A stretch of DNA of 64,000 nucleotides from the NCBI GenBank assembly GCA_958510825.1, contig OY294051.1, positions 2,232,001 through 2,296,000 on the forward strand, given 5' to 3'. Position numbers and translations under genes: made by a program. The notes below the pieces were generated by a model that did no database searches, was not told the DNA's origin, and worked only from the letters and a program-made list of their open reading frames with translations. Source of the DNA: Brachypterus glaber (taxonomy: Eukaryota; Arthropoda; Insecta; Coleoptera; Kateretidae). How positions within the stretch are numbered: the stretch's first letter is position 1; each line of letters opens with the position of its first letter. Positions 1 to 64,000 of the stretch are shown one piece after another.

Positions 1-420
1 TTTGGGGGGAAGTAGGTAGTTAAAAAATTTCCCAACTAAATATTAACATTTTTCCTACTTTTTACCCTGCGAAAAAAAGCTTTACCCCTGACGGAAAATT
101 TTGATGACCACCTCAAATTTTTTGTATATATTTGACATTTTTAGGGCAGGGGGCAAGGAATGAAAAGTGTGATACATAATTTTAGAGCTTATAAAATTCT
201 CTACTGGATTATTTTTTTTTTAATATTTTTTTAAGGGTGTTTAAAAAGTGTTAAAAATGGGATTTTTTTAGTGATTGATTTCATCTTAGTTTAAATGACA
301 TAAATAAAAATCGCATTTTTTAGCAAAAAACACCTTCAAAAAAATAAAAAATTAAAAAAAACATTGTGATATATTACAAAAAAATAATTTAGGTTATTTA
401 ATTTATTTTAATCTGTAAAA
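1..420. repeat. Partial copy of a TA-flanked foldback family
   Basis: The stretch from about 150 to 340, with a GTGATACAT block, a CTCTACTGG block and a run about ACATAAATAAAAATCGC, matches the internal part of the foldback element at 28509-29232 in the same order. A shorter match lies near 33530-33600. The left part would lie outside the window. No coding capacity is visible. Assignment rests on visual alignment only. Confidence 0.5.
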
Positions 421-1129
421 GTTCAGAAGTTAAAGTGGTGGCGGACTCTACACTGTATATACTTGTTCAGATAGACTCCCAGTTTTTATAGTGGCTTAAG
501 AATTGAATCAAAAGGCCTGTAAATAAAATTAGATACAATTTAACAGAAACCATCTGGAACAAAATGTGAACAAAATATAGTAAATCAATTTGATTATCCG
601 ATAATTACTGTAAAGAGGATCATCAATTATGTTTGAGTTTTTTTAATGTGCACGGTAGTCCTAAAGCCAATTTAAGTTTCAAAGAATTTATAGAAAAAAA
701 AAGGATTCCTTGAACCATGGACACTTCTCTTTTTGAAGAAAATATGGCTCTAGCTCAAAGGTTACAAGAGTTATTAATAAAAAAACCTTATTTTTAGTAA
801 AATTTTAAAGGATCACAACTCTCTTAGAGTTCGTTTTCGTACCTATGTTCTATGCTGGGTTTTCACATTTTGTGATGTAGAATTATCATCTTTAATGCAA
901 ACATAATATATTATATACATTGTATAACAATTCTAGTTAGGTTTTACCCATAGAATCAGTCTGTTCACAGAATCGCCTTAACTATTTTTCTTTTCGAAAA
1001 AGTTCAAACTGCAAAAAATAACATAAAACAGTCTAAAGTTTTGGTATTTGCATTTTTTTTTAAGTAAAATCTATAGAGCAATTCCGTGAATGGATTCGAA
1101 TTCTACGGACAAAAATTAACCACAATTGT
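421..1129. other. AT-rich stretch without a recognised feature
   Basis: No open frame of note, no inverted repeat and no match to other repeats in the window was seen. Confidence 0.5.
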
Positions 1130-2264
1130 TATACAGGGTGTATTTGAAATAGCGTAGGAAATTTTAACAGGTGATTCTACATGATAAAATATGACAAAAA
1201 GTTCCTATAAACATATGTCTAAAAAGGGAGCTACGCCCCTTTGAAAGTGGCTAAAAAATCGGTTTTTATTTAATAACTCAGGAACCCTTTGAGATATATT
1301 AACGAGGTTTTGCACGTGAATTAATCCTAATAAAGCCCATCTTTGTATGTCATTTTCACGTACTTATTTAAACCAGGGGTGTGCGAAACGGGGGGGCCTT
1401 ATCAGTTTTTTGTTCCAAACTTTTTTCTGTGTAACTTTTTTGCAATTTTATTTTTGAAATATGATTCCTCAGGTCAAAATACATAAAAAAGGTACTCTTG
1501 TTGTAATACTGTAGGATTAACCGTTTTCGCGAAAAGTTCATTTGAAGGTGAAATTTCAAGGTTCGAGGACGAAAAACCAAAATTTTAATGATGCAATGTT
1601 GTTCTACATCAAAAACTAAGAAAAAAAGTTTCCATACATGTAGGTCGAAAAAACGCTTTTAAAGCTACCATAGCACTTTAAAAATGGTGCATAGCTCCAT
1701 TAGGATTGATTTTTGAAAGTACCTGTCTATGAGGTTTTTTTCTTAGTTTTTAATGTACATTCACCCTGCATCATTAAAATTTTGGTTTTCATCATTTTAG
1801 TATTTAATTTTTCGTCCTCCAACCGTGGAATTTCACCTTCAAATTAATTTTTCTCGAAAACGGTTAATCCTACAGTATTACAACAAGAGTACTTTTTTAT
1901 GTATTTTGACCTGAGGAATCATATTTCAAAAATAAAATTGCAAAAAATTTACACAGAAAAAAGTTTGGGACAAAAAACTGATAGGGCCCCCCCGTTTCGC
2001 ACACCCCTGGTTGAAATAAGTACATGAAAATAACACATAAAAACGGGTCTTGGTAGGATTAGTTGACGTGCAAAACCTCGTTGATATATCTCAAAGGGTT
2101 CCTGAGTTATTAAATAAAAACCGATTTTTTTAGCCACTTTCAAAGGGGCGTAGCTCCCTTATGACGCATTTTTAGACATAAATTTATAGGAACTTTTTGT
2201 CATATTTTATCATGTAGAATCACCTGTTAAAATTTCCGACTCTATTTCAAATACACCGTGTATA
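1130..2264. mobile_element. 1.1-kb foldback element with CAGGGTG-type ends
   Basis: The left end TATACAGGGTGTATTTGAAA is mirrored by the right end, which reads TATACACGGTGTATTTGAAA on the minus strand. The two arms, about 500 and 550 bp, pair along nearly their whole length around a short centre near 1640-1715. Each arm holds the same ordered landmarks: a GGGAGCTACGCCCCT-like block, a GGAACCCTTTGAGATATATT block, a G-run next to TTTCGCACACCCC, and an AAACGGTTAATCCTACAG block. The flanking TA dinucleotides suit a Tc1/mariner-type insertion, but there is no transposase. The open frames at 1368-1580 and 1949-2143 are the two arms read in one direction and are not genes. Confidence 0.75.
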
Positions 2265-3484
2265 AATTCCCAAATTTTACCTAAAATTGTAAAGAAACTT
2301 TTAACAGTATCTTTCAAAAATGATCTGCTGCGATTGAGAGGTTGATGGTAATGAAAAGCCTAGACTCCATACTTCCAATATCCACTGGTTGTTTGTTTTG
2401 GCCATTTTCTCAAAACTTAAATTAGACTGAGGACTACCGTGTGTGCTGACTCTTTCATCCGTAAAAAGATGTATAAGGGCTCATTAAAATTAATTGAACG
2501 GCAGTAGAAATAACCAATGTAACTATTTTTGTCTGTATTTAATGCTGGTAATATTTTACAATTCGAGTTAACACACACAGAGAAAAAATATTTGTGATTC
2601 TTGTTATATTTGTAATATTTGTGATATTTGTGATATTTGTGACACACGCAGAGAAAAAATATTTGTTATATTTGAGATGTGTTATATAGGGGATAGGGGG
2701 GGAATATCGCGCAGAGTGTAATTCTGTGCATTTAAATATCTAAAATATTAAAATTTACCTTAAAAAACAAACCGTTTATGCCATATTTTAATACAAGTAT
2801 AAACAACTCTATTTAGTTGAGATTGCAACCTGCGTTGCATTGTAGTTAGGTTTTTTGAAATCACTCTAAAATAAGTTGTAACTTAATTAGTTTTAAACTT
2901 TATGATTGAATGTTTACAATAATTTTTTTAATTTAATAATAATAATAATAACAAATATATTTATTAATTATAATGATATATTTTAGCTATAATTATATAT
3001 AATTATTGCTAAAATATTTTTCTCCGTGTATATTTTTTTACATCTACATTATTTACAAAAATAATGAATAATAAACATGTTAGAAGTTCTTTTATAAGTA
3101 ATCTTAAGTAATTGTTGAAATGTATTATTTTTATGCAAAATATTTGGCCCAAATTACCATAAAAATAACAAAAATAAAAAAGAATTTGTAAATGTCATCA
3201 ATACATTTTGTCAACCGATACAAATCTATGTTGTGTATTCATATCGTGTCAGGCCATGTCAAGTTTTATCTAAGACATCTAACACTTTTATGAGTTTTTA
3301 CCTGATCCTATACGTTTTGACAAGTTGATTTAAAAAGCAATTTCAAAATATTGATGGTTATCCCAAAATATTAATCATTTCAAAACACCCTAGGTATAGG
3401 TAATCCCCAAGGAACAATTGCATTTTGAATACAAACAGGTTATAAACACAATGTATTTGTATTTTTTTTTGCCTGACGTATTTT
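2265..3484. repeat. AT-rich DNA with a short TTTGTGATA minisatellite
   Basis: Around 2575-2690 a degenerate array of about 9-bp units (ATATTTGTG) is bracketed by two copies of the block ACACRCAGAGAAAAAATATTTG. The minus-strand frame over it gives a lysine/tyrosine/histidine-rich string that is only the array translated. The rest of the interval shows nothing I can name. Confidence 0.5.
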
Positions 3485-3684
3485 NNNNNNNNNNNNNNNN
3501 NNNNNNNNNNNNNNNNNNNNNNNNNNNNNNNNNNNNNNNNNNNNNNNNNNNNNNNNNNNNNNNNNNNNNNNNNNNNNNNNNNNNNNNNNNNNNNNNNNNN
3601 NNNNNNNNNNNNNNNNNNNNNNNNNNNNNNNNNNNNNNNNNNNNNNNNNNNNNNNNNNNNNNNNNNNNNNNNNNNNNNNNNNNN
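3485..3684. other. Assembly gap of 200 N
   Basis: Exactly 200 unresolved bases, probably a fixed-size scaffold gap. Open frames drawn across it are meaningless. Confidence 0.99.
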
Positions 3685-4642
3685 AAGACCCCATAAATGA
3701 CGTCACATAAATTATAAATAAAGATAACAAATCTTTGACCCTGATCACTTAAAGATCTAAGATTTTTCATATGTTATTAAGGGGGGACTCTATCCGAATG
3801 TCAATTTAAATCTGCTCAGGAATAAGGGTTATTAATGTATACATTATACTAACTGGCACCTGTGAACTGAGGCAAGGGGAAGAGAAGAGGTAAAATTGAA
3901 TTTTTTACATTCCACCCAGGTGCCAGTTGATAAAATTTAGATATTAGCTATAAGGAAACTCTAGTACATGTCGTTATTATTTCATAAAATTATTCCTGAA
4001 ACGATTTTATTAAAAATTGGGAGTTTTAGGATCAGTATCTTCAGACTGAAATATGAAAAATCCAGAAATTCTTGATTTTCAGTCAATTTGACATTACTTG
4101 ATTTCTGATAAAACCCTTTTTCTTCATATAAAAAAAGATCTCTATTTTTGCTTTGTGTCAGATTAAACAGGTGAGATAGTGAGAAAAATCTCACGTATGA
4201 GGGGCATACGTTGGGCCCCCTCTTCAAAATAGATTTTTTTTAGAGTTATCCCTAGGGGTAAAGCTTTTTTTCAGGGGAGGACCTTTATTTTTTTTTGGTC
4301 ACCCCTCACGGGCTTCGTGTCCGCTGTTTTTACTAAAATGTGATAACAATGCGTGACCGAAAAACAAGGCATTCTTTACTTGAGTATACATTTAGCCAAG
4401 AACAAAGAAGACCACTTTAGGTCGAGTAATACAGTAGTAGTCAAGGCCAGAACCGGTTCTGCTTTATCATATTGAACTGCATTTGAATTGTGGTGTTCCT
4501 ATATTTATTTTATTTATTTATTTATTATAAAAAAATACTAATAAAAATTAAATTTGTAAGTTGAGGACGCTGAGGACTAAAAATACGATCCTAGCAGTTT
4601 TTTTTCTCTAAATTTGGCCCAGTACTAACGGGAATATTTAAA
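3685..4642. other. AT-rich stretch without a recognised gene
   Basis: No supported gene. A block at about 4560-4596 (GGACGCTGAGGACTAAAAA then TACGATC) is repeated in the same direction at about 5819-5853, so a diverged direct repeat flanks the hAT element at 4651-5718. Confidence 0.4.
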
Positions 4643-4650
4643 GTTATTAA

Positions 4651-5718
4651 TAGAGATCGGATTTTACCGAGTCGTGACGTCGAAATCCATAGCCGGGTAC
4701 AAATTAACAATAATTTTATATACATGTTTTATAAGCTATCAAACTACTACATTTACAAAGAAAAGTATATAAAAATTATGAAAATCCCGTTACGTTGTTA
4801 TTTAAGTAAAAGAAAATTAAAAAAAAACAACAGGTACCAAAATTATAATTTAGTTGGACTTTTAAATAATCCAAATTTTATTTAATAGTATTGTAACATG
4901 ATGGTTAAGTATTACTTTTACCAAGTTAAAAAATATCTGCCTGGCCAATCCTATTTTGTACTCTGCAGAGGTCCAAGCTCTAAACTTGTTTCCGTATGCG
5001 TGCGACGAAATAAGTGAGATGTAAGACCAAGCGTACCATGTTATTTTATTGGTTAGAATCACGCGCATGCGGAAGCAAGGTTATTATTTCAAGTAAATTG
5101 AGTAATTTCGTTTGACTTTTTACTTTACTTACCAATGCGAATTAATTTTTTTTTTGCTCTAATTTTTTCGTTTTTAATATACTCAAACTCTAGTTCTGGA
5201 TAACTATTCAGAACTAGAGTTCGGCGGCACTATTTTATACTGCACATTTTGTAAAAAAGACAACCTGAAAAAGAAAAAATAATATTTTAGGACATGTGAA
5301 TACAAAAACCTATAAAGGAGATGAAAGCAAGGACTTTTTTAATTAATTAAGTTTAATTTGCCTATTTGATCACAAGTTATAAACGTCACGTGACCTTTAA
5401 TTGCGAATAAAAAACGATTGGTCTGGCAGTTTTTTTTATTTGGTAAAAGCAATAACCAGCCACCATGCCACAATACTATAAAATTAAATTTGGATTATTA
5501 CCCAAAGAGTAGTTGGGCTCGTAATCGTAATTTTCAGAAATTTTATTTTTTAAAATTTTCTTTTGCTTAAATAAAACTTTATGGAATTTTCATAATATTT
5601 ATATAATTTTCTTTGGTAATGTAGTAGTTTGGCAAAATCTTTATAAAATTAATATGAATTTGTTAACTTATTGTACCCGGCTATGCATTTTGACGTCACG
5701 ACTAAAATCCGATGTCTA
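4651..5718. mobile_element. Non-autonomous hAT-type element, 1068 bp, exact 8-bp TSD
   Basis: The left end TAGAGATCGGATTTTA and the right end (TAGACATCGGATTTTA on the minus strand) are terminal inverted repeats. They continue into GTCGTGACGTC and a CCGGGTACAA-like block. The element is flanked by the exact 8-bp duplication GTTATTAA at 4643-4650 and 5719-5726. An 8-bp duplication with TAGNG-type ends is characteristic of the hAT superfamily. There is no transposase frame, so this is a deletion derivative or MITE. Inside, near 5184-5220, CTCTAGTTCTG and its complement form a hairpin. Confidence 0.85.
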
Positions 5719-5726
5719 GTTATTAA

Positions 5727-6264
5727 ATAAACTAAATGTTTCAAAATTTCGGCATCATAATCTAAAAGATTAAATCTATGTATTACATAGAGATGACATC
5801 TTGAACAATTTGTAACTTAGGGACGCTGAAGGCTAAAAAATACGATTTTAGCATTTAATACAAATAAACGGCAAAAACAAGCAGAGCAAAATTAGAATGT
5901 AGGTATTCAAAATCATCAAGCTTAACTGTTTTATTGAATGTTTTAGGGGAGAGTCGATATAATTAACAGAATCAATTGAAAATTAATTAATGATTTTTTG
6001 TTACTTTACCTAGGTATGAAAAGTTATTATCTTACATGATTTTAATTAAGTTACACAATATGGTGTTAATTGAGATTTGTTAGCACACTTTCTCTGTTAT
6101 TATAGCTCCCACTTTTATAAGGGAGAATTTGCAATAATTCACAAAACATAAATACAATAAAATTTTAATTTAATGGATATTTCTTATATTTGATAGAATG
6201 AAACTTAAAATAAAAACCTTTCGCTGGAGATTGGAGTCTTTTGAAATGAGGTACTGCAAAAGAG
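5727..6264. other. AT-rich stretch without a recognised gene
   Basis: Only the second copy of the diverged direct repeat at 5819-5853 was noted. Confidence 0.4.
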
Positions 6265-6479
6265 CGTTAATATAAAGTATCGCTAACATCTCGGTTTGTT
6301 TGTAAACAAATGGTAGGTATATTCAGGCTGAACAATAATAATTACCAGTAACTGTTATTGTTGTCTCTGTTAGAACAAAGCTGTGCGAGTAAGACAGATA
6401 AATGTATATGTTGGCTACGTTTTTGTCAGTTTTTACAAATGAAATGCCTATTCTAGAGAGAAGAGTTATTAGTTCGTTG
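6265..6479 (+). mobile_element. 250-bp hAT-like MITE, 5'-truncated copy
   Basis: Matches the intact family copy at 6794-7046 from the CGTTAATATAAAGTATCG block to the right terminus AGTTATTAGTTCGTTG. The left inverted repeat, about 38 bp, is missing. It lies in the same orientation as the next copy, with about 310 bp between them. Confidence 0.85.
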
Positions 6480-6793
6480 GACGTACGAGATATGTGTGGG
6501 GAGATACAGGGAGGGACCTCATTTAGGCGCTTGGTATACAGTATTCGCTACATTCGTTAAGATGCGCGACTACGTCACTAAGAAGGCATAAATTACTTCA
6601 CTCCTCGCCTTCAGAAGCTCATACGTCGGGTAACCTTTTGTAATATTATTAAATAACTTTGCCTACGCATGTGTAGAATGGACTACTGCTCACAAATATC
6701 AAAGGATAAACATTTTAGAGAAACAAAAGAATTGGCTAGCTATAGGTTGAAGTGAAGAGATGGTTCAAATCACACTTAGGACTGAAGTAAGTG
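6480..6793. other. Spacer between two MITE copies
   Basis: Somewhat less AT-rich than its surroundings. No gene or repeat was recognised. Its last 8 bases are the left target duplication of the next element. Confidence 0.4.
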
Positions 6794-7046
6794 CAACGAA
6801 CTAATAACTCTTCTCTCTAGAATACGCATATCGTTAATATAAAGTATCGCCAACTTCTCGGTTTGTTTGTTAACAAATAGTAGGTATATTCAGGCCTGAA
6901 CAATAACAGTTACCAGTAACTGTTATTGTTGTCTCTGTTAGAACAAAGCTGTCGAAGTAAGACAGACAAAGTATATGTTGGCTACGTTTTTGTCAGTTTT
7001 TACAAATGAAATGCCTATTCTAGAGAGAAGAGTTATTAGTTCGTTG
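6794..7046 (+). mobile_element. 250-bp hAT-like MITE, intact copy
   Basis: Both termini carry the inverted repeat CAACGAACTAATAACTCTTC, which continues into TCTCTAGAATA. The flanks AGTAAGTG (6786-6793) and ATTAAGTG (7047-7054) are an 8-bp target duplication with one mismatch. The centre holds a short palindrome around GTTACCAGTAAC. The small frame across 6975-7157 merely reads through the right half and the flank. Confidence 0.88.
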
Positions 7047-7054
7047 ATTAAGTG

Positions 7055-7977
7055 GCAAAAAATTCTTTATAAATTTGGAAAGTACTCTTTTGCATTTTGG
7101 TACAGGAACAACACTGTCAGCATTGCCAAAGTAAAACTAAACCATAGTACTTTATAGTCCTCATTATTAAACTATTCACAGCACGCATGCGCTAAAAGTG
7201 TATAATACGGTATTATTTCCAATTTTCTAAAATCGTCAAAAAACGTCCTAGACAAAAAATTCTTGGATGCAAATGTGTTTCATGAAAAAATAAGAAACTT
7301 TGAAAATGTTCGTCTGTTCGTCATTCCGTGTGTCCGTCTGTTTCCTGTAAATACGAAAATCAAGAACGAATTATCCCATCTAAGTACTCAAAATTTTCAG
7401 GAAAAGTTCTATAAGAGGAAGATCCCTATTGTTTTTGAAAATAATCTTTTGACAAAAAAAATGGGGTAACCCCCCAAAAACTTTTTAAAAAATCGAAACA
7501 CTATCTTCTCCAGATTTTTTGGAAAAACTAGTTTCATTTTTATTTGTTTGAAATTTTTTTTTTGCTTTTTTCCTTTTTAGAACTTTTTTTTCTTGACAAA
7601 AAAAACTGTTCGTAGCAGTATCTATTTTTCGTTTTAAATAATTTTAACTTGCTTATTTGAAAAAATGCGATTTACCATCCACTGTAAATAGTATATAATG
7701 GAATGCGCAGCATTACATATCTTTACGACTTGTTCAACTCTGCTTTTACAAAATTATACACCACAAAAAATACATATATAGCCACGTAATAATACTCCCG
7801 TAATTGGTTTTCTCGACTAAAATTGGTGGTGTACAATTTAAAATTAGTGGTAATCGCATGGTATTAAATTTTGACCGGTTTTTATGTGGGACGATAACTA
7901 TAAAAAGGGTGGAAGGTTGCCCTTCATTAAATTTTTATAATTTCATTGAAAAAATAGACATCTAGGTAGAAAGGACC
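7055..7977. other. AT-rich stretch without a recognised gene
   Basis: A CGTCTGTTCGTCATTCCGTG-type pyrimidine run near 7309-7345 resembles one upstream of the SINE at 41.8 kb. No other structure was seen. Confidence 0.4.
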
Positions 7978-8417
7978 GACAACTAAAGTTTATTTTTTTA
8001 AGGTATAGTTATTTTAAACCTTCCCGCTTGCAAACAATCTCGAAATTACCATAGCAACGTAAGATACGCATGCGTCGTAGGCGAAATGACCTGGCCCAAT
8101 TTACACAACCGTAAAACGTTGACGTGTCATTAACGAGAACAAAACAATCGTTTATTCCTCTAAATGATTGGAATAAAAGCGATTTTAAAAGCAAATTTGG
8201 TTTTTACAGGAATACAAAAGTGTTTTTTAGCAACAGCTTTATCAATTCTCTTTTTTTACTTCAAAAGATCATAAAAAAAGTAAGTAAAAAAAATTATAAA
8301 TTTTAGTTATATTGACATTCAAAACAAGCCACATGCTTCAGTGTAGATCGGACTTTGTGGAGTATTTAGCGGCAAATTTGAAATAACTATACCTTAAAAA
8401 AATAAACTTTAGCTGTC
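7978..8417. mobile_element. 440-bp inverted-repeat element
   Basis: The left end GACAACTAAAGTTTATTTTT and its continuation into AAGGTATAGTTATTT return in inverse orientation at 8377-8417 with one mismatch. No convincing target duplication or transposase was found, so the superfamily is undetermined. The short frames inside are not supported as genes. Confidence 0.7.
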
Positions 8418-8766
8418 ATCAGTTTAAAAACAAAACGCCAAAAACTTTGACCACTTTGTAACACTGAGAAAAATGGGACAAATGTACTATGTTTACCAAG
8501 CAATATTTTTCTGTGCGCATTTTTTTTAATTGTAATGCTGTCCAGTTTTGGAAACTTTAAGATAACTTAGTTTATGGAATTTGACCCCTACAAAATAGAA
8601 GCTGTAAAAGCTCTCTGTAAGCTCGACCCTTACATTTTACTGTCCAAACTTTAAAGCTCAGCGAAGTTTAATTAAACTTTAATCTTTATCGGCCACTTAA
8701 ACAGTGTTTTGTAATAACATGTTAACCAACATTGTGAAATGACTGTGGGTTTTTGAACAGTTTACT
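8418..8766. other. Unannotated stretch
   Basis: No supported feature. It ends at the target duplication of the LINE fragment. Confidence 0.4.
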
Positions 8767-8778
8767 TAACCCTATGTT

Positions 8779-9382
8779 AGGAGGTGGCAAGGTGTGAGGC
8801 AGTACGTTCAGGCAACGAGACAGATGTATACTTCTGCTCGGATAGCCAGGCAGCTTTAAAAGCTCTTAACGCACCAGCAACAAGATCCGCTCTGGTGCAG
8901 AAGTGCGCTGGCGAGCTGGATGAGCTAGCAAGAACAAAAAGAGTTCACCTTGTATGGGTACCAGGTCACTGCGGTATTCCAGGCAACGAGAGGGCGGATG
9001 AACTCGCCAGACTGGGTGCCGGAAAGCCCTGCCTGGGTCCTGAACCAATTCTCGGTATCACAAGGAAACAAGTGAAGACTGCCCTCAACGCTTGGGTGGA
9101 AAGTCAGCTTAAGGAACACTGGACCGAGCTTAGCGGTTGCAGGCAGGCAAAGGAATTCCTAACCAGGCCAAGCAAAGCTAGGTCGGTCTGGCTACTAGGA
9201 AGGGGCCGAGCAACCATAAGCCTCCTTACAGGGGTCCTTACGGGCCACTGTGGGCTTATGCGACACCTAAGCCTCATGCGGACGGTAAACGATCCGACCT
9301 GCCCTGGGTGTGGGATGGACGAGGAAACGCCCTACCACTTCAGAGCCTACCCACCTTTTACTACTACTACTACTACTACTAC
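8779..9382 (+). pseudogene. 5'-truncated LINE: RNase H and Cys/His motif of the second ORF
   Basis: This is the 3' end of a non-LTR retrotransposon of the RNase H-bearing kind (R1/I/Jockey-like). The frame enters at the truncation point and has no true start; a GTG at 8784 only looks like one. Residues about 18-28 hold the RNase H box SDSQAALKAL, and about 57-77 hold VWVPGHCGIPGNERADELA. Further on, about residue 182, comes CPGCGMDEETPYHF, the zinc-type motif usual in these proteins. The reading then jumps to a (TAC)n tail at about 9358-9382. Compared with the related tail at 43214-43465, roughly 220 bp including the last ~50 codons are missing. Exact 12-bp duplications TAACCCTATGTT at 8767-8778 and 9383-9394 bracket the insertion, so it arrived dead. 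It is GC-richer than the surroundings. Confidence 0.9.
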
Positions 9383-9419
9383 TAACCCTATGTTGCGCTT
9401 AGTTAAAATACTGGTTTCA

Positions 9420-9690
9420 ACTATCCGAACGGGTTAAGGCGTCTATCTCACATACTTGATACGTCGGCTAGCGTTAGTTGGATTCTCACTCGCACCCATT
9501 GCCTTTTGCAGTTAATTAATAATTGAAATTTGGCGAAGGCGAAAACTAAAAAAAGACATCTCCCTAAAAACTGGTGCGAGAGTTAGTTAAAGCCGGTGGT
9601 TCCTTCTTTTACTAGCCCACACAAGTCCTGGACTTACGAGACGCTTAATTAAGTAGAACAGTACTAATCCACAGGTTTATTCACCAATAG
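9420..9690 (+). mobile_element. tRNA-derived SINE, diverged copy
   Basis: The head at about 9428-9500 contains a degenerate tRNA-like A box (GGGTTAAGGCG) and B box (GTTGGATTCTCAC). The body repeats the blocks found at 42402-42590 and 60901-61050: AGTTAATTAATAATTGAAAT, TTGGCGAAGGCG, and ACTAGCCCACACAAGTCCTG. It ends near CTTAATTAAGTAGAACAGTAC. The head differs from the 41.9-kb copies, so it may be a subfamily. Confidence 0.75.
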
Positions 9691-9831
9691 TTTCTTACGC
9701 AGGCTAGATGCTAATTAGTACCACGGGGTCAGACTGAATGAATTTTGATTCACTTTACCCCCACTTATTCACTTAACCCCGGTTGACGGATCTTTTTAAA
9801 AGCATACAAATACTATAAATAATTTTTTTTA
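9691..9831. other. Short unannotated stretch
   Basis: Nothing recognised. Confidence 0.4.
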
Positions 9832-10520
9832 CGAGTGCTTTAGAATGTAAGCAAATACACACACTTTTCAAACACAGAATGAATCCATTCTAGCTCTAGT
9901 ACGGTATGAATATTCTTTATCAAGTGTTAGAATGAGCACATGTAGTGCCATCTCTTTATAAAAGTAAAGAAAACTGTAGCAAAATAAGCAAAAATATATA
10001 TATTTTACCATGAAATATTGAATAATTTAATGCAGTTTAAAGTTTTGCGTTAAAATTACATAAAGTTTATTAGTTTTTCTTAATATTTGACCAGTTTTTT
10101 AATCAATTTAGTTCAAAAAATTAAAACTGCTCCGTTTAATGTTAAATGTCACAACAATCTGACATAACCTTCAATTTTTGCATTATAATTTGTAAATATA
10201 TGCTAAAATTAAATAAAAATCTTTTTTAAGTAATGACTAATTAATTAATTATTAAATAACATTAATCGCGTTATTTAAAAATATGTGTTTTGTTGCATTT
10301 ACAATGTGGAGTCACAAAAAACATCGTTTTTAACCTTGTTCGCAGTTTAAAGCCAAGTGTTTCATATTTGCAGTCGAAGAAAAAGTATAATCTACAACAC
10401 GTATGGAATAGTCATTCCGCGCTCGCGGGAGCGTCATACTCTCCTGCCGGCTCGTATGACAAACTTTCCGCTCGCGGGGAATATTGCCTATTCCATACTA
10501 GTTATAAAATATACTATTCT
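9832..10520 (-). mobile_element. Hairpin-ended ~690-bp repeat (family H1), copy a
   Basis: On the minus strand it starts with an imperfect hairpin of about 110 bp: TATGGAATAG and AGCGG on the left pair with CCGCGAGCGCGGAATGA and CTATTCCATAC on the right. About 500 bp of AT-rich DNA follows, and it ends in CTTACATTCTAAAGCA. Five copies occur in this window in both orientations. There is no coding capacity, and the frames at 10290-10598 are readings through the hairpin. The superfamily is unknown to me. Confidence 0.8.
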
Positions 10521-10758
10521 GTGTGTATTTTTGCAGGAATTAAAATCTATCAACAAAGTTGTCTTAAAGTGACCAAAACTGGACAGATTCAGAATTAACA
10601 ACTTTGAGAATCCAATTTAAGGGATTAGATGTTGGCCTAAAGGGTGCAATGTATAATAAGGGTTAATAGAAATGGGTTTTGGAAAGTAAATACTTGTTGA
10701 ATAGTTCCTTAAATTAACATTTCTCAGATTACGACAGTTTAATTACGAAATATTAAGT

Positions 10759-11265
10759 CTAAAGATCACTTTACACGGAGCAATTTGTACGCAAGTTTGA
10801 TGCTATGCAAGTTTGCTGCCAGATATAGCATGAGGACAATTGGACATTGATTTGCCTTTTCACGGAGCAAGTTGTACGCAAGTTTGGTGCTATATATTGC
10901 AAGGTAAACGGTGCTGCCAACCAGACAATTTTGACGTGTCTCTGAGTTTGTTGACAAAAACATAACTAGCATTTGCTTTTTTAAGGAAGTTTTTTAATTA
11001 GACAGATCGATCTATTATTAATAATAATAATTATTAACATGTGCAGTTGCTACTATATTAGTAAAATTAAATCGATTTGGTAACTTTTTTCCAGGTTGGA
11101 AATAACCATAAAACTTGCGTGAAAATCGCCGAAAAATAGAACATGTTCTAAATAATTTGATGGCACGAAAATGGCCTCAAACTTGCCTGAAGGCAATCAT
11201 TCTTGCAACAAACTTGCATAGCATCAAACTTGCGCACAAATTGCTCCGTATAAAGTGGCTTTTAG
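10759..11265. mobile_element. ~500-bp inverted-repeat element (CACTTTACACGGAGCAA type)
   Basis: The left end CTAAAGATCACTTTACACGG is followed by AGCAATTTGTACGCAAG. The right end mirrors this as ACTTTATACGGAGCAATTTG on the minus strand, giving inverted repeats of about 55 bp. A second copy of the left motif (CACGGAGCAAGTTGTACGCA) begins near 10860, so the left end is partly duplicated. No exact target duplication was found. The frames inside (10766-10972, 11115-11372) run through the inverted repeats and are not supported as genes. Confidence 0.75.
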
Positions 11266-11365
11266 GATTGGACATCCAAAACTCACTTATCTGGAACCCA
11301 ATCACAAGCTTTAAACCAGCCGTCTCAAATGAGCGAGAATGCTTTCTCATAAAAAACTTATGTCC

Positions 11366-11960
11366 AGAATAGTATATTCTATAACTAGTATGGAATAGAC
11401 AATATTCCGCGCGAGCGGTAAGTTTGTCATACGAGCCGGCACGCTAGTATGACGGTCCCGCGAGCGCGGAATGAATATTCCATGCGTGTCGTAGACTATA
11501 CTTTTTCTACGACTGCAAATATGAAACAATGTATGGCTTTAAACTGCGGACAAGGGTAAAAACAATGTTTTTTGTGACTCGACATTGTAAATGCAACAAA
11601 AAACATATTTTTAAATAAAGCAATTAATGTTATTTAATAATATTATCAAATCAGTACTTAAAAAGGACTTTTATTTAATTTTAGCGCATTTTTACAAATT
11701 ATAATGTAAAAATTGAAGGTTATGTCAGATTGTTGTGTTTTAATTTTTTGAACTAAATTGATAAAAAACTGGTCAAATATTAAGAAAAACTAATAAACTT
11801 TATGTAATTTTAACGCATAACTTTAAATTGCATTAAATTATTCTATATTTCATGGTAAAATATATATATTTTTGCTAATTTTGCTACGGGTTTCCTTACT
11901 TTTATAAACAAGAGATGGCACTACATGTGCTCATTCTAACACTTGATACGGAATATTCAT
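11366..11960 (+). mobile_element. Hairpin-ended repeat H1, copy b, 3'-truncated
   Basis: Begins with the GC-rich hairpin (TATGGAATAGACAATATTCC to ATTCCATGCG) and continues colinearly with the other copies up to the GATACGGAATATTCATA block. The last ~100 bp present in copies c and d are missing. It lies in inverse orientation to copy a. Confidence 0.8.
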
Positions 11961-12320
11961 AAAAAACTTCATAACAAAATATGTTGTGTAATTTTATTTT
12001 AATTCCTTAAATGCTGGAATATTTGTGTGTCTGAAATAAGTTTCTCCCTTCCTTTGGTTTTAAACACATTAAAAAGATCCAAGACCTTTGATCCTAAAAA
12101 ATATGACTTTAAAGCCGAAAAACTCCCCTAATACAAACATATTCACATATTTACACAAGAAATCCATATAAGTTAATTATAAGGGTCGAATATTATTTGA
12201 AAATTGTTTACCTTAGTCCTAAACCAATAAAGTACTAACAACTGGTAAAACAGGTCCAAAATTTTCGGATTATATAATAAAAAGTTGCGGAATATATTAT
12301 AAAAAGTCCGCATGAGACCG
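11961..12320. repeat. Left member of a diverged direct duplication
   Basis: The segment at about 12101-12236, with AAAGCCGAAAAACTCCCCTA and CCTTAGTCCTAAACCAATAA, recurs as about 12899-13033. The hairpin-family copy c lies between the two. A shorter third echo lies near 14620-14670. Confidence 0.65.
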
Positions 12321-12870
12321 AGAATAGTATATTCTAACTAGTATGGAATAGACAATATTCCGCGTGAGCGGAAATTTTGTCATACTAGCCAGCAGGCGAG
12401 TATGACAGTCCCGCGAGCGCGGAATGACTATTCCATACGTGTTGTAGACTATACTTTTTCTTCGACTGCAAATATGAAACACTGTATGGCTTTAAACTGC
12501 GGACAAGGTTAAAAACAATATTTTTTGTGACTCGATATTGTAAATGCAACAAAACACATATTTTTAAATAAAGCTATTAATGATATTTAATAATTTTATC
12601 AAATCAGTACTTAAAAAAGATTTTTATTTAATTTTAGCACATATTTACAAATTATAATACAAAAATTGAAGGTTTTGTCAGATTGTTGTGACAGATATCA
12701 GGTTTAAATATTTAACAATAGATGGAGCAGTTTTAATTTTTTGAACTAAATTGATAAAGATCTAACACTTGATACGGAATATTCATACCGTATCTAGAGC
12801 TAGAATGGATTCATTCTGTGTTTGAAAAGTGTGTGTATTTGCTTACATTCTAAAGCAGTCGTAGAAAAAA
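12321..12870 (+). mobile_element. Hairpin-ended repeat H1, copy c, internally deleted
   Basis: Has the GC-rich hairpin and the terminal CTTACATTCTAAAGCAGTCG. Between TTGATAAA and TCTAACACTTGATACGG it lacks about 200 bp that copies a, d and e keep. Confidence 0.8.
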
Positions 12871-13270
12871 TGACTACCATAGTAATTTTCTTACCAAAAT
12901 ATGACTTTGAAGTCGGAAAATCCCCCTACTTCAAATACATTTACATATTTATTTAAGAAATCAATATGAATTAATGTAAGCGGTCGAATATTATATGAAA
13001 ATTGTTTGCCTTAGTCCTAAACTAATAAAGTAGCATTAGAGTAATCAAATTTGAATTTGAATGCGAACAAACAAGCCTCCACAAAATAATTCTGAGAAAG
13101 TTTCTGATATTTTACGAGAGTTTATAAACTTTGTTGTTTGAAAAAACTGCCTTTAAACTTTTACCTTTTTTTATATTAAAAACTCCTCAGCAAACTTAAA
13201 TAAAATATTTTTGAATTTAAACAGAGTACGGCAATGCCAAAGTCACGTGGTTAGCTTGTTCGCGTGTGTT
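12871..13270. repeat. Right member of the direct duplication, then AT-rich DNA
   Basis: 12899-13033 matches 12101-12236. Nothing is recognised between 13040 and 13270. Confidence 0.6.
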
Positions 13271-13850
13271 TATACAGGGTGTTTTAAAAATGCGGGTACT
13301 TTAAAAAGGTGATTTTAAGCCAAAAAAATATGAAAAAATGTCCCTTTAAAGATTGGTCTAAAAATGAAATCCGTCTAAAATAGTCCTGACTTTTATTAAA
13401 TATCTCTGGAACCCTATGAAGTATAGCAACGACATTTTGCACATGCCTTAACATACTATGAATTTTTATTTGGTAACTTTATCAGGGCCGTGCAAAATAA
13501 AGGGGGGCATTTTATCAATAAAATGGATTCCTAATTTAAAAATGCATTAAAAAAGTAGTTTATAAACATAAATTTAACAATAAAGGGCCAACCATTTTCG
13601 AGAAAATGCCACGTAAAGAAATAATTTTACGTTTTGAGCAGCAAAAAAATTGCCAATAAAAATGTTGTAGGGGAATTCTACATCAAAATCTCAAAAAAGT
13701 ACCTATAAACTTAGGTCCTAAGTTCAGGTACTACGGTATCTTAGAAATAATACCTTTAGGGAAAGGGTTTAAAACCGACATGTGGACATTTGTAAATGGG
13801 AACTTTGTATAATTTTTTATATAGAATAGGCTTAAATTTTACAGAATATA
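13271..13850 (+). mobile_element. Half of a CAGGGTG-ended foldback element
   Basis: It starts TATACAGGGTGTTTTAAAAA. It then follows the same order of landmarks as one arm of the 1130-2264 element: a TCTCTGGAACCCTATGAAGT block, a TTGCACATG block, a G-run beside GTGCAAAAT, an ACCATTTTCGAGAAAATG block, and a GAATTCTACATCAAAATCTC block. The opposite arm is absent. The last bases of the window (63968-64000) match its TCTCTGGAACCCTATGAA block. Confidence 0.7.
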
Positions 13851-14540
13851 TTTTTTCTACGACTGCTTTAGAATGTAAGCAAATACACACACTTTCTAAA
13901 CATAGAATGAATCCATTCTAGCTCTAGATACGGTATGAATATTCCGTATCAAATGTTAGAATGAGCACATGTAGTGCTATCTCTTGTTTATAAAAGTAAA
14001 GAAAACTGTAGCAAAATTAGCAAAAATATATATATTTTACCATGAAATATTGAATAATTTAATGCAATATAAAGTTTTGCGTTAAAATTACATAAAGTTA
14101 ATTAGTTTTTCTTAATATTTGACCAGTTTTTTATCAATTTAGTTCAAAAAATTAAAACTGCTCCATCTATTGTTAAATATTTAAACCTGATATCTGTCAC
14201 AACAATCTGACATAACCTTTAATTTTTGCATTATAATTTGTAAATATGTGCTAAAATTAAATAAAAATCTTTTTTAAGTACTGATTTGATAAAATTATTA
14301 AATAACATTAATTGCTTTATTTAAAATCATGTGTTTTGTTGCATTTACAATGTCAAATCACAAAAAACATTGTTTTTAACCTTGTCCGCAATTTAAAGCC
14401 ATACAGTGTTTCATATTTGCAGTTGAAGAAAACGTATAGTCTACAACACTTATGGAATAGTCATTCCGCGCTCGCGGGACCGTCATACTCGCCTGCCGGA
14501 TTGTATGACAATATTGTCTATTCCATGAATATACTATTTT
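13851..14540 (-). mobile_element. Hairpin-ended repeat H1, copy d
   Basis: Minus-strand copy with both ends: CTTACATTCTAAAGCAGTCG at the left edge of the window-strand view and the GC-rich hairpin at the right. The hairpin has lost part of one arm (…GTATGACAATATTGTCTATTCC). The 118-aa frame at 14312-14668 reads through it and is not a gene. Confidence 0.8.
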
Positions 14541-15762
14541 CAAGCCAAAGCTTGGCTCTTTTCAAAGCTATTTTAAACTCTTTCATAAATAAAAGCTCTA
14601 ATGTTATAAAAAAATGGTTTACTTTCGTCCCAAACAAATGGAGTATTAGAGGAATTAAATTTGTATAGAAAACAAACAAACAAGATTCTGGAAAATCCTC
14701 CTGATTTTCTCTTTTGAGCGACTCTGCGTGAGTTGAGCAGGAATAATTAAAGGATGACAACTGAATCAACAAATTTTTGTACTTGCCTAAAAGCGCCTTG
14801 TTTGTTCATATAGGTACCCCCAAGGATTACATAACACACATTTCGGCAACTTTTACCGCTTCAAACGCCAATATTTTGAAGACAATTTATTTAAGGAAAA
14901 GTTGATCGTAATATTTTTTATCCTATTCAAGCTCTAAATTAATAAAATCCATTAATAATTAACTTAATTATAATAAAAAAAAAGATAGAAGTTGTACCCC
15001 ATTCTTACCTCCTTATCCCTAATCTTTTACCCCCAAAATCTAATTAGCTCTGCGGAAGGCAATAAGAAACAATGTGCAAAAAAGTTCGTTATTTATTACG
15101 AGGCATGCAGAAATATTACTTATATTTTTTGCAAACTTCTTTTATTTTTGCTTAAACTAACTTCAACTCAACGTAAAAATTTTAATTTATCAAAAACATT
15201 GTTTTTTTAAAGCCCTTATTTTCTAAAAAGTGCAAGATGTATCTGACTATGTAATCAGTTTTACAAATGATCTTAAAAAAAATAAAAAATCTTCTCAAAA
15301 ATCCAAAAACCTAAAGCTAGAAACAAGGACCTTTTCTGTCTTAAGTCCAAAAATTTTCTTCGCTATAGGAACATTCACGGGGGCGGAAAATCTGCTTATG
15401 ACACTTTTCACTGATTCAAATGCCACTCGGTAAATAGAAGATATTTTCATTTAATTATAAAAGGACTATTTATTGTACGATACACCCCTGCAGGGGTGGT
15501 TGAGCTCAAATTAATTCCTCAGGCGTCTTTTTCTTGTTGACGAAAAACTTTCTTTCTTGAAATGATAAACAATTTGATAAAACAGTTTTCCAACCGTGGA
15601 AATACTGTTATCAATTTATTACAAAAATACTTTTGTCAGCTAAACAAAACTTTTCGCTATGGCACAATTTTATATTTTTAACGAAAACAAGTATAAAATA
15701 ATAAAAAAAAAAAATAAAAAAAACTATTTTTTTTTGACATTTTAAAAAAAAAATTGTCATAA
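14541..15762. other. AT-rich stretch with one repeat fragment
   Basis: About 14993-15115 (TTTACCCCCAAAATCTAATT, then GCTCTGCGGAA and AATAAGAA) matches about 54706-54850 and, weakly, about 44715-44800. It is a dispersed fragment of an unknown element. The short frames at 14992-15433 show no protein features. Confidence 0.5.
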
Positions 15763-16510
15763 TACTAGGCGAGCTAGCTCATATATTGGCTGTGTAGCCT
15801 TTACACAGTCTATAGCTTCCTTATCCCACCCCGTTCTTGCCAAAAAAATCCAGTCGAGGATTTTGGACCTAATTTTCATTACAGACCGGCAGACATTTTG
15901 ATTTTTATTTGCAAAAATCAATTTTACCCATATAAATAATTTAAATCCATATTCAAGATTTAAGATTCAAGATTTAACATACAAGATTCAATATTCAATA
16001 TTCAGGATTTAAGATTTAAGTGTCAAGATTCAATATTTAGGATTTAAGATTTAAGATTCAAGATTCAAGATTCAAGATTAAAGATTCCATATTTAGGATT
16101 TAAGATTCAAGATTCAAGATTCAAGATTGATGATTCAAGATTCAAGATTCAATATTTAGGATTTAATACTAGGCGAGATATCCTGTGTAATGGCTGTGTA
16201 ATAATTGTGTAGCTATTACACAATCTGTAGCTCCTTTATTCCAGCCCGTTCTTACCAAAAAATTGCAGTAGAGAATTTTTTGTAAGAGTTTTGGGCACAA
16301 TTTGAAAGCTTCATATTACAGACCGACACACAGATTAACAGAGAGGCCGCTAGACATACAGATCTATAGATCAACAGACATATTTTTAATTGCGGAAATC
16401 AATTTATTTCATATAAAATGTTTTCATTTAAGATTAACGATCCAAGATTCAGGATTCAAGATCTAAGATTCCGGATTCAAGATTCATGACTCAAGATTCA
16501 AGATTTTTGC
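15763..16510. repeat. Two tandem ~400-bp units ending in AAGATTC satellite
   Basis: Unit 1 opens ATACTAGGCGAGCTAGCTC at 15763 and unit 2 opens ATACTAGGCGAGATATCCTG at 16165. Both continue with a GGCTGTGTA block, a short stem around TGTGTAG…CTATTACACA, a CCCGTTCTTRCCAAAAAA block and an ACAGACCG block. Both end in a degenerate array of the 7-mer AAGATTC (about 15950-16160 and 16430-16505). Confidence 0.8.
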
Positions 16511-16814
16511 TTTTACAAAAGTTTGGGTAAACCTCAAAAATCCGAATTTTTTTTCGGTGTAACCACCAGTAATAAAAGTCAAAATACAATAAATTTTTGC
16601 AATCTTTATGGCTTGATTTAATTTGAAGTATTTTTAGGGCACTCATTTTAACTTTGTCTTGTTACTAGGCAGTAACAAGGGTTTTATGTTACAAACATAA
16701 AACAGTACTGATTTTTTACGACTTGAAATGGGAACCAGTGCCCAGGCCTATGTGCCAAAATGTCAATAAAAAAAAGACCATTAAATGTGCGAGTGTCCGA
16801 AAGAATGGGACCAG
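16511..16814. other. Unannotated stretch
   Basis: Nothing recognised beyond AT-rich sequence. Confidence 0.4.
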
Positions 16815-17255
16815 TTTTGCGACTCTTGTAAGCTCATAATCCCACGCATTTTGCGTGTTCTTATAGGGCCATAAGAGGTCTGTACTTTTTGTTCTTTTGG
16901 GTTGGCAACAGACCTGGCCTATCGCTTGACGTTTTCCGTGCAAATGTCAATGTAGCTTTAAAGTTGAATTTTCTACAAAATTTTGTGTTTAGGTTATTTT
17001 TACCATGTTAAAATTGTGGCTTGGTTAATTGCAGTAAAAAAGAGAAGAGATGACTATAAAATATATCAAAATATCATTTGTTCTTAGAATTTTAAACATG
17101 GTGTAAACTGTAATGCCAATCCAAAACAAAAATCCCTAAATCAGTCATCAATTTAAATGTAAGTTTTTTTTAAATTTTAGAGCAAAATAGAAAAAATTGT
17201 ATAAAGCACTCGTTTCATAACACGTTATGAAACTACTACTTTAATATAATATTAA
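16815..17255 (-). mobile_element. Hairpin-ended ~500-bp repeat (family H2), copy a
   Basis: Minus-strand copy of a family also at 25766-26280, 29673-30405 and 49449-49946. Landmarks are GCGACTCTTGTAAGCTCATA, a CACGCATTTTGCGTG hairpin, an AAACGTCAAGCGATAGG block, and GTATAAAGCACTCGTTTCAT. The terminal hairpin has lost its apex here. The frame at 16716-16943 is not a gene. Confidence 0.75.
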
Positions 17256-17533
17256 GAACCCACATCGTAAGATGACAAAAGGTTTTTGAACTTTGTCCTT
17301 AAAGGACTTTTTGACAAAGTTTTTATTGTCCATGATGGAAAGATAATATGTATGTGTAAGTTAGACCCGGTTGGATTGTTTAAAATGCAATTTTGGTTTT
17401 TTTTGACCCGAAAACTCTCGGTTATTTATATCAGATATCAGAAGTTTCTTGAGTGCCTAAAGTCGCGTTTTTTTCGATTTTTTTTGTTTTAATATAACAT
17501 ATTTAACTTTGAAAATTGGATATTTTACCTAAA
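17256..17533. other. AT-rich stretch
   Basis: No recognised feature. The 68-aa frame at 17286-17492 has no protein features. Confidence 0.4.
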
Positions 17534-17682
17534 CTGTAAAAAAATGTGTAAATTTACATTCTAAATCAGAGGTAATATGTTGCCAAGCAGGTGCAAGTAA
17601 AATTTACAAGTTAAATCTCGTAAATTTTACTTGGCAACATATTAAATCTGATTTAGCATGTAAATTTACATTTTTTTTGTAG
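17534..17682. mobile_element. ~150-bp palindromic MITE
   Basis: Arms of about 53 bp (CTGTAAAAAAATGTG, TAAATTTACATTCTAAATCA, TATGTTGCCAAG) are mirrored at the right side. A second nested palindrome (AAGTAAAATTTAC / GTAAATTTTACTT) sits in the centre. A transcript would fold into one long hairpin. Confidence 0.8.
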
Positions 17683-19269
17683 TGTAACTTCAATTATAAA
17701 AAAACTAAGTCTTTAAAGCAAAAAATAAAAAAAAGTGACGTCCCTGCCCATGTTTTCCCATTTTTCATTAAAATAAATACAATTTGTAATAAAAATAAGA
17801 CTAAGAAAGTATGAAAGTATTATTCCATATATCTATGTAAAAATAGATAAGAAAAAGGTTCTTTTTCTTTCGAACATATAAATTTATTTTCCGTACGGTT
17901 TTGGAAGGTAAACATGTCGAAAATAAATAGTAATTTATCGTCTAACAATAATACAAGGCTGTTCTTAGTTTTATTGCCAAAACAGACATTATTTCGCTTT
18001 TAAGTGGCTTGATTTTTATTTTCGTTCAATTTCAAATAAGACGCTCTATGCAGAAAGGACCCTACGAAGAAAAGGGAATGAATTTTTACAACGGTGAGTC
18101 ACCCTCAATGATTTTGATATCAAACTATAGCTAATGCAGTAACCTTACTCTCATTCCAAATTTAAAGAGATTATAATAATTATCTTTTTCTTCAAGCGTA
18201 CTAAAATGTTTATATAACTGAACACACTAGTTAGAAGTGATCTATTTTCACAGTAAAAAATGAGTTCATTGTTGTACGCCGTAAAAAAAAGTTAGTGGGC
18301 AAAACCACCACTGGAGGCAGCACTCTTTGACTTTGATGACAGCCATACTTCAAACTTGTTTGTTTATTATGTAAACAGGTGGTTGACTCGAGATTCTGTG
18401 CAAAAACCTTGTGTGAAATTGACTAAAAATGATTGAAGAAGAATATATGGTTTATACACCTACAAATCTCCCCGAAATTGCAAATGTTACATTAGACAAG
18501 TAACCATCGAAATCGCGAAAAGTGTACGATTTAGCATACGAAAAAAGTCCAAAATGATCAAAATATGCGTTACGTAATACTTGAACGTTCCCTTAGCTAA
18601 TTTTTCGCAAAAACGAAGTTTTTTTATCATATTATTTACGAGTTATGTAGTTTTTGGCACATTTCCTTAAAAAACGCTCTGGAAACGACGAAAAATATTG
18701 AATTCTCGATTCTTGTAAATTTCTAGCCCTGTTCGCGTGGAACAACACAAATATAAAATCAATGATTGATTATCCGTCATAAAATAGTCAAATGTGGTAA
18801 AATAGAAAACGAGAAAACGAATTATCGGTTTTACAGTGAAAAAGTGGATTTATACTGCATAAATTTTCTTACCACATAAAATGGACCAATGGACCATATG
18901 TTTGGAATATAAATGCGCATATTTTGCTTTCAAATATTTTTTTCGAGCATTTTTTTATATTTTACAACTACTGCAGAAAGCAATATTGGACCTTATCACT
19001 TATATGAGTCTCGTTGTTTGAAATTGATCCCTGTGAAATATTTATACAGGGGTTATTTGTAACCTTCTTTTCCACTGCACAAATGAAAAAAAATGGAAAT
19101 GGTTCAGAATATCTTTACTTTCGTTTTTTACAAGGATTCAATTATATGATTGAAATGCGCCGCAGGCAAAATTTTAGAATGTTCCTAAGTTTTAAAAAGA
19201 TAACTGAAAGGGCAAATAGATATTTAAACCTAGTATTTAATAGTTATCTATATACCAAGGGATTAAACT
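17683..19269. other. Long AT-rich stretch with one solo MITE end
   Basis: At about 18553-18598 lies a solo right end of the GGGAACGTTCAAGTATTACG family (minus strand: CTAAGGGAACGTTCAAGTAT). No gene was supported elsewhere. The 88-aa frame at 19014-19280 lacks recognisable motifs. Confidence 0.5.
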
Positions 19270-19314
19270 GGCTGTTTTAGTCCCGCTGCATTAGTGTAAG
19301 GGACTAAAACAGCC
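19270..19314. repeat. Perfect 15-bp hairpin
   Basis: GGCTGTTTTAGTCCC and its exact complement are separated by 15 nt. TTTAGTCCC recurs near 19739-19755 (GGCAAGTTTAGTCCCG), which suggests ends of an eroded inverted-repeat element. Confidence 0.6.
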
Positions 19315-20395
19315 AAGTTTAGTCCTGAAGTATATACACTATTTTTTGCGGGACCAAACATAATTTAGGTAGGTAGATAAAATTAAAATTAAAAACCACG
19401 CGTCTAAAATCGGTTGTTTTATTTTTTTAATTTAATCAAGATGCCTGTAAATTGCGAAAAGTCAGTTTCATGGCTATCGCGATTTCAATTGTTTTTTAAT
19501 ATGGTTGACACAAAAGTCAAAAAAATGGACGAAGATGATAAATTTTAAGTTATGTATAAATTGTTATAACAATGTTATTTTTAAAGGTTTTCTTTGTTAA
19601 AATCAAATGAATTGGTTTGAATCGCTAATTTATTACAAAACACCACCAAACCTAATTTTTGAACCAGCAAAGCACATAGTAAGTATAATATTTTAATATT
19701 ATCAAGTTGCCGTGATTTTTATTTCCTAGGGAGAAAAACGGCAAGTTTAGTCCCGAAAATGAAAGCGTAAAATTAGGTTTTAGTCTTGGTCGTGCAAAAA
19801 ATTATTTTTTTTAGTAATGTAATTTTATAAAAATAATTTAGAAAAATAATAAATAAAAAAAAACTAAACTGCGCGGAATTTTAAATAACCAGATTAGCAA
19901 CTTCCTTATGTAAATATATAGATAATACCCACACGTGTAATTGGTAATATATATGCATTTTTTTTCAAAAATAGACAAAAAAATAAAATAATAGTCAAAA
20001 CAATTAAAATGGAATTTGGTAAACAAACTTAGCGACATATAGTTATTTATTTAATTGTTCAGAAAATTCTAAGGAAAAATAACAACCTAATACAGTACGT
20101 ATAAATGACATCTCCCCATAGGATTATAAAATGACAACGCCGCAACGCTTTACATGCTCTGTCGAAAGCGAAACTAAAGGGACTTTAAGTCCCTAAGTGT
20201 GTTAATAAAACACAAAGTTAGGTTAGACTGAATTGATAGGTTTTCTTCGAAGGTGATCTAACCTAAGATTTAATGTTAAAAGAAACGATCGCTACAATAC
20301 CTAAATCTACATATAAACTCTAAACATTTCTGATTTTATATGAAAAAAAAAAAAATAAATGGTTGGATTTTGCATGTAAACAACAAACTTGTCTA
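19315..20395. other. AT-rich stretch without a recognised gene
   Basis: The short minus-strand frames (e.g. 19838-20038) are phenylalanine/tyrosine-rich readings of AT-rich DNA. Confidence 0.4.
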
Positions 20396-20541
20396 AAATG
20401 ATCAAAATTTGCGTTAGGTAATACTTGAACGTTCCCTTAGATAGAAAGCAGTAACTCCATTTGTCGCATAGCGACTTTTTCACATCAACTCTGATGTAAT
20501 ATTTCGGAAACGCTGCTATTGACAAATGGAGTTACTGCTTT
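20396..20541. mobile_element. Solo G-tract MITE end beside a 97-bp hairpin MITE
   Basis: 20396-20440 is one end of the GGGAACGTTCAAGTATTACG family. Immediately after it, 20445-20465 and 20521-20541 form a perfect 21-bp inverted repeat (AAAGCAGTAACTCCATTTGT plus C) around 55 nt. Confidence 0.75.
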
Positions 20542-20780
20542 TTAGCTTAGTAGGGCTGTATAGACTTGGTCATCAGTACCACAGAATAGTTTCCACTAAA
20601 TATATGGGCCTCTACGATGCGCTGTTGCCGTGTTTATAGCTCTAGTGCACTTTACTATGGGGAGATTCCATGTACACGTACTGTATACGCATAGAAAACT
20701 ACGGTTTAGCAATAAACACAAAAAAAAAACATGCAGTTTTAAACCATGCCACGTATTGATATTTATTATAGCCGTACTCT
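20542..20780. other. Unannotated stretch
   Basis: Nothing recognised. Confidence 0.4.
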
Positions 20781-21113
20781 GATAATAGTTATTTATGGTA
20801 CTAGTGGGTAAAGTAAGATATTGCCCATGAGAAAATTAACCTTCGAGGCGTCAGCCAAGCAGGTTCATTTTCGAGAGGGCAATATCGGATTACCATAAGT
20901 GCCATACAAGGTTTTATCCAATAAATAGCTTAGAAATTCATATTTTTATTAAAAATTTTAATGACATTTACAAGATAATAATTTGACAAGTGACAGTTAA
21001 ATGGGTAAAATAAATAATTATCAACTAAATAAAGTAAAAGCCACGCGGGGGTTATTATTGAGTTTATCTATTTAAAATAAAGCTGGTAGTTGTATCATTA
21101 TCTGTATGTATTG
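20781..21113 (+). mobile_element. Hairpin-ended ~335-bp repeat (family H3), tandem unit 1
   Basis: Starts GATAATAGTTATTTATGGTA. The first ~115 bp fold as an imperfect hairpin: TATTGCCCATGAGAAAATTA pairs with TTTCGAGAGGGCAATATC around a GAGGCGTCAGCC loop. About 220 bp of AT-rich sequence follows, to TATCTGTATGTATTGGATA. Confidence 0.8.
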
Positions 21114-21450
21114 GATAATAGTTATTTATGGTACTAGTGGGTAAAGTAAGATATTGCCAATGAGAAAATTACTCTGCGAGGCGTCAGCCAAGCAGGTTAA
21201 TTTTCGAGAGGGCAATATCGGTTTACCCATGAGTGCCATACAAGGTTTTATCCAATAAATAGCTTAGGAATTCATATTTTTATTAAAAATTTTAATGACA
21301 TTTACAAGAAAATAATTTGACAAGTGACAGTTGAGTGGGTAAAATAAATAATTATCAACTCAATAAAGTAAAAGCCACGTGGGATTATTATTAAGTTTAT
21401 CTATTTAAAATAAACCTGGTAATTGTCCTATTATCTGTATGTATTGGATA
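21114..21450 (+). mobile_element. Hairpin-ended repeat H3, tandem unit 2
   Basis: Follows unit 1 without spacer at a 333-bp period, with a few substitutions. A third copy is at 37690-38026 and a 50-bp fragment at 46501-46550. Confidence 0.8.
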
Positions 21451-23520
21451 AAACAGTTTATTTGTGAGTACAAAATATTTGTTTCGATATGGCAAATTAT
21501 ATTATTTGGTTGTGAGTAATAAATGTTATTTTTGTCAAATAAACCTAATGTCTAAATAATCTTATCAGTGTAAGGCTGTAGCTACTATCAGTGATATTTT
21601 ATCTGCATTAAAAAAATAGTTTTCCTTTATAATAAGGAAGTGTTCCTTATTTAAATACTTACATAATAGCTTCTAATTTTTTTTCAAAAATAGACAAATG
21701 AGTGAAAATAATTAATATTAAAATTCGATGAAACCAATTAAAATTAAAATTCGGTAAACAAAAATAATTATTACCTTATTAATAATAATAAGTTATTACT
21801 TTATACTTAATTAGGTACAATTAGTAGAAAATTCGAAGAAAATTATACTGTACTATCGATCGCTAAGGTCTAATAGGCGGGGATGACACAATGTGGATGG
21901 GTGGCTCGAGTTGGAAAAACCTTCTTTTATTTTTTGCTTGGTAAATTTATTAGTTAGGAAAATTGGAGCAGTACAGTGTGAATTTCTTAGAGGCCAGAAC
22001 CTTTTATCTTAGTCATCAAAATTTTTCTGCTGCTGCCGCTTCCTACGTCACGATTCTCGCTTCAAAACGCAGGCAATTCAGCTGACCCGTTTGTCCGGCT
22101 GGCTAGCAGAGAACCTGACTCTCTGCTGCATTTACAAATTTGGTTTAATGTATTTTAAATACTTAGCACATAGCAACTACATATCACATGTAACTACATG
22201 AACATGTAGTACATATCATGTACATGCTTATCGTTGGGTATACTTATGTACATAAAAATTTTAGCCCCAAATGCCTACTTTCAATATTTTGGTAAAAAAA
22301 TTATTAGAATCAGCTGATTGTCGCCATCTTTATTTATCATCCTTCCTCAAAAAACTATTAGTAGTAACAATAACGTTGTTGTATTATTAAATCATTAAAT
22401 ATGAATCTACAATTTTAATAGTGTATTTAATATAACATTATGTTTTAGAATAATAGTAAAAATGGTATTATATACCTCAAACTTGTTACAACAACGTTTG
22501 GTTGTACTATTTTTAGATTTTTATATCAGTGTTTAAATAAAAAAAAAATTTTAAGAACATTTATTTTAATTTCTTTGATATACTATATTGACGAGATTTT
22601 TGCTTAGAATAATCCTAATTATATTCAAGACACTAAAAAATTAATTAATGAATCTCTAATGCAATGACATGTTTGTTGCATATTCTTAGAATTCTGTATC
22701 TGTTTGGCAGCTTATAAATTTGTTTTTTGTTAAGTTTATTTTAATATATTTAAATCTTAACATCGGTGTAGCCAGGGGGCATAAGGGGCCCCGCTTCTTT
22801 GCTCAAAAAATTATCTATATTTTATTTAAAAAATGAGACTAAAAAGAAAACAATTATTTTCTTTTAAGTAATACAGGGACGTAACCAGAAAAAATCCAAG
22901 GGTGCTCAACCCCCAGGGTGTAATACAATACTTGTATATGTTAATATTTTATAGATTTTAGTCGTACCCATAGGCGCCGACTTTTCAAAATCCCAGTGGG
23001 GGCCAAATTATTTTGAAATATAAAAATATATAACAGATATGTGGGGGTTTTTGTATATGACAGGGAACGACCCACGAAATCAGTCTGGGAGGGGGAAAAT
23101 TTCAAAAAAATACTCATTCACGGCAAATTTAAATGTTGAAAGCAAAAATATCCCAGGTCGATGCCTATGGTCATACGTCAGTAATCTCAAAATTATTCGA
23201 GGTTAGCAGTATTTTGGATGTTATTATTTTTAGGTTCTTGGTTCAGAATAAAAACCGAAAATTTTAAAATTGACCCTTAGATATATTTTGGTCACGCTAC
23301 TGAAATTATTAATAAAATTAATAGGCGTTTAAATATATTTTAATTTAGTAGGAGCAAAACAAGTGTCGACTCTAAAAATAAAGTACTCAAAATCGAGATA
23401 AAAAAGCTTACGTATGTACCTGCGTACTTAAAAATGAATGAAAATCAGTGTCAGTGAAATGCTATAAATAAAGTGGACGAAATATAAAAAAACAAATATT
23501 TAAAAGAAAAGTATATAGAG
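21451..23520. other. 2-kb AT-rich stretch without a recognised gene
   Basis: A small palindromic cluster around ACATGTAGTACATATCATGT (22190-22230) is present. Otherwise I see no repeat family, gene or structured RNA. Confidence 0.4.
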
Positions 23521-23523
23521 GCC

Positions 23524-23767
23524 AAGGGAACGTTCAAGTATTACGTAATGCAAATTGTACCAAAATTCATACACTTCATACCTCGTTTCTCGCCTTATTA
23601 AAGGCTTTCTAGATTTCATGTTTTGGCTACCCCCCCCCCAAATAGGGGGTGTGTTAGGGGGGGTAGCCAAAATATAAAATCTCTTCAACCTTTAATAACG
23701 CGGGAACCGGGGTATAAAGTGTATGAATTTTGGTAAAATTTGGGTTACGTTATACTTGAACGTTCCC
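23524..23767. mobile_element. 244-bp palindrome with G/C tracts (GGGAACGTTCAAGTATTACG family)
   Basis: AAGGGAACGTTCAAGTATTA at the left is mirrored at the right as ACTTGAACGTTCCCC. The arms stay complementary through ATTCATACACTTCATACC and GGCTACCCCCCC to a short centre near 23640-23655. The minus-strand frame at 23500-23688 is a reading of this palindrome. Confidence 0.8.
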
Positions 23768-24296
23768 CAAGTTCAGTATATCAAAACCAAAAAAATACAC
23801 TCCAGATTTGTTTTAACATGAAATGCGATAAAGAAAAATCATGAGAATCCAATAATTTAGTAAAAAATGAAAAAAACTACAAAGAAAGGGAAGAAAAGAA
23901 GAAGAAAAAGAAGAAGAGAAAGAAGAAGAGGAAAGGTAAAAAAAAATTTATTTTATGGTAAATTAAACCAAAATGACAACAGAGCACAAAGAAGAGTAAA
24001 ACCTTTGGTTATAGTGAACACGGTTCGTCTGAAAGGCGAAATCATGATTCCCTATCGTTTTCTATTAAAAAAAAGTATATTTAAAAAAAAACCTATCGGT
24101 TTGGACTTTTTAAATTTTTTTTAATACTTATTAATTTTTGCGTAATTTGTTCCTTTTTTTTTCATTAATTTCAACGAAGAGTAGGCATTTTAGATAATGG
24201 AGGCCCATCGTCCCTTCAAGAGATTCCCTTATAATAAAAATTTCCACCTGCCAGTCATACTTTCGCCAAAAAGAGGGTGGTCTTAGTTTGCACCTT
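23768..24296. repeat. AT-rich DNA with a purine (GAAGAA) tract
   Basis: 23867-23936 is a nearly pure A/G run of GAAGAAAAG-type units. The lysine/arginine-rich 85-aa frame starting at 23867 is that run translated, so I do not call it a gene. Confidence 0.55.
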
Positions 24297-24360
24297 TATA
24301 GGTTAAAAACCACCTTGTTATATTTAATTTCTTTGTCACCGTTACCATCACGTACAGGTG
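24297..24360 (+). other. Uninterrupted paralogue of a MITE target site
   Basis: The sequence TATAGGTTAAAAACCACCTT, then GTTATATTTAATTTCTTTGT and CACCGTTACCATCA, equals the left and right flanks of the element at 24701-25114 joined together. It therefore shows the empty target. Confidence 0.75.
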
Positions 24361-24700
24361 TACGAATGAACTAAGAAAGGAGTTTAGATCAATATAATTT
24401 TAAGATTATTTCCATTGTAATTTTTGACAATTTATCAGTGTTACAATTTTAAATTATATTCCTACTTTATCTCTATAAATAAGCCCATGCAGTACACCCA
24501 CTTCTACAGAGATACGCAGTTCGTACTAACTTTTACCAATAACCTTTAAGTATCGGATTATAATAATTAAAATTTTATCTTTAAAAATTTTTCTCATGGC
24601 TATCTAAAAATGAAAATATCATAAATAGTAATAATAGTAATAATAGTATGCATCTTTATTAAGGTACATAATATAGGTTAAAAGCCACCTTGTTATTTTT

Positions 24701-25114
24701 AATGGAGCTCTCTACAACTAGAATTATGAAACAAAAGACGTCTACCCTATCTCTATCTCATTTGTGCTACACTTTCCAGCCAACGAAATAAATACTGTAT
24801 TTGTTTTTCATACAACAAATACAGTATTTATTTGGTTGGCCGGAAAGTGTAGCAGTGAGCGGCACGAACGAACATAGCTAATGTGAATCTGTAGAATAAG
24901 ATAATTCTACTAAAATTTAGATGGCGCCAGTAATTTCTTTAATAAAATAAGTATAGTTACACTTTTCGCCCGGCCAAGTAAATATTGTATTTATTCAACA
25001 AAGAACAAATACAGAATTTGTTTGGTTGGGTGGAAGTGGGAGTGTATGTATGTCTTCTATCCTTTTTGGGTAGAACTTTTGTCCCTGTCTAATCTAATGG
25101 GAGAAATCTCCATT
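24701..25114 (+). mobile_element. Two-hairpin ~400-bp MITE (family H4), copy 1
   Basis: The ends AATGGAGCTCTCTACAAC and (minus strand) AATGGAGATTTCTCCC are imperfect inverted repeats of about 47 bp. Inside is a long, nearly perfect hairpin (GCTACACTTTCCAGCCAAC to GTTGGCCGGAAAGTGTAGC) and a second hairpin near the right end (CGCCCGGCCAAGTAAATATT to GGTTGGGTGGAAG). Comparison with the empty site at 24297-24360 places the insertion at an AT dinucleotide, with at most a 2-bp AT duplication. The 95-aa frame at 25022-25309 runs out of the element and is not a gene. Confidence 0.88.
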
Positions 25115-25765
25115 TCTTTTTCACCGTTAACATCAGGTGCCTATAATATCGCCACAGGAGGTCAGGTCAATATGGATTACACCCAATGTCATTTTGTTCC
25201 TTTGCTACACAATTTTAAATTATACTATGTAACTTATGTAGTACCCCACTTTCATACGCAAAATAGGGTTGTCATGTTTATTGTTAGTTTCTTTTTATCT
25301 AGTTGGTAATATTATGTAATATTTTTATAAATAAAATATAAATTATTAATTTTATTGTTGTAATATTATTCAGATCCGACTAAAAGGTTCAATATAATAA
25401 TATTTTTGTTTTCAGTTTTACATCAGTTTGGAATCACCTAGTCTTTCAGATGTAGTTTAAATACAACCTACATTTATTGTTTTATTAAGTATATATTTAT
25501 TTAAATCAAGTAAATTTGTATGTATTATTAAAGAGTTTTGAACCCACAGAAAGTAATAATATAACTTACAGGTATTACTAATGTAATAATAAGATACGTA
25601 ATACCTGTAAATTGTATTATACATGTATATGCATATATGATATGCATAAAAATGAAATATTATACAACAAATAATAAACTTAATAATAAATAATAAGATA
25701 TACCATATGTGTAAATAGCAGTTGGACATAATACTGTAGCGCCTTCGCCATAAACGCAATAGTTT
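25115..25765. other. AT-rich stretch
   Basis: Begins with the right half of the MITE target (CACCGTTAACATCA). The tyrosine/isoleucine-rich minus-strand frame at 25457-25759 is a chance frame in TAATA-rich DNA. Confidence 0.45.
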
Positions 25766-26280
25766 AATAGTATATTAAAGTACTAGTTTCATAACATAAC
25801 AGCACTAGTACTTTAGAAAACTCGTCGCAAGCGGCTCGTTTTCTAAACTTGTACTCGTGCGCTAAAAACGTGTTATGAAACGAGTGCTTTATACAATTTT
25901 TTCTATTTTGCTCTAAAATTTAAAAAACTTACTTTTAAATTGATGACTGATTAAGGGATTTTTGTTTTGGGTTAGCATTACAGTTTACACTATGTTTAAA
26001 GTTCTAAGAACAAATGATATTTTGATATATTTTACAGTAATCTCTTCTTTTTTTACTGCAATTAACGAGTCCACAATTTTAACACGGTAAAAAATAACCC
26101 AAACACAAAATTTTGTAAAAAATTAAACTTTAAATCGACATTGACATTTGCACGCAAAACGTCAAGAGATAGACTTTTGTATGTGGCCAACCTAACAGAA
26201 AAAAAAGTAGAGACCTCTTATGGGCCTATAAGAACACGCAAAATGCTTGTGATTCTGAGCTTATAAGAGTCACAAAATAG
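25766..26280 (+). mobile_element. Hairpin-ended repeat H2, copy b (most complete)
   Basis: The first ~115 bp form an imperfect hairpin: AGTTTCATAACA, AGCACTAGTACTTTAGAAAA and CTCG pair with CGGCTCGTTTTCTAAACTTG, TACTCGTGCGCT and TGTTATGAAAC. The AT-rich body and the block CTTATGGGCCTATAAGAACA follow, ending GAGCTTATAAGAGTCACAAA. Confidence 0.8.
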
Positions 26281-27389
26281 AAAAATGTATATTTTTAACT
26301 ATGGTTAGGGTAATGTCCAATTGTTAGAAAAATGAAAATGTAAAAAGTGTCTTTATTTTCTGTCACAAATAGTCTAAAAACCCATATTAATTTTTTTCTA
26401 AATTTAAATATATTTAATAAGGAAATAAAAAATAATTAAATAAAATATTATATATATTTAGGTAGAAAACAAACTCAAAAATATTAACATAATTTTACAG
26501 CTTTATGTAAAACAAATATGTACTTAAATCAATATTTTTTCAGTAATTTTAGAGTTTGTTATTTTTAGTTATTTTTGGTTTGGAAAATGACCACAAGCAG
26601 TTGACTTGTCTATATTTCAAAGCGATGTCATAATCTATATTAGGGTTATTTATAAAACACGTTTTTTATAGTCCCCCTTCATGTCAAGAAAAATATCGAT
26701 CAAGATATTTCATAAAACACGAATTTTTGAAAATTTTAAGTTCCTCCTTAATAAAATGAGAATGAGATTCTGTGCTAAATTTCAACTAAAAAATTAAGTT
26801 AAATCATTTTAATATTGAAAAAAAAAACTTTTTGTTTTTATGAAAAGTCCTTGGTATACCATGTCGTAAAAAATGCATGAATTGAAATCGATGCCAAATT
26901 TCAGCTTGTAAAATAAAATTTGTCATGTACCTACTTATTTTTTTGAAAATAAAAAGAGGTAATTCAACTGTAATACATTTTTTTTTAATAGGAAACATGG
27001 ATATGTCAATTTTTAGCTCAACACTAGTTTTTTTTTGTTTTAGGCGGACGTTAATATTTTTTTTTTGAACTGAAATTTGGTAAAGAATCTAATTTTTATA
27101 TTTTCACGACATGGACCTAAAATGTTCCAAAATTAGTATTTTATGAAATACCTTAATTGATATATTAAAGCGATGAAATATATCGATATATCAAACACAA
27201 ATGTTGTGTTTGACTGGTAGCCAATTTTAATTTTTTCGACCCTTTTAACATTGATCGTTCACAGTAGGAAGTAATGTTATAAATAATAGTTGAAGAGTTT
27301 GGTGAATAAAGGCGTTGTGTAACGACCCGTTACATAATTCGTTATAACAGGGTATTTTTTTTCACAAGTTAAGGCCTATCCAGAAGCTT
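26281..27389. other. AT-rich stretch without a recognised gene
   Basis: No gene, known repeat or strong inverted structure was seen. Confidence 0.4.
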
Positions 27390-27490
27390 GCATAAGAACA
27401 TAAAACATAAGAATGCGATGCCGTGATTGGTTTACAAGATACATAGCGGCAAATCACGGCATCGCATTGTTATGTATTATGTTTTTATGC
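27390..27490. mobile_element. 101-bp hairpin MITE
   Basis: Two 39-nt arms. The inner 17 bp (AATGCGATGCCGTGATT) are perfectly complementary, and the outer part (GCATAAGAACATAAAACATA) is nearly so, around a 23-nt loop. Confidence 0.8.
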
Positions 27491-28508
27491 GAGGCTGTTG
27501 ATATGCCCTTACCTAATCATCAAAGCCATAGGGAAAGGCACAATTTTGCCATCCTTTCGGGATATGAGTTAGCTTTTACTAGCTTTTACTATGGACACTA
27601 GGTTAGTTAAATTTAGTTAGTAATGTATGATTCGAAAAGTAAAAATTACATTTTAAGGGTACCTACCTCATTTTACTACGTTTTTGGGGGTTCTAGCACC
27701 CAGAGGAACCGAAACCAGAACCTGGAATTTTTTATATAGCTTAATTTGAATGTACTTTTATACATAGATAAAATGCAGCCGGGAGAAAACAATGAAATTA
27801 AAGGTCACCAGCCCTAATTTTGCCAATTTTTCAAGATTAGACTTACCAACTTTTTATTAAGGATACTAGATTAGATGTCTACTTGAACTAGACTAGTTCA
27901 CTCACCAAGAACTAGAGTAAACTAGACTTAACTAATCTAATGTCCTTACTTTTTACCCTACCAAAAAAAAGTTAATTTTATCAACTTCGGGTTTTGGAGT
28001 CCGAAACCACCATCATCTCAATTTTGGTAACTAACATTAATGTTAGTGAGTTGTGAGTTCCCAAAATTGTATAAATTTCATTTAATTTATCAAAAAAAAA
28101 ATTCAACCTTTTAATTTTCCTTTTAATTTACCAACTTTTCCAAACTAGGTTTGGACTTTCAAAAATATTAAATGAAGACTCATTTTAATCAACTAAATGG
28201 ATACATGGATGTAACACTACCACTTTTAGTATAAGATGCCTTAAGCTACAAACATAAATCAAATCCAGGAGCGAGCCCGTTGGTCTATAAACCAGAGGTT
28301 CACAGTGGGAGAAATCGACATATAGGCATATGGAATTATAGACAAAAAGTAAACAACTAAAAGACTTTTTATACCATATTGCAAGCTTAGGAACTCTGTG
28401 GACGTCGATAAAGTATCACGCTTTTTGACCATATTACCACCTTTTTGTCACGAAGTGTCATACTGGCACTGGCACCCGTCACCCCTATGACACCTCACGT
28501 TATATTAT
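27491..28508. other. AT-rich stretch with an empty-site paralogue
   Basis: About 27733-27813 (AGCTTAATTTGAATGTACTT … GCAGCCGGGAGAAAACAATG … GGTCACCAGCCC) is an uninterrupted relative of the flanks of the LINE fragment at 43205-43465. No gene was seen. Confidence 0.55.
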
Positions 28509-29232
28509 TATACAGAGCTGTCCAAAAGTCACACCCCCTCTTAACTTTTGAACGAGTTGAGATATCGACTTCAAATTTATAACTCTTAAATAAGACAACT
28601 TAAACTATCTTTTAGCATATATTTGATACTTTCAGCTCTTAAAATGTGGGGAGGTGGATATGGGAGGATATTTTCCTAAATGCAAAGGGGTCGTGATACA
28701 TCATTTTAAAGCAAATACAATTCTCTATTGGACTGTATATATTTTTATTTTTAAACAATTTTTTTAAGGTTAAGATTTTTGAATTTTTTGTGCTAAAAAA
28801 TGCGTTTTATTTTTTTTTTTGTAAATTTTTATTTATGTCAATTAAAATTAGTTTAAAAGTTTATTTTACGTTTTTTCATCACGAAATTAGTCAGTTTTAA
28901 AAAATTGTTTGATTTTTATAGATAAATTTTGACAAAAATACCCATTTTCAACCCCATTTTTAACCCAAAAAAATGCTTAAAAAAATAAAAAAATATTTAG
29001 TTAGGAAGATGGAAAATTTAATAAGCTTTAAAATGATATGTCACACGATCCCCCTTTCTATTAAAAAAAATGTCCCCCATGCCCCCCCTGCTCACATTTT
29101 AACAGCTGAACGTATCAAATATATGCTAGAAGATAGTTTGTTGTCTTATTTAGGAGTTCTAAATTTGAAGTCGATATCTCAACTCGTTCAAAAGTTAAGA
29201 GGGGGGGGGTGACTTTTGGAGAGCTCTGTATA
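28509..29232. mobile_element. 724-bp foldback element, TA-flanked
   Basis: Left TATACAGAGCTGTCCAAAAG and right (minus strand) TATACAGAGCTCTCCAAAAG are mirrored. The complementarity continues for several hundred bases through CCCCCTCTTAACTTTTGAAC, GAGTTGAGATATCGACTTCA and AATGTG to a centre near 28830-28870. Flanking TA suggests a Tc1/mariner-type MITE. Related fragments are at 1-420, about 33500-33600 and about 43020-43085. The 79-aa frame at 28973-29212 is the right arm. Confidence 0.8.
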
Positions 29233-29672
29233 CAAAAATAATAGTATCAGGTATATTATGCTCTTGGATAAAACTTTGCTTAAAGAAAAATACCCGTGAA
29301 ATCGTATTTTTATAAATTCGGAACTTTAAGGGTTCCAACGACTCCTTTTATCAACCAATTTTTTCTCATAAGATTTTTTTAGAGTTCCTTCTTTATCACT
29401 TTTTTTAGTCGAAACAGTTATTAATAAAAAAGTTTGCTCATCCTCTTAATTTTCTAACCCATTATCTGGAAATAACTTTGTTAGCATCTCAATTTATCAA
29501 ATCAAGACTTCATGAAAAATAGCAGGATTATTCAAAAGTTTGATGAAAAAATCAGTACAAAATCAGACAAGTCATTAATTTCAATACTTGTCCTTTATTA
29601 AATCATATTTTTTCTCTTATCTTAAGAGATATGAACTTTTAAAAGGCAGGAACAGCTTTACAGATTTTTTAT
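29233..29672. other. Unannotated AT-rich stretch
   Basis: Nothing recognised. Confidence 0.4.
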
Positions 29673-30405
29673 ATTTTGCGACTCTTATAAGCTCATGACA
29701 CGCATTTTGCGTGTGCTTATCAACGAACTAACAACTCTTCTCTCTAGAATACGCATAATGTTAATATAAAGTATGGCCAACATCTCGGTTTGTTTGTAAA
29801 CAAATAGTAGGTATATTCAGGCCTCAACAATAACAATTATCAGTAACTGTTATTGTTGTCTCTGTTAGAACAAAGCTGTGCGAGTAAGACAGGCAAATGT
29901 ATATGTTGGCTACGTTTTTGTCAGTTTTTACAAATGAAATGCCTACTCTAGAGAGAAGAGTTATTAGTTCGTTGGTTCTTATAGGCCCATAAGTGTTATG
30001 GGCCTTTTAGAGGTCTGTACTTTTTTTCTTTTGGGTTGGCAACAGAAAAATCCGATCGCTTGACGTTTTCCGAAATGTCAACGGAGCTTTAAAGTTTAAT
30101 TTTCTACAAAATTTTGTGTTTAGGTTATTTTTTACCGTGTTAAAATTGTGGCTTGGTTACTTGCAGTGAAAAACAGAAGACATGACTATAAAATATATCA
30201 AAATATTATTTGTTCTTAGAATTTTAAACATGGCGAAAACTGTAATGCCAACCCGAAACAAAAATCCCTAAATCAGGATTCAATTTATATGTAAGTTTTA
30301 TTAAATTTTAGAGCAAAATAGAAAAAATTGTATAAAGCACTCGTCACATAACACGTGTTTAGCGCAAAACTACTTTAGAAAACTCGCCACAAGCGGCTCG
30401 TTTTA
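29673..30405 (-). mobile_element. Hairpin-ended repeat H2, copy c, interrupted by a MITE
   Basis: Colinear with the other H2 copies on the minus strand. It is split at the GTTCTTATAGGCCC block by the 254-bp insertion at 29721-29974. It ends at the right with the GAAAACTCGCCACAAGCGGC hairpin remnant. Confidence 0.8.
29721..29974 (+). mobile_element. 250-bp hAT-like MITE nested in an H2 repeat
   Basis: Inverted ends CAACGAACTAACAACTCTTC and (minus strand) CAACGAACTAATAACTCTTC. The flanks GTGCTTAT (29713-29720) and GTTCTTAT (29975-29982) form an 8-bp duplication with one mismatch. The intact H2 copy at 16815-17255 carries a single uninterrupted GTTCTTAT at this point (about 16857-16864). Confidence 0.9.
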
Positions 30406-31523
30406 AATTAAATTAAAAATGATTACATTGACAAGTTGGATATTTTAGACACTATCTATCTGAAATAGATATTCTCGGTCAGCTGCTGACATCTTAAATG
30501 AGGCATTAAATTTAGTATGTGGAACACCTTTCAAAGAAAATTTCTTTTATTTTTCACTATGTGTTCTATTAATTTTTTCCATTATCTAGCTAGCCAAAAT
30601 AAATCTTCACGACTTCTTCTTTTTTTTTTCAAACTAAACTATCCAGATTTATTTCTTACGTCAACTAACCATATGAGGGATCTAGTAGGCAGGCAACAAT
30701 TCTGACCTTGAAAACATCTGATGTTTTAAAAGCCGGTTGATTTTGTACGAAGGTTATTTTTATTTACACTGTACACTGTTGCTACAGCGTTGCTATGGTG
30801 CTTAAACAAACGACAGTGTTGCCTGTGCTAGAGATAGGGTGCAGCACTGACGTTCACAATGAAAAAGCAGCATCTACAAATTTTGTCGAAAACAGGCAGG
30901 ATCTTAAAGTCTGAATGATATTGTTTAAATAGGTTTCTGAATGATAATAGAAAACATAAATACTATTGATTGATTATTGATTGATTGATTGATTGAGAAT
31001 TCGTTAGATAGGCAGTTCAAATTTTATGAAGCTTTCGAAATTATCTTAACTTCCTTTGTTTCTTTTTGTGACAACACTTTTCTTTGCATTTTTCTCTCGG
31101 ATTAAATAAATCCTTATTTGTCATGCAGAAAAAGCCAAGAATTGAATTAGAATTCTTGACAAATTTACAGATATTGTCAAAGAAATTCACACAAATATAA
31201 GAATTTATAATAGAACATAGTGATTTTCTATGAATTCTTGTAGGTATTCCTAGGAAGTCACACTAGGCCTATAGCCTATAGACTTTTTTCTCCCTGTCGG
31301 GCTCGATAATATTTAAATTATTATTTTTGTATAAACTGCTTCACATAACATAAACTGTCCGAACATTCTTGGTAAATTTACTTCCACGTACCCCGGCTAG
31401 GGGCACGCGAAAATCCTACTTTTTACTTCAGCAAGGCTAGAACAAATATTTTTATATTTTCGCCCATATATTTTATATGTGATACATACATACAAGCGTC
31501 TGCAGGATAGTTTAGATATTTTT
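30406..31523. other. AT-rich stretch without a recognised gene
   Basis: A ~60-bp block near 30780-30835 (GCTATGGTGCTTAAACAAAC … ACAGTGTTGCCTGTGCT) weakly resembles about 32310-32375. A short GATT array lies near 30963-30995. Confidence 0.4.
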
Positions 31524-31930
31524 AATGGAGCTCTCTACAACTAGAATTATGAAACAAAAGACGTCTATCCTATCTCATTTGTGCTACACTTTCCAGCCAA
31601 CCAAATAAATACTGTATCTGTTTTTCATACAACAAATACAGTATTTATTTGGTTGGCCGGAAAGTGTAGCACTGAGCGGCACGAACGAACATAGCTAATG
31701 TGAATCTGTAGAATAAGATAATTCTACTAAAATTTTGATGGCGCCAGTAATTTCTTTAATAAAAATTAAATAGTTAAACTTTTCGCCCGGCCAAGTAAAT
31801 ATTGTATTTGTTGAACAAAGAACAAATACAGAATTTGTTTGGTTGGGTGGAAGTGGGAGTGTATTGTGTCTTCTATCCTTTTTGGGTAGAACTTTTGTCC
31901 CTGTCTAATCTAACGGGAGAAATCGCCATT
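31524..31930 (+). mobile_element. Two-hairpin MITE H4, copy 2
   Basis: AATGGAGCTCTCTACAACTA to GGGAGAAATCGCCATT, with the same internal long hairpin and right-hand hairpin as copy 1. Confidence 0.88.
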
Positions 31931-32622
31931 GTAACTTAAATACTATTAAAAAGTATAAATTTAGTCAATAAGTTTCATTGTAAATATTTACTTAGTATTA
32001 ACACAATCTATGTATTTCCCCCCCAGTAATTGGCTTCGGCTATTGGGTGTTGTATCAAATAAATAAAAATAAATAAATAAATAAAATACTTTCGCGATAT
32101 ATTGGCCCTTTTCACTGCTCCCTCTTCTTCTACTTATAAAATTCCCAAATTTCTTTTTAGTCAGTTAAGGGATTTTTTCTAATATTTCTGATCTTTAAAA
32201 AGTTTTTTGCTAAATTAAAACTCTGACTTAAACTTTACCAAAATATACTTAGTTTGCCAGGCAAACTTTGTCTGTGATACCACGTTTTGAGAAGGTACGG
32301 CAGAACAACACTGCTTTATGGTACTTTTTAATCAAACAACACTGTTGCCTTTGCTTTAAGTACCTACCTATAGGGTGTACCGTATTGTCCGAGTTTTTTT
32401 CTATAGGTAAATTAATTATTACTAATATTTGTGGAGCAAACATGCAAAAAACGATAAATCTATTAAGCAGAAAACTTGTAAAGCGTAATTTCAAAAAAAA
32501 AAAAAATAAAAATCCTAAAACTGGCGAAAACTGTTGATGAGTCATATAATTATCGGCTTTTGCTTGTATAGGATGCGATATATCAAGAAAGCGCTTCAAA
32601 ATTAGTAAGAAGCGATACTTTT
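31931..32622. other. Unannotated stretch
   Basis: Overlapping frames on both strands at 32249-32599 are not supported by any motif or codon bias. A short AAAT array lies near 32060-32085. Confidence 0.4.
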
Positions 32623-32876
32623 CAACGAACTAATAACTCTTCTCTCTAGAATAGGCATTGCATTTGTAAAAACTGACAAAAACGTAGCCAACATATACAT
32701 TTGTCTGTCTTACTCGCACAGCTTTGTTCTAACAGAGACAACAATAACAGTTACTGGTAACTGTTATTGTTCAGACCTAAATATACCTACTATTTGTTTA
32801 CAAACAAACCGAGATGTTGGCGATACTTTATATTAACGGTATGCATATTCTAGAGAGAAAAGTTATTAGTTCGTTG
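32623..32876 (-). mobile_element. 250-bp hAT-like MITE, inverted copy
   Basis: Internal sequence is in the opposite orientation to the 6794 copy. Ends are CAACGAACTAATAACTCTTC and the complement. The left flank ends ATACTTTT and the right flank holds GTACTTTT three bases beyond the terminus, so the 8-bp duplication is present but slightly displaced. Confidence 0.82.
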
Positions 32877-35161
32877 TTAGTACTTTTGCATGTTTGCTCC
32901 ACATTTAGGGCTGGGTGAAAAAGACCACCTTTAAAAAAGATATGGAAAAATATGCAAAAAAACTTTTTTTTGTAAGAATTTAGAGTTGTTGAATAAAAAT
33001 CCCTTGACCAAAGTATTCCATCTCGTCAGGTTTTCGAGAAAACTAAAAGAAAAGCAAATTTTGGGCATTTTTTAATCAAAATTTCTCTGAAACGTAAAAA
33101 GATATGTCATCCAACGAATTTGAAATTAATCTTGCTAAATTTAAATGTGCAAATTCTTGTTTTTTCTAAAAATAAACTACGGGGAGACCTATCTATAGAT
33201 CTATTGTTTCGCTGGCAGGATAATTTACCAAATTTTTAAAATATCTATGATACACGACAATCTGGCAGCTTTATTCTCCCACAATGCCAATTTACGGTAA
33301 AGTGATGATTTTTTAATTTCTAAAATGTCGTTCTAGCCAAAAATATAATTTTAAAATTATGAAAATAGTTTTATAATATATTAATTTCCTGTTTTATAGG
33401 TACTATACATATCGATACCCCCAAGCAACAAAGCTGTAACTCATATATTGTCATTTTTCACGACAGCTAAATTTCTAAAATATTTTTTTTTGTTATTTAA
33501 GGGTGGGAAACTGATTGAAGTAGAAAAGGAAGCCATATGATACATCATTTGCAAGCTTATAAAATTATCTATTTAACTGTATATGTATTTATTGTTTATT
33601 TATTGTTTGTTTCTGATGGGAGTGTTTATATTGCAGAATGGGGCAAACTCAAAATACATACATTGTACAACTTTGGCGATATTCAAGTTCGTAGCTTGAT
33701 TAAATCAAACCAATCGAATCTTTGATTTTAGGACCGGGCCTAAGGAAGACAGGCAGCCCCCTCGATATTCTCCGGGTTGTCAAGTTTGGCTCCAGTCGAC
33801 AAAATGTCAAACATTTTAATAAATTACCTCTCAAAATTGTTCAGTCGGCATTTTCAGTTGGAAATTTTAGCTCCACAGTTGGCAGAACTTAGGACGAGTG
33901 GGAACTTTTTAAGAGTAAGGAGCTTTTTTGGATCATCAGTTTTATTGGAAGAAGAAAAAAGATTGTGACAAAATTTTATGTCTTGCCCCCCAATCTTTTT
34001 TGTTTCTCTGTCTGACTTTTATTTTCGGGCTTTGGATGGTCAGGGCATGGGCTAGGCCCCCCTGGACTCATTACAGGGGGGCGCCCCCTGGAAAATTGTC
34101 TATACTCATAATAAATCTTGGAATTCATAAAAATTTTCGCCTGTGGCAATAAAATTTTCTTATATTTTTATTCCATTATTATTATAAAACTGGACTTTTT
34201 TCAGCATTTAAAACTGAAAAAAACTTTTTCTTTCTTAAAAAAAATCAATAATGCGTATGAATTGCGATTCTTTTATTATATTCAATACTTACTTAGACTA
34301 TTCTAATACATACAGATCAAGTTACCCATAAAAAGTAAAAGCACCCTTTTAATAAAACATGGCAAGGATATATTGCTTTTCATTTCAAGTCAAAACAGCT
34401 CCATAAAAAATAAATTATGTAAGCTACAGGCTTGTGGTATATCGATTTTGTATATATTTTAAGCTACTGAATCCAAATCTATTCCCAAAACGTTAGGTTC
34501 CCGAGAAAAATGAGCTCAAAAACATACAGTTTTTTGTGATTTTGACTTTGTTCTTCTCAAAAACAAGACCTGCGACCGGATTGGGATTCAGCTATCAAAA
34601 ATTTTACCGAAGAAAGTAAAGAAGAAAAAGAGGAAGACGAAGAATATAAAGACGACAAAAAAGACGAAGAAAATGAAGAAAGCTAAAAACACAAAGGAGA
34701 AGAACATTAAGAAGAAGAAAAGAATTATTTTTTTATAGTCTTGGAGTTGCGGAGAGCAAAATTAAGGATAGAATAAATAGAATAAAGAATAATTGGTGTT
34801 TATGAATAAAAGGTATGTAAATCTACTATTATTCTATACACGAAGAAAGGGTCACAATCTATTATATCTAGTTATACACATCTATTTAAATGAAACTTGA
34901 CAAAAACCTGTTAACGAACAAACAAGGGTGTACACAACTAAAAATAGAGAGTGGAAATTTTTCTCACAGAAGACCTGCATTAACATTTGGCATCAAGTGG
35001 TACAGGATCTTAAAATAGTAAATTAGATAAATATGTATTCGCGCAAGAATAGGGCATTGATTACACTAGTTTACAAATGTTTTATGGATTCAGCATCAAA
35101 AAATATGTAAGAGAACATGTAAATAAAGTTGTGCATAAAACAAAAGTTGAAATTTGTAAAT
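32877..35161. other. AT-rich stretch with repeat fragments
   Basis: About 33500-33600 matches part of the 28509-29232 element. About 34616-34730 is a purine-rich GAAGAAAAAG-type run. Short frames at 33537-34306 have no recognisable domains. Confidence 0.4.
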
Positions 35162-35590
35162 TACACGGAAAAAAAATTATAGCTAGGAGCGCTATAACAC
35201 ACATACCAAGCAAATTATAATCGCTTATTATATACATACAAGGCTTTCTCTTACAATTATGGCAGTCAGTGTAAAAATTTATATGAAATACTTTAATTGT
35301 TTAGTGAATAATAAAATATAACAAATAGTATGGCATTTATAGCTTAAATAGATTTGAAATTATTGTCCGTGCTAATAATTTTTATGATATAATAAAATTT
35401 CTGTAAATTTATAATAGTGCCTGTAATAAATATAATCGTGTCTGTAATATATATAATCGTTTCCAATTTATTTTTAACATTATTAGTTATTGTGTCCCTT
35501 ATAATGTATAGCTTAAATCACTATAATTTGCCACTGTTACCAAATATCTTATAATGTATAGCGCAGAGCCCACTAATTTCTTTCCGTGTA
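35162..35590 (+). mobile_element. ~430-bp inverted-repeat element (TACACGGAAA type), copy 1
   Basis: Ends TACACGGAAAAAAAATTATA and (minus strand) TACACGGAAAGAAATTAGTG. A second, highly similar copy lies inverted at 57080-57507. No coding capacity. Confidence 0.8.
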
Positions 35591-36516
35591 GTGTTATTGA
35601 CATGGTGTGCATTGTTCTAGATCTGCAGAAATAGTTACCAACCTAAAAAAAGGATTGATTTCCCTTGTTTCAAGAATAGCAATTCGCATTTTACCCAGAA
35701 AATATCGTATTGCCACTACTGTAAACAGCGGTTTTCCCTAAAGTAAGAGCAAAGCAAAGAACTTTTACCTCAAGAAGGAACATGATGAAATCTACCGTAT
35801 GCTTTGCTTGAAGCGTGAACCAACTACGGTGAGGGGCTGGTGGGGAGTGACTCTTGTTTACACTTAGTACGCGTAAAGAGAGAGAAATAATGTTTAAACT
35901 CACAGTCTAATGTCTTAAAATTACTGACAGGGGTACAGTGTTGTCGATTGGGAACATATACTTTGGATATTTTATTGTAAATTTTAAGAAACATTAGTTC
36001 TGTATGAGTTTTATATGAACTAGTAGTTTAATTTTAATAGATTTAAATATACTATATTGTTAAACATAATTATAGTATACACAATAAAGTTTTTTACATT
36101 TTTAATTTAAGATATAATGAATTCATGATAACGTGAAAACTACGCAACATCGCTACTAGGTAGCCTGAAAGTCGACTAGCTGTATCGCGTTTTTGTTAGT
36201 AAATAAACAAAACAAAAAGATGACACCTTCATAAACATTGGTCTGAAATTACTTCTTGAGGTAAAAGTTCTTTGGCGCAAAGAAAAAAACAGTTTTTTCG
36301 AATTACCTCTGTTTCTTTCAATTCTACCTACACTAAAACTAGTTATTATAAATATGGTAGAAAATGAAAAAATTAACAACTTTTGTTTATTTTTGCTTTT
36401 TCTATACACAAACAAGTATTTTATTTACTTAGTGTGGGCTAAAGTTGATTTACTTTGTGAATTAACTATTTATCTCCCAAGCAAGCAGCAAAGTAGGTAA
36501 AAAAGTAGTAAAGTCT
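35591..36516. other. Unannotated stretch
   Basis: A block at about 35757-35780 (AGAACTTTTACCTCAAGAAG) returns inverted at about 36253-36276 (CTTGAGGTAAAAGTTCTTTG), which may mark an eroded inverted-repeat element. No gene was seen. Confidence 0.4.
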
Positions 36517-36954
36517 AATGGAGCTATCTACAACTAGAATTATGAAACAAAAGACGTCTACCCTATCTCTATCTCATTTGTGCTACACTTTCCAGCCAAC
36601 CAAATAAATACTGTATTTGTTTTTCATACAACAAATACAGTATTTATTTGGTTGGCCGGAAAGTGTAGCACTGAGCGCCACGAAAGAACATAGCTAATGT
36701 GAATCTGTAGAATAAGATAATTCTACTAAAATTTAGATGGTGCCAGTAATTTCTTTAATAAAAATATTATAATATTAATAATAACTATAATTATAGTTAC
36801 ACTTTTCGCCCGGCCAAGTAAATATTGTATTTGTTCAACAAAGAACAAATACAGAATTTGTTTGGTTGGGTGAAAGTGGGAGTATATGTATGCCTTCTAT
36901 CCTTTTTGGGTAGAACTTTTGTCCGTGTCTAATCTAACGGGAGAAATCGCCATT
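36517..36954 (+). mobile_element. Two-hairpin MITE H4, copy 3
   Basis: As copy 1, with a ~30-bp ATAATATTAATA-type expansion between the two hairpins. Confidence 0.88.
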
Positions 36955-37689
36955 ATAATTATCAGTTAATAAGTACCTACATTTTTCCTATGACCTAGTT
37001 AGTAGTTAGTGCTTATTTTCCACCCGTTGCCATGACAGCGGTCGAAAAGTGACTGTCAGCTGATTTTACATATCTGCTGTCAGAAAATAAGTGAACGTCA
37101 AACGCAAAACGTCAAATTAATAAAATTAATTTTAAGACAAGGTGTTAGATCGTATGAAAGATAGTATACGCACCTCGACGCAAACCTATTTCAATGCACA
37201 CTCTCGTGCAATAGAAACTAGGTTCACTTACTCGGTGCGTAATATACTATTTCACAACTATACCTAGTACTAATAGGTCCCAATAAGCTCGTATTTTTCT
37301 TACAAATTATATATCTATTAAAAATTAAAAACAAGTTTCTTTGCTGGCGTGAGTACCTACTTATACACATATGGACGTGAAAACAAAATTCTGCTTATTA
37401 AAAGATCTAAAAGGAAGTCTCCCTAGGTTATATTTTAACACAAATTAACATTAATATCACAATTATAGAATTTCCTTTAGTTAATTTTTTTTTATAGCTT
37501 TTAAAATCCTTAAATATCTTTTCTGTTTTTCTAAATGAAATAGTTTTTTTTTCTGCGAACATGGTTTTAAATTTCTTTTACTGTATTCCTTTTTGTTTTG
37601 TAAATAAGCGATTACTCACAGCGTGCGTTATATTGACCAAAGCCACCGTTAGGGAATTTTGTTGATTCTAGAAATTTATGTTAGCATTT
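36955..37689. other. Unannotated stretch
   Basis: Nothing recognised. Confidence 0.4.
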
Positions 37690-38026
37690 AATAGTTATTT
37701 ATGGTACTAGTGGGTAAAGTAAGATATTGCCCATGAGAAAATTAACCTGCGAGGCGTCAGCCAAGCAGGTTAATTTTCGAGAGGGCAATATCGATTTACC
37801 CATGAGTGCCATGCAAGGTTTTATCCAATAAATAGCTTAGGAATTCATATTTTTATTAAAAATTTTAATGACACTTACAAGAAAATAATTTGACAAGTGA
37901 CAGTTGAGTGGGTAAAATAAATAATTATCCACTCAATAAAGTAAAAGCCACGCGGGGGTTATTATTGAGTTTATCTATTTAAAATAAAGCTGGTAATTGT
38001 CTTATTATCTGTATGTATTGGATAAA
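37690..38026 (+). mobile_element. Hairpin-ended repeat H3, copy 3
   Basis: Matches the tandem pair at 20781-21450 from AATAGTTATTTATGGTACTA to TGTATGTATTGGATAAAA. It has the best-preserved hairpin: AACCTGC/GCAGGTT around GAGGCGTCAGCCAA. Confidence 0.82.
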
Positions 38027-38804
38027 ATACTTTTTTTTTTAATATATACTGTATATGAATATTTTAGTGCTTGAAGCTAACTTTATACTTTTCGTTGGAT
38101 GTCATTTTATTTAACAGTTCTAAAAACAGTTTGTTTTCGTTGTAAAAAAATCACCTCGCAAGCACTAGAAGATTATAATACGTAAGCATAATAACTCAAG
38201 AACAAATTATCATCGACTCAAATCAGAAAGAATCTTATTCTATGAGAGAAAGAACCCTTTTATTTTTAAAATTATCCCCCCAAAAACAAAAAAGTTATTG
38301 GGGGTTAAACTTAAGAAAAAAGAATATTTTTGTACTTGGCGAATGGTGTGGGACCGGCTTATGTGGTTCTCTTCATTCTCATTCAATAAACTCTTTTACC
38401 CCATTTTAATAAATTTAAATCATGTAGAAAATAAACACACAATCTGTTCTTGGTTCGTAAAAAAATTTATAATTCACGAATGGTGTGCAAAAAGTTTTAT
38501 ATAGGCAGGCTTTGGCACAGTATCCGTAAAAAAGCCTAAAGGAAAATAAAGAGTTTTCTTGTATGCTTATAATAGCAAACGGAACGCCTGTTTTTGCCAA
38601 GATACACATCGCAAGAATTTAACGCTAAAAATAAACGATTTTACTGTTTTAAACATTAATTTAAAACGATTTTACATAAATCAAAATTGGTAAACATTTA
38701 CATATATTAACGCCATCTGGCAGGTAACTGGATCTAATTTTTAATTGATTTTTTGTTTACAATATTTTGTCTATTTTTGTTTAGATTTAATAACTTAAAA
38801 AAGG
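38027..38804. other. AT-rich stretch without a recognised gene
   Basis: Overlapping frames at 38298-38609 on both strands show no domain. Confidence 0.4.
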
Positions 38805-39211
38805 AATGGAGCTCTCTACAACTAGAATTATGAAACAAAAGACGTCTACCCTATCTCTATCTCATTTGTGCTACACTTTCCAGCCAACCAAATAAATACT
38901 GTATTCATACAAAAAATACAGTATTTATTTGGTTGGCCGGAAAGTGTAGCATTGAGCGGCACGAACGAACATAGCTAATGTGAATCTGTAGAATAAGATA
39001 ATTCTACTAAAATTTAGATGGCGCCAGTAATTTCTTTAATAAAAATAATATAGTTACACTTTTCGACCGTCCAAGTTAATATTGTATTTGTTCAACAAAG
39101 AACAAATACAGAATTTGTTTGGTTGGGTGGAAGTGGGAGTGTATGTATGTCTTCTATCCTTTTTGGGTAGAACTTTTGTCCCTGTCTAATCTAACGGGAG
39201 AAAACGCCATT
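38805..39211 (+). mobile_element. Two-hairpin MITE H4, copy 4
   Basis: Same termini and hairpins. The loop of the long hairpin is shortened (GTATTCATACAAAAAATAC). Confidence 0.88.
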
Positions 39212-40329
39212 GGGAGTTAACAGCAAGTCTTAACACTTAAGGTGGATTCTAAGTACAGTAACATGTTATTGTGCTTGGGATTTATCTTATTGTATTGGGT
39301 GGTTAAAAGCTCAGTTTTCCTCTATATAAATTTCTTGTTTCACTCATTTGACCTTGGGCAATTAATTTAGATTGTTACGTCGGTTACGTCGGTCGGTTAC
39401 GTTTATTGTAGGGAATTTGAGAAAACCCCTGATTAATTATTTTTCCTTCCAAATTTAATATTCAGAAAAATATTTTAATTATTTTCAACTGTACCTTATT
39501 TTTAATTAATTAATTTAAGGCTAAAGTTGAATAAGTTTAGTTGAATATTACTGAACAATAATTGTGCACTGTAATAGTATATTGTGCACCTACTATGCTA
39601 AGGCTTTATTGTTCTAGATCGAAGTTTTTTTTCTGAGACGAAGTCGAGGTTAACCTGTAACTTAATTACTGGGAATCCGTACCAGAAAATTAAAAGAAAT
39701 TTTAAAATAAAAATTTTACAAAAAAAATTGCAATTTTGGTCCAATACCATTCCATACTTTTAAAATATTATTGTTATGTTAAAACTTGATTTTGGGATAA
39801 AACTTTAATATTACATTAGCATCTAAAATTTAAAGTTTCAGTTAAGTTTCCTAGAAAACAATAAAAAATTCGGTTTAAATCATATAAATTTTACAATGTT
39901 AATTTTACCCTCATTTTTTACAGTGTATCTAATCCAAAAAACGTGGGACATTTTCTCGCGGATTTGCACAATTATTCCCGTATATTTAGTAACTTTTAAT
40001 GAATACAGAAGCGAGTACAAAAGAAAGTTAAAAGTTTACTTTACTGACATGTTTCACAAAGTATGCTTATTAAATTATTAAAATTCTCGAAAAAAGTTTC
40101 ATAAATTGAAATTATAAGGGCAACCGTTGTACAAAGAATTCAGAAAGAATTAGAGGAATTAAGAGCGTATCTGGGGTGTTATATCCGTTACTGAATATTT
40201 CAAAAAATGCCGCTGTAAAAATAAAATAATTTTCCCCAAACAGTCGTTAATAAATAAATTATGTAGGTATCTTTTAGAGGCAGGACTTTTTTATTTCTTA
40301 TAAATATTTTAAAAATTCTTAATAAATTA
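39212..40329. other. AT-rich stretch without a recognised gene
   Basis: Nothing recognised; frames are short and motif-free. Confidence 0.4.
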
Positions 40330-40545
40330 CACAGGCCTACAAAACAAACAACAAATTCTGTGCTGGGGTTGAGACAGTTTTTTCAGTGTAGCGAAAAAAT
40401 GAGCCCATGAAGTGCCTTTTTTATAACAAACCATAGAACAAATTGTTATCTCTTTTTTATAACAGATTCTTGTTCAAAATCCCAAAATACATAAGAATAG
40501 GTGAATCTCAACCCCAGCACATACAACTTTTTTTGTGGGCCTGTG
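40330..40545. mobile_element. 216-bp MITE with CACAGGCC ends and TTA flanks
   Basis: The left end CACAGGCCTACAAAA and the right end (minus strand CACAGGCCCACAAAA) are inverted repeats. A second inverted block follows, TGTGCTGGGGTTGAGA. The flanks read TTA on both sides, compatible with the 3-bp TWA duplication of PIF/Harbinger elements. A possible remnant end is at about 53148-53162 (TAGGCCTGTGTTA). Confidence 0.65.
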
Positions 40546-41753
40546 TTATTGGGCCATTCAGAGCGAGTAAGCACTAGAATAGGATTATACGGTAGTTTAG
40601 AAATTCCCAAAACCGCCAAAAAACGTCATAGACAATTTAACCCAATTTTTTGGACAAATTTTGAACCTTGAAATTTTTTTTTTTACTAATACCACAGTAT
40701 AGGTGCCTTTGTACTCTGGTAAGAACTTACGACGCCTCGACTTCTATAAAAGAGTAGATGTATTTTCGTAATAGCCAAGAAAGATTTATAAGATAATAGC
40801 TTTTCAATGAATTTAAATATCAGGGCAGGCCGGGTTTGTTTTCTCTTGGTCAGCAATAAAAATTGTTAACTGCTTTTTAATAACTATACAATACACTACT
40901 TTCTTAAATAATTACAGTAATGTGCTTATTATAATATGAATAAAATATATTATGTAGACCTGTATCTTTTAGAAACGGGAATTTTTAATTTCTTGTAAAT
41001 GTTTTAAAAATTCTTAATAAATTATTTAGTTTCTATCATATGATATTCCATTTTATTATGAAAGTTCTACTTTATTTTATCTAAATACTTAATAAGCATT
41101 ACTTATGGGTTGATAATGTAGCAAAATGGGGTCCATATACTATGGAATGAGAAATCTATTAGATTTATAGGTAATTAACAATTAATTTACAGAAACATGT
41201 AAATTCCATGTAGTTTTAGAGCAATTTTCCTGTAAAACTCGATCACATTGAAATTACTGTAAATTGTTTTTGCGGTAAATTATAATAATTATCTTGATAT
41301 TAATATTAATAAATATATTTTTCCATTTGTATTGATCTAAAAATAGCTATATCTAATATATATATTTATTTATAATTGTGTGTTATATTTATTTTTAGTA
41401 TTAGTATTTAGTATTTAGTATTTATTTATACTCGTTTAGGGACCTTTTCTAAGGTATTTTACACCACAGAGTGTTAAGTTATACATATAATTTATATGGA
41501 ACACAGCTCCAGCTTTCCAATCTTGATTATCAAATTTTCAAAGCTTCTAACTGCTCCTCCATAATCTTCCATACTCGTGCCATATACGCTGCATCATTTT
41601 TATTAAAATATATTAAAATATACTGTATAAACTAAATAAAATATGAAAAATATAAAAAATTTAATTTATACTATTTATAACAAAATATTTATTTAAAAAA
41701 TTATATTATTTGAAATAAATATTTTGTTATAAATAGTATAAATTAAATTTTTT
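40546..41753. other. Very AT-rich stretch
   Basis: An AT palindrome near 41673-41747 (AATTTATACTATTTATAACA / TGTTATAAATAGTATAAATT) directly precedes the SINE module. No gene was seen. Confidence 0.5.
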
Positions 41754-41969
41754 TGAAAATCATTTTACTTTTTCTAGCTTTTACCTACCTTCCTTTATTT
41801 TTTTTTTGTTTTAGGGCTTAAAAGCCGTGTTGTCCGTTCGTCCGTCTGTCAGATTGTTTCCTTTTAGGTTTATGGGAGGCATAGCGTAGTGGCTAGCGCG
41901 TATGTATAGCAAGTCTACTAGCGTGAGTTCGATTCTCACTGGCGCCGATTTGCCTTTTTCAGTTAATTA
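41754..41969 (+). mobile_element. SINE plus 5' flank, module A of a triplication
   Basis: About 119 bp of flank (TGAAAATCATTTTACTTTTT … GTCCGTCTGTCAGATTG) precede a tRNA-like head with A box TAGCGTAGTGGC (41882-41893) and B box GAGTTCGATTCTC (41925-41937). The module is cut at CAGTTAATTA. The A and B boxes are the internal RNA polymerase III promoter expected of a tRNA-derived SINE. Confidence 0.85.
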
Positions 41970-42203
41970 TTTCAATTATTAATTAACTGAAAAAGGCAAA
42001 TCGGCGCCAGTGAGAATCGAACTCACGCTAGTAGACTTGCTATACATACGCGCTAGCCACTACGCTATGCCTCCCATAAACCTAAAAGGAAACAATCTGA
42101 CAGACGGACGAACGGACAACACGGCTTTTAAGCCCTAAAACAAAAAAAAAATAAAGGAAGGTAGGTAAAAGCTAGAAAAAGTAAAATGATTTTCAACACT
42201 ATG
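41969..42203 (-). mobile_element. SINE plus 5' flank, inverted module B
   Basis: A near-exact reverse complement of modules A and C, with B box at 42012-42024 and A box at 42056-42067. It starts abruptly after module A, with about 1 bp of microhomology. At its far end it is separated by 16 bp from module C. Confidence 0.85.
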
Positions 42204-42219
42204 ACTTTTAAGTCCAAAC

Positions 42220-42620
42220 CATAGTGTTGAAAATCATTTTACTTTTTCTAGCTTTTACCTACCTTCCTTTATTTTTTTTTTTTCGTTTTAGGGCTTAAAA
42301 GCCGTGTTGTCCGTTCGTCCGTCTGTCAGATTGTTTCCTTTTAGGTTTATGGGAGGCATAGCGTAGTGGCTAGCGCGTATGTATAGCAAGTCTACTAGCG
42401 TGAGTTCGATTCTCACTGGCGCCGATTTGCCTTTTTCAGTTAATTAATAATTGAAATTTGGCGAAGGCGTTAAGTGAAATGGGCACCAATTTCTAGGTTT
42501 GAAAGTCAGTATAAGCCGTTGGTTCCCTCTACTACTAGCCCACACAAGTCCTGAACTTAGAGGGTGCTTAATTAAGTAGAATAGTACGAGGTTAAACAAA
42601 CAAACAAAAAACAAACAATC
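42220..42620 (+). mobile_element. SINE plus 5' flank, module C with complete SINE
   Basis: Begins CATAGTGTTGAAAATCATTT (inverse of the end of B) and carries the same flank and head (A box 42359-42370, B box 42402-42414). It continues through TTGGCGAAGGCG and ACTAGCCCACACAAGTCCTG to an A/C-rich tail of AAAC units at about 42593-42620. This is the only full-length SINE of the three modules. Confidence 0.85.
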
Positions 42621-43019
42621 CTGTTTAAAAAATCAAAACCCTTAATTAATTAAAATAATGTTTTTTTTGGAACACCTTGTATGTAGTAAGTATACAATTT
42701 GTATTGTTAAAAGCTTTTTGTTATCTGGAACAAAAAAAACTATTCATATTAAATTACACATTGTTAAAACTTTTAATTTATAATAAAAATTGTGTTTTAA
42801 TTAAAAAATTTAAATTAAAAAAAAGGAAAAACTATTGCATAATAAAAACTATGCTTTCCACTCTGTTTTATAAAACAAGATGAACGGTAAACACTGTAAA
42901 AAATACTGTAATTACATTAAAAAATATATGGTTAAATAGAGAAATTTTCTTTTGGTTTAAAACATATATCAAATATATTTTTTGCATATTATGTAAAAAG
43001 ATAGTTTAAGTTATATTAT
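42621..43019. other. Very AT-rich stretch
   Basis: The lysine-rich frame at 42677-42883 is a chance frame. Confidence 0.4.
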
Positions 43020-43172
43020 TTTCGTGTATATCTTTACCCGTTCAAAGTCTAAGAGGGGGGGGGCGAATTTGGACAGTACTGATACGATAATTTGTTACAG
43101 TTGGTTTATTATTTTATATAGTCTAAGGGAACGTTCAAGTATTACGTAACGCAAATTTTGATCATTTTAGCT
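43020..43172. repeat. Remnant of a foldback end and a solo G-tract MITE end
   Basis: About 43040-43080 (CCGTTCAAAGTCTAAGAGGG … TTTGGACAGTACTG) resembles the right terminus of the 28509-29232 element. 43125-43172 is a solo left end of the GGGAACGTTCAAGTATTACG family. Confidence 0.6.
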
Positions 43173-43204
43173 TTATTTGAAAATACTTTAAGACATATAA
43201 AATA

Positions 43205-43465
43205 TAGCGGGGAGCATTATCTCATTACTTAGCCGAGTGTGTCAGATACGACAGGATCAGGTTGCAAGTCTTTGAAACTCAAAGACTCAACAAAAAGGAA
43301 CTAAGATATCTCCCCTGGGCCAATATCCTGACCTTTATTGAAAGGACGGGCAGGTTCAAGGAGGACTCAAATTAGTAAATGGCTGGGGTGACAAAAAGGG
43401 CCAGAAATGGCCTAGTTGTCCGGATTTGGCCAACCCAAAAAATTTACTACTACTACTACTACTAG
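43205..43465 (+). pseudogene. LINE 3' end: last 53 codons, 3' UTR and (TAC)n tail
   Basis: From 43214 a frame runs to a TAG at 43373-43375. It starts ALSHYLAECVRYDRIR and ends FIERTGRFKEDSN. The H-x3-C spacing and IR-LQVF pattern are typical of the region just after the CPxC motif in RNase H-bearing LINEs, so it supplies the part missing in the copy at 8779-9382. A short 3' UTR follows and then a (TAC)n tail at about 43444-43464, as in that copy. The flanks TAGCGGGGAGCA and TAGCCGGGAGCA look like a ~12-bp target duplication with one mismatch. An uninterrupted relative of the target is at about 27733-27813. Confidence 0.8.
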
Positions 43466-43951
43466 CCGGGAGCAAATAATGAAATAAAAATGGTCACCAG
43501 CTCTCCAACTATAACAGTTTATTTTGGTTTATTATCCCATACTGCAAAAATAAATCTTGTCGAAATTGTGACGAGTAGATTGGCACATTTCAGAGTACTT
43601 AATTATTTTTCGGAATTTTTCTAAAAATAAGTACACTTACCTACATAGTTTCACCATAGATAAAATATTTGACCACAGTCCAGCAATTTTCGTAAATTAA
43701 TTACTTTCCCCATCTTGAATGAGCAAGAATACTGTCGCATAAAAAAAAGTTATGCCCAGAACAAATTTTTACATTTTGGGGACCGGGGGTGATGAAAAAA
43801 AATGATAAGAACTTTTTTTGTGTAAATTTATTTTAACTTTTAGGTTGTTTTTAATTTTTTTATTGGGAATAATAAAAAAAGTTTTTGTCCAGAAAGAGTT
43901 TTTCACATTTTGGGGGAGAAGGGGGCTAAAAAAAATGATAATAAAATTTTT
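43466..43951. repeat. Tandem duplication of a ~130-bp AT-rich unit
   Basis: A block CCCAGAACAAATTTTTACAT, then TTTTGGGG, ATGATAA and GTAAATTTATTTTAACTTTT, is repeated starting at about 43890. The second unit is split by the element at 43952-44495. Confidence 0.6.
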
Positions 43952-44495
43952 GGCAGACTAACATCTCTACTCTAAATTTCTCTACTCCCTAACATTCCTA
44001 CTCCATAACATCCCTACTCCACAACAACTCTACTCCGTAACATCTCTACTCCATAACATCTCTACTCCGTAACAACTCTACTCTACTCTATAGACACTCG
44101 ATTAGCCACTTGTCTTAACTCAAAAGAATATTTGTCATGCTAAGTCACTGTCAAAAATGAATTCAGTTTATTAATTACTTACATATTAGTGCATGTTAAG
44201 AGTACGCGGTCATTGTTGCTTTTAGAATAATTAATTTATCATTGTTCTAGATTTACATTTAAAGATAAACGTTTTCTAGGAAAAAAATAAAATAAGAAGA
44301 AGATTCTTTGTTCTTTGAACTGCTCATTTATTACTAAGTGGCTAATAAAGTGCATATAGTGTGGAGTAGAGTTGCTACGGAGTAGAGATATTATGGAGTA
44401 GAGATGTTACGGAGTAGAGTTGTTGTGAAGTAGGGATGTTATGGAGTAGGGATGTTAGGGAGTAGAGAAATTTAGAGTAGAGATGTTAGTCTGCC
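43952..44495. mobile_element. 544-bp foldback element with tandem repeats in its arms
   Basis: The outer ends GGCAGACTAACATCTCTACT are perfect inverted repeats. Each ~130-bp arm is itself an array of a ~17-bp unit (ACTCCRTAACATCTCT and variants), reversed in the right arm. The centre is ~270 bp of unique AT-rich DNA without coding capacity. The flanks repeat AAAATTTTT (43943-43951, 44496-44504), a 9-bp target duplication. A 9-bp duplication with long inverted repeats fits Mutator-like or foldback elements. The class is an inference. Confidence 0.8.
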
Positions 44496-44504
44496 AAAAT
44501 TTTT

Positions 44505-44971
44505 ATGTAAATTTATTTTACCTTTTATGTGGTTTTTAATATTTTGCTTCTATTATAAACAGAGATGATACTTTCATTACAATAACAGGGTCGGACAACA
44601 GGAATTTTATTATACAGACATATAATCTTATTCGGCATAGGTATGTATTAAAGAAACTCGCAAAAATTAGAAATAATTTAAAATTCCTGTTGTCCGTAAA
44701 TAATAAAAAAATTATGACCAAAAAAAAAATTTAACCCCCATTTTACCCCCCTTCCCCCCAACCGATTTTGCTCAAATACGAACTTGTCCAAGATTTGTGT
44801 TACTCCCATGTTAATGGTATAGGAAAATAGCGTTACGGGGGGGTTCCAAAATGATCAAAATTTGCGTTACGTAATTCTTGAACGTTCCCTTATAAAGTTA
44901 AAACGTTATAAAGATAATTATTAACGTTATAATATTATTTAATAGAAATTTTGATTTTCTTAAAACCTATG
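44505..44971. repeat. AT-rich DNA with a partial G-tract MITE
   Basis: About 44797-44892 holds the internal GTTACTCCCATGTTAATGGT and GGAAAATAGCGTTACGGGGG segments and the right terminus of the GGGAACGTTCAAGTATTACG family. The left terminus is lost. The end of the tandem unit is at 44505-44560. Confidence 0.65.
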
Positions 44972-45122
44972 TAAGGGAACGTTCAAGTATTACGTAACGC
45001 TCTTAGGGGGGGGGGTCATTTTGGAGTGTTACGCCCATGTTAATGGTATAGGAAAATAGAATTACAGGGGGGGGGCCTAAAATGATCAATATTTGCGTTA
45101 CGTAATAATTGAACGTTCCCTA
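44972..45122. mobile_element. ~150-bp G-tract MITE, complete copy
   Basis: TAAGGGAACGTTCAAGTATT … and the mirrored TTGAACGTTCCCTA enclose two runs of 9-10 G on the same strand. The internal block is GTTACGCCCATGTTAATGGT. Same layout at 51812-51964. Confidence 0.85.
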
Positions 45123-46500
45123 ATTCAAAAACTGTTGGTTTTAACTTTTTAATTACTCAAAAAATAAAAAAAATGTCAAGATATCTCGATTTTTCGATAT
45201 TGTAAAAATACAAGGCTTTGCCAAAATTTCGAAAATTTTAAAAGTGGGAAAACAAAATACATATTTTCCTTTTAAAAAGGTCGCTTAAAATGAACTGTGA
45301 ACTCTATAAATATTTGCTGAAAAGTACACAACATTTTAATGGACAGGCCCTTAGGAAAATTTTTCGTACAAAACCACTTTATTCAAGGGTTCAGTAGTAT
45401 AAATTCGTGTTTCCTCGCAACATAAGAGGCTCTTGCATAATGGATTTTCTTGGAACTGTTCGCTTTTAAAAATATCCTCACACAAAGGTTAATGTCATTC
45501 CAGCTAGCGAGAGTTAATAAATATAAAAAAAATGGCTGGCAACAAAATAATACTTTCCCCTTTAGGCCTAGGTTCTTTAAAATTTAGAACAAAAGAATTT
45601 TCAAAAAAACAATATCAACCTAGAACTTTGGAAAAGGAACCTATGGTCCAAACAAGTCCAAACAAGTCCAAACAAGTCCAAACAAGTCTTTTGCTGGATT
45701 AAGATTTTTTACGAGAAATGAGATATTTACTTCACCCTGATTTATATCCCTGATTTATATCAAAAACAATTCTATCCTAGAACTTTGGATTAGCAATTAT
45801 CGAAATTTGAAGTCTTTTGCTCAAAGCATTCCCGAGTTATCGTTATTCTCGAACAGACCGAGATATTGACAGATAGACCAAGGGACTGAGAGACAGACGA
45901 ATATTTTTAACTTTCTTGAAAACAATTTTTTTATCCAATATAAAGACCTAGATTAATGTGGTCAATTTACCTAAGGAAATTTACATTTTTTTATTCATTG
46001 TTTATAAAGTATCTCACGTTTCCCCTAGCAACGTGAGGTAATATTTTTACCCCACTCTTTTAGAAAATGCAGTTTTTGCACAAAATATTTACTCTTTAGA
46101 GACTGGGGTGTGTGGGTTTATCCCGGGATCCCATTTAATTGATCTTATGAGCCAAACGGCTTGAATAAACAGTAACAATGACGACATTTTAAAATCCATA
46201 AAATTGCAATCATAACCTCAAAATTTAAATCTCCCCATTTATCAAAAATGTTATACTCGGGTTGGTATTTTTCTTTAGATTTGGGTGATATAGTATTAAA
46301 AGCAACCACTTTTGCTTCTTCCAGAATGTCAGGGACAAAAGCACTATTTTCATACTCAGTCCAATTTTAATTTGGAAACGACGCCACTCTGTAAAATAAA
46401 TCTTGATTTTAAACTGTCAAACTTGCAATTGTTTTTTTTTTGTACCGTAGCCGCCTACTGTTTCAGCGGCCATAAAAAAGCAAATGGTGGGTCAAACATT
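45123..46500. other. AT-rich stretch with a 10-bp tandem repeat
   Basis: About 45648-45688 is four copies of TCCAAACAAG. The 73-aa frame at 46312-46533 has no domain. Nothing else was recognised. Confidence 0.5.
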
Positions 46501-46550
46501 CTCTCGTGGATAATATCTTACTTTGCTCACTAGTACCATAAATAACTATT
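46501..46550 (-). repeat. Fragment of hairpin-ended repeat H3
   Basis: The reverse complement reads AATAGTTATTTATGGTACTA then GTGAGCAAAGTAAGATATTA, the first ~50 bp of the H3 family. Confidence 0.7.
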
Positions 46551-46959
46551 GTTGGCTGCAGTAGTTTTTTCTGTCCGTACTATAGTAATATATTACGATA
46601 AAACCGCTGCTAGATAGAGTGACTTTAAACAAAGGTAGGGAAACCTATACTCAACATTTGAACAGGCCCGGAGTCAGTAAATTATAGTGTCCTTGGGACT
46701 TTTATTTCCTTTGAGTACAATAAAAAACTCTAGATGTAATTTTCGGCAAAATTATAACAAGATTTATCATTCGTTTATTATTTAGGCACAACAGGAGAGA
46801 GCTTTATTTTTTAGCAGGAAACATGAATATCCTGTAGTAATAAATTATTCCTGATAAGTTCTAAGATATACATGGATTTTTACGTTTGTTTCTGTATATG
46901 GTCTATATTATATTTTACTTAAAGGGTTTTTTTAAAGAATTTTATAGTTTTACACGGTT
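46551..46959. other. Unannotated stretch
   Basis: Nothing recognised. Confidence 0.4.
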
Positions 46960-47540
46960 CAATTTTTTCTCTGTTACTTTTTAAGTTTTTTAGTTTATTA
47001 TTTTCTTTGTTAGTTTTTTTTGTTGTTTCTTTCTTAATTTCTCTGTTATTTTCTTTGTTACTTTCTTAGTTCCTTTGTTTGCTCTTTGTTATTTTTTTTG
47101 TTAATATTCTGTTAGTTTTTTTGTTTATTTCTTTATTAGCTTCTTTGTTAGTTTCTTGTTTAGTTTCTTTATTATTTTCCTTGTTAGTTCGTTTGTTGGT
47201 TTGTTTATTATTTTATTTTTTACATTCTTTGTTATTTTCCTTGCAAATTTCTTTTTGTTTTTTTTGTTATTTGTTTGTTACTCTGTTTTTCTTTCTTAAT
47301 TTATCTGTTAGTTTCTTTGCTCGTTCTTTATTATTTTTAAATAATTTTTTAGTTTGTTGGTAACTTTCTTTGTTGATTTCTTTAATAATTGTTTTAGTTT
47401 CTTTAATAGTTCCTCTGTTAGTTTCTTTGCTGTTTTCTTTGCATTTTATTTATTAGTTAGTTAGTTTGTAGTTTATTTCTTTAGTATTTGCTTTAATGCA
47501 TTTTTTACTATGTTCTCTACTAGTTTCTTCCTCTCCTTTT
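46960..47540. repeat. ~580-bp degenerate T-rich minisatellite
   Basis: A long array of a ~12-bp unit close to TTTCTTTGTTAG, strongly T-biased on the plus strand. The leucine/phenylalanine-rich 94-aa frame at 47079-47363 is the array translated. Confidence 0.85.
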
Positions 47541-47589
47541 TAATTTCTTTTCAGGGCTCTATGAAAATACGGCCCTGCACACCCTAAAT

Positions 47590-47797
47590 AATTAAATCAG
47601 TATGGAATTTTCCGTAGAAGGTCCGGGGGCGTAAAATTGCCGTCAGCTGGTCTATCAAGTTGGGAGCATCGCCGAGTGCGGTGGAGAACAAAGCAACACA
47701 TGATTACCTCACCCAGGTCTCTCGTCAGACTGCTTGTCGCCATGCCGGACTGCACGGTCGAACGATAAAAACCCCACGTAGCTTTTCTAGGAAAAAT
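47590..47797 (+). repeat. GC-richer repeat with CAGACTGCTTGTCGCC block, copy 1
   Basis: The block from about 47726 (CAGACTGCTTGTCGCCATGC, then CGGACTGCACGGTCG, CGATAAAAACC, CACGTAG and TTTTCTAGGAAAAA) recurs in the same direction near 48709 and 49173. About 130 bp upstream is also GC-richer than usual here. I do not recognise the family. The CGATAAAAACC motif looks TATA-like, but a promoter role is speculative. Confidence 0.6.
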
Positions 47798-47946
47798 ATA
47801 CTGTTCCCAGCATTTATTTTTTTTAATTGGATAAAAAATTGAACATTTTTTTTTAGGGGGTCTTGGCTAGCGTATTTATAGGGGTAAGCATCGTTGTTAC
47901 GAAATGTTTTAATTTTTTTAAAAATAATTTTGCGTTACGCTACCTG

Positions 47947-48198
47947 CAACGAACTAATAACTCTTCTCTCTAGAATACGGATACCTTTAATATAAAGTGT
48001 CGCCAACATCTCGGTTTTTGTAAACAAATAGTAGGTATATTCAGGCCTGAACAATAACAGTTACCAGTAACTGTTATTGTTGTCTCTGTTAGAACAAAGC
48101 TGTGCGATTAAGACAGACAAATGTATATGTTGGCTACGTTTTTGTCAGGTTTTACAAATGAAATTTCTATTCTAGAGAGAAGAGTTATTAGTTGGTTG
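47947..48198 (+). mobile_element. 250-bp hAT-like MITE, intact copy
   Basis: Ends CAACGAACTAATAACTCTTC and its complement, with one change at the right. The flanks GCTACCTG (47939-47946) and GTTACCTG (48199-48206) form an 8-bp duplication with one mismatch. Confidence 0.88.
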
Positions 48199-48708
48199 GT
48201 TACCTGTGACTTTTAAGTTTTTATATGTCAAAGTGTTCTCGATATATTAAAACGGCGAGAATTTTAGATAAAAGCTAATCTTTTATCTAAAATCGTTCTT
48301 GAATTATTGTGGTCACAAATTTTTTCACACAGATAGTTGGACAGACAAAGCAATCATATTCTTTATACATACTTAATTTGTAAAGAAGCTAAAAATAGAA
48401 GAAGTAAAACAAAGATGTACCAAAAAAATTAAGAAAATATGAGGGGTCATGCGAAAAGGGACCCGAAGGAAAAACAATTTTTAGATTGATTTATTTATTG
48501 GCCTAGAAATGTTTAATGCATCCGAAAATCCAAAAACCGAACAAAAAAATATCTTTAGATCCGTTTTAGGGTATCCACAACAAAAAATGGAAACAAATAG
48601 TAAAAAATAGTAAAAATGGTTTTCATTAAAAAAAATCAAAAAGATCTTTACTCCTAACAAAAAAAAAATCGTACGAAGTATTGGAAAAAAAAAATAGAAC
48701 TCTCAACT
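48199..48708. other. AT-rich stretch without a recognised gene
   Basis: Nothing recognised. Confidence 0.4.
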
Positions 48709-48810
48709 CAGACTGCTTGTCGCCATGCCGGACTGCACGGTCGAACGATAAAAACTCCACGTACGTAGTAGCTAATTACGTAGGCCACGTAGGTTTTTCT
48801 AGGAAAAAAT
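48709..48810 (+). repeat. CAGACTGCTTGTCGCC repeat, copy 2
   Basis: Near-identical to copy 1 over its first ~45 bp. An insertion with two ACGTAG-type motifs precedes TTTTTCTAGGAAAAAATG. Confidence 0.6.
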
Positions 48811-49129
48811 GTTCCGTCTAATTATAATTTAATGAGTATTTAATAAAACTAGTCATTTATTACTAACACAAAAGAAGAAAAAAAAACAAAAAAACAAAAA
48901 AAAATATCTAGAATTTATAAAAAAAAGAAAAAAGAATGATTGGTGCTATTAAAGGCTGCTAAAAAGTTTCCCATATACACAAAATTGAAAAATTTAATGG
49001 ATGAAATTAAGAAAATATTACAAAAATTCAGAACATGGTAGAAAAGTCCAGAAAAGATCAGAAAAAGTCGGGATTTTCCAGAAAAAGGCCTGTGTCTCGA
49101 ATTTTTCTGTAAAAAGTGACTTTTTTACA

Positions 49130-49258
49130 GCCCTATTGGACGTACTGGGAAGCCAGTCGTCCCGGGACTCATCAGACTGTATGTCGCTTGTCCGGACTAA
49201 CACACAAGGTCGACAATATAAAAACCGCGTAGGCTGCCTGCATTTTCTAGGAAAAAAC
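49130..49258 (+). repeat. CAGACTGCTTGTCGCC repeat, copy 3, diverged
   Basis: CAGACTGTATGTCGCTTGTC, CGGACTAACACA, GGTCGACAATATAAAAACC and TTTTCTAGGAAAAAACTG follow the same order as copies 1 and 2. Overlapping frames on both strands here are not supported. Confidence 0.55.
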
Positions 49259-49448
49259 TGTATCATTTTAGCGTAACATACAATTAGATAAATATATGTT
49301 GTTAATAAACAAAAATCAAATAACAAAATAGACAGGCAGACAGACTGACCGACGATAGAAAAACAGAGAGACATCATTTTTGCCTATTTTGATTTTTCTC
49401 GATGATTTTTTTCATTATATTTTATGTGAAAGAAAAAAGTTTAAGATT

Positions 49449-49946
49449 ATAGTATATTAAAGTATTAGTACTATTACTTTAGAAAACTCGCCGTAAGCGG
49501 CTCGTTTTCTAAACTTGTACTCGTGCGCTAAACACGTGTATGAAACAAGTGCTTTATACAATTTTTTTCTATTTTGCTCTAAAATTTAAAAAAACTTACA
49601 TTTATATTGATGACTGATTTAGGGATTTTTGTTTTGGATTGGCATTACAGTTTACACCATGTTTAAAATTCTAAGATAAAATGATATTTTGATATATTTT
49701 ATAGTCATCTTTTCTCTTTTTTACTGCAATTAAACAAGCCACAATTTTAACATGGTAAAAATAACCTAAACACAAAATTTTGTAGAAAATTCAACTTTAA
49801 AGCGACATTGACATTTGCACGGAAAACGTCGTGCGATAGGCCAGGTCTGTTGCCAACCCAAAAGAACAAAAAGTACAGACCTCTTATGAGCCTATAAGAA
49901 CAAGCAAAATGCGTGTGATTATGAGCTTATAAGAGTCGCAAAATAG
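49449..49946 (+). mobile_element. Hairpin-ended repeat H2, copy d
   Basis: AGTATATTAAAGTATTAGTA, the ACTTTAGAAAACTCGCCGTA hairpin, the AT-rich body and GAGCTTATAAGAGTCGCAAA are in the same order as copy b. Confidence 0.8.
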
Positions 49947-50483
49947 AAAAAAAAATAAACAACCCATGTTTACCGCATTTGATAGTATTTACACATAACG
50001 AATTATTATAGTTATATCTTCACGGCTAGTTTATTTTAAGTAAGTAATGTAAGCAGTAGTAAGTAGTTGGTTTCCTTTATATTTATTTATTTTTAGAAGG
50101 CTTCTTGGATCTATTTTGCATGACATGACAAGAAACTGTTCCAAAACATTTCCATATAATTAAGGATTCCATGTTAAGGAAGTTTCCATAAATAATTAAA
50201 TAACATACGAAGAAAAGCAACTCAGACCCTGAAAATCTTTTCGATCTTCCCCTCCCATTGGTTAGAGTTTGATGAAATGTCAGGTTGGGTGTGTTGCTAT
50301 CGAAAAGCATAAAGGTTTTATAATAGAGTGGATCAAAAACTAACAATTTACCATTAAACTTGATAAATGATGGTCAGTGGTTATCATTACTTTCACATGT
50401 TTACATTTTCTTATTCTATATTACAGTGAAAATTTCATGCCGATAAGTTTTACTGTTCCTGAGTTACAAGCTCGCTAGATATA
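49947..50483. other. Unannotated stretch
   Basis: The 87-aa minus-strand frame at 50083-50346 has no recognisable domain. Confidence 0.4.
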
Positions 50484-50879
50484 AATGGAGCTCTCTACAA
50501 CTAGAATTATGAAACAAAAGACGTCTACCCTATCTCTATCTCATTTGTGCTACACTTTCCAGCCAACCAAATAAATACTGTATTTGTTTTTCATACAACA
50601 AATACAGTATTTATTTGGTTGGCCGGAAAGTGTAGCACTGAGCGGCACGAACGAACATAGCTAATGTAAATCTGTAGAATAAGATAATTCTACAGTAATT
50701 TCTTTAATAAAAATAATATAGTTACACTTTTCGCCCGGCCAAGTAAATATTGTATTTGTTCAACAAAGAACAAATACAGAATTTGTTTGGTTGGGTGTAA
50801 GTGGGAGTGTATGTATGTCTTCTCTCCTTTTTGGGTAGAACTTTTGTCCCTGTCTAATCTAACGGGAGAAATCGACATT
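50484..50879 (+). mobile_element. Two-hairpin MITE H4, copy 5
   Basis: Same ends and hairpins. It lacks the ~15-bp AAATTTAGATGGCGCC block between them. The minus-strand frame at 50690-50878 reads through its right half. Confidence 0.87.
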
Positions 50880-50896
50880 GTGCATACAAGGACTAG

Positions 50897-50974
50897 ACTG
50901 CCCTGCTAAGCTGAAAGGTCCGTCTATATAGGTTTAACATATACAGATAGGACCTTTCAGATTAGGAAGGCAGT
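50897..50974. ncRNA. 78-nt miRNA-precursor-like hairpin (candidate)
   Basis: The arms pair as ACTGCC/GGCAGT, CTAA/TTAG, CTGAAAGGTCC/GGACCTTTCAG (11 bp perfect) and TCT-TATA/TATA-AGA around a small loop. Length and mismatch pattern suit an animal pre-miRNA, but a worn small MITE would look the same. Confidence 0.35.
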
Positions 50975-51811
50975 AGAGTGCCTTAATGTTAAGTTTTATA
51001 TTTAAGACAAAGAGTGATAACTGGCCTAGCTAGCCTCGCTTTGCTAAATAATGTTGCAAAAATAAAGAAAAACAAAGAATTTTCTCAGGATATGAAAGGA
51101 TGAAAAACTAACCATTTTCTCCGAACCAAGTCACGTGACCATATGTCCTTCCCACTTCGCTGTTAATAACCATAGAGTGGGAGAGAGTGCACGATAGTAA
51201 CGTGATTGGGTTGCCAGAAAACATTCACTATACTTTGGACCTGAAACTAAAGTTTTAGCAAATAATATTGATTTGGGATAAGTTATCACGATAATATTGA
51301 CCCGTGATAACTTTTCAATGATAAGATGATACGTTATCATTGATAAGATGATTTTAATTTTAGTTTTTGTACCAACCTAATAAGGACGATCCTATAGTTT
51401 TTTTGTTCCTTGGATTAGTCATCCGTTGAGAAAAGTGGTAAAAACTGGTCAAACTGTATTCTATTTTGACCCAGTCCAATGTTACTGCACAATGGGGCGT
51501 TTCAAAAAACACAATAATAAAAATAATTCTTCCCTCATTTCATAAAAAATAACAAAACAAAATTTTGTGCCAAATATCAGATTAAGCCTTAAGAAAATTA
51601 AATTAGGGTCCGCGCCATTTTTTTTTTAATTATATGTATTTGGTATATTATCTCATGCAAAATGCTTAAATACAAATCTGTTCCTAAAACAACCAAATTT
51701 GACATTCACGTACTTCATTTGAAAATTAAAAAAGTAATTTAGTCTTCTTTCCAGTTTTAAAATGAAGTCGGAAGAGATTAATTTTATAATTTTGAGCTAA
51801 AATTTTGCACA
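50975..51811. other. Unannotated AT-rich stretch
   Basis: A 10-bp perfect stem AGTTATCACG/CGTGATAACT lies at about 51280-51311. No gene was seen. Confidence 0.4.
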
Positions 51812-51964
51812 TAAGGGAACTTTCAAGTATTACGTAACGCTCCTAGGGGGGGGGTTATTTTTGAGTGTTACGCCCATCTTAAGGGTATAGGAAAAAAGCG
51901 TTACAGGGGGGTCTAAAATGTTAAAAATTTGCGTTACGTTACGTTAATACTTGAACGTTTCCTA
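51812..51964. mobile_element. ~150-bp G-tract MITE, second complete copy
   Basis: TAAGGGAACTTTCAAGTATT to TACTTGAACGTTTCCTAA, with internal G-runs and GTTACGCCCATCTTAAGGGT. The GTTAC of the right arm is duplicated. Confidence 0.83.
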
Positions 51965-52744
51965 ATCATGTTTTTTTATTAAAAAAGTATATAACAGTTA
52001 TTAATGTCTTAATTTTATATAAAGTAGATGCATGCCAAAGTTCAATCGTTTAAGCCGAAATTTGGCACAAATTTAAACTTTTTTGTCTTCCACGATAATT
52101 TTTAATTTTTTTCCAACTCCTAATTTTTTTTGTTTTGGGTTGAATTTTTGAGCAAATAATTTAGTTATGATATTATATGAACGAGGGTCTTAAAATTTTC
52201 AAAAAACGTGTTTTTGGGAATACCCTACTTCACAAAAACAGGTAGGTAGGGATATTTTTTATTTCGACTAGATTCATTTTGATAACCTTCCTTTGTTCTC
52301 GAAAATTATATGTGTATTAATACCTAACAGGTGTTAGAAAACAGAAAAAAATGCTAATTTTTTGTTAATAAAATCAGCCAGCATGAAAAAGTATAGAATT
52401 TTTTGTTAATTTTTTTTATTGCCTAGTTTTGTTTTTTATTGCCTTTAAACAATGCGTCTTTCGAATAAAGATAAAGTGTTACTTTTATTATTTTTTTAAG
52501 TAATTGTTTAAGGTCTAAAAATTTTATGACTTGTTCGAATTCACTACATATACCTGTAATAAAATAGCTCTTTGGAATTTGAGAACTAATTCCTGTCATT
52601 TTTGGAATGCTGATTCCAAAAATGTCTGTCATTTAGATTTTACCAGAGCAGAATAACATACAAATACCATAGAAATGTTTTAAATTGTTCCATACATGTG
52701 TACAAAATTTATTTTTGCACGACCGAGGCTAAAACGTTACTTTA
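51965..52744. other. AT-rich stretch without a recognised gene
   Basis: Nothing recognised. The 69-aa frame at 52423-52632 lacks motifs. Confidence 0.4.
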
Positions 52745-53095
52745 CGGTGGGTTCATTATGATCTTGAATCAAGAGAATCATAATCTTAAATCAAGATTAT
52801 AATTTTCTTCATTCAAGATTATATTATCTTAAACCAAGACTTGGTGTAAGATAATATGATATTGGATAAAGATAATATAATCTTAAATCAAGATAATTAC
52901 ATACTTGGTTTAAGATAATATGATCTTAAATAAATGGTTTAAGTGCCTTTGATTTAAGGAAATGTCCTTAAATCTAGGACCTCAAATGCCAAGATCACGG
53001 CGGACTTGATCCAAGACAGTCATGGCGTTGAACATATCGAAAGCCATGGCGGCCTTTGTTCAAGATCGTTTTGCTTTGATTCAAGATATCCTTTT
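52745..53095. repeat. Clustered direct and inverted AATCTTAAATCAAGAT repeats
   Basis: At least eight variants of the block AATCTTAAATCAAGATAA, and its complement around CTTGGTTTAAGATAATATGA, occur in both orientations. The region is prone to secondary structure; its class is unknown. Confidence 0.65.
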
Positions 53096-53664
53096 TTTCT
53101 GTGTAACTTATCGAAGTTCAAAAGGCTTTCAAAAAGTTTGCAAATGTAGGCCTGTGTTATCATTGTCAATTTAGCAATGCAAATAGCAGATTTAAATATC
53201 TGTTATATAATAAATTTATTTAAATTTAGTCTGATATAGGTATTGTAATAAAATATGTTTACTTTCCTGCATTTATTTGTTTTTTTGTTAAATTGATACT
53301 GTTTTAGTTCTTTTGTGTCCACAATATAGGGCAAAAAATTGATGTAAAAATATGATATTTCCACTTTTTTCGAAATTATGATAATAACTGGATTATGTTT
53401 ATTTTTAAAGTGAAATTAAATTTCCACATTTTAACTTAGTGTCGAAAGAAAAATGGAGATATTTTATTTTGATCCTCAGTTTTAATTCAGATTCAGTTTG
53501 TTGTACTCTTTTTAGCTCTTTATACAGAAGAGTATTATATGTTGGTTTTCAAAATCATCAAAAATTATATACAGGGTGTCCTACAATTATATACATACAG
53601 AATGTCCTACAATTTTTTACACATCCTATATCTTCCTTATTATAAAATATAAAATCAAAAGAAC
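53096..53664. other. AT-rich stretch with a mariner-type end
   Basis: About 53572-53620 holds TATACAGGGTGTCCTACAAT and the near-repeat CATACAGAATGTCCTACAAT, probable Tc1/mariner-type terminal remnants. Confidence 0.5.
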
Positions 53665-53733
53665 TTTTAATTACATCAATCTAATGGCTATATTCCTTTT
53701 GCGAGTAAAGTCTAAAAACGTTTTCTTAATCAG

Positions 53734-53808
53734 CGTGCAGAGTTGACTCTTGGTACTGAAGAGGGCCAGCAGCCCGAAACTGTCAGTCTACCAATATCAC
53801 TCTGTACG
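53734..53808 (+). ncRNA. Type I hammerhead ribozyme, copy 1
   Basis: Every conserved position is present. Stem I: CGTGCAGAG (53734-53742) pairs with CTCTGTACG (53800-53808), then an internal loop (7 and 5 nt), then TTGGTA (53750-53755) pairs with TACCAA (53789-53794). Core box CTGAAGA, the CUGANGA consensus, is at 53756-53762. Stem II is GGGC/GCCC with loop CAGCA (53763-53775). GAAA is at 53776-53779. Stem III is ACT/AGT closed by a GTC triloop, with its first base being the last A of GAAA. Predicted cleavage follows C53788 in the GTC. The internal loop of stem I and loop II are placed for the tertiary contact that fast natural hammerheads use. The ribozyme lies on the plus strand. Confidence 0.88.
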
Positions 53809-54087
53809 ATGATTAGAAAATAGATTGATGGAATAATAAATTAATATTTTTATAATTTTGTTTAAAATTAAAAATTTCTGTCCTTACTAATTTTACGTCT
53901 AACCACCCGTTAGTGGTACTATGTGCTTGAGACCCACAAGTCTTCAACTTGCTACCATTCAAAGTCTCCAGATAAGGAGAGGTATGAGTAGTTGTCTACA
54001 TCTAGAAATAGATGGCGCACAAGTCTACATCAATCTAATGGCTATATTCCTTTTGCGAGTAAAGTCTAAAAACGTTTTCTTAATCAG

Positions 54088-54162
54088 CGTGCAGAGTTGA
54101 CTCTTGGTACTGAAGAGGGCCAGCAGCCCGAAACTGTCAGTCTACCAATATCACTCTGTACG
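54088..54162 (+). ncRNA. Type I hammerhead ribozyme, copy 2
   Basis: Identical to copy 1 through the core and stems, displaced by exactly 354 nt (core at 54110-54116, predicted cleavage after C54142). The only repeat difference lies just outside, near 54166 (GATAAGAA for GATTAGAA). Cleavage at both copies would release a 354-nt RNA with ends suited to circularisation. Confidence 0.88.
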
Positions 54163-54204
54163 ATGATAAGAAAATAGATTGATGGAATAATAAATTTTAA
54201 TTAC

Positions 54205-55231
54205 CCCCCTTGACCTCTCACCCTTAGGACCACCACCCATTTTGTTTTTTCTAATGGCACCCATATTTTTCCAAGCGATTATTAAAGATCACTAAATTTT
54301 AAACCTATGATGAATAAATAATACTTTATACTTTCCTCAAGGATAATTTTGTTAATACTCTGTTTTTTTTTATGTAAAAGTGTTAAAATAAAATTGAATA
54401 GAAATATAAACTTTAAATAATCATATCAAAATCCACCACCAAACCCATGTGACTCACTCCTTTACAGGAGGGATACTTTTAGAACCATCCAAACTAATTT
54501 TTATCTCCTAGGTATATTGTGTAGAGGAAACATAGCTGAATAAAAAAAAAAAGACATCCATTGTTGGTTGTATGGCTCTGATAATGATAATAAATGTGGA
54601 TAAAGTGGATAGGGACCAATTTAAAATTATATTTTATATAAGTGCTAAATTAACCAAATACAATAATAATTGCCTTAATTATAAACAAAAAACGCTAAAA
54701 ATAGGAGTTTTACCCTATTTTTACCCCCTTGCCCCCAATCGTTTACCCCCAAAATCTAATCAGCTCTTCGGAATACGATAAGAACCAATATGCAAAAAAC
54801 CGCAAGTCGATATCTCATGTAGAAATGGAGTTAAAGAGTTTATACCCAGACAAACAGACAGGCAGACAGACGGACACAAATTTTTTTTCACTGATTTCGA
54901 CAGAGTGGTCTAAAACGTCGAGAAATGTGAAAAAACGAGGTCAAAGATTTTGACTTTTCGGCGAAGATTTCAATACATCGGCACTCTTAGTAGCACTAAA
55001 TGCCGATGTAATTTTAAATATTGCAAGGAAAAACGGAATATACTATCCACTGCGAAGAATATACTATGTAGTTTGTATCATATTTTCACGGCCTGTTTTT
55101 TATCCGTACTCGCTCTTGCGTGAAGAGATCAACAAGATTTTTTTATTTGTTATTCTGAATAATCGTAACGCTTTAAAAAACAAACTGTTTTGTATTTTTT
55201 AACTAATTTCTGCTTTTCGCAAGCAAACAAT
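54205..55231. other. AT-rich stretch with one dispersed fragment
   Basis: About 54706-54850 (TTTACCCCCAAAATCTAATC …) matches 14993-15115. A short CAGACAGGCAGACAGACGG run lies at 54852-54875. No gene was supported. Confidence 0.5.
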
Positions 55232-55319
55232 TAATAATTACTTTTTTTAGATTTTAAGCTTTCACGGCCATTAAGATATAAAGAACTTTCACTTTCGGGT
55301 TTAGACCGTGTTAATGGAT

Positions 55320-55379
55320 TTTCACTTTCCGACGTTTCGTCTCTTAATACTAGAGACATCTTCAGGGATTAATCTGAAA
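55320..55379 (-). ncRNA. Hammerhead-like motif in the Penelope 3' end (minus copy)
   Basis: On the minus strand: TTTCA and TCC (stem I), CTGAAGA, a stem II of GTCTC/GAGAC, then GAAACGTC and GGA and TGAAA closing stem I. One extra U stands between CTGAAGA and stem II. Stem III (AC/GU) has no loop, so it could act only as a dimer or not at all. Penelope-like elements are known to carry minimal hammerheads, which makes homology likely. Activity is doubtful. Confidence 0.5.
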
Positions 55380-55408
55380 CTAAGTTTCGAATCAACTTGT
55401 GTCACTAT

Positions 55409-56223
55409 TTATGACGAGTTGTGGTTATTCACCCGTGACGAGGTTTTTCCTATCAAAGACTTCCATATTGCAGGTAAGTGGTAACCAGTGTCCCGATTGA
55501 TATTGTTAGGATGCTTGATGATTTCTATCGATTCCCGTATCTTCCTTGGCATTTTTCTGTTTTCTGTTAATATTTGTTTTGTTTCAGACAAATTGATTTT
55601 ATGACCTGTTTCATGTACATGTTCGGCTACTGCCGATAAGGAAATTTGTTTCTTTCTTATATTGCGCTCATGCTCTTGAAGTCTTGTAGAAATTTTTCTC
55701 TTAGTTTCACCTATGTAAACCGTACCACAGGAGCAGGGTATTTTATATACGCCTTCTGAACTCAGGGGTATTTTGTCTTTTGTTGAAGTCAAACATTGAC
55801 CTAATTTTTGGTTGGACCGAAATATAGGCTTAATATTTGACTTCTTCAAAAGTTTACCTATTTTATCCGTGATACCGCTTACATAGGGAAGTATAACTTG
55901 TGTCTGTCTGTCATTTTCACTATTGTCCTGTTGTTTGGGTCTGGGATTTCTGTATTTGTATATGGTCTTATTAATGTCTTTTTTGGTATAACCGTTCATG
56001 GTCAAGGCTTTGGTTAGTTTAAGGAGTTCTGTGTCTAGGGAATTCTTGTCTGAAATCATGAAAGCCCTATGAACAAGTGAATTAACTACCGAGCGTTTTT
56101 GAGAGGGATGGTGATGTGAAAATGCGTTTAGGTATCTGTCAGTGTGGGTTTTCTTCCTGTATACCGAGTGTCCTATTGAGCCATTTTCTGTTTTGTAAAC
56201 CAAAACGTCCAAAAAGGGAAGTG
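55409..56223 (-). pseudogene. Penelope-like polyprotein C-terminus: RT end and GIY-YIG nuclease
   Basis: The frame is open for about 271 codons from the inversion point to the stop, with no true start (the first residues read SLPFLDVLVYKTENG). Residues ~1-55 carry the end of the reverse transcriptase in the form usual for Penelope-like elements: VYRKKTHTDRYLNAFSHHHP then SQKRSVVNSLVHRAF. A basic linker follows. From about residue 155 comes the GIY-YIG endonuclease: GVYKIPCSCGTVYIGETKRK, STRLQEHERN, AVAEHVHETGHKI, then RKIRESIEIIKHPNNINRDT with the conserved E and N. The CxC and H-x5-H residues are the zinc-type insertion typical of this nuclease group. The nuclease nicks target DNA for priming. 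Most of the RT domain is absent, so the copy is inactive. The frame is undamaged, which suggests a recent insertion. Confidence 0.9.
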
Positions 56224-56511
56224 AAAATTTCTACAAGACTTCAAGAGCATGAGCGCAATATAAGAAAGAAACAAATTTCCTTATCGGCAGTAGCCGAACA
56301 TGTACATGAAACAGGTCATAAAATCAATTTGTCTGAAACAAAACAAATATTAACAGAAAACAGAAAAATGCCAAGGAAGATACGGGAATCGATAGAAATC
56401 ATCAAGCATCCTAACAATATCAATCGGGACACTGGTTACCACTTACCTGCAATATGGAAGTCTTTGACAGGAAAAACCTCGTCACGGGTGAATAACCACA
56501 ACTCGTCATAA
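56224..56511 (+). pseudogene. Second Penelope-like fragment: GIY-YIG C-terminal half
   Basis: From about 56227 the translation (STRLQEHERNIRKKQISLSA … SSRVNNHNSS) equals the last ~95 residues of the minus-strand copy, with one difference near the end (SLTG for SLIG). It lacks the GIY and YIG motifs. An apparent start at 56116 lies in the antisense of the other copy and is an artefact of the junction. Confidence 0.88.
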
Positions 56512-56540
56512 ATAGTGACACAAGTTGATTCGAAACTTAG

Positions 56541-56600
56541 TTTCAGATTAATCCCTGAAGATGTCTCTAGTAGTAAGAGACGAAACGTCGGAAAGTGAAA
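56541..56600 (+). ncRNA. Hammerhead-like motif in the Penelope 3' end (plus copy)
   Basis: Same arrangement as the minus copy: CTGAAGA at 56555-56561, GTCTC/GAGAC, GAAACGTC at 56582-56589, with stem I formed by TTTCA…TCC and GGA…TGAAA. The stem II loop differs by one base (AGTAGTA versus AGTATTA). Confidence 0.5.
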
Positions 56601-56658
56601 ATCCATTAACACGGTCTAAACCCGAAAGTGAAAGTTCTTTATATAATAATTACTTTTT

Positions 56659-57079
56659 AAAATTGCGATTTTATGTTGTGATAATAACACGGAGAAAATT
56701 GATGTAATTTTGTGATAATACACTCAGAAACCGTTATCATATTCAATAACACAATGCTGTGAATTTAAATAGAATACTCAAAACATTTTAATGTTAAAAA
56801 AAAATAATAATATTATGCAAATTAAAGAAAAATGCAAAGGCGTCCTTTATAATTTTTCAGCCTAGGCCGCAAAAGTAAAATATTCGACGTTGAGTGGTTG
56901 ATATTGAAACAGTCGACATTTGAATTCCAACCTCAAATTTGTTGTCAAAAATACGAATGTATTATTAATATATTAAAATCGAATAAAAAATAGTGTATGG
57001 TACACGGACGAAAACTGTTTTTAAGGCGGTTACGATTGCAAACCTCGCTCTCCAAGCTTGGATGTCTCCGTAATCGCCC
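56659..57079. other. Unannotated stretch
   Basis: AT-rich, nothing recognised. A slightly GC-richer block at 57020-57080 precedes the next element. Confidence 0.4.
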
Positions 57080-57507
57080 TACACGGAAAGAAATTAGTGG
57101 GCTCTGCGCTATACATTATAAGATATTTGGTAACAGTGGCAAATTATAGTGATTTAAGCTATAGATTATAAGGGACACAATAACTAATAATGTTAAAAAT
57201 AAATTGGAAACGATTATATATATTACAGACACGATTATATTTATTACAGGCACTATTATTAATTTACAGAAATTTTATTATATTATAAAAATTATTAGCA
57301 CGGACAATAATTAAATCTATTTAAGCTATAAATGCCATATTATTTGTTATATTTTATTATTCACTAAACAATTAAAGTATTTCATATAAATTTTTACACT
57401 GACTGCCATAATTGTAAGAGAAAGCCTTGTATTTATATAATAAGCGATTATAATTTGCTTGGTATGTGTGTTATAGCGCTCCTAGCTATAATTTTTTTTT
57501 TCGTGTA
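57080..57507 (-). mobile_element. ~430-bp inverted-repeat element (TACACGGAAA type), copy 2
   Basis: Reverse complement of 35162-35590 along its whole length with few differences. Ends TACACGGAAAGAAATTAGTG and (minus strand) TTACACGAAAAAAAAAATTA. Confidence 0.82.
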
Positions 57508-57701
57508 ATAACAGTATTTTTAGTCCTTTTATCATAAACTATTATTTATTTAGTCGTTTTCTTTTTGCGGTTTGATTGGATAGAAATTTGTCATGGATAG
57601 GTAATAAGTAAAAATAAATATTTTTTTGCAGTTTAGAATTAAATATATTTTAATATTTTATTATAATTAGTTACAATCGAATAAAAACTACTGTATAAAA
57701 C

Positions 57702-58667
57702 CACATATCTATAACTCTATATTGGCCTTTCAACGTTTTCGTAGGTAGAATAACTGGGAAGGTAACAAAAGACAGAAGATATGACGAGTAAGTCAAAATG
57801 GCGTAAGCCACGTTGTCAGTTTACACAATTTTACTATAAAATAATAAAATAAAATTAATTTCAACATTTAAGTTGTATTTCACATTTGAAATAATTAAAA
57901 AATATTCAAAACGAATTACAATAAACTATTTATTATTTTGAAATTAGTTAATAACATAAAGAAATTAGTTACTTTAAGTTTAATAAGCATACTATTAAAG
58001 ATTTCTAAAATAAGATCCGGCAACATTGCACTTGGACAGATTTTTCTTGCCTTTGAGGTTAGTTTCGTTTGTTTCTATATCTTGCTGTTTCTATATATTG
58101 CTTTTTTTAACTTTTATCTTGTTTCTTTGAGTACTTTTTTTGATTCTTTTGAGCTTGTGATAGTTGATAGTGACATTTTTTAGTGATAGTGACATTTTTT
58201 TTTTGACTTAGTATAGTGTTCATCTGTGGTTTATTTCTATAAAAGATGACTTGCTTTGTGAAAGACTGTAAGAACGTAAGAAGGCTTTTAGCCCCTAATA
58301 GCAATGTTACTTTTCACAGGTAAGCAATAAAACAATAAGCTTAATTGTAGCATTTACATGGTTAAATACAGGTTGTACTCTTTCTAAAAGGCTTTTTGTG
58401 ATACTCTGGTTACAGATGGTTATTGATTAATTAATGGTGGCAAATAGTAAACACTGTGATATAAAACACCTAATAGGTCTCTAATGAGTATATAGAAATA
58501 AATAAATAAATAAATAGTCTAACCAAAGAACCTCAAAATGGTCTTTGTGCATTTAAACTTCTTTCAAAATTTTGATGACGTGTAAGTCAAAATGGCGGCG
58601 AGACTTTACGCTGTGTCTTCCCAGTAAGTCTCTTTCTAATGACCGATATAGAGTGTATAGATATGTG
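57702..58667 (+). mobile_element. P-superfamily transposon remnant, 966 bp, exact 8-bp TSD
   Basis: The left end CACATATCTATAACTCTATA and the right end (minus strand CACATATCTATACACTCTAT) are inverted repeats. They extend with gaps through TTGG/TCGG, ACTGGGAAG, and a GTAAGTCAAAATGGC block that also recurs inverted-side. The exact duplication TATAAAAC flanks it (57694-57701, 58668-58675). An 8-bp duplication, ends beginning CA and a THAP-type exon inside together point to the P superfamily. The catalytic part is absent, so this is an internally deleted, non-autonomous copy. Confidence 0.7.
58246..58319 (+). pseudogene. THAP-domain first exon of a P-type transposase
   Basis: The ATG at 58246 opens MTCFVKDCKNVRRLLAPNSNVTFH, and the frame meets AG|GTAAGC, a good splice donor, at about 58319/58320. 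The C-x4-C pair (residues 3 and 8), the KN after it and the FH at 23-24 match the start of a THAP zinc finger (C2CH), the DNA-binding domain at the N-terminus of P-element transposases and THAP proteins. Genes of this type often have an intron after this FH. The remaining zinc ligands would be in a later exon, which I do not find before the element ends at 58667. The position inside an 8-bp-TSD, inverted-repeat element favours transposon origin over a host THAP gene. The exon is too short for a standard ORF search. Confidence 0.55.
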
Positions 58668-59028
58668 TATAAAACACAGCTGGGCACGGTCGAAATTGTA
58701 TATTCCATAACTAGTATGGAATAGACAATATTCCACGCGAGCGGAAATTTGTCATACGAGCCGGCAGAAGATTATGACGGTCCCGCGAGCGCGGAATGAC
58801 TATTCCATACGTGTTGTAGACTATACGTTTTCTTCGACTTCAAATATGAAACATTGTGGCTTTAAACTGCGGACAAGGTTTAAAACAATGTTTTTTGTGA
58901 CTCGACATTGTAAATGCAATAAAACACATATTTGTATATAAAGCAATTAATGTTATTTAATAATTTTATCAAATCAGTACCTAAAAAAGATTTTTATTTA
59001 ATTTTAGCACATATTTACGAATTATAAT

Positions 59029-59830
59029 TGACATGGTCTGTAAAAAGTTAAACAGCGCGTATTTTGGTATTTTGCGTATGAAAGGTGATTTAAACGAACC
59101 AGCAATATTATCTATGTACTATGCTTTAGTTTATTCTCATCTTTCCTATAATATTATCAGTTGGGGTGGTTCCACTGACATTAATAGAATAGTTGTAGCT
59201 CAAAAAAGGATACTAAGGCTAATATTTAATTTGCCTTTTAGACATACCTGTAGAGAAGTTTTTAAAAACAAACGAATTTTAACTGTATTTAGTATTTATA
59301 TTTTTAAATGTGTGTTATATGTAAAAAAGAATTATCTTGATTTTATAAGAAATTCAGATATCCATAACTATAATACTAGAAATAGTAATAACTTACATAT
59401 ACCTCAACACAAGAACGCTTTTTACAAGAAATCTCCTTCATATTCCTGTATACGTTTTTATAATAATCTTCCTAGGGAACTTAAAAGTATTGAAAATTAC
59501 AATTTATTTAAAAAATCAGTGAAAGATTATTTGATAGATAAGGTTTTTTATTCTATTAATGAATATATTACATTTTAATCTATTTGTACTTTACCTATCT
59601 TTGCATATTATTTATGTTACTATTTTTTGTATTTCTTGTAATTTGTTTATAATTTATTTATTTTTTGTTTAGTGTAAAATTAACATATATGTGTATATAT
59701 CTATATTTTTGTGACTTGCCATATATACTCAATGTATCTTTCATGGTTAAATAAATACATTACATTACATTACATTACATTACATTACATTACATTACAT
59801 TACATTACATTACATTACATTACATTACAT
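59029..59830 (+). pseudogene. CR1/Jockey-like LINE fragment: RT C-terminal region
   Basis: An intact frame from about 59033 to the TAA at 59576-59578 gives the last ~180 residues of a LINE reverse-transcriptase protein: YYALVYSHLSYNIISWGGS, then AQKRILRLIFNLPFRHTCRE, ILTVFSIYIFK, HNYNTRNSNNLHIP, FYNNLPRELKS and a C-terminus FYSINEYITF. This layout is that of CR1/Jockey-type LINEs without RNase H. The start Met is only the first after the truncation. A 3' UTR follows and then a (TTACA)n tail at about 59757-59831. The target repeat shows only TAAT duplicated (59025-59028, 59831-59834). The RT catalytic part is absent, so the copy is dead. Confidence 0.85.
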
Positions 59831-59831
59831 T
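59757..59831 (+). repeat. (TTACA)n microsatellite, LINE 3' tail
   Basis: About 15 uninterrupted units of TTACA directly after the ATTAAATAAATACA end of the LINE. It replaces a poly(A) tail and is not a telomeric array. Confidence 0.85.
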
Positions 59832-60210
59832 AATGCAAAAATTAAAGGTTATGTCAGATTGTTGTGACAGATATCAGGTTTAAATATTTCACAATAGATG
59901 GAGCAGTTTTAATTTTTTGTACTAAATTGATAAAAAACTGGTCAAATATTAAGAAAAACTAATAAACTTTATGTAATTTTAACGCAAAACTTTAAATTGC
60001 ATTAAATTATTCAATATTTCGTGGTAAAATATATATATTTTTGCTAATTTTGCTACATATTTCTTTACTTTTATAAAAAATTGTTGGCACTACATGTGCT
60101 CATTTTAACACTTGATAAGGAATATTCATACCCTATCTAAAGCTAGAATGGATTAATTCTGTATTTGAAAAGTGTGTGTATTTGCTTACATTCTAAAAGT
60201 CGTAGAAAAA

Positions 60211-60900
60211 GTAAATTTTGATTTCGTAGGTTTATTACCTTCGGGCCGGATGCCCTCGGCTTCTAAAAACCTACACAATAAAAAAATTTAACTTTTCGCC
60301 TTTGTATTTTAAATAAGTATTTTATTTCAATAAATCATTAAACATTTTTTAATTTATTTTCGATTAACCAAACCTAAACATTGCGGTTGATAAATAATTG
60401 GAACTATCAACTAATTCTGATTGTGGCAATGCACGTATGATATAAATTCTGGCAATTATATAATATTTCCTGGAAAACGTGTCGCTTTTAGCAGAAAAAT
60501 AAATGTATGCAGTAAATGTATGTAAACAGTAATATCCTTGGAGCTCTATTTGATATGTGATATGTTTTGTCAACCAGCAGGATAAATATGTAAATAAAGA
60601 TAGCGTAGTTCTGCTAATAATATTTGACTAGATGAACGATTGCAGGCATGAACTGTATCAGCACAGTCTGTCTGTCCGTCTAATATTACATATGTAAACC
60701 TTATAACTTTGCAGGACCTTTATAGTTTGCGCCACGTAAAATATATAGCTATTAGGGCATTACAAAAAACACTTTTTTTAATATTTACCCCCCCCCATGT
60801 TGTTTCAATTGAAATACTATGCTTGCATACCAAATTTCAGGTTACTTGAACATTTTTTTAACCCCCGCCCAACTCCGTCTATGGATGTAGTTAATGTTAA
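60211..60900. other. AT-rich stretch without a recognised gene
   Basis: A small stem about CCTTCGGGCCGGATGCCCTCGG is at 60238-60260. Nothing else was recognised. Confidence 0.4.
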
Positions 60901-61078
60901 CCTCACTGGCGCCGATTGCCTTTTTCAGTTAATTAATAATTGAAATTTGGCGAAGGCGTACTCCCTAGATATATTGGTTCGAAAATCAACTAAAGCCGGT
61001 GGTTCCCTCTACTACTAGCCCACACAAGTCCTGGACTTACGAGGTTAAAAACAAACATAAACATAAACATAAACATAA
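60901..61078 (+). mobile_element. SINE, 5'-truncated, with (ATAAAC)n tail
   Basis: Begins in the B-box region (CTCACTGGCGCCGATTGCC). It continues AGTTAATTAATAATTGAAAT, TTGGCGAAGGCG and ACTAGCCCACACAAGTCCTG, and ends in ACAAACATAAACATAAACAT units. Confidence 0.82.
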
Positions 61079-61099
61079 TGTTAGAATTTGGCCAATAAC

Positions 61100-61352
61100 C
61101 AACGAACTAATAACTCTTCTTTCTAGAATAGGCAATTCATTTGTAAAAACTGATAAAAGGTAGCCAACATATAGATTTGTCTGTCTTACTCGCACAGCTT
61201 TGTTCTAACAGAGACAACAATAACAGTTACTGGTAACTGTTATTGTTCAGGCCTGAATATACCTACTATTTGTTTACAAACAAACCCAGATGTTGGCGAT
61301 ACTTTAAATTAACGGTATGCGTATTCTAGAGAGAAGAGTTATTAGTTCCTTG
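61100..61352 (-). mobile_element. 250-bp hAT-like MITE with perfect 8-bp TSD
   Basis: Ends CAACGAACTAATAACTCTTC and its complement (one change), inner sequence inverted relative to the 6794 copy. The exact duplication CCAATAAC at 61092-61099 and 61353-61360 sets the family's boundaries and duplication length. Confidence 0.92.
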
Positions 61353-61360
61353 CCAATAAC

Positions 61361-62138
61361 ACAATTAAATTACCTTTATTTTTAAAATATAAGATTTTTT
61401 TCAATATTACTTTTTTAAAAATTTTTGAAACTATTTTAATGGATACCTCCGGAACGGCTTATCTGAATTTAAAAATTAAAAATAAATTAGAATTAAAATA
61501 AAAATACCTTTCATATCATATGCATCATGTGACCCATTTGAGATTTTAATGTTGGGGCTGCTGGGAGTTAGGGGGTGAGTTTCAGAACCTTACCGATTAC
61601 ATAAATAGAAAACTTACTAAAAATATCTAAGGGAGGTCACTTTTTAGATTTTTGATGTCTCTTCAGTTTTCAAGATGATGACTGTAGGAAAGTTAATGGG
61701 ACGCCCTGTATGCAGATGTATTTTCAGATTTTATAATTACCCACTTCCAGAAAAGTGAATTTACATGAATCGAATACTTCAGCAACCTTTGTGCCGAAGT
61801 GGCAATCATTTTAAATTGCTATTTATTTATTCTAATTTGCGATATAAAGTAAAAAACATCGTTTTTAAATGATTTTTTTATGTTTCTTACACTTTAAAAC
61901 ATGAGCATCAAGTGATACACTAATGATAGAAAATTGTAAAATTACACATTTTAGCATAATGCGGTTTTATTGCGAAACTCGAGGCTATTAGAAACAAAAT
62001 ATAGGTGGGTATTTACATACATAGATATCTAATCTCTTTGTTACTGCCTTGTAATATTCAAGACCAAGATCAGTTTTAGAATATATATTGAGTGAATGGC
62101 CAAAACCTTTAATTTTCCTATCTAGCCTTAACTCTTTT
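61361..62138. other. AT-rich stretch without a recognised gene
   Basis: Nothing recognised. Confidence 0.4.
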
Positions 62139-62146
62139 GTCAAAAA

Positions 62147-62890
62147 CGAGGGGCTGACCGCGTCTGAAATTTGTACAAAAGAGTTTCTTTTTGCAAAGAG
62201 TTCCTCAGAGTTCCTTCGGAGTTCCTCGGGAGTTCCTCGGAGTTCCTCCGAGTTCCTCAGAGTTCTTCGGAGTTCCTCCGAGTTCTTCGGAGTTCCTGCG
62301 AGTTCCTTGGGAGTTCCTCCTGTATTCCTTAAGAGTTCCTCTCTGGAAGTGGTAATTTTTGGCAAATAAGCCTTAGAAATTACCGCTATACAAGCACTAC
62401 TGCCAATAAGGCACCGCACCCTCAAAAAAGAGCTTTGTCCCTGACGGTTTTTACCAAACTTGGCGCCCTTCAAAAAAAAGATGGCGCCCAAAGGTAGGAT
62501 GTTTTGATGAGGTATTTGTAACGGCTCATCTAGTTTGAAAATAAAAACGTTAATCCGCATGGGTAATAAATAATAATTGTTTCGGACCGTGTCTGAAATT
62601 TGTACAAAAGAGTTCCTTTTAGCAAAGAGTTCCTCAGAGTTCCTCTGAGTTCCTTCGGAGTTCTTCCAGAGTTCTTCAGAGTTCCTCGGAGTTCCTCGGA
62701 GTTCCTCGGAGTTCCTCCAGAGTTCCTCAGAGTTCCTCTGAGTTCCTTCGGAGTTCTTCCAGAGTTTTTTAGAGTTCCTCAGAGTTCCTCGGAGTTTCTC
62801 GGAGTTCCGCGGAGTTCCTCCAGAGTTCTTCAGAGTTCCTCCTGAGTTCCTTTGGCTTGTACAAAAGATTTCCTCGCGGTCAGCCCCTCG
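62147..62890. mobile_element. 744-bp hAT-like element filled with GAGTTCCTC minisatellite
   Basis: Perfect 16-bp inverted ends CGAGGGGCTGACCGCG are flanked by the exact 8-bp duplication GTCAAAAA (62139-62146, 62891-62898), as in hAT elements. Inside, two arrays of a 9-13-bp unit (GAGTTCCTCGGA and variants) lie at about 62190-62340 and 62600-62860. Both are preceded by the same ~45-bp leader (TCTGAAATTTGTACAAAAGA). They are separated by about 240 bp of unique DNA. The Ser/Phe/Val-rich plus-strand frames and the Glu/Leu/Arg-rich minus-strand frame at 61988-62560 are the arrays translated and run past the element edge, so they are not called as genes. Confidence 0.85.
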
Positions 62891-62898
62891 GTCAAAAA

Positions 62899-63967
62899 CT
62901 ACTTGTGTTCTACAGTAACGAATTACTACTGTAGTAGTACAGTACTCTAGTGATGTCGAATTCTATCTATCACTAATGTTGTGAAGTGGTATATAATTCG
63001 GTACTAGCCGACCGGTTAATTATAACTTTTATTATAACTTACTCAGTTAGGTTGGCCATACAATCTTCTATCGATTTAAAGTATACCCGAGCGGAGAATA
63101 TACTTAACCACTTATCACTTTATTCGGGAGCGGGTATTCTAGGAGACGGCGCTTTGGAAACAGATAAAACTATTTCTTCTTAACTTAAGAATAATATATT
63201 AAATAAATGTGAATAAATTCTTCAAGAACATGAAAGATCAATTCTTACTTCTAAGTCCTATTTTTATGCAAAGCCCTTAAATTCTAATTTCCATTACATA
63301 TTAGTTTTCCATTAAATACTTCTAAATTAAAACATTCTATGTTTGAAATCCCAACTATTCGCAATCCTTTTCAAATCCCAACTTATTGTCCACATTTTTC
63401 TTAGTGTAAATATTAGAACTGGTTCGTATAAGTCATTTAAATTATTTTACAAAATATTTTTCACAGTTAATTAATATTCGCCAAAATTTCTATCAGTGTT
63501 CATACTAACAATTTTTTTAAGTGTCCAAAATTATTTTTATGTCTGATAAAAGTCTCAAAATTTAAAAACTATTTTTAATTCAAGAATAATTCTCAAAAAT
63601 TATTTCTCACAGAAACTACATTTTCACTTTTGACACTACTGGATACTTTTTAATTAACAAGACAAAAAACTATTCAAGAATGATCACCTCTAAAATTTGG
63701 AGCTCTATTTATTCTCTTGATAAACCCATAAATTAAAATAAGGCATATTTAGGTCACACATGCTTATGTCTCTGGGTGGGGTCCGGGCAAGAATATCTAA
63801 ATTCCCCACAACCAAAGTTCAACGATTTTTACTTAGAGGGGTCCGAACAAAACCCGAAAATATCCGACGTTACTCATGCTTACTTTTAAGAACCAGATCT
63901 TATAGGCTATGTATATTAAAATAAATTTTTAAAAATATACGGATCATAACAGTACATCTGAAAAGTA
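62899..63967. other. AT-rich stretch without a recognised gene
   Basis: The 65-aa frame at 62986-63183 has no recognisable domain. No repeat was seen. Confidence 0.4.
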
Positions 63968-64000
63968 GTTTTTAATTTAATATCTCTGGAACCCTATGAA
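63968..64000 (+). repeat. Edge of another CAGGGTG-type foldback copy
   Basis: TTTAATATCTCTGGAACCCTATGAA matches 13394-13421 of the foldback half-element (shown here in two blocks: TTTAATATCTC, TGGAACCCTATGAA). The rest lies beyond the window. Confidence 0.5.

Follow-up and report, generated by a model that had tools for sequence, protein, structure and literature searches.

Tandem retrozymes of the beetle Brachypterus glaber share an insertion pattern with a Penelope-like element

Animal retrozymes with type I hammerhead ribozymes are described, in the portions of PMC7229834 and PMC4918200 drawn on here, as repeats of ~170-400 nt that occur as dimers to multimers, are bordered by target-site duplications (TSDs) of >4 bp, and have no long terminal repeats (LTRs), primer-binding site (PBS), or polypurine tract (PPT). 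Their co-existence and shared hammerheads with Penelope-like elements (PLEs) led to the proposal, in the relevant section of PMC7229834 (2020), that a PLE is a strong candidate for their mover. How PLEs insert is illustrated by two systems, each cited here for the sections that concern insertion. For an anole PLE in vitro, both strands are cut and extended, and reverse transcription begins at two adjacent internal starts with the tail between them; the cut lies 26 bp and the start 111-118 bp into the open reading frame (ORF), which places the main start 85-92 nt past the cut (PMC11167929). In rotifer PLEs, the tail is found on one of two inverted pLTRs, and the TSDs are 8-10 bp (PMC3846280).

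The window, meaning the whole 64,000-nucleotide stretch of contig OY294051.1 that was analysed, contains one copy of a retrozyme family with a 354-bp unit. Monomer positions number this unit from the first base 3' of the hammerhead cut, and end types A and B are defined further below. The features of the window copy are:

53665..53674, no strand: left TSD, TTTTAATTAC, with AAC just before it, a feature of many other copies
53675..53840, plus strand: first partial unit, monomer 241-354 followed by 1-52, taken for an LTR in the sequence-only reading (sequence, fold)
53750..53794, plus strand: predicted type I hammerhead core, copy 1, with a predicted cut after C53788 (motif scan, weak Rfam match)
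53841..54028, plus strand: part of the unit present only once, monomer 53-240, including start site B at ~53886 (monomer 98), placed from the ends of other copies (sequence)
54029..54194, plus strand: second partial unit, whose end at 54194 (monomer 52) is of end type A and a probable cDNA start
54104..54148, plus strand: predicted type I hammerhead core, copy 2, with a predicted cut after C54142 (motif scan)
54195..54204, no strand: right TSD, TTTTAATTAC (sequence)

The arrangement first read from these letters is borne out. Positions 53675-53840 and 54029-54194 are direct repeats of 166 bp with a sole mismatch at 53814 (T/A) and 188 bp between them, giving a period of 354 bp, and an exact 10-bp TSD encloses the whole. 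Without gaps, the repeat extends to 171 bp (53672-53842 and 54026-54196); the additional bases, 3 bp (TAC) on the left and 2 bp (TT) on the right, represent microhomology at the junctions, so the borders of the window copy are ambiguous by that much. In monomer coordinates, the copy runs through 241-354, 1-354, and 1-52 and thus crosses the cut site twice. The 166-bp repeats are therefore the ends of a 1.47-unit tandem, not LTRs. The GC content is 36%, within the low-GC range (<45-50%) of metazoan non-LTR retrozymes. The element is non-coding, with no ORF of at least 90 aa (stop to stop) over 53675-54194, and inspection of the window copy by eye found no PBS or PPT.

A type I hammerhead in each repeat, as had been claimed, is confirmed as a prediction by the motif scan, and the tandem 354-bp units that carry the motif uphold the retrozyme-like nature of the element. 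The scan finds exactly two hammerheads in the 64-kb window, both within the retrozyme and on the plus strand. Their occurrence by chance is ruled out, with 2 found against 0.033 expected per window (first-order Markov null, 60 replicates). Helix III is closed and helix I is open, which is the topology of type I rather than type III. Scoring against Rfam, proposed in the sequence-only reading, came out divided: the motif-trimmed stretch gives matches to RAGATH-1-hammerhead in the correct register, and their 17.8 and 17.3 bits are weak, far below the gathering score of 56.3. Rfam reported no hammerhead at the gathering score, and at E <= 10 it found none in a 701-base stretch. For 53734-53808, the fold of lowest energy differs from the catalytic one; helices I and II are present and helix III is absent, whether the RNA is treated as linear or circular. 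Catalysis by the retrozyme hammerheads is a prediction. Across copies, no sign of purifying selection on the hammerhead was found (28 changes in 7493 positions vs 157 in 35331 elsewhere in the unit); the motif is conserved no better than the rest of the unit and carries a change in 22 of 159 units.

The further copies anticipated from the single locus were found. A search with the 520-bp element against the whole 648-Mb genome gave 525 candidates, and 38 further loci were retrieved and analysed jointly with the window copy, for 39 scored loci. Full-length matches among these best 39 of the 525 are 98-100% identical, a value that overstates the youth of the family because the scored loci are its best-matching part. 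The arms of the 39 loci contain 150 units, from <2 to 14 per arm, with the longest at 14.2 units (L025). TSDs of 10-20 bp were resolved in 28 of the 39 loci, against 2 of 150 in a null with mixed flanks, and are 12-15 bp long in 24 of the 28. The window copy carries C at monomer 146, where 38 of 38 other loci carry A. Its single-armed form is also uncommon, as 31 of the scored loci are head-to-head arm pairs. These paired arms are the informative feature of the family, one that the earlier reading of a single window missed.

Ends were called without TSDs, as outer ends reading outward in the sense direction (n = 70 in the 39 loci), and nearly all fall at two places. End type A (37 of 70) lies at monomer 48-64 with a peak at 52, ~52 nt after the hammerhead cut, and end type B (31 of 70) lies at monomer 93-103 with a peak at 98, ~98 nt after the cut; the other two are at monomer 30 and 201. 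The 31 paired loci each consist of two sense arms head to head, and the other 8 loci have one such outer end. Twenty-seven of the pairs join an A end to a B end, four (L015, L031, L032, and L038) have one end outside the bins and are unclear, and no clear A/A or B/B pair occurs. If ends were chosen independently and with equal odds, pairing of A with B in 27 of 27 cases would have p = 7.5e-9. Taken from raw blast ends, L035 and L041 look like B/B pairs; in these two, the AT-rich flank aligns with the stretch between A and B, itself AT-rich. Among the 28 TSD-resolved loci, 23 are A/B, one combines an A end with an end scored at 115 (L018; called without its TSD, its ends are at 50 and 99), and four, including the window copy, are single-armed with an A end.

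At 20 of the 32 places where two arms meet head to head, their sequences overlap by 1-5 nt. Half of the short B arms (8 of 16) start at monomer 33-44, close to a foot of the hammerhead rod; the start of the window copy lies at the opposite foot. A local palindrome blurs some of these positions. Arm starts at the rod feet could reflect a stop of the enzyme or the meeting place of two cDNAs. The target motif is AA(C/G) before the TSD, with C or G in 20 of 28 resolved loci (p = 1.3e-5 vs an assumed base composition).

About 1 kb from the retrozyme lies a shortened PLE with the same kind of head-to-head arms. Its features are:

55232..55246, no strand: left TSD of the PLE, TAATAATTACTTTTT (sequence)
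55247..56643, no strand: shortened PLE, two arms head to head (sequence, homologues)
55331..55365, minus strand: hammerhead-like motif of the PLE minus arm, CTGAAGA ... GAAACGTC (motif scan)
56555..56589, plus strand: hammerhead-like motif of the PLE plus arm (motif scan)
56644..56658, no strand: right TSD of the PLE (sequence)

The minus arm bears a 30-nt tail and finishes 84 nt past its hammerhead-like site (end B); the plus arm is tailless and finishes 54 nt past its own (end A). The plus arm repeats 421 bp head to head at 99.5% identity, and a 15-bp TSD surrounds the element. Motifs of this kind are described in reviews as the minimal hammerheads of PLEs, which makes the two here putative hammerheads; Cervera 2014 and Lunse 2017 are reportedly about such PLE hammerheads. 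Pfam gave no reverse transcriptase (RT) or GIY-YIG match on the PLE piece itself, and homologues of its minus-arm piece carry RT and GIY-YIG domains (PF00078, PF01541, and PF26215). Among the named matches of the piece are bees, ants, a wasp, and a beetle. Searching the genome for the PLE yielded 1132 candidates, and the best 40 of these, which were scored, match at 99-100% identity, so the PLE family looks recent.

Seventeen PLE loci were examined (L030 and L047-L062, with L047 being the window copy). Both arms are present in 13 of them, and no second arm was found in the retrieved stretch of L048, L049, L052, and L054. In 10 of the 13 two-armed copies, the TSD-resolved ends lie 50-55 and 82-87 nt past the element's own hammerhead-like site, with TSDs of 12-16 bp; the second end of L051 and L062 was read by eye from the flank. 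The exceptions are L053, which is B/A by alignment only and whose AT-rich TSD shifts the ends to 92 and 61, L059, where an arm ends at +9, and L058, with ambiguous ends. No B/B pair occurs in this sample, where one would be detectable; the sample is blind to A/A pairs, since all scored matches include the tailed arm. TSD length does not differ between the PLE and the retrozyme. No sequence similarity between the two was seen by eye, and a blast of the retrozyme against the 64-kb window returned AT-rich matches only. At L030 (1853-2080), a 228-bp PLE insertion made of just two short inverted arms, with a 16-bp TSD, sits beside a retrozyme.

The window holds several other repeats. A 333-bp unit occurs in tandem and once more elsewhere (20781-21451, 37689-38037) at 93-95% identity, with an inverted-repeat look inside, and repeats of ~300-670 bp at 88-96% identity occur in both orientations at 9818-14515 and 58691-60217. 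A duplicated 220-bp stretch at 41875-42424 gives three equal-scoring tRNA-like matches, of which one lies on the opposite strand. At 62156-62852, a 10-bp unit (GAGTTCCTCG-like) forms arrays that stay open on the minus strand, in a 324-aa frame.

The layout of the retrozyme, a hammerhead followed after ~52 nt by A and after a further 46 nt by B, is the layout of a PLE, and PLE-type machinery therefore accounts best for how it spread. Insertion of the PLE type, with two internal starts, inverted arms, and one arm tailed, is seen in 27 of the 31 two-armed retrozyme loci, the other 4 being unclear. The retrozyme has no ORF for RT or GIY-YIG, which makes it a PLE-like template rather than a PLE. 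This is very probably a non-autonomous animal (non-LTR) retrozyme family with a 354-bp unit whose copies were inserted by PLE-type machinery.

Transcripts of tandem copies would cut themselves at the hammerheads, and a host RNA ligase would close the 354-nt monomer, by analogy with published retrozymes. A PLE reverse transcriptase with a GIY-YIG endonuclease would nick both strands of an AT-rich target ~12-15 bp apart. Each cut would prime a cDNA within the RNA, at A (~52 nt) on one strand and at B (~98 nt) on the other, as the ends suggest. Each cDNA would span from part of a unit to many units, around the circle or along an uncut multimer, either of which would permit more than one unit per arm. 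The two cDNAs would join head to head, often where a few nt match. The window copy would be the rarer single-arm outcome, with a start at A, 1.47 units of synthesis, and a halt at the foot of the hammerhead rod. The element and its copies, with their ends, A/B pairing, and TSDs, and the matching pattern in the PLE are observed; transcription, cleavage, and circularisation are inferred from relatives, and so far as a PLE protein acts here, its role is likewise deduced.

Within this explanation, and sharing its probability, the chances are about even that the machinery belongs to a PLE family other than the neighbouring one. C or G precedes the TSD in 20 of 28 retrozyme loci vs 2 of 10 for the neighbouring PLE (Fisher p = 0.008), a contrast that rests on 10 PLE sites, all picked through the tailed arm. 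The A-B distance is 46 nt in the retrozyme and about 30-34 nt in the PLE. Since the target motifs differ, the neighbouring family may not be the mover.

It is unlikely that a LINE moves the retrozyme and that the inverted arms are products of LINE twin-priming. Twin priming leaves a single fixed 3' end and a second start that varies, whereas in 27 of the 31 two-armed loci neither outer end varies, one being A and the other B. Nor does end A of the retrozyme carry a poly-A tail past AATAATAAA. A LINE would suit the TSDs of 12-15 bp, and the window contains LINE remnants in the form of an RNase H and an RT piece, the best named match of the latter being Henosepilachna (ladybird) at 51%. Retrozyme repeats of Nematostella with 15-bp TSDs have likewise been compared to LINEs in a passage of PMC4918200.

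A satellite spread by recombination or by re-inserting DNA circles would explain the tandem arrays, which reach 14 units, and is highly improbable: the loci are dispersed and show exact TSDs, inverted arms, and two fixed ends. The least credible reading, and one that is rejected, is a retrozyme of the plant LTR type mobilised by an LTR retrotransposon. It was suggested by the two direct repeats, with non-coding sequence between them and an exact TSD outside; against it, the TSDs are 10-20 bp rather than 4-6 bp, the units number <2 to 14, the arms are inverted, and the hammerhead is of type I.

The sequence-only interpretation is thus partly supported: its repeats, hammerhead motifs, and dispersed copies with TSDs and varying unit number hold, and its reading of the repeats as LTR-like is contradicted by TSD length, unit number, and inverted arms. 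Nor is the layout remarkable for an animal, since type I retrozymes with TSDs have already been published from animals (PMC7229834, in the part that treats them). The retrozyme itself is a published kind of element, and its insertion signature appears to be unreported; no report was found in searches of the open-licence literature. In both the retrozyme and the PLE of one genome, the insertion scars carry the PLE mark, which bears on what moves retrozymes. The pairing of one A with one B bears on PLE integration, shown in vitro for one element in the relevant part of PMC11167929. Use of A and B, one per strand, in two-armed insertions would mean that the PLE integration complex primes at two positions that are not equivalent on its RNA, which may be a circle. 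Animal retrozymes are probably the SINEs of PLEs, keeping the PLE layout and using both starts, one per strand, in two-armed insertions.

Known systems resemble the retrozyme to different degrees, as compared here through the sections of each source that describe them. The pDo500 satellite of Dolichopoda cave crickets is also an insect tandem repeat with a self-cleaving hammerhead, whereas cleavage here is predicted; its unit is ~500 bp, and the sections describe no TSD or inverted-arm analysis (PMC2837043). One exact-pattern scan of IMG/VR found no retrozyme relatives. Plant LTR retrozymes are likewise non-autonomous and carry hammerheads in direct repeats, but differ in their type III hammerhead, LTRs of 300-400 bp, PBS and PPT, and 4-bp TSDs (PMC4918200). 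RNA circles have been shown for them (PMC4918200), whereas in the present retrozyme they are presumed. Metazoan non-LTR retrozymes share the type I hammerhead, a length of 170-400 nt, low GC, non-coding sequence, tandem arrangement, TSDs of >4 bp, and PLEs in the same genome; in the sections on them, no head-to-head arms, fixed end pair, or pairing are described (PMC7229834). PLEs encode RT and endonuclease and have minimal hammerheads in the accounts used here, whereas the retrozyme lacks coding sequence and has a fuller type I motif. What the retrozyme shares with them is the manner of insertion: two internal reverse-transcription starts, inverted arms, a tail on a single arm, AT-rich targets, and a hammerhead upstream of the starts (PMC11167929, PMC3846280).
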